Assembly (NCBI GenBank): GCA_014925825.1
Contig: JACGCK010000001.1
Coordinates: forward strand, 186,001 to 250,000
Source of the DNA: Pholiota molesta
Lineage: Eukaryota > Basidiomycota > Agaricomycetes > Agaricales > Strophariaceae
DNA length: 64,000 nucleotides
Direction: 5' to 3'
A model generated the notes under the pieces. It was not told where the DNA came from. It saw only the letters and a list, made by a program, of their open reading frames with translations, and did not search any database. Both the position numbers and the translations under genes were made by a program. This document shows positions 1-64,000 of the stretch, in pieces. How positions within the stretch are numbered: the stretch's first letter is position 1; the number at the start of each line of letters is the position of its first letter.

Positions 1-2480
1 CGATCCAGGACGCTTTATCTTGATCTGTGATGTGAAGGAATTGGCAAAATTTCTCTTTTCTCTCTATCTACAAATGTTCGCAAACGAAAACCTAACGATG
101 AACTTCAGGAATACTGTACCATTTCGATCGATTCGGCCGGGGGTGGGACACGGGACACGGTGGACGAAATTTAGATTTCGGCCACCCCGACGAGGGCTTT
201 GGGACCAGGTCAAATTTTCGGCCAAAATCTTCGCCCAAGTACAGAATACCGACGAATTTTTCAAAAAAAAAAATGATTTTCCACTGGGACAGTGTCCAGA
301 TGTCGGCCATTGTTGTTGGGACACGGGACAAGTGACCGATTTCGGCCATAGACACTTCCTTTGGGACACGGGACGGCCGAATCGATCGAAATGGTACAGT
401 ATGGGTATCGCAAATTTCAACAAGCAGAGCGTCGTCCACTATGCCCGAGCCAGCTTCGTCGCATTGCTTTCCCTCATCAAAGGACACGTCAAAGTCGATT
501 GGACGCAAACTATGGACCACCTCGTCGATCTCATTAGTGCTGATCGGAGCCTTCTGATGGGGACGAACAACTGTCAGGATCTCATGTGTCATTTCTATCT
601 GCGCCATGTTCATACCCTCGAAGGATTCACTTCGGCTTACCTGGAGACTGTCCGCACCCCCCGCGATAGGTTTCATGGGTGGAAGGACGTCCCGCCCGTC
701 GTCTGCATCGTCCTCAAGGTTCCCAGGCACCACTTAAAGCCTCTTGAGGATATGGATCCTGATGACATCAAGACGCCAATGCTCCAGGGCGAAATGTTTC
801 CAGGCGCTTTCCATAACATCCACTCGTCGATTCACCTCACCTTCGGCGATATTCAGGGTTCTGTTGTCGAAGGCGAATCACAAGTCACAATCAAGGAAGA
901 CCCGAAAGGATGGAGCGGAAGTTCCTCGTTGATTGCAACCTTTTATGTTCCATCGTGGACATTGACCATTGCACCGACGTCGACTCGAGTTGGACTGCAC
1001 ATCCGAAACACGCCATCTACCATCTCCTTGATACCTAAGTTAGGCATGTACCTCACTATATTTTCCGCTTCCTTAACGGACACCGCCCACGTCCAAGTTG
1101 TTCGCCATCGTCCGGGCAATGCCCGAGAGGTTGAATACCTTCGTAAAACTCCGAGCTCTAGCTCGGCAACGGATTCCGAAATCGTAACGATGAAATTCGA
1201 TCCTTCTGGGGAGCGAGCAACGAATCTGATCTCGAGGAAGGATATCACAGATCCTGGTGCGGCGAGCTCACTTGCGGGCGGAAGCAAGGTCTCGACGACG
1301 CCTATAACAGACTCATGCGTGCTTGTGACATTCGGCCACTACTCATATCGGTTTACATATCCTTTCCCAGTTCAGATGAAGAAATTGCAAACGCGGATCG
1401 CTCGCAAGTCCTCTTATATCGAGGTAAATCGATCACAACTTACATTTACTGCAGTTCATTCCGAATGCTGATATACTTTTCGCTTTTCAGGTCGAGTTGC
1501 CAATCAGAGCCGATTTCAGCGATTCACACAATCTATCTCTCAACCCCTTTCCAGTGGCACACAACGACTCCCAAATCAACCTGCTCAATATCAATTATCT
1601 CAATTTAGACATTCTCCCAGCTCTATCGCTTCCAGGAAAAGAGAAAGACCTCAAATGGCTATCCATCCATTCTGGAACGATGTTTTCCGACGCCGAAAAG
1701 CAGGCGAAAGCACACCCCGACCAAGAGGAGCGAGGAGCATTTGTCAACCTGAAGGAGAGTATCGGCTGTATGCTTCTAAAATACGCTGGATTGCAATTGG
1801 ACAATGCTAAGGATTGGTCAAGCATTTTTGGTCTCACTGATCCACGAAATGGCGGCGTCTACACCTTGATCTTCGTCAACGCGATTAAACTCGACTTGGC
1901 CTCTCACTCAGTCGTTATCGATGCATGCGTAGTGCCCCTGGTCGACAAAATCATGTCAAAAATAAGGCCCGCTTTACAGGCCCTGTTAAACCGCAAGTTC
2001 ATTCACATCATCACTCACGCGGACGAAAGTCGAGCTTGGAGACTTCTTCTACCCACTCTCTCCGAACGCTGCCGTACATGGAAGCATACAGCGGCCTGCG
2101 AGTATCAAGCAAAAGGTGTTCCAGTATCCTTGGTGGTGGGAGAGCATAGTCCGCTTTGCAATTGCGGGAAAGGCAAGAACCTAGGGCGCTTCAAAACCGT
2201 TTCCGAGTGGAAACTCTTCCACGAAGAAGCTACTCGGGTTGCGATTGGGCCGCTCTTTACATTCTCTTTTCTGGAGGAGACTTCGCGAGTAATTGCGAAG
2301 GCTCTAGATGCTCCGGAGGGTACGCATCTACCCAACTCTGAGCAGTGCGCCAAATGCGGGGGTCCTGGAAAGCCGAAACTCCTGGTCTGCACTGTGTGCA
2401 AGAAGACGCAGTATTGTTCGCGCGAATGCCAAAAAGGGGACTGGAAAGCCCACAAGAAGATGTGCGCTGCGAGAAAATGA
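1..2480 (+). CDS. MYND zinc-finger protein, 5'-partial, with in-frame MITE
   Basis: The coding sequence is open from the window edge. The exons are about <1-1423 and 1491-2480, with a GT-AG intron at 1424-1490. The C-terminus carries a MYND zinc finger (about 2344-2475): CAKCGG, then CTVC, then YCSREC and a final HKKMC, giving the seven Cys and one His of the family. MYND fingers bind proline-rich partner peptides. The rest resembles the long, poorly characterised MYND proteins that are abundant in Agaricomycetes, with a possible DUF4470-like N-terminal part. The start is outside the window. A 290-bp MITE (112-401) sits inside the first exon and is read through without a stop; removing one TA plus the element joins N-F-R-N to M-G-I-A in frame. 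The MITE might instead be spliced out, or the allele might be non-functional. Confidence 0.75.
112..401. mobile_element. MITE with 28-bp perfect terminal inverted repeats, TA target site
   Basis: The left end reads TACTGTACCATTTCGATCGA and continues to about 139. The right end (374-401) is its exact reverse complement. The outermost TA on both sides is best explained as a duplicated TA target, as in Tc1/mariner-type elements. The interior is short (about 235 bp), contains several copies of a GGGACACGGGAC motif and encodes no transposase, so it is non-autonomous. It lies in the coding exon of the MYND gene. Its termini match those of the element at 48408-48706. Confidence 0.9.
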
Positions 2481-3355
2481 GCGTCGCCCAGAAGCTGATA
2501 TCTGATAATGGGAAAGTGGGAAAATATCGAGATATCTTCATGAGTAGCATGATAATTGATTCATGTTGCTCTTTTTTGTCTACGTTTGGCGATAAATTTT
2601 TCCTGGCCCGTTTTGTTTTGCGAAGAATTATCCGAAGAGTTCGTTTATTAGCATGTGTGCACTGTGAAACTTCGCCAAGTAAGAACACTCCAAGGCTGCG
2701 TCAAGGCCTTTGGATAGAAGCGGGTTCTTAATCTCTCAAGAGTCAAGAGCGCCCTGGGCTCTTAGAAAGGCCCCTGACCTGTCTGAATCGGAATTACCGA
2801 TATTCCCACCTGGATGATTTTGGCAATTGGGTAACGTTGAACGTTTGGACTTGGTTTGAACATTCGTGATTCCATCCACAACAGACATGACCTTTCTATG
2901 TGGTCTATACAGACAATCGACATTGCTATCTTCTTATGTCGCATAACAGGTACGGACTGGAAAGGCAATCTATTCAATCAGTACTGCGGGCGGGTTCCCA
3001 TTTCAACATCACCTCACGCCGGCCCCTACGGAATGGAGAATAGCACGACAGTTCGTGCATTGCCCGTCTTCCGACTATAGATTAGACTAATTTCGTTTGT
3101 ATTCAAGCGCCCAGAACGGAGCCGCATACCATGTTTTCATTGTCTCCAGACGTCGGTTCAACGTACTGTCACTCCGCAATCCCATGTCTATCGGTTTGAA
3201 CGTGTTCCGACGTCCCAAGCCAGTGTGTTACGGAATCCCCTGGTGCCTGGAGAGAAGGCGTTAATCATATACAAGTTCGAATAGATTTTACTGACTTCAC
3301 TAAGACCTCCCTTTCTATCGACAACCATTCAACTGGCAAAGGAATTTCCACTACT
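2481..3355. other. intergenic, upstream of lipoxygenase
   Basis: I see no credible gene here. It holds the 3' flank of the MYND gene and the presumed promoter of the lipoxygenase. No repeat or RNA gene was recognised. Confidence 0.6.
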
Positions 3356-5383
3356 ATGGAGTCTATTCATCTTATCAACACAAATCCCTCTCTTTCTATA
3401 ATAAGAAAACGCCAGCTACTTCCGTATATTCAAGGACGCCCTAAGCCATCCACTTATCAAGAGGCGATCAACAGCACTGTCGATAGTTTCTCTGAGGCCA
3501 AGAGAACGCGAGTTAAAATTGCTCATGAACTCCTGCGTGTATATTTTCTGACTGACTTGGACAGTCTTGACTGGTTCTTCGACGTCGCTGGTTTCCAATC
3601 ATCGTCAACTGACACCAAAGGGTTCCCTTCTCTTGCCGACAGGCAGAAGTTGTACCAATGGGTTGACAATGATTCTTTCCCGCCCCATCTCGACACCATC
3701 CCTTGGGTTGATCGCACCGGGATAACCCAGATTTTCGATTTCAAGCGCTTGTATGATACCATTGTCTTGATGTTCCACGCCTACTATCTTGATGCCAACG
3801 GTGTGGACAAACTGGGACCCGATGGTGCTGACACCATGCAAGCGCTCGAGGACCGGAACCGCACTCTCCACGACGACGCGGCGCCCGGATGGTTCAATTC
3901 TGGCAATATGTTCACTGCTGACAATGTCGGACTTCGCGATGACTGGTACACGGATACGGTTTTTGCCCAGCAGCAATTCACCGGGACGAATCCTACCACG
4001 CTCACACGCGCCAGCGAACAGTGGATCCAGGTGTTCACCGAAGCCGCGGCGGGAAATACTGCTGTCCTGAACCTTCTAGCCACGGCACCTGCCAGATCTT
4101 TCTATGTCCAGGATTACAGCTACTTCCGCGATACCGCAGGCATGAAGCCCACGGATGAAATCGCTACGAGTGCAGCGGATGGGGTTGCCCACTTCGGGTG
4201 TGCATCAGTTGCACTCTTTTACCTTCCCCCCGCTGGCCAAATCCACCCCTTAGCCATCATTCTCGATTGGAAAGGCAGCTTGGCCGCATCCGTCGCCATA
4301 TTCAACAAACGCGTGCTCCCGACCGACCCGACTGCCAATGAAAAGGAGGACTGGCCTTGGCGCTACGCGAAGACGTGTGTGCAAGTATCGGACTGGACGA
4401 GGCACGAAATCACCGTGCATCTTACCGACACCCACTTCGTCGAAGAGGTCGTCGTCGTAGCCGCCCAGCGTACCTTGCCTGCTGACCACATCGTGTACCG
4501 CCTCCTCAAGGAGCACTGGACGACGACGCTGTCCATCAACTCGCTCGCGCGCTCGATTCTCATCCCTAAGGTCATCATGCCTTTGTCTGCATTTACTGAA
4601 GCGCAGATCGTCTCATTTGTCAACGGCGAATATGAGAATTTCAACTGGACGGGGAAGTACATCCCCAACGATCTCGAAACCCGAGGGTTCCCCATTGCGG
4701 AACTTGATTCCAACCCGAAATACCACAACTACGCGTACGGCCGCGAGATCAATCTCATGTGGAACACCCTCCGCAAGTTCGTCGCCGCCATCCTCGAGCA
4801 ATACTACAAGAACGGCGATACGCAAGTCCAAAACGACAAGGACATCGCCGATTTCTGCGCGGAGATGCAGTCCACGCTCGGCGGCAAGATGTCCAGCTTC
4901 CCCACCGTGACCACCCTCGACGGGCTCATCGACATGGTCACAATGTGCATCCACATCGCGTCCCCGCAGCACACCGCGGTCAACTACCTGCAGCAGTACT
5001 ACATGACCTTCGTCCCGAACAAGCCCTCCGCCCTCTACGCGCCGCTGCCCACGACGCTCAGCGCGCTGCAGGCGTACGGCGAGGCGGACCTGATCCGCGC
5101 GCTCCCGGTCCAGAAAGGCGGGCAGGCGGACAACTGGCTGCTGATGGCGCAGGTGCCGTACCTGCTGAGCCCGGCGGTCGAGGAGGCGGTGAGCCTGACG
5201 ACGTACGCGCGGCAGGCGGCGGCGGATAAGGACGCGATTGTGGCGGGGGCGGGGAAGATGCTGCTGGCGGATCTGAAGGAGCTGGAGAAGACGTTCAAAG
5301 GGATCGCGACGGAGCTGGATGATCAGACGAAGGAGTATGATGTGCTGTACCCGGGCCGCACTGCGAAGGCTATCGTCATTTAG
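3356..5383 (+). CDS. lipoxygenase (PLAT-less fungal type), single exon
   Basis: The 675-residue protein has the full metal-binding set of the lipoxygenase family: His355 and His360 in HLTDTH, His539 and Asn543 in QHTAVN, and the C-terminal isoleucine Ile675 (the last residues are AIVI). The surrounding family blocks are also present: the LPADH...LLKEHW stretch, then INSLARSILIP, and after the third His YYMTFVPNKPSALY. Lipoxygenases insert O2 into polyunsaturated fatty acids such as linoleate to give hydroperoxides. There is no N-terminal PLAT/LH2 domain and no obvious signal peptide, so a soluble intracellular enzyme is expected; iron or manganese as metal cannot be told from sequence. The start ATGGAGTC gives the usual length of basidiomycete enzymes. 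It has no intron, unlike nearly all its neighbours. Confidence 0.95.
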   Translation: MESIHLINTNPSLSIIRKRQLLPYIQGRPKPSTYQEAINSTVDSFSEAKRTRVKIAHELLRVYFLTDLDSLDWFFDVAGFQSSSTDTKGFPSLADRQKLYQWVDNDSFPPHLDTIPWVDRTGITQIFDFKRLYDTIVLMFHAYYLDANGVDKLGPDGADTMQALEDRNRTLHDDAAPGWFNSGNMFTADNVGLRDDWYTDTVFAQQQFTGTNPTTLTRASEQWIQVFTEAAAGNTAVLNLLATAPARSFYVQDYSYFRDTAGMKPTDEIATSAADGVAHFGCASVALFYLPPAGQIHPLAIILDWKGSLAASVAIFNKRVLPTDPTANEKEDWPWRYAKTCVQVSDWTRHEITVHLTDTHFVEEVVVVAAQRTLPADHIVYRLLKEHWTTTLSINSLARSILIPKVIMPLSAFTEAQIVSFVNGEYENFNWTGKYIPNDLETRGFPIAELDSNPKYHNYAYGREINLMWNTLRKFVAAILEQYYKNGDTQVQNDKDIADFCAEMQSTLGGKMSSFPTVTTLDGLIDMVTMCIHIASPQHTAVNYLQQYYMTFVPNKPSALYAPLPTTLSALQAYGEADLIRALPVQKGGQADNWLLMAQVPYLLSPAVEEAVSLTTYARQAAADKDAIVAGAGKMLLADLKELEKTFKGIATELDDQTKEYDVLYPGRTAKAIVI

Positions 5384-6380
5384 ATGATTACGCCCGTAGT
5401 TAAATCTAAAACCCATGTATCGTTGTAAAAGTTGTCGTCCAAGAACCTGTACCATCTAAGTACTCGCGCAAATGTTTACGTTGGTTGTTGTGAATCATTC
5501 ATCTGTGACGCAAAAGTTGTATTTGCGCGTTGAATTATCAGTGAGTGCTCATTAATTTGATTGGGACACCATTCCAGCCCCGAGCCTCACAATTTTATCA
5601 GTCCCTACAAGTACCGCAATATTTAGCGCAACCTATATGGCGGCGCTGCCTCAACGGATAGGTATTTTCTTACACGGATCAATCGCCATCGCCGACACTT
5701 CCTTACCCGAGTCCTCAATGGCACAAGCATTATCAACCATGTCAGGAGAAACGATGTGGATAGGGCACGATGCGTGCAGGGGTTGACGAATGAAGTGATG
5801 ATTGGTGTAAGCAACACTGCCAATTCCAGACTCTGAATCAGTGGGCGTGTTTATTTCCCAAGTGGGCTGAGAAATCGCCTATGGGTGTTGGGGATGTCTG
5901 TGCCGTTTTTGTATGGAATGGACGATCCCATTCAGCGGAGGCTATGTAGGACGAATGAAACAAGGAATGCGAGATACGGGCGATATGGGCGTCTCTTTTT
6001 AGAGCTATCAGCCTCGATCAAGGGTGGCTTGGCGCTGAGCGCCCGGATCAGCAGCTCCAGGTACACACACAGCGCCCCGGCATCCCACCCGCAGAAATCC
6101 TCTGGAATTCGACCATTTGACGCTTGTCTTATGTATTCAGATTCATGATTTTATCGGGCCCTAAAATCCTTTATTTCTGGTGTCTTGACATGATCCTCAT
6201 GTTGTCTGTCTCTTTCCATTTCGCAGCTTAGAAACAGACTTGACAGTCCGCACTATTCGAGGGTTGGCCTATATCATCGCAAGTGGATATAGCTCAGTAT
6301 CATCATAGACACGAGTATATGCAAAGAAATAGCGAGATCTTGAGTTTCTAACATTCATGATCAATCTCGCAGTGAACGCT
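5384..6380. other. gene-free stretch after lipoxygenase
   Basis: There is no supportable gene. A diverged trace of the downstream tandem repeat (GGGCGTCTCTTTTTAGAG near 5988) may be a decayed extra unit. Confidence 0.5.
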
Positions 6381-6384
6381 TGGA

Positions 6385-7575
6385 CGGGAGGCGTGGGCGT
6401 CTATTTTTGGACCCTAATCGTCCGTGCCACCGCCGATATGCACAATTCGAATCAGTGCTTTCAGCGGCGCAAGTCAATAAATGTCGGGGCTGGGCTACAC
6501 AGTAATCTAATACTAGATTCAATACCTATGGAGCCGCCGTTAGTGCTCACCCATACGGTTGTTCGCTGTCACTCAAGTTCCAACGTCCCCGGGATCAGCA
6601 GAGGCCATCTGAGCGGAGGTATATACGTCCAGTTCAGTTCCCGGGGCCTTCTGTGTAATGATGTTCTGTCATCGGTGAAGCTCAGCTGAAAGGGTGCGGG
6701 AAGAGGTTACCACGAAAGAGCGGTGTGTGATTCGAGTGGGGGAGGTTGAATGGAACACAGCAGCTACATATGATCGCTTGAAGTCGACATTTGGAGGCAT
6801 GGGCGTCTATTTTTGGACCGCAATCGTCCGTGCCACCGCCGATATGTGCAGATCGGCGCTTAGTGGCGCATGTCAGGAAATGGCGGGCTGGGCTACACAG
6901 TATGTAGCTGCGCTAAGTCCATCGGGAGCCCCAGAACAACTCGGAACCATGACAAGTACAATCTAACAGTTACTGGATTCAACACTTATGGAGCCGCCGT
7001 TAGTGCACACCCAAATGGTTTGATTGTTCGTTGTGACTCAAGTGCCAACGCCCTCGGGATCAGCAGAAGCCATTTGCGTGGGGGTACGTAAGTTCAGGTT
7101 CCCGGGTCCTTCCTTCTCTATAATGATGTTAATGACAACCTACCTACCTCCCAACTCGGCGACAAGGGTGTCTGGGAATGGAACACAGCCCCTACGTATG
7201 TTGTACGTATGATCGCTGGGAGTGCATGTTGGGACGCGAGGCATGCGCGTCTATTTTTGGAGCCCCATCGTCCGTGCCACCGCCGGTATGTGCAGATCAG
7301 CGCTTAGCGGCGCATGTCAAGAAATGGCGGGCTGGGCTACACAGCAGCTGCGCTAAGTAAGTACATCGGGAGCCTTGTGACAATTTGTACAATCGCATAT
7401 TGGAGTCAATGATACTGATGGCCCCGTCGTTAGTGCTCACCCAAATCGTTCTTCATTGTGACTCAGGTCCAACTTCCTCGGGATCTGCAGTCGATCTGCA
7501 GAAGCCATTCGTGCGGCGTTACGCAACTGCAGTTTCTGGCTGTTTCTCTGGTCCTTCTGTGTCATGATGTTCTAT
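6385..7575. repeat. three diverged tandem units of about 405-445 bp
   Basis: The block containing GGCGTCTATTTTTGGA, followed by CATCGTCCGTGCCACCGCC or a close match, occurs at about 6395, 6803 and 7245. Each unit also carries a GGGATC(A/T)GCAG...GCCAT block (about 6591, 7058, 7479) and an ATGATGTT block near its end. The spacing is 406 and about 444 bp. No conserved reading frame runs through the three units, so this is a non-coding tandem duplication or remnants of a repeated element. Confidence 0.8.
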
Positions 7576-8315
7576 AAATGACGACAATCATTAAAGGTAA
7601 GGCCATCAGTGAAATGATGCCACCCAGCTCATGGGAAGAGGTTACCACGAACGGGCGGGCTTTCGTTTCGAGGGCTGAAAACAGTGAGCCCACATTCAGC
7701 CCACATTAAAAATCGAATCACGATGATGGTCCGGGTTCTTATTTCGGAAAATCTGAAGCACATCGCACGAATCAGATGCTTGATCATCTGCACTGCCAGC
7801 ATGGGAAGGGTGGATTGCAGAGTGGCCGATAATCTATCTTTTGACAATAATACGAACGAGAGAGTGCGGGTTAACGCGGAGGTCGTGCCACTCTGCTTGG
7901 GCACCGTCGGAGGTGCCGAGTAAATTTGATGCGGCAAGGCTGCCGGGACAAGGTGGGTCATCTTGCGAGTGTGCTCGGCATTCTGACTACACATCGGGGG
8001 CCCGTTTAAATTAGTACAGGTGTTGTGGTGAAAGATCTTGAAAGATGGCCTGAAGGATTGGTGACAGCAGGAAGTGGGTGCTAGCTGAGAAGAGGGTGAC
8101 GGAAGGGTGCTGACTGCATGCAGCCGAAGGATGCGTGGGAAGAGGAATGGTGCGAGATGTTCGTCGCCCGTTGGCCTGCTTCGTCTTGCATTTTGACTCT
8201 TTCTTTTGTCAGCGCAATGGCACGACACGGAGCTTGGTAAGCCTCTGCCGATTCTCTCTTTTTTAATATCTGTGTCTTACCTGATCGCCTTTCTCCTCCC
8301 TGCCACTCCCTCGCC
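7576..8315. other. gene-free stretch, upstream of membrane-protein gene
   Basis: This is the presumed promoter and 5' UTR of the gene starting at 8316. An open frame of 199 codons on the minus strand (7629-8228) has no recognisable family, helices or motifs and is not accepted as a gene. Confidence 0.5.
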
Positions 8316-9524
8316 ATGCGCCATCGCTACGACAGGACGGCCTCCACCCTCATCACCGTCTTTGGCACCGTCGCCAATGCCCTCCTCACCATCCAAGTCC
8401 TTGCAGCGTGGCGGGCAATCAAGTGGGAGCCCGAGAGCGAGTGGGAGTCGTCGGGCGACAAGTGGCAGCTCACAGGCGTGAAGGTCATCTGGGGCCTCCT
8501 CTCCCTCTATTTTGCATCCGCGGCAGCAGTGTGTGCCGTCGGTCTGCATGGCATCCTCAAGGTACGTCGCTGGCGTCGCTCTCAACTCTCCCTTGGTGAT
8601 GTCTCATATTCCGCCCTCAGCACAAGCCATCGCATGTCCGCTTCTACCGCGACTACTCCATCGCGGATTTCTCCTTCTGCGCCTTCTTCACCGCCGTGGC
8701 GACGTACGGCGCCTTCCTCAGCCCCGCCCGCGCGGGCCTCTGCGAGGAGTTCTCCCACCACCCCGAGCTGATGCGGGATATGCTCGACGTCGGGCTCTCC
8801 CTCGAGAACTGCGAGCTGTGGCTCGAGCGCGCCACGTTCGCCGGCCTCGTCTTCATGTTGGTTATCATGGTCGTCCGCGTGAGTGTCCCGTTTCAACCCT
8901 GTCTCCCGTGTTCATCTCGCAGCCTCGCACGACCCGCGTTGTCTGGTGGTGTGGCGTCGGCCCGATGACGTACTGCACAAAGCTAATTCGAACGCTTGCC
9001 CCCGGTTGGAACAGCTGCATTTCCTGCTCGCCGTGTCGAAGTACTACTCGCATCTGTCAAGGCATAGGAGCTACCACCAGCGCAGCGCATCGTGTGCCGT
9101 CACCCCCGCATGCCTTTCGTTAACGCCCGCGGGCTCAATGCCGTCGGGATCCTCACAGTCCCTCACGCTCGCCCCGCAATCCATGGAGCGCATCATCGTC
9201 GTGCCCCGATCCACCACCGACAACGGCGACCTGGAGACCGGCGTGGAGATGGTGTACGCCGCGGTGCCGCTGCACTCGCTGCCGAAGGACGTCCAGGAGC
9301 GCGCGACGGAGGCGTGGATCTCGACGTCCTCTTCAATAACTGCACAACCGCCCGCGCCCTCCGCGCATCGGCACCACCACCACCACCGGAGGCACCACGG
9401 GCACGGGCACGGGCACCGCAGCGCGTCGCGCGAGACGACGGGGCGCATCCGGCTGGACATCGCGCCCGAGGAGGGCCTGCTGCCGGTGTACACCGCGGAG
9501 CCCGGGGACGAGGTGAAGGCATGA
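8316..9524 (+). CDS. four-helix integral membrane protein of unknown function
   Basis: The exons are 8316-8561, 8621-8878 and 9015-9524, with GT-AG introns of 59 and 136 bp; the joins are in phase and give about 337 residues. Four hydrophobic segments are visible: near residues 8-30 (STLITVFGTVANALLTIQVL), 55-78 (GLLSLYFASAAAVCAVGL), 100-118 (CAFFTAVATYGAFL) and 155-172 (FAGLVFMLVIMVV). A cytosolic-looking tail follows, rich in Ser, Pro and His, with a His cluster near 9373-9390 and a C-terminus with many acidic residues. I do not recognise a named family; similar four-helix proteins with disordered tails are common in Agaricomycetes. The second intron's acceptor (AACAG at 9014) was chosen because it gives the LHFLLAVSKYYSHL continuation. 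Confidence 0.7.
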
Positions 9525-12474
9525 TGGGCGCATGGACCTGAGCCCTGTTTTCGTTACCTGCTCTCGTGTATTGTGTATACTATTACTTTCATATTTCTCT
9601 CCGCGTTGTGTGTGGCCTCACTACTCTCATTTTGTCTTTTTTCTTTTTCATCATCACCACCGTCATCATCAGACATGTTCTTCCCCCCTCTCTCTCTGTC
9701 TCTGCCTCTCTCTCTCTGTTTGTCATGCCTGCGGTGAGATATGCATCCTTATCTATTCGGCTGTCGCACCCTGTCTTCGTGCCAGGCCTCGCGCCTCCGT
9801 TCGGCTGGCTATACGTACGCCACACCCCTCTCGGCAGCTTCACTTCACTTCACTTCCTCTATCCCTTCCTTCAGCCCGACTCTATCGTCCAATCCATCCG
9901 TCATCCAAGTCTGGATCTCTGTGTATCGTTACATTACATTTCTCACCCCCATCCAGTGCATCTCTCCTCTCCTCCTTCGCTTGTCCGCCTTGGCCCCCGG
10001 AGGTGTGATTGGCCCTGCCGCCTCTTATTTATCGTCGCACTGCTTCCATATCCCTCCCAGCTCCGCCACCCCCATTTTGTAACAACACCCTTGTGAGATG
10101 ACAACAGAGTACTTACTACTTATAAGCTTATTTGTTGCATCGTTGCATTAACGGGATCCGCTGGGTGAGGCGCGGCGGCCTTTTGGTCAGATGCGACACT
10201 AATCTAATGAGTATGCGGGCTTTTTGGGACTGGGAAGGAAGGAAGCTAGCCGTGTGTGCGGGTTGTGGGGACTAAGCCGTGCTTTAATTACATGTAGTGG
10301 TTTGGGATGGGGGCTGATTTGATTGTAGCTGATTCAAATGAGTTTACGGGTGTCCTCCGTACGCAACACGGGTGTCCTCCGTAAGTGTTCAGCCTTTTGG
10401 ATTCTGGAAGGAAGCTAGCCGTGTGGGCGCGGCTTGGGGGATTCAGAGTAAGCCGTGCTTACTGCAGCTTGCTGTTGGCCGCGGAAGTGATCCTGTACAT
10501 GGTGATTGGTGATTAATGATTTGGGAAGGGGGGCCGATTGCAGCTGATTTGGATAAGATTATGGGCTGGTTTATCGAGCTGACGGGATGTGCGTTGGTCA
10601 TTTGACGTGAGGGCGTGATTCATTTACTTGTGACCTCAAATATTTGGTTCTTGGACCTTGACCGCCATCATGCTCTGCGTGCTTGCTTCCTAGTCTCCGT
10701 AGGCAGACTCCAGTGGAAAGCGATTGATGATCGATGATATATCGATGATATTCGATCAATCAGTTGATGATAGTCGATCAACTTACTTGCTTCCCTGCGG
10801 GCTCTTTTTGAAGTACTTAACTTGTCGGTGTCCTAGCTAGACTCAGCCAGATCTCGGTTGCAGCCTTGATTCTATTCCGACCCCTCGCATGAATGCTCAG
10901 CGCTCAGCGCTCATTCGTGAATGAATCCCGCTCGCCGCTCTGGCTGATGTTCGCCCTGTTCATGGGCGGCTGAGCGTACGGGTTTATGCAATCTATCGAG
11001 GGTGGGATGGAATGTGCCTGGTGTAAACAGTGGTCTTGGCTCGGTCTGCTGGGACGTGGGGCCTACTTGATTACTGTAATGCTCCTTTGGACTGGATATG
11101 CGTGCATTCGATTTCTAGTCCATGGGCAAGCGCAGTTGCGCGTGCCGTCCTTATCTTGTCGTGTCTTGTGTTGTCTCTATCTGATTTCCAATGATCTTCG
11201 TCGGTCACTTCGACATTGCCTTCACACCGTCTGCAACTCGGACACTAGCTACCTCGTCAACAGTCGGCCTGGTGTACTACAGCTATCTATTTGCGCGCTG
11301 ACAAGGGTGGAGCAGCGAATTGGCGCGACGGGAGACGGCGGTGCACGAAAACCTGCCGAGCGGTGCGCGTTGATTGGCAGTAGGTGTGTAGTGGATATTC
11401 GGCCGCTTGGCTGTTTGCAGCCTGTTATACATGCGCATATATCCAACCCTCGATTGTTTTTCGATCCTGGAGGTCGCCTAGAGTGATTAAGAAGGATCGG
11501 TCGGTCGGTACGTATTAACTGGTTTCTCCGTTCCGCTTTTCTCGTCTTTGGCTGCCAGACTGAACATACGCATATATATTTCATCTTCCGACCTGCTTGA
11601 ATTCCAAAGCTTTTTCATTTTCTTCCAGCCGTGCTACCTCGGGTAAACGAGGCGTGCCTCGTCCTGCGTGACCCTACCGCATGGTTTATCATCTTCGTTC
11701 TTCTAAAAGCCACCCCGGTGTGCTTGTGGAAGCGCTCGTTCGAGAGCAGACCCAGACGCTACACGTCATGATCATCCGTTCTCCTTGGGGGTGCCTTGCG
11801 CGTCAAGGGGCTTTTCTGGCGATTGTAGGCACTGGGCTCTCGGTGGCCATCGATCTAGAAGCATTATCATCGGATGACGGGTATTCTCTTTCGTCCAGAC
11901 TCAGAAGCTGGAGCCCATTTTTTTTACACCGCACGTAAATGGACAGATTCAATGGAGGAATAAAATCGCTGACGGTTTTGGCACAGAGGAATTATTGTTA
12001 TTTCTTTGTGATGTACTCGATCGCGCTTCCCGGGATGGAATTTTATATCCATGATCAACTGCAATCTATGACCTCGTAGTTGATTGTTTCCTCGGAGTTG
12101 AGCAGAATATATAAGCTGCGGAAATAAAATGGTCCTAAATGACGATAGACTACGCTCTTTGGGAACATCAGAGCTTAGCCAAAGTCGTAATGAGAAATAA
12201 TACTAGTAATATACATACACACCCTCCTTGAAGATGTAATCGCGGATAACCAAGAAGAAATTACACAAACATCATGTAAAACATGAAAAATTCCTTCGAA
12301 TTCTATACGAATACGACAGTAGACATGTACAGTGTGTCAAGCATGCTAATTATAACGTTTCTGAACCGTACCACACATGAGCTATGTACCCAAGGCATAA
12401 TACATAGAGGAGGAAAAGCGAGCAGAGAAAAATACAGCAATACAATAAAGGCGGTGTAGGTGAAGTGGCATGAA
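9525..12474. other. long gene-free region
   Basis: 9540-10080 is strongly C/T-rich on the plus strand and looks like 3' flank. Open frames in it are low-complexity artefacts. 10200-10570 holds a duplicated segment, annotated separately. 10720-10790 is full of overlapping GATCGATGATAT/CGATCAATC palindromes. Nothing gene-like was recognised between 10980 and 12470; the last few hundred bases are the 3' flank of the minus-strand hydroxylase gene. Confidence 0.5.
10219..10565. repeat. degenerate direct duplication of about 130-175 bp
   Basis: The block GGAAGGAAGCTAGCCGTGTG, continuing to GTAAGCCGTGCTT and then a GATTTGGGAAGGG...GCAGCTGATT part, occurs in two copies: about 10230-10345 and about 10402-10555. 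The short phrase CGGGTGTCCTCCGTA is also doubled, at about 10347 and 10369. It is non-coding. Confidence 0.6.
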
Positions 12475-14759
12475 TCACTCGCTTTCGCTGTCGTCCTCTT
12501 GCATCATCCCCACCTCGTACTCGCCGCACACATCCCAGCGCGAGCCCTCAGCCGCGGCCGACACGTATTTCACGAACCGCATCACGCGCTCGTCCCGCAG
12601 CACCAGCAGCAGCCTATTGAACCCGGGCTGCACTGCCAGCAGCGTGCTGTCCTCCTCTTCCGCGTCTTCGTCGTCGTCGTCGTCTGCCTCCATCTCCATT
12701 GCTTCCGCCTCGTGGTGCTCCTCGGGAGCGTCGTCGCCATTCGTCGTCTCTGTGCGTCCTTTTTCTTCTCGCGGCCGTGAGCCCGAAGCTGTAGTTGAGG
12801 ATGAGTCCGGCGCTTTTGACTTCTTGTGGCTCCCTGAGCGGTAGATGGCAGGATCGTCTTCCTCGTTGTGTGGGGCCATGTAGCACTGTAAAAAATAAAA
12901 CAAAAATAGATGTTCAACACGAATACGCAATGAATATAACAGCACAACCGTACCTCCCAGCCACCCCATTCCGCAGCCTGCCACCCCCTCGGGTTGACCG
13001 TATACGGGTCATGCAGATCGTCCATCTCGAGATCTCGCGCCGGCGGCGTGAGCCCCAGCACCACATCCAGCCGCGCCTCCTTCTCCTCGCTCGTCGCGAG
13101 CGTATAGTCCAGCCCCGGGCGGAACCGCCGCGCCTCGACCGCATGCCGTATCGGCATCAGGCGGCTCACGATCGCGAGCCACGCGCGGAACGCGGGGCTC
13201 GCGAAGAGCTCGTCCTGCAGGCTGCGCAGGATGCTGTCCGTCGACGACGCGTAGCGCGGCGCGACGGCCTCGCGCGGCCCGCCCGCCTCGTGCGGGCGCA
13301 GCACGCAGTAGCGCCACTTGTGCGGCGGGCCCTTGAGCGCCCAGTGCCCCGCGGTGCCGGCGGTGTGCGGCGGGACGCACCCCGCGCGGTCCGCGCCGAG
13401 CCCGTCCTTCGCGTCGAGGTCGCGCAGGCGCGCCTCGAGCGCCGCGGCGAGGTGCGCGGTGAGGAAGGAGTGCAGCTCGAGCGAGGACTCGCTGATGAAG
13501 CGCGTCGCGAGCGCGTTCATCGTGCGCGGCTGGAGGTAGACGGGGTTGAGGAACTCGCTGAGGAACGCGATGTGGTCCTCTGAGAGCGTGGTGCTCGGGA
13601 GGAGTGCGTCGTCGGCCTCTGGGTAGGATTTGAAGACGGTCGAGGTCGATGTCTGCAAAAATGAATCAGAAAAGCTTTGCATCCCGGAAGCTGGCTAGGA
13701 GCCGGAAGAGGACGTACGAGTTGCTCACGCGAGCTCTTCACTTCGACGGCCGCGGGGGGCTCGGGGACATATCCCGGCTCGCCTTCCTGGGCCGCATGGA
13801 ACCACCCGCTGATGCTCAGCCGTTCTCTTCTATCCTCGCCCTTCGCGCCCACCACGACTTCTTCGACCGAGTGGAACGACTTTCCGGGCTGCACCTCGAA
13901 GAAGATGAACTGGTTCCAGCTCGGCGGGATGCTCTTCACCGGGATCGCTTCGGGCTCGGGCTGGCCGTCCTCGTTCATCCGCACGGGGTAGAGCTCGAGC
14001 GCCCCGCCCCAGTCCTTGTTCCATAGCTGGTAGTGGGGCAGGGGCATGTAGAGGATGTAGGATACACGTCTTGTGCCGATCACATCGTCGTGATTGAGCA
14101 GATGGCAACCGCGGGTGTACGAGTTGACAGACATGTCTTGTTTTTTCCCTGAGAGAGGCCCGCATCCCGTCACCGAGCGCAGGAAGTCGCGGAAATGAGA
14201 CGAGTAGAGGGCGTCGCGGAGGGCAAGGAGGCTTGGGAGGCGGGCGATTTGAGTAGGTGTAAGGAAGTTGAGCGAGGCCAAATCGCCTGTTTGATTCACC
14301 TGTGAGATGCATGAAGGAACAGCGACTTTAACTTTGACATGTCCCAACGATTTGACAGAGTTACTCAAGAATCCATAGAAAGACAAGTACCTTGTAGATG
14401 TCGGTTTCCTTCTCCGAGAAACTGAGCTCACTTAAACACTCCTCCTTCACCTGCTTCAGCAAATCGTCCTGGAAGAGCTTTTCCACTATAGCGTATTTGA
14501 AGGGCGTGCTTTCGACGTAGTCGGAGTGCAGGCGGGCGATGTTATTGTGATCGAAGAGATCATTTGCGAAGTGTGGCGTTGGATCTTTTGACAAGATGAG
14601 CGATTCGGTGCTGATGTCTGTCGGTGGGGTTGGATAATGGGAAGGCACTGCATCTTCGCGCGAAACCGAGGATGGATTATGGGTAACCTTGAGCTTCTTG
14701 ATCAGCTGTGGTGACGTGGAGGTTTCAGGGTCTGGCGATCTTTCGCGGGTTCTGGTCAT
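12475..14759 (-). CDS. TPA1: prolyl 3,4-dihydroxylase TPA1/Ofd1 (OGFOD1 family)
   Basis: This is a 2-oxoglutarate/Fe(II) dioxygenase. In yeasts the family hydroxylates a proline of ribosomal protein uS12 and, in fission yeast (Ofd1), controls SREBP stability. The exons (minus) are 14391-14759, 13718-14299, 12954-13652 and 12475-12885, about 686 residues. The catalytic domain lies in exon 2: KQDMSVNSYTRGCHLLNHDD holds the HxD pair (about His193 and Asp195), followed by VIGTRRVSYILYMPLPHYQL. The distal His is in KSFHSVEEVV and the 2-oxoglutarate Arg in RLSISGWFH. The second, degenerate double-stranded beta-helix domain typical of the family fills exons 3 and 4 (CYMAPHNEEDDPAIYRSGS near the end). 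An acidic insert (12640-12700) precedes the conserved tail. An in-frame ATG 14 codons upstream (14801) is an alternative start. Confidence 0.93.
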
Positions 14760-14801
14760 ACTTGGGGAAACGCAAGTGATATTGAATGTAGAAGATGCCA
14801 A

Positions 14802-16498
14802 GAGCGCCGAGTCAGCTACTAGTCCCGAGCGCAGGGCTTTTTATGTATGCCAGGAATAGGCTTGACGACGTTGGGGACGACGAGCACGGTGAACACGGCT
14901 AGGGAGAAAAGAAATGGAAGAGAAACTTGATTTTGTGTTTATAAAGGTCAGTAAAAAATTGATCGAGACCATGCGCGGTCACGGGCGAGGCAAGTCTGGA
15001 CGCAGAATCAGATCCATCTCTCCGGCCCACATCCTTCATCCATCCCCGCCATCCCCTTCATTACAACACACCCAGTATCTATGCACAAACACGCCTCTCT
15101 GGGTGTATCCACCCAGATCCGCCCCCAAACCCCATTGGTTAACACTGCTCGCACACGCTCATTCGCTGGCCAATGAGCTAGGCCCTGGCCATTACTTCGG
15201 TTACTTAGAGTTACAGAGTATCCCAATGGCCTCAACTAGCCAATGGCATCCTTGGAACTTTGAGATCTAGGACTCGGAGACATGGGAAGGCGCTGGAAGG
15301 CGTGTGTGATAAACAAGCCCGAACGGAATAGCGGGCCAGATATTTATATAACTCGGTGACGTCTACCCTTCGGAATTCAAAGAGTGCAATGTCCATATAA
15401 GAGATGGATGTCCTTCTGTGACGTTCTGTCATCTCAACCTCCAAATCGAATTTAAAATTCGATTGATTCCACTAGCCTCAAAAATCTGCGCATTTCCTAG
15501 AGATTTCCAAGCGTCGTTGGCCTGTAGAGCCAGATTGATTTCTATGAACTTGAATTCACATCTAGGCGCTCTTGAGTGCCTTGGGGCCTCGCGTCCCTGA
15601 CACAGCTACCATTGGACCTTGGATCCACCTCTTCGCACAGTCCGACACTTGACATGATAATAATACGCAAATGATGACAGACCTTTTCCGATTCTCCTCG
15701 TTCTCGAATCTTGGTCTGAAAGGAATCGCGGCTGCCCGTGGTACCACAGGACTTACATACATATAGCCTCATTCTTGCTTTAGTAAAGCCTGCTTCTCTT
15801 GCCTTCCATGCCTGTTTTAACTTCCAAGACAGAAACATGTCCACTGTTCCACGCAACGCTACGGCACGGCAAAAATGCTAGCGCTGTATCCCCACGTCAT
15901 CCTTTGTGCGAGCGGTCGAGAACGGTCGAGAGCGCGAACAAACATCGTGGACACATATAACTAACCTTCCGACTGGCCGCCTGCTCGGTATGATCATTTA
16001 TAAGGTTGATTTTTAGTCTGTATTTAGTGATACTGCGTGCACACAACGGCTGTTGTTCCGTGGCCGATTCAGACGCATTGGACGCCTGTGACTGCCGGCG
16101 AGGTGTGTCATGCCACTACACGGGCGGTTCATCTGCTCAGGTTGGAAACTGGGTGTCCATATGCGTGAGACTTGGGTGTGCACCCAGACAAAGTCCGAAG
16201 CTTGTAGGGCCGCGATTCGGAAGTATTCAGGCGGACCAACCTCGGTGAAAGCGTCCTTGAAGCGTCTTTGAGCCAGGGACGCCCATTTTCATTTCCTATG
16301 CTGTAAATCCGGAATTATTCGCCGTCAATGTTCTGAGGCCGTATCGCGCGCGAATTGTACATCCTGAATACCACAGCCCAGCCCAGAAACGAGAAGACTT
16401 GACGCTGAATATTTATTCTGGGCACAACGGCATGGATGAGGCGCGTTTTCGGAGAACGCACACGCCGAGCCCCTCCTCCTAAGGGATCATGAATCCAA
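14802..16498. other. gene-free region upstream of TPA1
   Basis: The proximal part is the promoter of the hydroxylase gene. Four CCAAT boxes cluster at 15134-15244. Beyond that I see no gene; open frames are short and family-less. Confidence 0.5.
15134..15244 (-). promoter_or_regulatory. cluster of four CCAAT boxes
   Basis: CCAAT occurs at 15170-15174, 15223-15227 and 15240-15244, and as ATTGG at 15134-15138. All lie about 375-490 bp upstream of the TPA1 start. Such clusters are typical binding sites of the fungal HAP/NF-Y complex. The functional role is inferred. Confidence 0.35.
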
Positions 16499-16850
16499 GG
16501 GGTTCTCAGTAAGTAGGCGAGCTTCAAATATTATTTACACACTTATCTCAGCCTAAGGCTGGTCCAGGCCGGAAGACGAAGCAAGTACGCAATAAATCCG
16601 ATAGTCGATGTTGCGTTTGCTTGAAAACTGTTTTGAGTTAGTGGGTTTCCCTTAATCGAGGATTGTGTTTCCAAATAGTTCTTGGTAAGTAGGCAAGCTT
16701 CAAATATCATGTACACACTTATCTTAGCCTAGGATTGGCCCAGGCCAGAAGACGAGGCACGTACGCAATAAATAAGTCTAGTAGCAGGATGTTGCGTTTG
16801 CTTGAAGACTGTTTTGAGTTTGTGATTGTCCCTTGATTGACCTATACAGC
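16497..16850. repeat. tandem duplication, two units of about 176 bp
   Basis: Unit 1 (about 16497-16670) and unit 2 (about 16677-16850) share GTAAGTAGGC(A/G)AGCTTCAAATAT, ACACACTTATCT(T/C)AGCC, ACGCAATAAAT and ATGTTGCGTTTGCTTGAA in the same order. Identity looks like roughly 80 percent. There is no coding potential. Confidence 0.85.
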
Positions 16851-18274
16851 CTCCACGAGGCCCATGATAACGGAAATGATAACACGAACTGGCTGTTTCT
16901 TTTCCTTGAATAGATAAACTGTATTTAGGCGCTGTGTCTAGAACGCACCATCGCTAGAACGGAGCATCGGCGGAGGATGTGATTTACTCACCGCTGACAC
17001 TTCTGTCGTCTTGTAAAAGAACGCAAGATTTAAAGTTCCAACATTACAGTTTTCTGGCAACTGCGGGGCTGTCAGTCAACGCCGCAAATACACAAAAAAA
17101 AATGGCATTCTAGGCCCCGGCGGCCACACGCGTAATGGGTGCCCTTACGAGGAAAAATGCTTGTTCTTGTGACCAATCTGGACTTCATTGTCAAGCCACC
17201 GATTTGGTAGTCGCAGCTCCAAAGCCCTTCGTAAATACATACTTCCAATCGGTATATTCAGAATTTCTGAAATGTACGCGGATGGATAACTTCATCAGCA
17301 AGAGGTTCAGAACCATTAGAATACGAGCTACACCTATGTTCCCCTTCAAAATTGAGACATCCTAAAATGCAGACCCATGGGGGGAACCTATACACCCGGT
17401 CTAGGTTCCGCCCAGCCATCTCGGCGCTCGCAATCGCGTATGGAGGTTGAAGTTCTAGGCAAAGCCGCAACTTGTCGTCTTCCACGAGATGCCACTCCAC
17501 GAGATGCCAGAGACCTTCCGTGTCCATTTCTGTCTTAGCTCTTAGAACGGGGGTCATCAACGTGTGCGGCCTTAACAGATGTCAGAACTTGGATGAAAGG
17601 CTGGACTGGGACTATACATACCGCGGCCTATGAAGCTCTCGAATGCGATGAAATAGGATGTGATCGAACGCGGGGGTTGGAGACTTTGCCGTGGTTGATG
17701 TTGGCCAGAGGAGCAGCGTGCTATTATTGGGCCTCGCCGCGATTGGGCGATGCTGGAAATAATGTCGACTCTAGAACCTGGAGAGCCAGCCAATAGCTTG
17801 TTGAGTAGTGGCGCAGATTGAGCGCTACGGCTTCGCTTGTACAGATGTCATTTCAGTAGTCTCTACTGCTCTGCCGCCGGTGAATTGAATTATTAATGAA
17901 AAGGCGTTCGAAGCGGCTATACAAGTAGCTAGCGCGCATTGAGATTGATTGGAGCTGGGCCCCTCTTATTCTGTGTCTGTGCATCTGTGCGATGTGAATG
18001 TGGCGCTCACAAGATTAAAAATAGAAAGACGCCCACGAGTTGTCTCGATAGTACTAGTAAAGGCTGATAAGATCGCCATATGTGCTCTGCGACTCGAATC
18101 AGCGGTGCCAGTTTCACGACAGCATTCAACTCCCAAATTCTCCAATGATTCCATGACCCACCGTCCTCGAGGATGAGGCCTACAACAAAGTCTTCATACG
18201 CGACACAGCCCTCGCATTCGCACTCCCGCGAAGAAATTGTATGGCAGCAAATATAGATGTGGTATCAGTACGTA
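16851..18274. other. gene-free region
   Basis: No gene, RNA gene or repeat family was recognised. The only open frames are 60-100 codons long and lack family features. Confidence 0.5.
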
Positions 18275-18644
18275 CAACCCCAACAACTCAAAACGATACA
18301 TAACGGCTCTCCTAAAACGTGATCTTCTGCCCTTGGCTGGGCGCCCTCCGACTCGCGCTTCGCCAGCGCCAGCGCCGCCCCAGGCTTCGGGCGCGTCTTC
18401 GGGCCCTCGTGGCGCGCGCCCTCCGCGGGCGCGACATACATGCGTCTTCGCCTCCCAAGCCCGCTCCGGCCGTGCGGGCGCGTCCGCCGCATCGTCGCCG
18501 TCGCCATCGCCCCCGGGTGTTGCGCTGGCGCCGCCGCCGTCCGTCGCGGACGGCCGCATCGCGGCGCGCGTCTGCAGGGGTCCGCGGCGGACCGTTCGCC
18601 GGGGGGCCGGAAGGATGCCGCGGCGCACGGTGTCGGGGCTCGCG
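18275..18644 (-). pseudogene. 3' part of a duplicated NOP13-like gene, broken
   Basis: Read on the minus strand, this matches the last exon and 3' flank of the NOP13-like gene at 41690-43339 (parent about 42980-43390). One frame keeps the residues EGARHEGPKTRPKPGAALAL, against EGARHKGPKTRPKPGAALAL in the parent. The end of the frame is shifted, so the terminal GQGQKITF-like codons are in another frame. Homology continues past the stop into the 3' flank. It stops abruptly at 18644, where the foldback element begins, and resumes at 24290. Confidence 0.85.
18634..18644. repeat. left target-site duplication, CGGGGCTCGCG
   Basis: The same 11 bp occur at 24290-24300. In the intact parent gene the sequence is present once (as its reverse complement, in CGCGAGCCCCGAC), so the second copy arose with the insertion. 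Confidence 0.8.
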
Positions 18645-18673
18645 GATATCATTCATATGTAAACACCATATAA

Positions 18674-18737
18674 CACCCTGTACATTCGTGCCAAATACAC
18701 CCTGTACATTCGTGCCAAATACACCCTGTACATGCAG
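18674..18737 (+). repeat. subterminal direct repeats, 24-bp period, left end
   Basis: CACCCTGTACAT starts at 18674, 18698 and 18722, and the first two copies continue TCGTGCCAAATA. A degraded copy (CACACGGTACATCTC) follows near 18745. Inverted counterparts sit at the right end of the element. Such subterminal motifs are commonly transposase binding sites; that role is inferred. Confidence 0.8.
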
Positions 18738-19009
18738 CTCATGTGCACACGGTACATCTCTGCCAAGTGCACCCAGGACATTCACCGCCACCTCCCATAC
18801 AGATATTGCAGGGGTTGGCTCAGCTTCTCTTTCTTTACTATATAATATTGTGTACGGATATCTATGTTACTGAAAGTGATTATTATGACTAGAATACACT
18901 TATAAATGTTTAAACTGGGTAGATATAGTACCAGATGAGCTGTGCATGCCCAACTACTGGGTAGATGAGCCCCGACACAGGCGGCAGTGGCTTTGCGGCC
19001 GCGCAAGGG

Positions 19010-20285
19010 ATTCAGATCCAGTGGAATTACACTGGATTGGGTCGCGCGGGACTGAATATGCGGCCGCGCAAGGGATCCAGTGCAATTCTACTGGATGAAC
19101 CCTGCGCGATGGATCCAGTGGAATTTCACTGGATGGGCCCCGCGCGAGGGATCCAGTGGAATACCACTGGATGAGCCCCGTGCGAGGAATGCAGTGGTAA
19201 TCTACTGGATGAGCACCCGCGAGGGGGTTCGGCCGCGCGCGAGGGATCCAGTGGAATACCACTGGATGGGTCCCCGCGCGGTACATCCCCTCGCGCGCGG
19301 CACGAGCCCCAAGGGGCTCATCCAGTGGTATTCCACTGGATCCGTCGCGCGCGGCGCATCCAGTACGCGTGGCGCATCCAGTACGCGCGGCGCATCCAGT
19401 ACGCGCGGCGCATCCAGTATGCGCGGCGCATCCAGTACGCGCGGCGCATCCAGTATGCGCGGCGCATCCAGTACGTGCGGCGCATCCAGTACGTGCGGCG
19501 CATCCAGTAGAATACCACTGGATCCCTCGTGCGGGGCTCATCCAGTGAAATTCCACTGGATCTGTCACGCAGGGCCCATCCAGTAGAATACCACTGGATC
19601 CCTCACGCGGGGCTCATCCAGTGAAATTCCACTGGATCCATCGCGCATGTGTGAAGAATACCGAATACAGTGAAATCTCACCGGATGTGCGCCACATGAG
19701 CAATCCAGTGGATTTTAACTGGATTGGCACCGCACGAGCAATCTAGTGGATTTTCACTGAATTGGTGCCATACGAGCAATCCAGTGGAAATCCACCGGAA
19801 CAATGCTGCACGCGCAATTCCAGTGAATATTCACTGGAATTACACCCCGTATACCTAGGGCAATGCGGCGCATGCGCTCAGTGTAGCGTGTACGCGTGCG
19901 TGCAGCAATGCGGTACACGTGCTGGTGGGCGGTTATTTGCAGCGCGTGCGCTCGCATTGCATGTGAATTAAATGACTCACATAGCGCCGTGCAAGCAATC
20001 CAGTGGATATGCACTGGAATGGCGCCGCGCGAGCGATCCAGTGAGTATCCACTGGATTGCTCACGCGGCACCGATCCAGTGAATTTGCACTGGATGTGTA
20101 CAGAACACCAAATCCAGTGAAATTTCACCGGATGTGTGCCGCGCGGGCGATCCAGTGAATTTACACTGGATGTGCGCCACGCGAGCAATCCAGTGAATTT
20201 ACACTGGATGTGCGCTGCACGAGCAATCCAGTGCATTTACACTGGATATGCGCGGGACACTGAATCCAGTGAAATAACACTGGAT
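19010..20285. repeat. left hairpin array, about 24 units, 38-bp period
   Basis: Each unit is a 22-bp near-palindrome of the form ATCCAGTG-loop-CACTGGAT, for example at 19112, 19149, 19540, 19578, 20148 and 20263. Units are separated by GC-rich spacers of about 16 bp containing GCGCGAGCA-like sequence. Loop bases vary (AATT, AATA, TTTA, ATAT and others), but the stems mostly stay paired. The array is interrupted by the 18-bp tandem block at 19355-19510 and by about 140 bp of non-array sequence at 19845-19985. Confidence 0.85.
19355..19510 (+). repeat. 18-bp tandem repeat, about 9 copies
   Basis: The unit GCGCATCCAGTACGCGCG repeats about nine times with single-base changes (ACGTG, ATGCG variants). 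It contains only one half-stem (ATCCAGT) of the hairpin unit plus the spacer, so it looks like slippage of a truncated array unit. All frames are open because 18 is a multiple of three; the resulting hexapeptide repeats are not taken as protein. Confidence 0.85.
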
Positions 20286-21178
20286 TTTCCGCCGGCGCTG
20301 TTATTTCCACTCGGCATCAACATGATATCCCACCGCGGGATATTGCCCAAATAGGGTGCACCGCGGGCGCTCCCCGACTGATGCGCGCATGCGCATCCGT
20401 CCTCCTGCCTGTTGGCACAGAGAATGGGCTCCAGCTCAGCCCAATTACCTTCGTTCCTTTCGCATTTTTGCACATAGATAGACATATTATATAGGAGTAT
20501 TAATGTATAGATATTTAACGAATACATATCAGGTTATCTATCAAAACAGGTGTTTCTTATGGCAGGGGAGGGGGAGCAGAGGAAGGTATTTGCCTTAAAC
20601 ACATGGGGACTCTTATATAAAGGTACATATAGTATCTATGCTATTATAAGTGATAATCTACTGAGCTATAGCTTTCCAGGAATTAATAGAAGTGACCCAC
20701 TAATATCCTGATACATATACATAGCCATATATAGCATGTATAGGTTTATTTCTGTGGATATAACGAAGTAGAAAAATACTATATAGCACCTACATTAATT
20801 TAACCGAGCAATACTAGTTTTTTTCTGCTTGAAAAGGGTCATGAGGAGGTGAAACATGCCAAGAATGTCTAAAATGCGTATTCAGCCTATAGAACTACCA
20901 ATAAGTGCTCCACAATTCTGTAACGCTAAGACGTGATAGCCCTAATAAATACCTACAAAACGAGCTAATTTAGAGGACGATCGAATGTGTTAGTGGAAAC
21001 ATAGAAGCTATTAAGTTGTGCGTTTGCGACCAGAGTTTGCGACCCATTTAGTATGCGACCGTGTGTGACCACAAAAAACGTAAAATGTCTGTAAATTTAC
21101 AACTATATATTCTAAAATTCTGAAATTTCTGCGCTGGGTAGCTCTAACAGATATCTACAAAACGGGATATGCCGGAAG
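20281..21178. repeat. left arm of large inverted repeat
   Basis: It pairs with 21343-22553 in reverse complement with very few mismatches, apart from one indel of about 318 bp. It is AT-rich in its inner part and has no gene. The inner boundary is at ATATGCCGGAAG. Confidence 0.9.
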
Positions 21179-21342
21179 GTAATCGGAGCAGCGAATAGAA
21201 ATATATGCTGGAAACATTGTTCAGAACATCGAAATACATCATGACTACTCGTGATACAATTATGGAACTATGTTTGGATCATGTTCAAATGATGTTCATC
21301 AAAATATTTTCTTCATATCATTTGAACCTCTGACTCGATCTT
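21179..21342. other. loop of the foldback element
   Basis: This is unique sequence of about 164 bp between the arms. It holds a smaller 11-bp inverted repeat, GTTCAAATGAT (21284) and ATCATTTGAAC (21318), separated by about 23 bp. Confidence 0.8.
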
Positions 21343-22553
21343 CTTCCGGCATATCTCGTTTTGTAGATATCTATTAGAGCTACCCAGCGCAGAAATTTCA
21401 GAATTTTAGAATATATAGTTGTAAATTTACAGACATTTTACGTTTTTTGTGGTCACACACGGTCGCATACTAAATGGGTCGCAAACTCTGGTCGCAAACG
21501 CACAACTTAATAGCTTCTATGTTTCCACTAACACATTCGATCGTCCTCTAAAGTAGCTCGTTTTGTAGGTATTTATTAGGGCTATCACGTCTTAGCGTTA
21601 CAGAATTGTGGAGCACTTATTGGTAGTTCTATAGGCTGAATACGCATTTTAGACATTCTTGGCATGTTTCACCTCCTCATGACCCTTTTCAAGCAGAAAA
21701 AAACTAGTATTGCTCGGTTAAATTAATGTAGGTGCTATATAGTATTTTTCTACATTGTTATATCCTAAGAAATAAATCTATACATGCTATATATGGCTAT
21801 GTATATGTATCAGGATATTAGGCCTCATTGGGGGCCTTTGTCTATATGTTCCAACCATTTTAGGTATATTTTAGCGATATTAATAGATAGGTAGAGCCAG
21901 GGAGAGCCTTAATCCAAAGACATTAGAAAGATATCTCTGTTTGATGCTGAGATATAGGCCAATGTATCCATAGGTAGATAAGTCAATAGGAGTGGATTAA
22001 CTGTATCTATGGCACTTCTGGCTGCATATATTAAGCTACATAGGTATAATACACCATGTAAAGTAATTGAATTGATAATAAGAGCATTGGAACATGTCAC
22101 TTTCATACCCTATGACACCCTCCCTCTAGATCTCCCCATGGGTCACTTCTATTAATTCCTGGAGAGCTATAGCTCAGTACATTATCACTTATAATAGCAT
22201 AGATACTATATGTACCTTTATATAAGAGTCCCCATGTGTTTAAGGCAAATACCTTCCTCTACTCCCCCTCCCCTGCCATAAAAAACACCTCTTTTGATAG
22301 ATAACCTGATATGTATTCGTTAAATATCTATACATTAATACTCCTATATAATATGTCTATCTATGTGCAAAAATGCGAAAGGAACGAAGGTAATTGGGCT
22401 GAGCTGGAGCCCATTCTCTGTGCCAACAGGCAGGAGGACGGATGCGCATGCGCGCATCAGTCGGGGAGCGCCCGCGGTGCACCCTATTTGGGCAATATCC
22501 CGCGGTGGGATATCATGTTGATGCCGAGTGGAAATAACAGCGCCGGCGAAAAA
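21343..22553. repeat. right arm of large inverted repeat
   Basis: This is the reverse complement of 20281-21178. It carries an extra segment of about 318 bp at about 21821-22138, between TATCAGGATATTA and GGGTCACTTC, that the left arm lacks. That segment has a 65-codon open frame on the minus strand (21909-22106) that I do not recognise. Confidence 0.9.
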
Positions 22554-23940
22554 TCCAGTGTTATTTCACTGGATTCAGTGTCCCGCGCATATCCAGTGTA
22601 AATGCACTGGATTGCTCGTGCAGCGCACATCCAGTGTAAATTCACTGGATTGCTCGCGCGGCGCACATCCAGTGTAAATTCACTGGATTGCTCGCGCGGC
22701 GCACATCCAGTGTAAATTCACTGGATTGCTCGCGCGGCGCACATCCAGTGTAAATTCACTGGATCGCCCGCGCGGCACACATCCGGTGAAAATTCACTGG
22801 ATTGCTCGCGCGGCGCACATCCAGTGTAAATTCACTGGATTGCTCGCGCGGCGCACATCCAGTGTAAATTCACTGGATTGCTCGCGCGGCGCACATCCAG
22901 TGTAAATTCACTGGATTGCCCGCGCGGCACACATCCAGTGAAATTTCACTGGATCGCTCACGCGGCGCCGTGCAAGTTATTTGATAATTCACATGGCACA
23001 TGAGCGCACACGCTGCATAGTCCCCGCCAGCGCACGCACTGCACTGTCACACGCGCGCGTACGCGCCATATTGCCCTACGTCCGTGTACACGCTGCAACC
23101 CAGCGGATATTCACTGCAATGGCACTCGCGCTGGCGTGGGACAATGCGGTGCGTGCCCTCGCGTGGGGTCGTGCAGCACGTACGCGTGTGCGAGAATGTG
23201 GCGAGTGCGCTTGCGTGACATAGGAACCCAATAAGTGGAATGCAGGTGCGCAAGCGATCTAGTGGATATTCATTAGATCAGTGCCGCGCAAGCAATCCAG
23301 TGAATACTCACTGGAATGACTCAGCACAAGCGATCCAGTGGATATTCACTGGATCGGTGCCGCGTGAGCAATCCAGTGAATGTTCACTGGATCGGTGCCG
23401 CGTGAGCAATCCAGTGAATGTTCACTGGATTGGTGCTGCGCGAGCAATCCAGTGAATGTTCACCGGATCGACGCCGCGCAACCTAGCCTGTGGACATATA
23501 TCTTCCTGGACCGCTCGCGCGGTACTATGCCAGTTATTTTATGCATATGTCATGCGAGCGGATGCGCCGTATTGTCGGACGCCAGCGCACACGCCGCGTT
23601 GCCCCACGCACGCGGGCGCCATTCCAGTGGATATCCACAGGATCGCTCGCACGGCACCGATCCAGTGAATATCCACTGGATCGCTCGCGCGGCACAGATC
23701 CAGTGAACATACACTGGATTGCTCACGGGGCACCATTCCAGTGGATTTCCACTGGATTCTTCGCGCCAGTGCATGCCACTGCACGCGCCGCATTGTCTCA
23801 CGCACGCGGGCGTCATTCCAGTGGACATTCACTGGATCACTCTCGCGGCATAGATCCAGTGAATATACACTGCATTGCTCGCGCGGCACCATTACAGTGG
23901 ATTTCCACTGGATTCTTCACGCGGCTGTGTTTCAGTGGAT
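22550..23940. repeat. right hairpin array, about 24 units
   Basis: It uses the same 22-bp hairpin units as the left array, with spacers in inverted orientation (TGCTCGCGCGGCGCAC). 22611-22960 is a nearly perfect 38-bp tandem array of about nine units, the most homogeneous part. Further units occur at about 23262-23475 and 23620-23935, separated by non-array GC-rich sequence (22970-23250 and 23480-23610). Confidence 0.85.
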
Positions 23941-24180
23941 TTTGCATAGATAGCATCTGAATCGGATAGCATGGGCTCCGGAAGCTCGCCATATGGGAGA
24001 ATAACTGACTGTAACATAATTTACTAATATACTTGACATATAGTATGTACCTAGACTGTATAAGTATTCAATTGGAAGCCGGCGCCGCTCAGAATGTCCC
24101 TATGTGATGTCTAATAACTCCTTATCAACCTAACCTTGGACTGGATTATCGCAGGCGCGGTGAGCTTCACGTGACTATGT

Positions 24181-24289
24181 TCCTGGCGCTGTTGTGTGAG
24201 ATGTACCGGGCGAGTCTTGGGGAAATGTACAGGGTGAGCTTGGGTGGTATGTCCCGTGCGTTATAACGTTATTTATGTTGCACTATACC
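24181..24289 (-). repeat. right terminal region with inverted subterminal repeats
   Basis: Read on the minus strand, CACCCTGTACATT, CGCCCGGTACATCT and CGCACGGGACAT occur here in inverted orientation relative to the left end. With the adjacent ATAAC they align with the first 50-60 bp of the left terminus. Confidence 0.7.
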
Positions 24290-24500
24290 CCGGGGCTCGC
24301 GTATTCGACGAGGAGCTTCAATACCCCTGAAAGCCACCTATGATGTTGACGAGGGCGGCGGTGGCGTGTTCTACAGAGAGGAAGTCGACGAAGGCGAATC
24401 TGGAACATTAGGGGGTGCTGTTAGCATAATGAACAGCTTGGCTGTCGAGAATGGAGGTACCCTGTGCACATTCCGAAATCTTCGAAAGTGCCCAGGTCCA
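24290..24500 (-). pseudogene. 5' part of the split NOP13 pseudocopy
   Basis: On the minus strand this matches parent 42770-42990. It keeps CTTCGTCGACTTCCTCTCTG, the upstream exon end (GGCACTTTCGAAGATT...) and, between them, the last intron with its GGTACCTCCATTCTCGAC 5' part. The retained intron shows duplication at DNA level, not through mRNA. Homology fades above about 24500. Confidence 0.85.
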
Positions 24501-25129
24501 GGGATGTTTGGATGCAGAGCGGACCACGTACAAGCAAGTACAGTGGCAAAGCAGCTCCAGATAATGGCCCATATCGTACGGTTGTTAGAACTTTGAGAAA
24601 CAGCGTCGCGAAATGCTAGAAATGCGCAATCTCCAATGCTCGATTCCAGGATTTCTGGTGAAGGAAGAGGTGCGCTACGAGTTAGGGTAAAAAACAATGA
24701 ATAAAGCGTCAAATGCAGGATCATTGGATGACAATGGGTGTTGGACAATGTTTCGATTTTGCTTCGAGCTGTTGTAAATATACGTACGCACCGCTGTGGG
24801 CGCTTGTTGTTCGCTTCCGAGTCCCTTCAATTAATTCGTTTCATCTCGCATACACTGTCCTTGATAAACACTGTCTCTCGTATGTATAGAGTGTACTTTC
24901 CCACCACAGCTCTCCTCAGTTCATCTCACACGTCGACAGCCGTGTAAGCCAATATGTTGCAACGATCCATTACAATTTTGATATTGCAACAAACAACTAG
25001 TACCATTGTAATGGAAATTATTGCACCACTCTTGCCGTCCATTACTCCTTGGTACTGGCTCCTCCTCCCTTTTCTGTGGTGCGACACTGTTGCTCCCTAG
25101 TACCGCCCCGCCCAATTCTGGGGTCTAGT
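24501..25129. other. gene-free region
   Basis: I recognised no gene or repeat here. Confidence 0.5.
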
Positions 25130-25730
25130 GCGCCATGCGTCTGATGCGCCTCCTCTGTTTGAACTTGGTTTTCTCTTCAGGCTATAAATAACTTGAATGC
25201 GCGTCAATTGTGCTCTGGCCTATAAATAAATTGCTCCCCATATCAGGCGCACTTTCCGTTTACTGAACCGAAAAGTATACTGGATCGATGGAAAAGATGC
25301 CACAAACCCTTCGCGTAGCACGCGCACCACCAATGGGTACCTGTCCAGAAGGCCAGCGTCCACCAGGGCATGCCGCCATGCCCGCCACAAATAAGGCGTG
25401 ACGGGCTCAGACCTCTGCACGAGAACAAGCGCTGGCCCCATGCGTGGAGCCGCAGCCCGAGCATTTGTGTCGAGCCCCATGGCGGGAAACTGAGCATCCG
25501 AGTTCCCGCTGCCAGTCGACGCAGAGAGGCTCATTGTCGGTACATAATCGTGACGAGCACACCTCGCGAGCTTCGGCGACTGAAGGTGTCGTGGGCCTTG
25601 TCACATGGGCTCGCGGTATCGGTGGGTCGGATCGCTCGGTTCATGGGTCATTTTGCTCGACGCCTGCATTCTTTGGGCTGCGCATGCATATTCCTTCGAT
25701 TGATACATAATTCTGTAGTAATTGATAAAA
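25130..25730 (-). mobile_element. transposon fragment, copy A of a dispersed repeat
   Basis: This is the reverse complement of 47205-47815 with roughly 85 percent identity by eye. Both copies encode a related open frame (here 25220-25534, minus) with the shared words SGNSDAQFPAM, ASFPSIQYTF, SKRKVRLIWGA and RYP(L/S)VVRVLR. A W/YP/GF...PSI pattern of this kind occurs in the N-terminal region of fungal retroelement or recombinase polyproteins. That link is tentative, and no enzymatic domain is present in the fragment. Confidence 0.65.
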
Positions 25731-26073
25731 AGTCGCTGCTTGAAAGCCCCTATGCAGATATGCCATCATTTTCCATGCTTTGCGGCGTCATCACCATCTT
25801 GAATAAGATATTGTAATGAGCGAATCAAACCTGTACAATGTTGGCAAACAAACTTTGGGCCCTTAATTTGGCTAGCTTACTTGCTTTGACAGAATTCTGA
25901 TAATCGCACGATCCCAGAGGTGCAAAGACCAGTCTGCAATGTGATCAACAGCGATGAAATTATTTTATGAGCAGTGATAGTTGAAAATGTAACAAAGGGC
26001 GAGATAAGATGTGAATTGTTAAAAGAAGACACTCATAGCAATAAGGTTAGATCCACGAAAAAATTATTCCTGG

Positions 26074-27045
26074 AAAGGATAGCCGAATTTTCCCTGATCC
26101 TTGCGACGCCAGAGCTTTTTCCTGAAATAAAAAAATTAGCATGGATATTTTTATGTAAAGAACAGTAGAACTAACTTCTTCTTTGTAGGGATATGTTCAG
26201 CAAAGACTTCTACGCAATACTGCGCCTTGAAGTCGCGGATGAATCGAGGATCCCTATCGTCGCGTGAAAAATATGATAAGTGCATATTGCAAAAGTCAAG
26301 CTCGACATAACGCACCAAAGCTCGCTGGCAATTCCCAGATCCTTGCAGCACCGCATCAAAGCATTGCTTTTGCAGCCCTCCGTGGCGGTAGGAATGCCGG
26401 AGGGGTCAAAGTATTCTTGCTCTCCCCTGGCAATAGCGACAAGTCTAGAATGTACGACCATGTAAGCAAAACAGCCTTTTCCATATCACGAATAACTCAC
26501 CTTCCAAGGCAGACAAGGGCGTACTCACGACTGACAATCTTCGGCCCGACGTTCGTTTCGCTGCGTGGCGCGAGACCCCATCCGCCAGGCCCGAAAGCCT
26601 TGTTCAGGATTCGTCGATATTTGATTTCAGGAAGGTATATCAATCCATCTATTACAGAGCTCAATATGAGTACGAATTATGAAAAAGCGGACGTGTGGGG
26701 GCACTCGCCTGGCTTCATTTCCACGTCCATGGGCTCTATTGGAGCCATCAACACCTGCGTAACCTCAGGCGGGAATGGGCTGGTAGACAGGCCGTGGTAG
26801 CTCCTCGACCAGTCAGTAGCGCCGTCGCTTCCTTTCGCGTCTGGCAGGACCAACTCTGCGGCTTGCGACGACGAGGACTCCTTGAGGGTGGTTGCAGATG
26901 GGGCCGACGACGACGGTGCTGGTGCTGTGCTGTACTTCGCCGCTAGGAGGGTTCTAGTGAAGACATATGCATTTCTAGGTTGGGTAGACGAAAGACGCGC
27001 CAGAGTGCGCGGTGCTGACGCGAAGAGGCGGCTTGGGGACGCCAT
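26074..27045 (-). CDS. MGM101: mitochondrial genome maintenance protein MGM101
   Basis: The five exons (minus) are 26709-27045, 26501-26648, 26316-26454, 26176-26253 and 26074-26121, giving 249 residues. MGM101 is a Rad52-related single-strand DNA-binding and annealing protein of the mitochondrial nucleoid, needed to keep and repair mtDNA. The N-terminal 45 residues ([20 protein letters not shown]...) are Arg/Ser-rich without acids, a mitochondrial presequence. The conserved core begins at [10 protein letters not shown] and runs through [20 protein letters not shown], then [40 protein letters not shown] and [16 protein letters not shown] to the basic end [11 protein letters not shown]. The first intron must use a GC donor (CAG|GCGAGT at 26708) to give the invariant KPDGLIY; the other introns are GT-AG. 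Confidence 0.95.
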
Positions 27046-27310
27046 GACTGGCTTCCGGAGAGGACCTGCGTGACGAACGCGACAACATTAATTTCATCGT
27101 GAGGTAAATGTTCCCACGATTGGGCGGCGCTTATAAAATGTTTTCACCGAGAATTGGACAAAAACTTAAGAAGAATAGGATATGTATAAGTAAATAGGCT
27201 GTCGCGGTACATTGTACATAGAGTGTAAGTACGTTTACAATGGGTCAGACCTTTCCAAAGGCAATAACGATAGTATTCTCAGATCATGATCCTGATATCC
27301 GAAAAAAACA

Positions 27311-28798
27311 TCAGTGTTTCTTCGCGCGACCGACAGTCTTCCGTGTTTCAGGAGCCTCAAGAAAACCTCCCAAATCAAGTGCATTGCGAGCTGCTTGATT
27401 TATGTGTTTGAATCTGTCAGGGCCAAGGTGGATGCCCCCAAAATATCGAGTCACCACAACCAGCACGTTGTTGACTTCCTGTTGTAGAAGTAAAATTACT
27501 GGTTTGTATTTTCATGGTGAAATGAGAAGGAAACCCTCACCAAAATCTGGAGAAGATGGGCTAATCTACCACCCGCAGCAGTTTCGCCGTCGTCGTCATT
27601 ATCTATCACGGGGCGTTCATGAATATTTGGCAACCATAGAAGAGATGGCTGCAAAACAAACCTTGGTGAAGGACACCTTCACTTTGACATCGCCATGCGT
27701 TGATGATAGGATGTGCTGCCCTAGATATTCGACGATCTGACATTAAATGGGCCAGCACAAGAGGAACCTATTCAGATATTATTGGAGAGATTTACACGAG
27801 TAGAACTTCGATGAACACTTACCTCAGATGGATGATGAATCCGACAAGCTCGCCCAACAAAAGCACTTTTACGATCCGTGATCGGTTCAGCCACGTATAG
27901 GTTGACACCAGCAGGCAGTTCAAACGGAGCGGGTTCGATGATGCCCGATATTCGATCCTCATCTGGCACAATGCGAGAGTCTGTCGAATTTTGTTGCGTG
28001 ATGTTGCTAGAACTGGACGAGTCGCCTTTTGCATCGTCTCGCACGAGTTCGCCGGCTTTTTCTGCGCTCAGCTTTTGCTCATACCATGACTCGCACCGAT
28101 CGAGTACGTTTTGTAGCCCATCGAAGACGCACACCGTGTCCTCGGACCATTCGACCCCGCTGATAGATATATATGTACGCAGAATAGATCCAAAGAGATT
28201 CGAATCGGCGCCAAACGATCCAATGTACTTCGAGAGTAGTTGTAGCTGAGGCGGAGAGGATTTAGGATATGTCTCTGGTAGAGAAACGAGAACTTTCAAG
28301 GAAACGCCCTCGTGGGGTGAAGAAAGGCTACATTTTATTATCCTGTCGCGCAGATCAGCAAGTAGGGCAGCTCACCTCAGGACCACTTCATAGCGTATCG
28401 TCCCATCAGCTCTAGCCGGCGATCTCTTCCCATTAGACGGCGACGGATGCCAGAGCCGTATCGCTTGCTCGCCGTAGATGGACTGGAGGACTACGAGGCA
28501 AGGTTCGGTTTAGAAAACTTTGCGGGCGGGGTCACTCGCCAGAGTAGTCCTCACCCTCGATCTCCGATGCTACGGCCTCGCGTTCTGGGTTCTGGGCGAG
28601 CTCGGCGAGGAAGTTCTGCAGCTCGAGTTGGTAATCCTTCTCATCGATGCTTGATGGTGAGAGTGAACGAGGCATGGGGATGCTTATCTTATCAGTAACC
28701 AGTTCGTCACACTTGGTTGATCTTGCCGGAGACCACGCTTGGACCTCAACTGCGTCCATCACTTGCTCAATGCCAGTTACTATCTCATCACCGTCCAT
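27311..28798 (-). CDS. YIH1: YIH1/IMPACT homologue, GCN2 inhibitor
   Basis: The six exons (minus) are 28555-28798, 28376-28490, 27823-28327, 27662-27767, 27541-27602 and 27311-27478, giving 399 residues. An RWD domain (about residues 60-190) contains EVLQSIYGEQAIRLWHPSPS and SLPETYPKSSPPQLQLLSKY. The IMPACT/UPF0029 domain (about 265-385) contains ITDRKSAFVGRACRIHHPSE, NDDDGETAAGGRLAHLLQIL and VTRYFGGIHLGPDRFKHINQ. In yeast and mammals the family competes for GCN1 and so dampens GCN2 and the general amino-acid control response. The N-terminus is about 40-50 residues longer than usual; Met at 28675 (MPRSLSPS) is an alternative start. It is head to head with ATG29, 82 bp apart. Confidence 0.92.
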
Positions 28799-28880
28799 CT
28801 AACTGGAAGAAGCTACAGAAAATCCACAGCGAAAACTTACACCCATTCCAACCTGAATTTAGTCGCAGGCGCGACTCAGA

Positions 28881-30251
28881 ATGCCACCTAACATTCGCGT
28901 CGTTGTCAATCTACCATATAATCGACCGGAAAATCCACCAAACGATCCTCCGCAGGTGAATACACAATGGAATTCAGAGTATTCAATCATTTAAATGACA
29001 AAGTCTAGATAGAGTGGAATGCCGAAAAGGCCAGCATCTTGTGGGAGGTCATCGAGAAATCGCGCGCCGTGGACAATGCTGCTACAGACTGTGAGCCAGA
29101 AATCCTAAACCAACAACTCATTCCTTGGAGTTTAATCTTCACCTATTCTTAGGGACAGGCCTAGCTGCCCATCTCCAAGTGCCACTCCCGTATCTCCTCT
29201 ATCGTGTAAACGCGCGCTTCCAAGAAGAGCTACGTGGAATAAGAGACATTGGTGTTCTAAGCCCAGCAACCGCTCAGTCCCCGAAGGGTCATAGCTTTCC
29301 TATTGGGGACAAGCAGCCAACATTTCATACCAATAGAATGGCTGGTAGCACACGGCTATCGAGTTCAAGGCACGGCACCCCGTTGGGGGTGCGAGCTCGA
29401 CTCAGCTCTCTTGGAAGTAATGCACCACGGCCAAGGAAAGCAACCTCCTCATCGACATTAACACTGCAACCGGTGGCACCGAAACTTTTCAGCCCCCTCC
29501 GACCTACGTCCCCTTCATCTTCCGGAGGCGATACAGATTCCGAAGAGGAGGCTATCAAAGAAGAGGAAGCAGATCGAGACGCAGAGGAGGAGGAAGCTCT
29601 CGCGCGAAAGCTGGAGGAGCTGCAGAAGATGGTGACGACCGACGGGTTGGGCCTCGTCAGCGGCACCCGGCCGAAGGACAAGGATAAGGGCAAGAGCAGG
29701 GACCGCGGCCGCTCCGCGCCCCTCTCGCCGCGTTCGCTCGGCAGCTCGCGCGTGGACACCCTGTCCAGCCGGAGTATGAGCCAGAGCATATCGAGCGCAG
29801 GCTCGCCGCACGGGTCGGGCTCGATTCCCGACATCCCCTCGCAGTCGTCCGAATCCCAGCCCCAGTCGCCGATTGGGAAGGACCTGTCGAACAAGTCGTC
29901 GAGTCCTCCTGCTGTGTCTTCTCGGAGCGCGGTGGGGGTTGTCCATAGGCGCTTCGATCGCTTAAGTGAGTATGGGAGCAATCATGGATCAGAGGCATCC
30001 AGTTTTAGTGACCTCAGTGGTACGTGATTTTTATTTCTCTGACTTGAAAGGACCTCTCTAATAATTCTTCAGATGCCAGTATCTCTGCATCCGTTTTGGA
30101 GAGCGCGCTCATGTCAAATTTGGGAAGTAATGGGTCACGGTTGTAAGTTTTGGACGCTAGTTCGTCCATCAAGTCGAGCTAATTTTTTCCTAGTTCTCAA
30201 TTTACAAGGACTAGAGCCTCGAATAGGATTCACACTGTTGTTCCCCAGTGA
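28881..30251 (+). CDS. ATG29: autophagy protein Atg29
   Basis: The exons are 28881-28955, 29009-29090, 29153-30019, 30073-30142 and 30194-30251; all phases agree and give 383 residues. Atg29 is part of the Atg17-Atg31-Atg29 scaffold at the pre-autophagosomal structure. The signature N-terminus is intact: NIRVVVNLPYNRPENPPNDP, IEWNAEKASILWEVIEKSR and WTGLAAHLQVPLPYLLYRVN. The middle is disordered, Ser/Pro-rich, with a charged EEEAIKEEEADRDAEEEEAL-type stretch (29550-29620). The C-terminus again matches fungal Atg29: SALMSNLGSNGSRFSQFTRT. The first two exons are small, so the annotated start depends on the splice model. Confidence 0.93.
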
Positions 30252-30848
30252 ACCCATCTCCTTTTCTTCGTTATTATCTTTTCTTGGATGGATCTTGGCT
30301 ACCGTTGCATCTTTTGTACAGTAAGTTGTATAATATTTACAGATATCCTAGTTCTATCGTTTTGGCCGGGGGATCTTGTGTGACTCCGGGGAGTCTTCTC
30401 ATTTGTGAGGCGCGTACCAAAAGTATTAGCGCTATACACGTTTTGAAGTTCCTTGCTCGTTATTCCCTCTTCGGTATTGTCCATGTTCCTTTCGGTACCA
30501 GAGCCTCAATCGTCCGAGTCACCGTTGGATTCAGCCACATGTAAGTGACCGTATTTAGCTTCCACATCGCCTTTGACGCGTAATCCGTATGTGGGACGCG
30601 TCAACCATTTGCACAGTAAGCATGTCGTCTTTATGACATTCTAGCACATTCCTGCAGCCAGTGGCAGATCCGAGGAGGCAATTCAAAAGATTGACCCTGC
30701 ATAACTGCATTGCGTGAACACCTCTCTGACTTGCTTCGGTCACATCACCCACCGCTTTGAATAGATCGCACTTCCACCAAACCACTTCTGCCACGAATAG
30801 CCTAAACATCACATCCAAGCGACGACTATAGAACATATACCCCTCACG
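30252..30848. other. intergenic ATG29-DDI1
   Basis: There is no gene. It holds the 3' flank of ATG29 and the DDI1 promoter. Confidence 0.6.
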
Positions 30849-32483
30849 ATGGAACTGACATTCGTAACCGATCTCGGGCAGACATTCGTGGTCGAGATCG
30901 ACCCGAACATGGAGCTCGAGAACGTCATGGCTCTACTCGAGGCCGAGGTCAGCCACTCGATTCAACAGGGCAGATAGCACCATTTTTGAATCTGACATAT
31001 ATATGCGATAATAGTCCTCAATACCCGTCCATGAACAAAGCATCTCTTATGAAGGACGAGAACTGAGCAACCCAAAGGCCACAATCCGAGAATTGGGAGT
31101 GCAGGGCGAGAATGCGATGCTTCTTCTTCGACGGAAGGTGGCTAACGTCGGCGGGCGGTGCACAATCTCTCTATCGCCTACATGGCTGCTTGTACTAACG
31201 ACTCGATGAGCTAGATCGATAGAACAGGACTCGGAGATGATGCGCCTCCAACTCCTCGGCGACCCCCGACTCATGGCTGAACTACGCACAGTGCGTCCCG
31301 CCCCCCTCTCTCTCGTCACCCCCAATTGACCCCCAGCCAGACTCAGCCAGAGCTCGCGGAAGCCGCCCAGTCCAACTCCGCGCGCTTCGCGGAACTCCTG
31401 CGCCAGACGCGCGAGCGGCAGTACAGCGCGGAGCTCGCCCAGCAGCGCGAGATCGAGCGCCTGAACGCGGATCCGTACGATGTGGAGGCGCAGCGGAAGA
31501 TCGAGGAGGCGATCCGGCAGCAGGCGGTCATGGAGAACATGGAGCATGCGCTGGAGTATTCGCCGGAGGCGTTTGGGCGGGTGACGATGCTTTAGTGAGT
31601 TTGTCTTGTCGTGCTCAAGGGCCGCAGTGCAGGTCTAAATTGGGATGGACAGTATTCCTGTTGAGGTGAACTCGCATCCGGTCAAGGCATTCGTGGATAG
31701 TGGTGCTCAACAAACGATCAGTAAGTCATCTCAGGTGCAAGCAAATTAATATACTCATCCAGATTTTCAGTGAGCCCGGACACTGCAGAAGCATGCGGGT
31801 AGGTGTTACTAACAAATGTTCATTGTCTCCGTTGCTCATCCTCTAACTTCTGTCGTCTTTGATAGCCTAATGCGCCTCTTAGATACGCGATTTGCAGGCA
31901 TCGCTCGCGGTGTGGGCACTGCAAAAATCTTGGGACGCGTGCACAGCGCCCAAATCAAAATCGCCGACCTTTTCCTACCCTGCTCGCTCACAATCATGGA
32001 GGTATAAAATCTATCCAAATGATATCTAGACTCTAGCACTCAATCCTTTGTCAGGGCCGTGACGTCGACCTCCTCCTCGGGCTCGACATGCTGAAAGCCC
32101 ACCAGGCGTGCATCGACCTAGAGAAGAATGTCCTGCGGATCCAAGGCAGGGAAGTGCGCTTCCTGTCTGAACACGAGCTGCCCGAAAAAGCGCGCGATCC
32201 CGTGCACCTCGACCCCGCGACAGAGGGCCCGGTGCCTCCAGTTCCTTCCGCCCCGGGGCCAGCATCAACGTCGTCGGCGCCTTTCCCTGGCGGAGGGCGG
32301 ACAATTGGGCAAGCGCCGACTGCTGGCGGCAGACCAGGGGCACCGCCGAGGGCGCCGAGCAGCAGTCATCCCGAGGCGAGTATTCAGATACTGATGGACC
32401 TCGGCGCGACACGGGAGTTGGCAATCAGCACGCTAGATGCGTCGGGTGGGAATGTGGACGTTGCTGCGTCGCTACTTTTCTAA
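30849..32483 (+). CDS. DDI1: DDI1, ubiquitin-dependent aspartic protease
   Basis: The eight exons are 30849-30947, 31015-31157, 31215-31290, 31341-31594, 31653-31720, 31771-31798, 31866-32001 and 32055-32483, giving 410 residues. In order: a ubiquitin-like domain (1-75, [20 protein letters not shown]), a helical domain ([10 protein letters not shown]...[20 protein letters not shown]), and a retroviral-type aspartyl protease fold with the catalytic VDSGAQQTI (Asp206) and [20 protein letters not shown]. The UBA domain is residues 376-410 ([20 protein letters not shown]). Ddi1 shuttles ubiquitinated proteins to the proteasome and cleaves heavily ubiquitinated substrates; yeast Ddi1 also acts in the DNA-damage response. 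All functional parts are present. Exon 6 has only 28 bp. Confidence 0.96.
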
Positions 32484-32744
32484 CTTCGCCAGTGTCAAAC
32501 TTAAAAACATGGCCTTCACATTCGCGATGTTATGGTGTGTAAGATGATATATGTAACAGTAATGTACATGTGTGTAATGCTCAGTAGACAAAGTCCTGGG
32601 TATGTAAGTGTAGCAGTATTGGTAGCAAAAATACAACAAAACGCAAAGAGATAATAAACAATGAGGGCAAAAATAAGCATATTTTCAAGTTGAAACCTCC
32701 AAGGCCAGAGATAGATGATGTTGAATCTCAACCGAATACCTGAA

Positions 32745-34116
32745 TCAAATGAGACTGACTCTCGTGCGCACAAGCCCCCCGCGCCAATTATGCATTCCCG
32801 CCGAGCGGTGATGCGACCACTCTCCCTGCATCCTCGCAAACGCATCCTGGATATGCTCCGGCCGCAGCGCCGTGCGCGCCTCGGGCGGGGGCAGGAACAA
32901 GGAATTCACAGGCAGCGTATACTCGACGTCGTCGTCCGGGCTGCCTTCGCGGCGCCGCTTCTCCGGCGAGCCCCCGAGGGTGTTGTTGGCCTTGCGCTTG
33001 CCGAGGAGGGGGGAGGTGTAGTCGTCGCGCAGGAAGGACTCTTCGAGGGATTTCTTGACGGCGAGGCCGGCGAGTGTGAGGGAGCGCACCATTTCGAAGG
33101 CGAGGAAGCCGACGATGTCGACTGTGTCGTCGTTGGCTTTGAGATCGAGCTGCGACGGGAGGTTGAGGAAGTCGCGGAAGCGTTTGGCTGCAGACAAAGC
33201 ACATTGAATCAGAGATTATTGACCAATGCCAGTTGGTAATGAAGTAAAGTACCTTTTCTGTATGTGAATGAAGCTTGACGACAATCGGAGTAATGTTGAT
33301 ACTCTTCTCTTGTCATTTGTCGGGTGGCATCATCAGCTTCCTGATTCACAAGTCAGAACTGTGAACCAGTCAAGCTGCGCAGTGGAAGAATGGCTAACCT
33401 TTAGGCGCAGTATAGAAGCCTCGTGAGCTTCGATGTCATCTTCGTCCTCCTCGTCATCCGACTGATGTCCGCTTTGTTTCAGCACTTCAGAATAAATTGT
33501 GTTAATTTCCCAAGGAAGCTTGATGGTAATCTTCTGAGCCTTTGCCGTCAACTTGTCTGAAAAAAACACATGAGCATGAGTACGCAGAAAATGGCAGAAG
33601 TTAAATATGAACTCACCGTCGGGACCATCATCTAACGGTTCCACATCAACCGCCGCGCCGCCATCTCCACCAGAGTCTTTTGCGTGTTTCCGCACATCTT
33701 TCCAGGAAAGGTACGTCCGCAAACGATTCACCTTCCCTCTGTCGTGCCGGATAAGGAATATGAGATCCTCTGCATTGAGATAGCGCGCACCCCGTCTGGT
33801 GGCCAAAGCTCGCGCCTGGACAATCTGTCGGTAAAGAGGCCTATAGTGAGAAAGAAAACACGGGCTCATTGGAAAAAGAAATAAACGTACAAGCTCAATT
33901 AGCTGACTCCGTACAATGTCCTCGACCAGGTTTACGGTTTCGATATTGGGGTCCTGGACCTCACCAAAGACGAACATCTTGTTGAAAGGGGAGAGGTGAG
34001 TTGGATTACAGCAGGGTCGAGGAGGTGAGGCTTACCATCTGAGAGATTTCCTGGGTATATTTGTACTCTCTATTGCTGTTTCCTTCCCCTGTGCCTGTCT
34101 TTCGCGTCGAGGACAT
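32745..34116 (-). CDS. SPT3: SAGA subunit Spt3
   Basis: The exons (minus) are 34036-34116, 33891-33977, 33617-33824, 33399-33556, 33253-33340 and 32745-33187, giving 354 residues. Spt3 carries two histone-fold domains and helps SAGA deliver TBP to promoters. The first fold is clear: EYKYTQEISQMMFVFGEVQD, then LVEDIVRSQLIELIVQARAL and GARYLNAEDLIFLIRHDRGK. It is followed by VNRLRTYLSWKDVRKHAKDS. The second part has LPWEINTIYSEVL, REEYQHYSDCRQASFTYRKA and KRFRDFLNLPSQLDLKANDD. A basic SPEKRRREGS segment and a conserved EHIQDAFARMQ near the C-terminus complete it. Confidence 0.95.
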
Positions 34117-34448
34117 ATTGAAGGTTCTGGGAAAGGTTGGGCAAGGACGTGGGGAGATACTTCAGTCCCCGTCCTTGTCGACGATTAGATTGCCAGTGCA
34201 GTATGGCAATAAGTATCTATGATGAGGGGACGAGTGTCAGTGCGCCATTAAATGCAGAGTTAAGTAATGTCAGTGACAATGACATTATCAAGTCACAAAC
34301 GTACCATCACGTGAACGATGAGACGCGGTCACGCCAGCTCAACACGTGCTCCCGGGCCGGCTATTGCAGCCGGTGTACATCTGGGAGATGTTTCCTGCCT
34401 TATGACTTTGGATTAGCTCTGCCCGGCAGAGCAGCACAGATCGCCCGG
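34117..34448. promoter_or_regulatory. divergent promoter region SPT3 / SSADH
   Basis: This is the 332 bp between the SPT3 start (minus) and the first SSADH ATG (plus). No specific site was identified. Confidence 0.4.
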
Positions 34449-34553
34449 ATGCGTCTTCCAACCTCTTTCCGTCTCTCTACATCCTACTCCTTCCGGAACA
34501 CCTCGTTTAAATCATCCAAAACCATCTATCATCTCAGCATCGCACAGCACAGA

Positions 34554-36769
34554 ATGGCTAGCTCGCAAGCGGCGGTGGTGCGTCGCTTCGCCTCCTATTC
34601 TCGAGATTCGCTGCTGATTCCGCGGGTTTTGGGCTGCAGTTTGGGCTGAAGGAGCCCAGCCTGATCAAGTTCCAAGGGCTCATCGATGGCAAGTGGGTTG
34701 ACGCGAAGAGTGGCGAGACCATCGTCGTTCGAAGTGAGGCTCCTCGCTATCGCTTGCTCTCCCCGATGTCGCTGACAACGGCTGCACTCCATCCCAGACC
34801 CTTTCAACCAAGAAGAGCTGGGAACGGTCCCGGAAATGGGATTAGCCGAAACTCAAGAAGCTATTGAGGCTGCTGCGAAAGCCTTCCCAGCCTGGAGCAC
34901 GACCACCGCCAAGGTTCGTACTGCTCAGGGGTATCTCTTTACTTTTCTTCAACGCTAACTCTACATTTTCTGCACTCAGTATCGTCATGACTTGCTCATG
35001 AAGTTCTTCCAACTTATGCAACAGCACCACGACGACCTTGGACGACTCATCGTACGACCGTGGTCCCCTTCTCTGACGTCATATGTGAAACTCACCTCCC
35101 ATGAATAGACCCTCGAGAATGGCAAGCCTCTGGCTGAAGGAAAGGTGAATACTCCTCAGAATAAATGTTGGACCTGTCTAACGGAAACCAGGGAGAAAAT
35201 GCGTACAGCGCCTCGTTTCTTGAAGTAAGTCGTTTTCAATTATTTCCGCCTCACAATTGCTAAAATCAAGCAGTGGTTTGGTATGTGATACTTGATATCT
35301 AGAATAGAGTGCGGGTATTTATACCTATATTACAGCCGAGGAAGCCGTTAGGACCTACGGAGGTTAGTTGTTCTCGTTCTGTTCAGATAGGCAATTGACT
35401 TAACTGTCGCCGCAGAACAAATACCTAGCCCTTATCCTGGAAACCGCAACGTCGTTATTAAACAACCCATCGGTGTCGTGTATGTATCCTCGATACAGCC
35501 GGACTTTTTACTGTTTAACAAAGTCGCTTTTCAGCTCGATTATGACACCATGGAATTTCCCTTCGGCCATGATTACCCGTAAACTCGCTGCTGCGCTCGC
35601 CGCCGGATGCACAGCGGTTATCAAGCCACCTCCAGAGACACCGTTTTCTTGCCTTGCCCTTGCAGAAGTAATTGTTTTTCTTCCTTCTCTATACCCTTGA
35701 GGCTCTGTTGAATGAACGAACAGCTATCGCAACGCGCTGGAATCCCAGATGGTGTCATCAATATTGTTACCACCCAAAAGAATGTCGTCGAAGTCGGTAA
35801 AGAGATGTGCGAGAATAAAATCGTCAAGAAAATCAGTTTCACGGGATCTACGCCTGTCGCCAAGCTGCTCTACGGTATGGCAGCCTCGACATTGAAGAAG
35901 TACGTGTTTCGCTTGAAACACAAGGACTTGAGGTTTACTTATCCATTTTACTTTAAGGGTCTCTTTGGAAGCTGGTGGAAACGCGCCTTTCATCGTCTTT
36001 GATGATGCGAACATTGATGAAGCCGTCGACGGTATTTCTTCTATCAAATTTCGCACAGAGTTGACATGCTGATATATCTGCTGTTAGCCGCAATTTTGTG
36101 CAAGTTCCGCGGCAGTGGCCAAACCTGTGTCTGCGCCAACCGTATCTACGTCCAATCTACCATTTACGCCGACTTCGCCTCCCGCCTCGCTGAGCGTGTA
36201 TCCAAATTTAAACTAGGCAACGGCCTCGACGAGGGAACGTAAGTACACGCCCTCTTCACTAAACCTCCCCTTCACTAACCCCACCCACCTACAGCACCCA
36301 CGGACCGCTCATCCACTCGCGCGCGGTCGAGAAAGTCGAGCGGCACGTGAACGACGCGGTCGAGCGCGGCGGGCAGATCCTCGTCGGGGGCAAGGCCGTG
36401 CCGAACACCACCTTCTTCCAGGCGACGGTGCTCGCGGACGTGCCGCTGGGCGCGGCGATCCACACGGAGGAGACGTTCGGGCCGATCGCGGCGCTGACCA
36501 AGTTCGAGACGGAGGACGAGGTCGTGCGGCTCGCGAACGACACGGATGTGGGGCTCGCGGGGTACTTCTTCTCGAGGGACGTGGGCAGGGTGTGGCGCGT
36601 CGCGGAGAAGCTGGAGGTGGGGATGGTGGGTGCGAACACGGGGATTATCAGCCAGGCGGTGGTGCCGTTTGGGGGCGTGAAGGAGAGCGGGCTGGGGAGG
36701 GAGGGCGGGCATGGGATTGAGGAGTATATGAACACGAAGTTGATTGTGTTTGGAGGGATTGGTGCATGA
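34554..36769 (+). CDS. UGA2: succinate-semialdehyde dehydrogenase
   Basis: The fourteen exons include 34554-34577, 34640-34733, 34798-34913, 34980-35051, 35109-35144, 35192-35224, 35274-35280, 35336-35362, 35416-35479, 35535-35667, 35724-35899, 35958-36031, 36088-36238 and 36295-36769, giving 493 residues. It is an aldehyde dehydrogenase of the SSADH/GabD branch (GABA shunt: succinate semialdehyde to succinate). Family marks are [34 protein letters not shown], the catalytic Glu in [16 protein letters not shown], the catalytic Cys in [15 protein letters not shown], and [15 protein letters not shown]. An upstream in-frame ATG at 34449 would add 35 residues rich in Ser, Arg and hydroxyl residues without acids, a plausible mitochondrial presequence. 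Exon 7 has only 7 bp. Confidence 0.93.
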
Positions 36770-37010
36770 GGTGCTTGAGATGGTTGATTATTGCTGCAGG
36801 AAATAAAAAGTGTAGTTGTATGAATCTTGTGCGCTCAATGCTTATCTATCTATCATTTCTTTCGCAACTCAACATTTCTACCTTCGATACAAATCAGCTT
36901 CAGTCAAATGGTAAATTCAGCATTGCAATATCATGTACATCCACTAAATATGTAACAACCACCACACAAAAAAACATACATAACATGTACACATCCACTC
37001 ATACATCATT

Positions 37011-38392
37011 CTACAGCTTCGCCTGGTACCCCGTCGCCTTCTCCTCCTTGACGTCGTTCACCAGCGTGCCAATCCCATTCCCGAGCCACACGCTCATCCG
37101 ATCGCCGTCCTTGAGGTACTGCGGCGGGCTCTTCACGAACCCGACGCCCTTCGGCGTGCCCGTCAGGATGATCGTGCCCGGCTCCAGCGTCGTCCCCTGC
37201 GAGAGGAAGGCGACGGTCTGGCGCACGGTGAAGATCTGCTCGCTGGAGGGTGGTAGGGTTATGGGCGTGACTGGAGAAGAGGCCGGGGTGGATGACTTAC
37301 GCGGTGGTACCGTCTTGCAGTGTGACGCCGTTCACGACGGTTTTGAGCAGGATTTGTTGCGGGTCGGTGATGATGTTGTTGGAGACGAGACAAGGTCCTA
37401 GGGGGTTGGTGTTATCTAAAATGAAAAAGTCAGTAATGTGGTTACACGGCCAATTCAACAAACAAAACACAAAAACGGTGGTCTGGATTTAGATGATATT
37501 GAGGCGACGGTAAACGCACCGAATCCTTTGGAGAAGCCCCATTGTGAGACGGCCAGTTGGTGTTTGCGGAAAGAAACCTGTCGGAATATTCAAGTAAGTT
37601 TCGCGGTCTTATTACGGACCCATAGGCATAGCTCACATCATTGGCGCAGGTGTACCCAAGCACGTAGTCCAGTGCATCCGCCTCGCTGACGTCCTTCGCG
37701 GCCTTGCCGATGACGATGACGAGCTCGACTTCGTAGTCCGGCAGGTGTTCTTTTGGCGGCTGGGCCACGCGTGGGATGACCACCGTCGCGAGGGGCCCGA
37801 TGAGCGATGTGACGGGCTTGTAGAACAGGATTGGAAAGCTGTATGGAGTTGAGGAAGAGATGTTAGACGGTTTGTTAGGCGCAGAAGAGATGCGGGAGAC
37901 GCACGCGGGCTTGGCCATCTTTGCTTCAGCCTAGATATTCATCCAAAAGGTGAATCCTTTGCAGAGAGTTTAAAGCAACATGAGCACGCACTGCATGGTC
38001 GGAGTAGTTCAACCCAAGGCAGCGCACGACCTTGATCTCCTCGTTCGAGAGCGGCGCGAGAAGCTTGGACACAGTCAGCACCTTCTTGGTGACCTGCGCC
38101 GCGGGGTCCAGGGCAGAGCCCACGATCTCGAAGGCTTTGATAGGTTTGCCTTGGTAAGCTGCCAGTCCGACTGCGAGGGTGGTCATTGAACATGCTTCCA
38201 AGTCCATGGACGGTGTGGCTCACCATCGAGGCTGGCGTCAACTGGCTGGCCGACATGGACGCGGGATGTTTCGGCGGCGACGAAGCGTATGAGGCGGGAC
38301 CATTGCTGTGGTATGCAAGTGCTAACTGTTAGCTTCAAGTTTCCAGTCGCTGATAACTAGGAGTATGAACGCACCGTTCTGATTGGGGCCAT
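37011..38392 (-). CDS. fumarylacetoacetate hydrolase (FAH) family protein
   Basis: The exons (minus) are 38375-38392, 38224-38305, 37992-38149, 37905-37930, 37637-37838, 37520-37577, 37301-37415 and 37011-37242, giving 296 residues. The FAH fold is shown by KVVRCLGLNYSDHA, PILFYKPVTSLIGPL, the metal-binding DYEVELVIVIGKAAKDV (Glu-x-Glu) with the later Asp in GYTCANDVSFRKHQL, and GTIILTGTPKGVGFV. The length fits the acylpyruvase/FAHD-type branch (oxaloacetate decarboxylase or acylpyruvate hydrolase), not true fumarylacetoacetase of about 420 residues. The exact substrate is not readable. It is convergent with SSADH (241 bp between stops) and head to head with the CDC14 gene. Confidence 0.9.
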
Positions 38393-38745
38393 CTCAGTCG
38401 ACGCTGGGGGATGCTAGGGCAGGTCCGCTGAGCTGTGGTGGTAAGTGGGAACGTCCAAGCCAGACGGGAGACGCGCACGCTCCGTTTCCGAGGTGATGTG
38501 CACACGGGTAAATATACGCCATGCCCCAGACGCGGGACCCCCGCCGCCGCGCTGACGGAACGGCAGTGCGCGGCCCGGCGTTGTTCTCGGTCACCTGATG
38601 CGGTGGCCCACACGCGATCAATTCCTGCAACAAAAGTTGAACCAGGAATAGAACCATTCAAACAAACGAGAACAAACGGCCTGCATCCTCGTGGCCGCCC
38701 ACGCCAGAGCACGCCGTTTTGACGCCCCACCACGGACTGCTAGGG
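38393..38745. promoter_or_regulatory. divergent promoter region FAH gene / CDC14
   Basis: This is the 353 bp between the two start codons. It is GC-rich and shows no clear TATA element. Confidence 0.4.
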
Positions 38746-40636
38746 ATGGCACTGGAGGACGCGATGAGCTCCATGCGCGCGAGCCTGCAGGCCGCGCTCG
38801 ACGAGGTATGTGGGCGGCGCTCAGGCTCTGCGCTGTGTCACCTGTCCGGCGAGCTGATAACATTTTCGGATTTCACAGCTCGCATCTCCGCGATCCTCCT
38901 CAAAAGATAAGCATAAAGCGCTGCAGAGCATCGAGCGAAGCCTCGCGGCGGCGCTGTTCAACACGCAGAACAATTCCGAGGCGAGAGACTGTTTCGTCGC
39001 ACTGCAATATACGTTCGAGTGCAATGGTACGTGGCGCGGTCGTCTTTGTGGGTGTGCAACGCTGACGTGCGCGCAGTGCCCTCGCATCTCCTTTCGTGGA
39101 TGATCAAGACGACCTCGCGGTTGGAGGCTATCACGAATAGAGGCTCCATGGACGGTGAGCTCATACCAGCCCCTTTCGCAGCCATGACGCGTGATGCCAA
39201 TGTTGTCATAGTCGAACAGGGGTCTGAAGCCGAGGAACTAGCAGCGCAACTGGCCCTCTGTCTTTCGCTCATACAAGGGATCGTTCTAAACCATGAGGCC
39301 AGCAAAGTATATCTGGGGAGGAAGCCAGCGCTCGAGGTATGTGTTTGTCCCAGTTGTCCTCTGCGGAAAATTTTACGTTTATGGTAGACCTTGTTGGATC
39401 TTTTGCTTGCATCTCGTCATATCTCGTCTCCGCAAGAAGCTTCTGAATCCAAGTCCAGACCCGCTTCAGGCTCACCACACCTCACTTCGATCATCCTTGA
39501 TACCCTATTATGCGTTTTGGTCGATTCTCCCACAGCGCTTCGGGTCTTTGAGGAGGCTAGCGGCGTCCAAGGAGTCGTCAAAATTCTCAAACGAGCAGGC
39601 ACACCTCGCGAAGTTCGGTAGGTCTATCCCCCATCTAAAAAGCACCATATGCTGATTGTGAATCCACCCTAGCATGAAATGTCTCGAGTTTCTCTATTTC
39701 TACCTCCTTGACGAAACCCCCACATCTCCGACTGCCCTGACCCCCACCGACCTGGTATCCGACCGCATCGTCAGCCAATCCACGCCACCCCCAACAGCAC
39801 CAGCGACGCCCATACGGCCGCCCAAGCCGTACTTATCAAGCGGGCCCAAGCACCCCACCTCGCGATACGGTTCATCGACGTATCTATTCGCGTCACGATC
39901 CGGCAGCGCCGCGAGCCTGTCCCTCTCCGCGTCGTCCGCGCCCTCCTCGCGGTCGACCTCGGGCAGCTCCACAAAATCCTTCTCGTCGACGTCGTCGAAC
40001 GCCTCGAGCCCGACGCCCGCGTCGTCGCTCGCCTCCTCCCCGGTGAAAGAATCCTCGGTGAAGGCATCTCCGGCGAAGGAGGAGGCGTCCCCGACAAAGG
40101 AGTCCCCGCTCTCGGCCGGCGCCGGGGGGAAGACGCCCGCGCGGCGCCTCGCGACGCCGTCGAACCAGCTGCAGCGCACGCCGCCAGCGACACCGGCGGC
40201 GCCCCCGTTCTCGTCCGCGGCGCGGTTCCCGCAGATGCGCACGCTGATGCTGCTGCGGAAGGACGTGGAGTACGTGCCGCAGAGCCCGAAGAAGCTCCCC
40301 CCGCCGCCGACGGGGCTGGAGAGGAGGCCGACGCACCAGAAGAGCCTGTCGAGCTCGGGCTCGCTGATCCCGCGGACGAGTGCGCTGGGGCACGCGCGGG
40401 TGCGGTCGCAGGCGACGCTGGTGGGGTCGTCTGTGGAGGAGATGGGGGGAACGCGTCCGGCTGGGAAAGAGGGGCGGGGGCGGCACACGCATGAGGGTGG
40501 GCGGGATGCTGCGGCCGCCGCCGCCGCGAGGTGGAAGACGACGGAGGAGAAGAAGGAGCTGTTGGGGACGATGCTGGGGAATGTGGATGCGCTGGTGGAG
40601 GGCGTGCGGAAGGCGGGGATTTGGGGGCTGGGCTGA
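38746..40636 (+). CDS. cdc14: SIN-pathway component Cdc14 (fission-yeast type)
   Basis: The exons are 38746-38805, 38879-39026, 39077-39336, 39388-39617 and 39673-40636, giving 553 residues. Residues 1-250 match the fungal Cdc14 family that partners the Sid1 kinase in the septation initiation network; it is unrelated to Cdc14 phosphatase. Conserved words are ALQSIERSLAAALFNTQNNS, FVALQYTFECNVPSHLLSW, LCLSLIQGIVLNHEASKVYL, LDTLLCVLVDSPTALRVFEE and MKCLEFLYFYLLDETP. Residues 251-553 are a disordered Ser/Pro/Ala tail with SPVKESS, ASPAKEE and SPTKES motifs (possible proline-directed phosphosites), ending in a predicted helix, EEKKELLGTMLGNVDALVEG. The fission-yeast protein is only about 240 residues. 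Confidence 0.9.
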
Positions 40637-40919
40637 GCTGCTGATGCACGCTTGGATGGAGTGGTGGAGGTCGATAAATTATTTTGCTGTCGAGTGTTTT
40701 GTGTTTCCTGTCGTTTGCAATTTGCTATCGTTTGCTATCCTACACGTTGATCATCTTTTTCTTTTCTATACCTTTCAATCTAAAATATCTCCTTTTTTTC
40801 GCACTGTTCTCTGGGACGGAGTAGAGTGGGGAAAGCATCTGAAGAAAACCACTATGATATAATTACATCCTCGTATATCCATTCCAACACATCAACATCG
40901 GCCAAAGCCAAAGCGCAAG

Positions 40920-41520
40920 TTACGACGACTTGCTCATTTTTCCAACGTCGTCCACCGGTGGTGCGCCCCATACGAGCGTCTTCCGCTGCGGATCGAGCAG
41001 CCGGGGGAATCGATGATCGAGGTGCTGCAGGATGCCTCGTGCAGGCGGCGCCGCCGGCCGCGCCTTCTCCACCTCCTCCAGAACAAGCAGGTCGCTCGGC
41101 GTCGCCGCGCGCGCCATCAGCGCCGCCGAGCTCGACGCAGACGACTTGGCGGCGAGCTGGCGCTGCTCCGCGTCCCCGCTCCGGTTCATCGTGCCTGCTG
41201 CTGGTGCGACCGACGCCGTCGCCGCGGCGGGCGGGGCGGAGAGCACGCGCGCCTCCTCGTCGACGTCGTCGAAGATGTCCTGCTTCACCGCGCTGATGGA
41301 GTACGCCCAGACGCCGACGGCGAAGGCGCCGAGCGCGAGGCCGAGGAGGGCGTTCTTGATGCGGTAGGGCTCGCGGGCGCGCTGGAGGCCGGGGGACATG
41401 CTCTGCGGGTGGGGGCGGGCGGGGTCAGTGGGAGGTGCGCGGGGGGAGGGGGTGGGGACGTACGCCGGCGACGGGCCTGTATGATTTCTGCGCTTCTCTT
41501 CTGTCGATGTACTGCGACAT
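40920..41520 (-). CDS. COA3: cytochrome c oxidase assembly factor COA3
   Basis: The exons (minus) are 41464-41520 and 40920-41402, giving 179 residues. COA3 is a small inner-membrane protein that, with Cox14, binds newly made Cox1 and couples its translation to complex IV assembly. It begins MSQYIDRREAQKSYRP; the core is PGLQRAREPYRIKNALLGLA, with one membrane helix at about residues 37-57 and then SISAVKQDIFDDVDEEA. After the core there is an Ala/Ser-rich linker and a tail with LLDPQRKTLVWGAPPVDDVG, so the protein is about twice the length of yeast COA3. Its start is 169 bp from NOP13 on the other strand. Confidence 0.92.
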
Positions 41521-41689
41521 GGTGTTGGGAGGGTGTGGAAGCCAAGTCTGAGGTGTTCCGAATCCTGTAATGATGTCTGCACGTGACGTCGAAAAGATTT
41601 GTGCGCGTTTTGGGAGCTTCAGCATTTGAATATCTACGATTTCTTCCTTTCTTTCCCCTGTTCTCTTGTCTTACGAATTGTACGTTAAA

Positions 41690-43339
41690 ATGGCGTCGTC
41701 GGCCTCCTCATCCAAGAGCGCCAGCCCGGAACCACCGAAAGTCGAGAAGAAACTGAAGCGCAAAAGGAGAGAAGCCGCCAAGGACGCAGAGGAAGCTGCA
41801 CCTACCGAAGAGGCACCAGCCAACGACGCCGAGGACACCACCGATGCGCAACCCCAACCCGACGACGCCGACGCCGACCCCGCGCCCGAGGTGCCCGTCC
41901 TCTCACACGCCGAGCGCCGCCGCCAAAAGAAAGAAGCCAAGCTCGCCGCCGCACAGGCGAAAGAAGAGGCCGCCGCAGAGGCCGCCGACGGCGCCGCCGC
42001 GGTGAAGAAGCGCAAGCTCAAAGACGGCTCGGCGAAGACGGTCGTCGCCGCCGACGCAGATTCGGGGAAGCCGAAGCCGCGCCAGAACTCGGTGTGGGTG
42101 GGGAACATGTCGTTCAAGACGCAGCAGGAGGATCTGCGGCGGTTCTTCAAGGATGTGGGCGAGATTACGAGGATCAACATGCCGACGAAGGCGCCTGCGG
42201 GGCCGGGCGTGAGGCCCGAGAATAGAGGGTGAGTCTGGGACTGCACGATGGAAGAGTGTTTGGATGTTCATGTTGGTTTGCAGATTTGCGTATGTGGATT
42301 TCGCAACGGTGGAAGTGAAGACGAAGGCTATCGCTCTGTCAGAGCAACCCCTCCTTGGTCGTAAATTGCTCATCAAAGACGGTGCGCACTATATACCCCT
42401 GCGTAGTATTATATACGGGACTAACATTTTTTAGGTGATAGCTTTGAGGGTCGTCCTGCAGCCACCGCCGCTGGCGAACTCACTCTGAGCGACCCCGCCC
42501 TCGTACAAAAAATCCACTCAAAAACTGCCCAAAAAATCCTGCGCTCCCAAAAACAACCTCCCGCGTCTACGCTGTTCCTCGGAAATCTAGGATTTGAAAC
42601 GACAGAGGCCTCAATCCGCCAGCTATTAGATGCGCATAGGCCGGGGAATAAGAAAGGCAAAGATGTTGCCAAGGACGCCCCTGTGGAAAAGGATGCCGCC
42701 GAAGAGATGGACACTGCTCCAGATGGCGAGGTGGACTCGGAAAAAGCGAAGCCCAAAGACGAGTGGATACGACAGATCCGCATGGGCACCTTCGAAGATT
42801 CCGGATTGTGCAAAGGGTACCTCCATTCTCGACCGCTTACCTGTTGATTTTGCTAATAACAACCCTGATTTTTCAGCTTCGCTTTCGTCGACTTCCTCTC
42901 TGTAGAACACGCCACCTCCGCCCTCATCAACCCCAAAAACCACCACCTCGACGGCCGGAAGCTCCTCGTCGAGTACGCGAGCCCCGACGCCGTCCGCCGC
43001 GGCGCCAACCCCTTCCGGCCCCCCGGCGAGCGGGCCGCCGCCGCGAACCAGGGCAAGAAGCGCCCGCACCGCACCGAGCGCCTGCAGGCGCGCGCCGCGA
43101 TGCGGCCGGCCGCGACGGACGACGGTGCCAGCGCCCCCGATGGCGATGGCGACGACGAGGCGGCGGATGCGCCCGCACGGCCGAAGCGCACCTGGGAGGC
43201 GAAGGCGCATGCCGCGCCCGCGGAGGGCGCGCGCCACAAGGGCCCGAAAACGCGCCCGAAGCCCGGCGCGGCGCTGGCGCTGGCGAAGCGCGAGTCGGTG
43301 GCGATCGTGCCCAGCCAAGGCCAGAAGATCACGTTTTAG
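41690..43339 (+). CDS. NOP13: nucleolar two-RRM protein, NOP13-like
   Basis: The exons are 41690-42228, 42284-42381, 42435-42816 and 42877-43339, giving 493 residues. An N-terminal Lys/Ala/Glu-rich region (SHAERRRQKKEAKLAAAQAK) precedes RRM1 (about 133-215: NSVWVGNMSF as RNP2, RGFAYVDF as RNP1) and RRM2 (about 254-350: STLFLGNLGF and KGFAFVDFLS). Between the RNP motifs of RRM2 is a long acidic insert with APVEKDAAEEMDTAPDGEVD. The basic C-terminus has GQKKRPHRTERL-type sequence and ends GQKITF. Yeast Nop13 is a nucleolar pre-ribosome-associated protein. The last exon, the last intron and the 3' flank exist in a second, broken copy at 18275-24500. Confidence 0.9.
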
Positions 43340-43936
43340 GAGTGGCTATTAGTATGTCTCTTTTTGCGTTGTTGGGGGTACTCGGAGTGGAAAGAAATTT
43401 TCGCATAGGGCTGGAACGTACCGCAGCCCGTTGTGATATAGATGGCGTTGCTGTTTGCGAGTTGAGAGAGAAAGATCGTGACGGATGTGAGCTGTAGATC
43501 AACCCGGAATCAACAACGATTCGACGGATGGAGTTGAGAGGCGAGTTTCTCTTCGATGGTCGACTCCCAGCGTGGGTGGCAGGCTGAGCATTATCTCGTG
43601 CGCGCCATATCGCACTATTTGAATATCATCGATCAGCGCTTGCGTCGATCATTAGCCAGTGAAATCATACCCTTTTTAGTAAGTGGGTTTCCAAAATAAG
43701 ATCATCCACGTATGTACCTCAGGCCAGTTTGCGCTAAATTCAAAGAGTGTGTATTTTAAGTTTGGAAGACTATCACTAAATCTAATAACAGTACATAGTA
43801 GCGTATAAATTAAGATGTACACAGTAAGAAATGTAAACTATCATCGATCAACTAATCCTATGGGCGTATATATGGAATTTCGGTATTGTCCATTAGCTGC
43901 ACTGATAGGCATTCAGCACATTGATGTCCGGTTTGC
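43340..43936. other. intergenic region
   Basis: This is the 3' flank of NOP13 and of the convergent minus-strand gene. There is nothing else. Confidence 0.6.
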
Positions 43937-45881
43937 TCAGTCAACTGACGTCGTCACGACAGTGCTCATAATAATGCTCGTCTGGCCATTGAAAGAGCGC
44001 TTCTCGTCCTCGTGCTGTAGCAAAAAGAAATTCATCAGAAAAGCAGGCAGAGAAAAGGTCAACGGACCACAAACCTGTACATCAGCAACTAGAGTTGAAT
44101 TTTCGCCTGAGCCGTATGCAGCTATCTTTCCGCGAGATGATTCTGTGTCTCCTAATTTCACAGAAGTCCCGAGATGCTTTGCCTTGAGACGATCTCTGCC
44201 GTTCAACCTAGAGTTTACGAATTACAGTTAGTTAATTTCGTAGAAGAAAAGGATGTCTTGGAGCCTACATGGCGACTGATATAAACGAGCTGGTGAGTAA
44301 ACCAACCACATAATATTAGGTCTAAGACTTACAAAATGTGTTGACATATAGCTTCGGCACGTTGATGTGAAAGACAACCCTGATAAATAGGGTCAGTCTT
44401 GCTTGCACTGCTGGTAGGTGAATTAGCTTTACCAGGCCAATGATCCCGGTGTAGCATAGAATGTGAGAAGCAGCAACGTTTGAGCCACCGTAACCAGTAT
44501 ACCTCGACTGAATGTCAATCGCACAAGGGCATCAAGGAGAGAGTTCGTCCTAAAGTCGAGTTGGATAAATCAGAACAATTCATCCGACATTGGAAAACGA
44601 ATATAATAAACGCACTTGGTCATTCCCGTACGCACTGAGTTCAGGAACATACACATAGCTATTGTAGCGACGATATCAGCTGCCGCGCCGAATCCTTTCG
44701 ATGCACCAAAAGATATCTATTAATGTCAGACGGATGATTAATTAATCTATTGGACGATGTTGCTCGCTGGACTTCACTTACCACGAAAGTACGATTCCTG
44801 TCATGAAGGACACCGTTGCTAAATATGGTCATTGTTACTACGCAAGCTTATGATATGTTCAGCGATTGTTTAATGTGAATATCAAATCAATTAATTACCT
44901 ATTCCGCCAGCAAGCGCAAGTAAGGTCAGTACACCCTATATTGGATTCTCGGTGAACCCAAGCGACTGAGATGTTCAGCAATGAAACCTACAATTGCTCC
45001 AATTATGGACCAGTTGCCTTTGCCGAGTCGTTTTGCTACGTAGAAGTCAATAAAGTATCTCCCTCAAAATTCAACATTTGACTGACCTGTAACCAGCTGA
45101 TAAACAAAAAAGCATTGCGAACTTGAAATTTGGTAAATTAAATCGAATAAGGGACCGAGGCGAAGTTCAGTACATACACTGTGGTGATAAGCGTTGCAAT
45201 GAGGCATTCAACAGCCAGCTCGCTAGGAAAGTCGAAAAGTGGTATCAGTATGGAGAATTAAGTGTAGATTAATCGGCATGGGTACTCACGTAGGTAGCGT
45301 TTGCAACCGCGCTACCAGTCCAAACCGAGGTATCTAACATCTAATGAGACTTGGGGGAAATTTTTTTACTGAACACTCACTAGATAGTAGTAGATCGAAT
45401 AGGCTACCAGTGCGGAGTCCACAAAGTCGAGAAGTCTGGGGGAAAAATCAGCTATCATACGCGCACAGATAGGTTGAACCACCCATTGTTCAGTCGCTAC
45501 TTACAAGATCCCAGCCGCCTATCGTGTATTACAATGCAATGAATTTCGGAACAGAAGATGGCCAATGTAAACATACCATTAGTTTGACGAAGGTATGATC
45601 TCTTGCTTCGCGGAAGTAGATATACGCCTGGACGATTGTCACCCCGCCAAATCTGTATTAAGGTAAAGGACCGTGATCAGCGCTAAAGCGCTAAGGAATG
45701 ATCAATATAGTGACGATAAGCGTCAGACATACAGCAAAGAGATAACAAATCCTACACATGAATTTTACAGGTGATCAGTAGACGTTCGCTAGTTGGAATA
45801 TTGAACCTAGATTGTTAACTCACCCCAGTAGACCGGAGCGAAGGGGGAAGCAACGTTCGTGTACACTTCATCGGAGGCCAT
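43937..45881 (-). CDS. seven-helix membrane protein, DUF6534-like
   Basis: About thirteen short exons on the minus strand. The deduced protein starts MASDEVYTNVASPFAPVYWG. It continues through LFGGVTIVQAYIYFREARDH, AAGILLLDFVDSALVAYSIY, SQCFFVYQLVTAKRLGKGN, GVLTLLALAGGIVTMTIFSN, GAAADIVATIAMCMFLNSVR and TNSLLDALVRLTFSRGILVT, then HINVPKLYVNT. The order of helices and the VR..FLNSVRTGM...TNSLLDALVRLT and LNGRDRL motifs are those of the large Agaricomycete family with a C-terminal DUF6534 domain. Its function is unknown. The last exons (44206 downwards: LNGRDRLKAKHLGTSVKLG) are clear, but the junction between the VNT exon and the LNGR exon could not be placed in frame, so a missed micro-exon or a defect is possible. 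Confidence 0.75.
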
Positions 45882-47204
45882 TGCAGCGGGTGAACAAGCT
45901 GGGAGATGTTCTCTGGCGTGAAGGAACACCGGAAAGGACGGCCTTGAGTTTCGATTGTGCAGCGCCTACTTATATAAAGCACCGTCAGATGATTCCCTTT
46001 TGATCATTACATACATTCTACGTAGTGCCACGACGTTAGTTGAAGCTTGAAGGCTGTTCAAAATATCCGATGCCATCATGGCCGTTCAATGGGCCATCAG
46101 GCCGGAGGACTCACCGCCGTACATACAGTGATATCCACATGATGGATGTTTCCCAAAAAAGTTAAATCCATGACAGCGATATGCATTGAAGTCGCATGGA
46201 CATTGAAGATGAATATTGAACTCCAGGGCAGAATTCATCGATGAGGAAAAATCAAGACGCTGTTAGCTCGACCCCGTTGAGTTGGATATATGGAATAAGG
46301 GATCCGAGGCGGCCGCGAGGCCGTTCCGAGGCCGTTCTAACTTCTGAACTTCTTATCAACATTACCCTGAGTCTCTGAAACACGGAGCGGAGTTCATGAG
46401 GGTTCGCAACTTCGCATGTGATCTGCGCGGGATGTAAGTATCTACATAAGTAGCTAATTTGAGAGAGGAACGCATTCAAGAGTAAAGTTTATGCATGCTA
46501 ATTATAAAGATAGAAGATATTATCCTACTAGGCGAGTTCCAATGAATCCAGGAATAATCATTGAATCTTTTCCATAATGTTTGTGAGAATCCACGAACCA
46601 AGTACTAATACTGTGAGTAATTATGGATTGTGAGCTTGATCCACCGTATGATGAAACATTTTGGGATTTCGGACTCGGAGCATGAGCGGCTCTGCGCGAC
46701 GGTGCCGCAGCTGCAGCTAGCTGCAGCCACGAAATTTGGGAGGCCTAATAGCCGAAAATGACGGTCACTTATGTAAATTGATTAATCGACTATGGACATG
46801 GTATAGTTGTACTGCTCGAGGCTCGTGCCACCGAATTACTGAATCTTTAATTGCTTGTGGCAGAATAGCTGAAGACGAAAGGCAGGAAAGCTGACGACGT
46901 AGGCATGTACGCGTGGTCTCTTATTTGAGCTTCGACAGCGAGAATGCAATCCGGACGAGTCGGATTCGCCAGAAGCGACAGCATCGGCCATGCCATCGTG
47001 GATTCTATTCGGCATCCATTAATTGAATAAATCTCTGCGTTGTACATTAAGCAGTACTTATTAAGCTCGTTCCGGCGCTTAAAATCGAAGGGTCATAAGA
47101 AATACTAATGATTCCTGGTATCAGGCAGCAAAACCCATCGGTAGATCGCATAATAGTAACATTAGTTTTAGAATACCGCGGCCACCCCCACTCATTCAGT
47201 AAAA
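45882..47204. other. gene-free region
   Basis: No credible gene was found. There are short GC-rich duplications such as GAGGCCGTTCCGAGGCCGTT near 46317 and a GCAGCTGCAGCTAGCTGCAG palindrome near 46707. Confidence 0.5.
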
Positions 47205-47815
47205 CTAAACTCAGGCTACTAGTTACTACAGAATTATGTATCGATTCAGGAGATATGCATGCGCAGCCCAGAGGGGGCGGGCGAGCAATGACCCATGAAA
47301 CGAGCGGTCCGAGCCACCGATACCGCGAGCCCATGGGACGTTGCCCACGACACCTTCAGTCGCCGAAGCTCACGAGCTGTGCTCATCACGATTATGTACC
47401 GACAATGAGCCTCTCTGCGTCGGCTGGCAGCGGGAACTCGGATGCTCAGTTTCCCGCCATGAGGCCTGACACAAATGCTCGGGCTGCGGCTCCACGGGAC
47501 ATGGAGCTAGCGCTTGTTCTCGCGCAGAGAAAGTCTGAGCCGTCACGCCTTATCTTATCTGTGGTGGGCATGGATGATGGCGGCATGCCCTGGTGGATGC
47601 TGGACAGGTACCCTTCGGTGGTGCGCGTACTACGCGGAGGGTTTATGGCGTCTTTTCCATCGATCCAGTATACTTTTCGGTCCAGTAAACGGAAAGTGCG
47701 CCTGATTTGGGGAGCAGTTTATTTATAGGCCAGAGCATAATTGACGCGCATTCAAGTTATTTATAGCCTGAAGAGAAAGCAAACGGAGGAGGTGCATCAG
47801 ACGCATGGCGCACTG
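47205..47815 (+). mobile_element. transposon fragment, copy B of a dispersed repeat
   Basis: This is the inverted partner of 25130-25730. The open frame here runs 47108-47728 and its second half (from MSLSASAGSGNSDAQF) aligns with copy A. The flanks outside the shared segment differ, so these are separate insertions or truncated pieces of one family, not a local duplication. There is no catalytic domain. Confidence 0.65.
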
Positions 47816-47989
47816 GATCCTCTGATCCAATACCAGAGGGGTAAAGAAATAATGACTGATTACAACAAGATAATTGCGATAAGTAAGCCGATTATATAAT
47901 TTTCTAGCCACGACGAAACTCATGACATTAAGAGCCAGAGAAATAGGCAAACCCAAAGAATGGACCATTTCTGAAAGCATAACGGAATG

Positions 47990-48950
47990 GTTTTCGGCGC
48001 GCCCTCGGAATATAACGAGCAAGTGATGGAACCATGGACGATGCCTCATGGATTTTTTGTCCAAATGGGAGGATTTCTTCTGAAAAACCCATTCAGGTTC
48101 TCAATTACGCACGGTTGAAACGATGTATCGGTGACGGGACAATCGATCCTCCAGACATTACTGCGGAAGAAATCCAGGACCGGGCCAAAGGTGACTTCAT
48201 ATCCAAAGGGCTAGTCATCCTCCAAACGTCGTGGTTCATTCTGCAATGCCTCGCCCGATGGTCCCAGAAGCTCGCGTTGAGTGAACTCGAAGTGGTCACT
48301 CTTGGCCTCGCGCTCTTGAACGGAATCACATATGCGCTGTGATGGAATAAGCCACAGGGGGTGGGGAAAGCCTTCCACATTCCGAAAAAGAAAGCCGCTC
48401 AGAACAGTACTGTACTATTTTGACCGATTGTTCACGTCACGCATCACAGGCGCTCGTGAACTGAACAAATAGTGATTTCGTCACGCATCACGGGCATCAG
48501 TGAACACCTCCCAAACCAAGGTTTTGGCAGGCTCCAAATGCGAAATTTTTTCTATGCTAATTTGAGGCAATTTAATAAAATTTGGCTGGCACAATGAACA
48601 ATTTTTTTCTCCGTCACGCATCACTGTGAGGTCTGAACAATCGTCCCCGTGAACTTTGGGCATCACGCATCACAGGGCGTGAACGATCGGTCGAAATAGT
48701 ACAGTAATGATAATCCTCCTGTCAGTGAATCGGAAAAGGAGCCCACCGATTTCGGAAATATTGAATCCCCAGCGGGAGGGCCACCCTCTGAAATGCCCAC
48801 AAACCTCATCGCGCCCACCGTTATCCAAGTCGACAAGCCGGATGTCGAGTTGTTGTCTGCATCCGAGTCACCAATTAGGTGACTACGGGCGATGCTCCTA
48901 CAGAGAAAGTCGGCGATGGCAAGAAGCAAGGGCCTGACAACATTCTGACT
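47990..48950 (+). pseudogene. decayed membrane-protein gene interrupted by a MITE
   Basis: Recognisable pieces in order are PWTMPHGFFVQMGGF (about 48030-48075) and, in the next frame, SEKPIQVLNYARLKRCIGDG. They are followed by ITAEEIQDRAKGDFISKGLV, QTSWFILQCLARWSQKLALS and ELEVVTLGLALLNGITYAL. This pattern is that of a common basidiomycete membrane-protein family of unknown function, where YALWWNKP normally follows. Here there is a frameshift after MGGF, a TGG-to-TGA change at 48340-48342 (YAL*WNKPQ), and a 299-bp MITE at 48408. After the MITE a hydrophilic frame (PPVSESEKEPTDFGNIESPA) probably continues the old tail. Confidence 0.75.
48408..48706. mobile_element. MITE, second member of the TACTGTAC family
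   Basis: The left end TACTGTACTATTTTGACCGA and the right end (reverse complement TACTGTACTATTTCGACCGA) form inverted repeats of about 30 bp with one or two mismatches, flanked by TA. The interior has four copies of a GTCACGCATCAC-like motif and no coding capacity. The terminal 20 bp match the element at 112-401 in 17 or more positions. Confidence 0.88.
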
Positions 48951-49858
48951 GGGTCATCAGATTCAGAGGCTGCCTTTTCAGGGCATCCTCCGATGCATGA
49001 AAAGGTGAAATTCATTCGCAGAATGCTAACGTCCAATTATTCAAAGGTCGATGAGGAGCTGGTCTTTGTGGTCTTGCGCGTTTTATTCTAATATTCGAGG
49101 CGCTCCTTTCCCTTCGTAATTTGCCACTGGCTGTGTATCAAGACGTTAAATGGACAATGGTGATCCCTCACTTGTAGTTAGTATAGATGGATAGCAGAGG
49201 ACAGTACAGTACTATAATTAGAAAATTCCAGCCCGCAATTGATGTTTTTCTGCAGTCCCTTTTCTTCCCTGGTATCGAATTCTGTCAACCATTTCTAGTC
49301 ATGCTGCGTTTTGCATAGGCGCTTAGTGCTAAGCGCTAAGCGCTAAGCACTGGCTCGCAAGGTAACTGAAGTAATTCATCTTCGAAAATATTGCGTTTCC
49401 ATAACATCGTTGCGTCTCATCCAAGATTCCCGAGAAACTCAATTTGTAGAAACGCCGGAGAGATGGCGTTGGTGTATTGTGTGGTCGAACCTGTATTTGT
49501 TGGAGGTCAACCTTGTAGCATGTCATGACTGACTCTCTTTTCAAACAACAGCTCCGTTGACGTGTATTGGCTTTCTTCATTCGCGCTTATGTTTCTCAGA
49601 AGGATATTTGTATTCGTACTATCCAAGCTAATGTTTCCGGTCAAGGCACAACGGCCATAGTGTCATTTTGGAGTATCTGGGCGGGAGCAGGATGATATGG
49701 TTTCACATGCTCTATTTTGAAAAAAATTGAGGCGCTTCTTGAGTCTTTATTTTACACCTGTACCAAAACGTCGAATGGACGATATTTACCCGCCGCTTAT
49801 AATAGTTACATACATGAATAGAATACAATGTTATAGTTACAGATATCAAGATCCAACG
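48951..49858. other. gene-free region
   Basis: There is no credible gene. A small iterated palindrome, GCGCTTAGTGCTAAGCGCTA and onwards (49318-49350, GCTAAGCG three times), is the only structure seen. Confidence 0.5.
49318..49350. repeat. iterated 8-bp palindrome GCTAAGCG
   Basis: Three tandem copies of GCTAAGCG plus a degenerate one form overlapping palindromes (GCTTAGTGCTAAGC). There is no known function. Confidence 0.6.
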
Positions 49859-50774
49859 CTACGCGTCAACCTCCTTCTGCAGCTGCTCTAATTCCTTCTC
49901 CTTTTCAATGAGCAATAAGCGCCACTTTTCTTGTTCAGAAGCGACCGACTTGCGCGCTTCCTCGAGTCTTTCCAGCTCCTCTTTCTCCATATCTTGATTG
50001 AATTCGGGGGTGCCGCCTTTAGACGCGGAGAACGAACTGGGGTTGGCAAGATGGTACGGGACGGGCTTTCGCTTGGATTTGGGGATCGGGGTGGGCGGAT
50101 GTGCGGTGAGGAGAGTGAGGAAGTTCTGGTATGGGTCGTGGAACACGATCTCGTCGTACTGCCATGCGTGCACCGGCCCCATTTTCATGGCGACATCTAG
50201 AGGCGGGATCTCTGGCTCGCCGCTCTCCGTCCAGGGATGGAGCTTGAGGTGGTGGTAAAAGGAGATGGCTTTCTCTCCGGATTCGGCGATGAATGTGATG
50301 CGAATTTGGATCTCAAATTCTCCCCACCTGAACAAAGAGTGAGCATAGGTCGTATAGAGAGACAAGGCAGCGTACCCTGTTTCCGTCAGCTCAAATGGAG
50401 GTTTGTCGACATCTGAGACGAGGTAAGCCAAGTGGTCCGTGCAATATGGTCAAAAACGCACTTCGTGAGGGATTGGCGTATGTATCATGCAGCTTGAACG
50501 TTACTCGTTTGATAAAGTAGCTCAGATCGTCCGCCCCTCCGACTTGGTCAGAGTCAGGCAGCGATGCCGCGCTGCGAACAGCGACTGTCCAGCGATGCGT
50601 GTGGTCAGGATGGTGTGACGCATCCCGCTCTTTTTGGGTTAGAACTGTCGCGGTGTTGCCATAGATGAATGGGCGATATATGCTGACGCCCTGTCGACAG
50701 TTATCTGGTCAGCAACTAGCAAAGAGGGGCGAAAGTGGTAGGCGCACTCTGACGCGGACGCGCTCATTGGCCAT
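49859..50774 (-). CDS. YAF9: YEATS-domain protein Yaf9
   Basis: The exons (minus) are 50748-50774, 50462-50690, 50376-50412 and 49859-50327, giving 253 residues. Yaf9 is a shared subunit of the NuA4 acetyltransferase and SWR1 remodeller, and its YEATS domain reads acylated histone lysines. Seen here are [99 protein letters not shown] and the conserved DEIVFHDP. The C-terminal 45 residues are a Glu/Lys-rich coiled coil, as in the family. The first exon codes for only nine residues. Confidence 0.96.
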
Positions 50775-50879
50775 CGTTGGTCGAGAAAGGTCTCGGCTGT
50801 CGGAATGGCAAACTCCGCAACAACCCGTGGCCAGCCACCAACAAACACTCTCAACGAACAACCACCACCCACTCCAGCA
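50775..50879. promoter_or_regulatory. 105-bp bidirectional promoter YAF9 / COX7
   Basis: The two start codons are 105 bp apart on opposite strands, so both 5' UTRs and the core promoters must fit here or overlap. ACAACCACCACCCACTCCAG lies directly before the COX7 start. Confidence 0.5.
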
Positions 50880-51305
50880 ATGGCCATCCTCGAGCCCATT
50901 TACAACTGTATATCTCTCTCATTGATGCTCGGACGACACACTGAATCCTCTCTGTAGTGCCCAACCATGTCATAGAGAAGCAGAAGATGTACCAGGTGAG
51001 TGCATAATACACACCATTCACCACCTTTTCCGTAGCTCATATGACCTTTTAGAATTCCACGAAGCCTATCATGCTCCGTGGCCCCCGTGGGGGTCTCTAC
51101 GTTGGTCAGCACTGGTGTTTTTGTTTCGCATTAGCTCGAACTCAAGGATACATGCGATTTTAGGCACTTTCGGTGTCCTTTTCGCTGTCGGCATGGCCTC
51201 GACCGTGTACGCCTTCGGCTCGTTGATAGTGGTACGTGCTTGCCTGATAATTTGTGTTATGCATCTGAAGCGGGATTACTGCAGGGCAACAAAAAGGCAG
51301 AATAA
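50880..51305 (+). CDS. COX7: cytochrome c oxidase subunit 7
   Basis: The five exons are 50880-50907, 50958-50995, 51053-51104, 51164-51231 and 51285-51305, encoding 68 residues. The sequence MAILEPIYNLPNHVIEKQKM, then YQNSTKPIMLRGPRGGLYVG, and one membrane helix (TFGVLFAVGMASTVYAFGSL) ending VGNKKAE match fungal Cox7 / subunit VIIa. This is a nucleus-encoded accessory subunit of complex IV in the inner membrane. The length and single helix fit the family. The gene falls into exons all under 70 bp. Confidence 0.92.
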
Positions 51306-52110
51306 ACGCGCTGTTATTAAGATTTAGACGGGTCTACCCTCCACCAAATGCATACCTGTATTCATGTGCAACGCAATAATCTCAGTCCAATATCCTTCGG
51401 CTATATCTATATCTGAACCACGATTCGATCAGCCACCTGCTATTCAAGTGTTCACGATGATTTGATATGTTTGCAAAGCACGCTCATGTGGGCGCGCCTT
51501 GAAGGCAACGCGCCTTCCTCGACAATCAATTAAACAGAGAGGTGGATCTGTAACACCTTGAGTGGAGCTGTCAAGCTATGAACTTTCAACAGGCGCAAGG
51601 TTATATTGCATGATAGCAAACGAAATGCCTCATAGCCCTGTCGCATTTAATCAATGCTCCGGGTCTGCTTGACAACGTCCATGTCAGTGAATCTTGATAA
51701 TATTCCGCGACACAGCATTGCTTTGTTTTGCAGCTTACCGGGAATACCTGTTTCTGGTTGAACATACATTAGGGAAGCAGTATTTCTCTCTCCTCTTCGA
51801 TCTAGCAGGCCCGGAGCATATATGTATTCAGACGAAAATGGTGCTGTACGATGTTGTGTACAACTGCAAGGCTTGCTGTGCTGCCAATTTGCTGCACATG
51901 ATTGTGATAAGTCAATCTGGGGTCAGTCTCGTTCATCACGGCATCCAAACGGCCTCACTATCCTCTATATTTCTGTATCAATAAACACATACTGGATCAA
52001 CGGAATCACAAATGCCATCAGCACACACCGGTATCGTGGATCAAGCCTGAGCTCCATTTATATACCGCCTGAAATTCCTGTGCTCTAGTTCGCTGCGCTC
52101 TCTCCGAGAT
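51306..52110. other. gene-free region
   Basis: I see no gene or repeat. It includes the upstream region of the gene at 52111. Confidence 0.5.
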
Positions 52111-53848
52111 ATGTCCATCTCCATACTGCCCTCTGCTTCTGGGCGCAGCGAACGACGACCAGCGCCTCCGCCGCCCTCTGAAGACGACGACTGTCCGAAT
52201 TACGAGACTGCTGTGAGCAGAAGGTGTGTCATCCCTTCCTTCTGCCTGTCTCCCTTCCGTGGGATGCATCTCAATTCCTGTGCTGATCACGAAACGTTGA
52301 TCATTTTGACTCCCTCTTCGATGTCTTTCCATTAATCGTTTGGAATATCGATGCCTATGATATCAGCACTTCGAATGGCACAGGACGAAGCGTGCAGTTT
52401 TCGCCTATATATGAGGACCCGCGAATAACATCGCCATTAAAGTAGGTGCCCTTACCTCACTCCCACCATCCTTTCAAGCGGCAACTGCACCGAAAGTGCA
52501 GCAAAAACCCGTTCTTTTCTACTTGAGGTCGATGCCTAACTCACACCGTCGCCATAGCGTTTCCCGCAGACAGAACCGCCCACTTCCTCGACATGAGCGA
52601 TACATGTATACCTACCGCCTCGCAGCGAACAATACCCCTATGCAATTTGTGATTTCGTACGTGATCGATTGATCTCTCTTTCCTCTGGCAGGATTGCAGA
52701 GGGAAGCTCCCTCGCGAAAGCCGGCCCAGCGCTGATCTACTACCTCTCTCTTTTGGATATATTGCAGTGTCGAACCTGAGTCTGGGAAACCGAAAGCGGG
52801 AAATTATGTCTTCAAGCTTTCTTTCAAAGCGAATGGGATCGAGCGATCTTTAGGAGAGCCGATGACGAAAATATTGCGAGTGAACCCTCGGGAACTTGAT
52901 TTTGTCGTCTTGTGAGTATCGCGCTGAATCACATTGTTTGGTTGATGAATTAATTAAGCGCTCGTTCTTCATTTTATCTATACTTCCTTGCCGGCGCTTC
53001 CTGTCTTCTTCTATTCTATATGTCATTTTACAGCATCTTCCCTGGCAAAGCAAGTCTACCTCCAGGTTGCCTATGGTCTGTCCGTGTGTGGTTACGCGTA
53101 AACTCGGTTGATCACAGGATATTCGGAGAAGACGATTTGTGGATCGCCAAAGATCCTGACTTCAACTCGATCGCAGAGGCGTCCTTTGCGCGCCTAAAGA
53201 CAGCGGTGGTTGGGGAGCAGGTGTATAACGCATATGTGGGGCGGGCATTAGTGGCATTTACAATCAAGTACGCTGTTTTCAATTCTGAATTTCGATGCGG
53301 TGAAAAGTGACTGACATTTTTGCGTGAAAAGATGGCAATGCATAGTAAATAATCTATACAAGTACTCGTTGGAGTATGATGCGAACGGTGTCGGAGAACT
53401 GCTATTCGAAGACTTCAAACTGCGGTTAGAGGGGGATCCGAGGTCGATAACGTTTCTCATATTGTGCGTGTCCAATATTCCAATATCTCTTTCTCCTTTT
53501 ACTCGTATTAACACTTGGACTGCTAGCACAATGCCCACACAATGCGTCCCAGCAGGCGCCTCGCACAAACTACGAGTGTGGCTCCGCTCCCTAGTGCCGA
53601 TCTCCTCCGTCGACCCCACTACGTCCTATGCGCTCCCCTTCAACGACTCGTACATCTACCAGCGCGTATGGAAATGCGACGCATTTAAGATCGGCTCACG
53701 GCTCGACTTTGAGTCACTAGGCCCGAAGATGGTCATGGCTTTCTCATCTGGGATCCCGGAGACAATCATGGTACAGAATCCCGCGCCTGATGAAGAACTG
53801 AATACGGCGAAAGCATTGTATAAAGAGAAAAAGGGGTATGGTTTCTGA
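52111..53848 (+). CDS. conserved protein of unknown function
   Basis: A seven-exon model in consistent phase is 52111-52223, 52367-52441, 52570-52656, 52768-52911, 53034-53267, 53332-53463 and 53527-53848, giving 368 residues. The N-terminus is proline/acid-rich (RRPAPPPPSEDDDCPNYETA). The rest looks globular: RYMYTYRLAANNTPMQFVIS, NYVFKLSFKANGIERSLGEP, SVRVWLRVNSVDHRIFGEDD, LYKYSLEYDANGVGELLFED and SHKLRVWLRSLVPISSVDPT. The two similar VRVWLR / LRVWLR segments may mark two related beta-rich halves. There is no signal peptide or membrane helix. I do not recognise the family. Intron 3 uses the second available acceptor (52767), because the first would need a donor that does not exist. Confidence 0.7.
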
Positions 53849-54272
53849 GATTGTGGCTTGCGTCACGAGCATGCGGCGGGTTTTTCGGCCTGGCTATGCT
53901 AGCTTGTGGTCATCTATTTTTTTTTACTGGATATCATACACTAGTTGTTGTACAGTATATCATATGTAATTCAGATGTATCCAATATGTACGACCAAGTA
54001 TACGGTACGGCCTGTTTTTTTCAGTTCCCTAATTTTGTATCGTTATCTATGTAAAGCAGATTGTTTTGTATTTGCCGTACTTGTCTTCAATGAATACATC
54101 TGGTGATAGATCTTGCGTGGCGTTGGATGGTCTGTAGTTCATGTGGGCACTGTCATTGTATTTATACATGCATACATTTATCGTGCTCTTCTTTTACTTT
54201 CCGCCCATGCAATTATAGTTCGTGTATAACCTGCAGACCCGAAACTTGGTGTTTATATTCGACTGATTGATC
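53849..54272. other. intergenic region, convergent genes
   Basis: 3' flanks only; T-rich. Confidence 0.6.
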
Positions 54273-55318
54273 TCATGGTGTGTTTCGAGATATATGGATG
54301 CTCTTGGGCGAAGAGCTAGGCAACGACCTGCTTGGCAAAGAATTCCGACCATTCCTTCTCTCCCAAGCGCTGCTAACCTGGTTCTGAACAATTCCGTCCC
54401 AAAGCACCGTGGGGGTGACATGGATACCATTCTGCCTCCCGAATTTGACTTGCAAGGGAAAATGCTCTGGTTAGCGTGTGTAATGCTATATTTTATAAGG
54501 AACATAGCATACCGTTGTATTTCAAGTCATCGCTGACCGCGTTCCCGCCATTTGGGCTGCCTTTTAACGCGAGCAAATCTGAGAACTGGTCGACGGCATT
54601 TGCTGGGATGACATTGGCAGCGAGGTCCGCGAGCTTCTGGCGAATCTGGCGGATGGTGAGATCCTGCGATGGGATATCGAAGTATCTTCTTGGTGTTGAA
54701 GAGCTACGTAAACACGAGACACGGTCTCATCAGCGATGTTCACGGAGACCATTTGAGCGTGGGTGTAGAAAACATACTTCAAGGCTGAAAGGCCAAAATT
54801 CTCAGGCGATACACGGAGAACCTGGATATGAAATCACAGGAACGATGTTTCAATGTACACGATGCGATCGGATGGTGGATGACGGTGGCGTTATAAGCAG
54901 AAAGAAGGTCAGAGAAGCAACGAACACCCACCGCCAAACCCGCCTCATGTGTGAGGGTGGACACAGCATGCCAGGGCTGTGGTTGAAGTCTGAATATGAC
55001 TTTCACTTTGCCGGCATAGGAGCCTGTGGGTGCGAGAAGAGGCTTCAAAATCTTTTCGATCTTAGAGGCGATTTTCGCGCTAGAATGTCAGAAAGATTGG
55101 GGCGTCGCGTTCCAGCTGTTAGACCTTATTCCTTCCAGTCAAAGGCGTATATATAAGCACCTAAATGGGCAAACGTAATCCACTAGGTTTGAGTGAGGTA
55201 AGTGAGATACCGCGGTTGAGATGATTATGAGGATGAACATACTGAATACATCGAGAGTGTGGGGGGCTTCAAGGGCTCCGATAACGATTTGGGGACGTAG
55301 AGATGGGTTTAAAGACAT
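54273..55318 (-). CDS. thioredoxin-fold (DsbA-like) protein with C-terminal frameshift
   Basis: The exons (minus) are 55243-55318, 55161-55182, 54932-55079, 54778-54821, 54513-54703 and 54273-54448, giving 218 residues. After a short lead the thioredoxin strand and active-site-like motif HTLDVFMDYVCPFSAK appear, with CPFS in the place of CxxC. A KVIFRLQPQPWHA segment, a helical insert (ALNSSTPRRYFDIPSQ) and the cis-Pro strand NGIHVTPTVLWDGIVQNQVS follow. Such proteins are widespread in basidiomycetes with undefined substrates. The normal end EWSEFFAKQVVA-stop is present but in another frame (54316-54350): one base appears to be missing in the AGAAGGAA stretch near 54352. As read, the protein instead ends in 30 unrelated Ser/Arg-rich residues. 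Confidence 0.82.
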
Positions 55319-55768
55319 ATCTGTATATTTGTGGTTATGTCAGCGCAATGCCAGTGGATGATATACAGAATTGTAGGAAAGGCAAAAGACCTCGCAAAAG
55401 ACCTCGATGGCGAGTATTTATAGCCCCTAACGTTGTGCTCATATCTCTAAGCTATGACGCAGTCGTCTGTGATCTAATCTTATCAACGGTCTGTGATCAC
55501 TTCGTACGCTGAATCGTCGATTCGATTTTAGAGGCGCGCAAAGTACCTTGTGCTATGTTGTGCACAGCATCCAACTTCTTCAAGAAAGCATATAGAGTCC
55601 AGAACGAAACGAAACGGTATCATGACCCCAGAGAACGAATGTCATGGGATGTACGATGTATACCACACGGCAATAGTGATGTACACAAAGTCAACATCCG
55701 AAATGGATGATGCTTGAAAACTTGCATGCATGCATGACTGGAAAATGATAGACTTGCTATATATTTGT
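55319..55768. other. intergenic region
   Basis: Nothing gene-like was recognised. Confidence 0.6.

Positions 55769-64000
<8,232 letters not shown>

Follow-up and report, generated by a model that had tools for sequence, protein, structure and literature searches.

Within a 64,000-nt stretch of the Pholiota molesta genome (the window, by which we mean the whole stretch analysed), a duplicated fragment of a NOP13-like gene is split by foldback-like DNA without an evident gene, which raises the question of what this DNA is and what could have moved it. Comparison of the flanks within the window showed that the insertion is real, with pieces of the flanking sequence matching the parent NOP13-like segment (42783-43377, opposite strand) at 84%, 79% and 80%. 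In the same assembly, a homologous contig (C127) carries the NOP13-like duplicate intact and free of the element, and also has the parent segment, ~18.4 kb from the empty site. The insertion into a duplicated gene fragment, put forward in a preliminary description of the locus, is borne out by both comparisons, and the check that it proposed against an allele or strain lacking the element has a positive outcome in the homologous contig C127.

The same description had given the element an 11-bp target-site duplication, a length ruled out by other copies of the element and by C127: the uninterrupted site, near position 38153, holds a single GGGGCTCG, and all 13 complete copies in the genome are bordered by 8-bp duplications. 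The surplus in the 11 bp consists of a C, which is the last base of the element, and CG, its first two bases; judged from the aligned ends, these are chance matches between the element and its flank. CGGGGCTCGCG, which had been described as present once in the parent and twice at the element, has four matches in the window, including one at 13193 in unrelated sequence. Across the family, the 14 duplications are without strong consensus.

The element consists of subterminal repeats, hairpin arrays, long near-identical arms and a small loop (Table 1), all of them already recognised in the preliminary description. Its picture of short imperfect termini combined with foldback arms stands for the termini, which are only weakly inverted, and has to be amended for the arms, as the long palindrome is internal. 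The element has 47 hairpin units; 20 shuffles gave 0.0 on average. The exact inverted 13-mer CACCCTGTACATT is found in four of seven copies tested (window, C36, C615 and C52) and is absent from C27, C567 and C591. Outer arms pair over 716 nt (94%) and inner arms over 531 nt (95%); the 317-bp stretch confined to the right arm is probably ancestral, the left arm having lost its copy. That no transposase is visible in the element was confirmed among its open reading frames of 150 codons or more, which are translations of the arrays and ends. In six cores, the longest open reading frames span 55-82 codons, lengths that fall inside the range given by 30 shuffles per core. Eight Rfam matches were obtained in a search for RNA genes in the element (E of 0.5 or less); all of them stay below the gathering score, point to microRNA hairpin families and lie inside the arrays.

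Table 1. Features of the element and of its insertion site, in window coordinates.
Feature	Position	Strand	Basis or remark
Parent NOP13-like segment, source of the interrupted duplicate	42783..43377	-	flank alignment and C127
Left target-site duplication, GGGGCTCG	18635..18642	+	copies compared, C127 empty site
Whole element, 5,649 bp, CGGATATCATTC ... GCACTATACCCC	18643..24291	+	identical ends in C36, C615, C52, C27
5' terminus, weak imperfect inverted similarity to 3' terminus	18643..18687	+	5 of 2000 shuffles score equally well
5' subterminal 24-bp repeats with CACCCTGTACATT, inverted also near 3' end	18673..18733	+	repeat analysis
5' hairpin array, ~38-bp units with 22-bp palindrome	19015..20288	+	repeat/hairpin analysis
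18-bp repeats inside 5' hairpin array	19348-19509	+	repeat analysis
Palindromic core, 2.2 kb, common to elements of other terminus types	20310..22529	+	homology starts near CTCGGCATC
Outer left arm, extends ~300 bp into hairpin array	19984..20699	+	94% complementary to 22139-22854
Inner left arm	20700..21230	+	95% complementary to 21291-21821
Loop, 60 nt, inverted in C36, C52, C27	21231..21290	+	copy comparison
Inner right arm	21291..21821	+	pairs with inner left arm
Right-arm-only stretch, 317 bp	21822..22138	+	aligned to L029 and L030; extent of cores
Outer right arm	22139..22854	+	pairs with outer left arm
3' hairpin array	22552..23925	+	repeat/hairpin analysis
Right target-site duplication, GGGGCTCG	24292..24299	+	copies compared, C127 empty site

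When the 65.6-Mb assembly (625 contigs) was searched with the 5' end, 23 match pieces were obtained, corresponding to 15 loci, of which 13 are complete on one contig, each with an exact 8-bp duplication (13/13). Further copies with conserved termini, suggested in the preliminary description as a test for a family, are thus present. The two incomplete loci are C124, which reaches a contig end, and C40, which runs off its contig. Subtype A, with first bases CGGATATC, comprises the window element, C36, C615, C52 and C27; subtype B, with first bases CGAGTATC, comprises C567, C58, C608, C298, C591, C70, C43 and C96; copies of both end in GCACTATACCCC. The palindrome is found in 12 of the 13 complete copies and is shortened in C615.

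Comparison of the arms among these copies points to exchange between them. Over a 299-nt block, arms cluster in the tree by family and not by side, and subtype B offers cases on either side: C608 and C591 have left arms similar to right ones, and C567 and C43 have right arms that fall among the left ones. Trees that place all seven left arms of subtype B, or all seven of its right arms, in a single clade are rejected over this block (p 2.3e-6 and 0.004, respectively), these being natural sets that were tested after the tree had been viewed. In one interval C70 is 100% alike, with the other six B copies 80-87% alike there. Relative to the window element and to all seven palindrome-bearing B copies, C36, C52 and C27 (three of the four subtype A copies that keep it) have the loop inverted; no loop was found in C615. 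When full arms are compared, the left arms of subtype B separate from its right arms, and the B inner arms, which differ in 7/7 copies, are 43-84% alike between left and right per 100-column window (means over seven copies), so that exchange is patchy and complete homogenisation of the arms is ruled out for the subtype B inner arms. The arms exchange sequence with each other, both patchy conversion and loop inversion being visible among the copies, and we propose that this keeps the palindrome intact while families diverge; homogenisation of repeats has been suggested for the Drosophila element Tetris in excerpts of PMC4079207. Mismatches between the arms across 18 elements, whose copies are non-independent, comprise 403 of the G-T type, 351 of the A-C type and 515 transversions, with no clear bias indicating selection for one RNA strand.

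Core-related sequence is present at at least 33 loci (40 of 42 candidates scored), 18 of which were read and proved palindromic without exception. Subtypes aside, these 18 show four terminus types, that of the window element included, with duplications of 8, 8, 7 and 9 bp. C1:884348-886829 and C264 are wholly palindromic, with CACCTG..CAGGTG ends and 8-bp duplications (CACATCAA and CGCTACCA); C61 and C190 are also wholly palindromic, with CACCTAAGG..CCTTAGGTG ends and 7-bp duplications, the arms of C190 being 86.8% alike; C18 and C500 (1,547 and 1,546 bp) have another terminus type with the palindrome and 9-bp duplications, the 7- and 9-bp duplications having been assigned by eye. The four wholly palindromic elements resemble the window element in their homologous core and loop, and differ from it in their CACCTG or CACCTAAGG ends and in having no hairpin arrays. 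As the CACCTG and CACCTAAGG ends have CACCT and TTATTAG in common, these two types may be distant relatives, and we therefore suggest that at least three, rather than four, of the terminus types are without evident relation. Core homology starts sharply, with differing sequence outside, and since array units are lacking in six elements with other termini, arrays and core are separate modules. The palindromic core of the window element looks borrowed.

Alternatively, the palindrome could be made anew in each family by fold-back duplication, in which case arm identity would reflect recent origin and not exchange. Such an origin would fit the finding that in C1:884k, C264, C27 and C52, four of the 15 elements in the initial comparison, the two arms do not differ within the 299-nt block, and also the 20-28% difference of C1:884k and C264 from other families. 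We consider it unlikely, because the array type and the CACCT types have homologous loops, because the B arms are mosaic with exchange in both directions, and because the loop is inverted in some copies.

The question of what moves the element is addressed by two loci that bear related termini and also carry genes. C96 is a complete subtype B member of 18,481 bp (~18.5 kb), with the duplication CTGGCAGG and hairpin arrays of 61 or 64 units, by two patterns; gene pieces on its opposite strand match CxC4 (2.2e-47) and the KDZ (Kyakuja-Dileera-Zisupton) transposase (1.8e-4, under the Pfam cut-off). C124/C111 is a member spanning 28 kb or more, whose two parts lie on separate contigs that share 631 identical bases inside a repeat occurring elsewhere too. 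It begins with CGGATATC and ends with GTTGCACTATACCCC, resembling subtype A, has the duplication CAATGTCC at both ends (the 3' one on C111), and is ~81% identical to the window element in its 5' region; C124 may represent a third subtype instead of being the direct partner of the window element. It also contains hairpin arrays, together with a match to CxC4 (9.5e-47) and, with scores under the respective cut-offs, to KDZ (5.7e-4) and a Tet_JBP-like exon (2.9e-5). The KDZ matches of both loci are partial, scoring 20.1 and 21.7 bits where the Pfam cut-off is 26.6. The three named CxC4 proteins scanned stay below this cut-off too, with 20.1-25.1 bits for KDZ, and over ~200 aa the ends of named CxC4 proteins share 70% identity with the KDZ piece of C96 and 79% with that of C124. 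Between the two loci, the CxC4 proteins are 79% identical. Relatives with a transposase, looked for in the further check that had been proposed, are available in C96 and C124, each carrying a CxC4-KDZ gene, and the window element has termini in common with elements encoding a KDZ transposase. The 2.2-kb palindromic core has no match in C96 nor in the C124 part.

It is therefore very probable, on the evidence of these sequences, that the window element is a nonautonomous member of the KDZ DNA transposons that is moved in trans, the natural reading for an element without a CxC4-KDZ gene. The KDZ transposase of larger members would recognise the ends together with subterminal or array repeats in trans, excise the element and then insert it at an 8-bp staggered cut, with the coding interior having been replaced by the gene-less palindromic core. 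Compared with fungal KDZ transposons as portrayed in excerpts of PMC12730594, the family is alike in its 8-bp duplication, the length reported there for Zisupton and Dileera, and its coding members are alike in having a KDZ exon, a CxC4 cluster and, in C124, a TET/JBP-like exon, whereas the window element is gene-less. Kyakuja elements are reported in the same source to have 7-bp duplications and CA..TG ends, against 8 bp and CGGATATC..TATACCCC in the family studied here.

The KDZ genes of C96 and C124 might instead be passengers or nested insertions, with another, unseen transposase moving the family. C124 contains repeats that other loci share, its element being divided between two contigs, KDZ matches are frequent in the genome (128), and Pfam classification covered part of the open reading frames, namely six from C124 and ten from C96. 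We nevertheless judge this very unlikely: of only four CxC4 loci found in the genome, two lie inside the termini of this family, in the same orientation and with family hairpin arrays on both sides (the other two are ~50% identical), and 8 bp is the duplication length of Zisupton and Dileera according to the part of PMC12730594 considered here.

The preliminary description had spoken of a gene-less foldback-like transposable element recalling Foldback/MULE elements. Its first half is supported by shared termini, duplications and the empty site; a Mutator-like (MULE) affinity is unsupported, as the coding relatives have a KDZ-type transposase. MULE and Mutator duplications are usually 9-11 bp long. 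The long inverted arms and internal tandem repeats of the window element would suit a Mutator-like Foldback, as would the 9-bp duplications of C18 and C500, which combine another terminus type with the palindrome; in addition, most Foldbacks seem to be Mutator, and Tetris, with 8-10-bp duplications, is assigned there in excerpts of PMC4079207, so that an 8-bp duplication in 13/13 copies is a weak criterion that does not by itself exclude a MULE. We reject this assignment as highly improbable because the coding members carry CxC4-KDZ exons, no Mutator transposase was matched among the six (C124) and ten (C96) open reading frames sent to Pfam, the duplications are of 8 bp, and the palindrome is internal. 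Foldback elements as a class have long terminal inverted repeats, whereas the arms here are internal (19984-22854) and the ends weakly inverted. In the same way, Drosophila Galileo and Tetris, as described in parts of PMC2775673 and PMC4079207, are similar in their long inverted arms, internal tandem repeats and gene-less copies, but their long inverted repeats are terminal, while the window element has an internal palindrome and short ends; Galileo belongs to the P superfamily and Mutator is suggested for Tetris, unlike the KDZ transposase carried by coding members of the window family. That the inverted arms are an assembler artefact is scarcely credible: palindromes are hard to assemble, and the left halves of C94 and C27 are in conflict, but the palindrome recurs at different sites in 12 of the 13 complete copies, and arms and loops vary among copies in a tree-like way.

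Gene-less foldback-like elements may be without a known mover, an example being Tetris, for which a coding partner was not found according to the part of PMC4079207 considered. Here, coding members with like ends occur in one genome together with several subtypes and a homologous site free of the element, which makes a KDZ transposition system testable. Among the titles and abstract openings surveyed, none concerned nonautonomous or palindromic KDZ elements, and 'non-autonomous' and 'palindrom' appear once each in PMC12730594. The part deserving follow-up is the one palindrome common to several terminus types, since a core that recurs in this manner, with visible arm exchange, provides a case for asking why gene-less palindromes persist. 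As a tentative answer, about which we remain rather doubtful, palindrome and loop could form a hitch-hiking module that passed among lineages with four terminus types (8, 8, 7 and 9 bp), replaced coding interiors, rode any transposase recognising the borrowed ends, was kept by arm exchange, and persists through an advantage to its carrier, such as post-excision repair or a source of double-stranded RNA. The CACCTG type also occurs with KDZ sequence: C333 carries an element of 8,389 bp whose ends are the 117 terminal bp of this type; it has inverted repeats of 532 bp, the duplication CATGGTAG and a KDZ exon (8.4e-25), and gave no match to the window element. A second pair of CACCTG-type ends, on C152, encloses a KDZ match.

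The 65.6-Mb genome is rich in KDZ transposons, as 119 candidates in it yielded 128 KDZ-domain match pieces. A copy on contig C94 (stretches L014-L015) has 7.0 kb in common with the 11.5-kb copy on contig C27 (L012-L013), at 99.2% identity, and the two also share the 3' flank CTTTGACC. The left half of the C94 copy, however, is unlike that of its C27 counterpart and carries other KDZ exons; either this allele has undergone rearrangement or the contig is a chimera.

Within the longest member, C124 (L016-L018), we observed a Tet_JBP-like exon, scoring below the Pfam cut-off; Tet_JBP matches number five in the genome. The palindrome, in turn, is present as a shortened copy in an element of about 1.55 kb on contigs C18 (L031) and C500 (L036), which is flanked by 9-bp duplications and contains GTCGATTGGTATAACTCG close to each end.

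Further repeats were observed in the window.

Additional repeats in the window
Feature	Window position	Identity	Spacing	Remark
Inverted repeat pair	25165-25652 / 47287-47783	93%	22 kb	Outside the element
Imperfect direct repeats (three)	6366-7450		~400-460 bp
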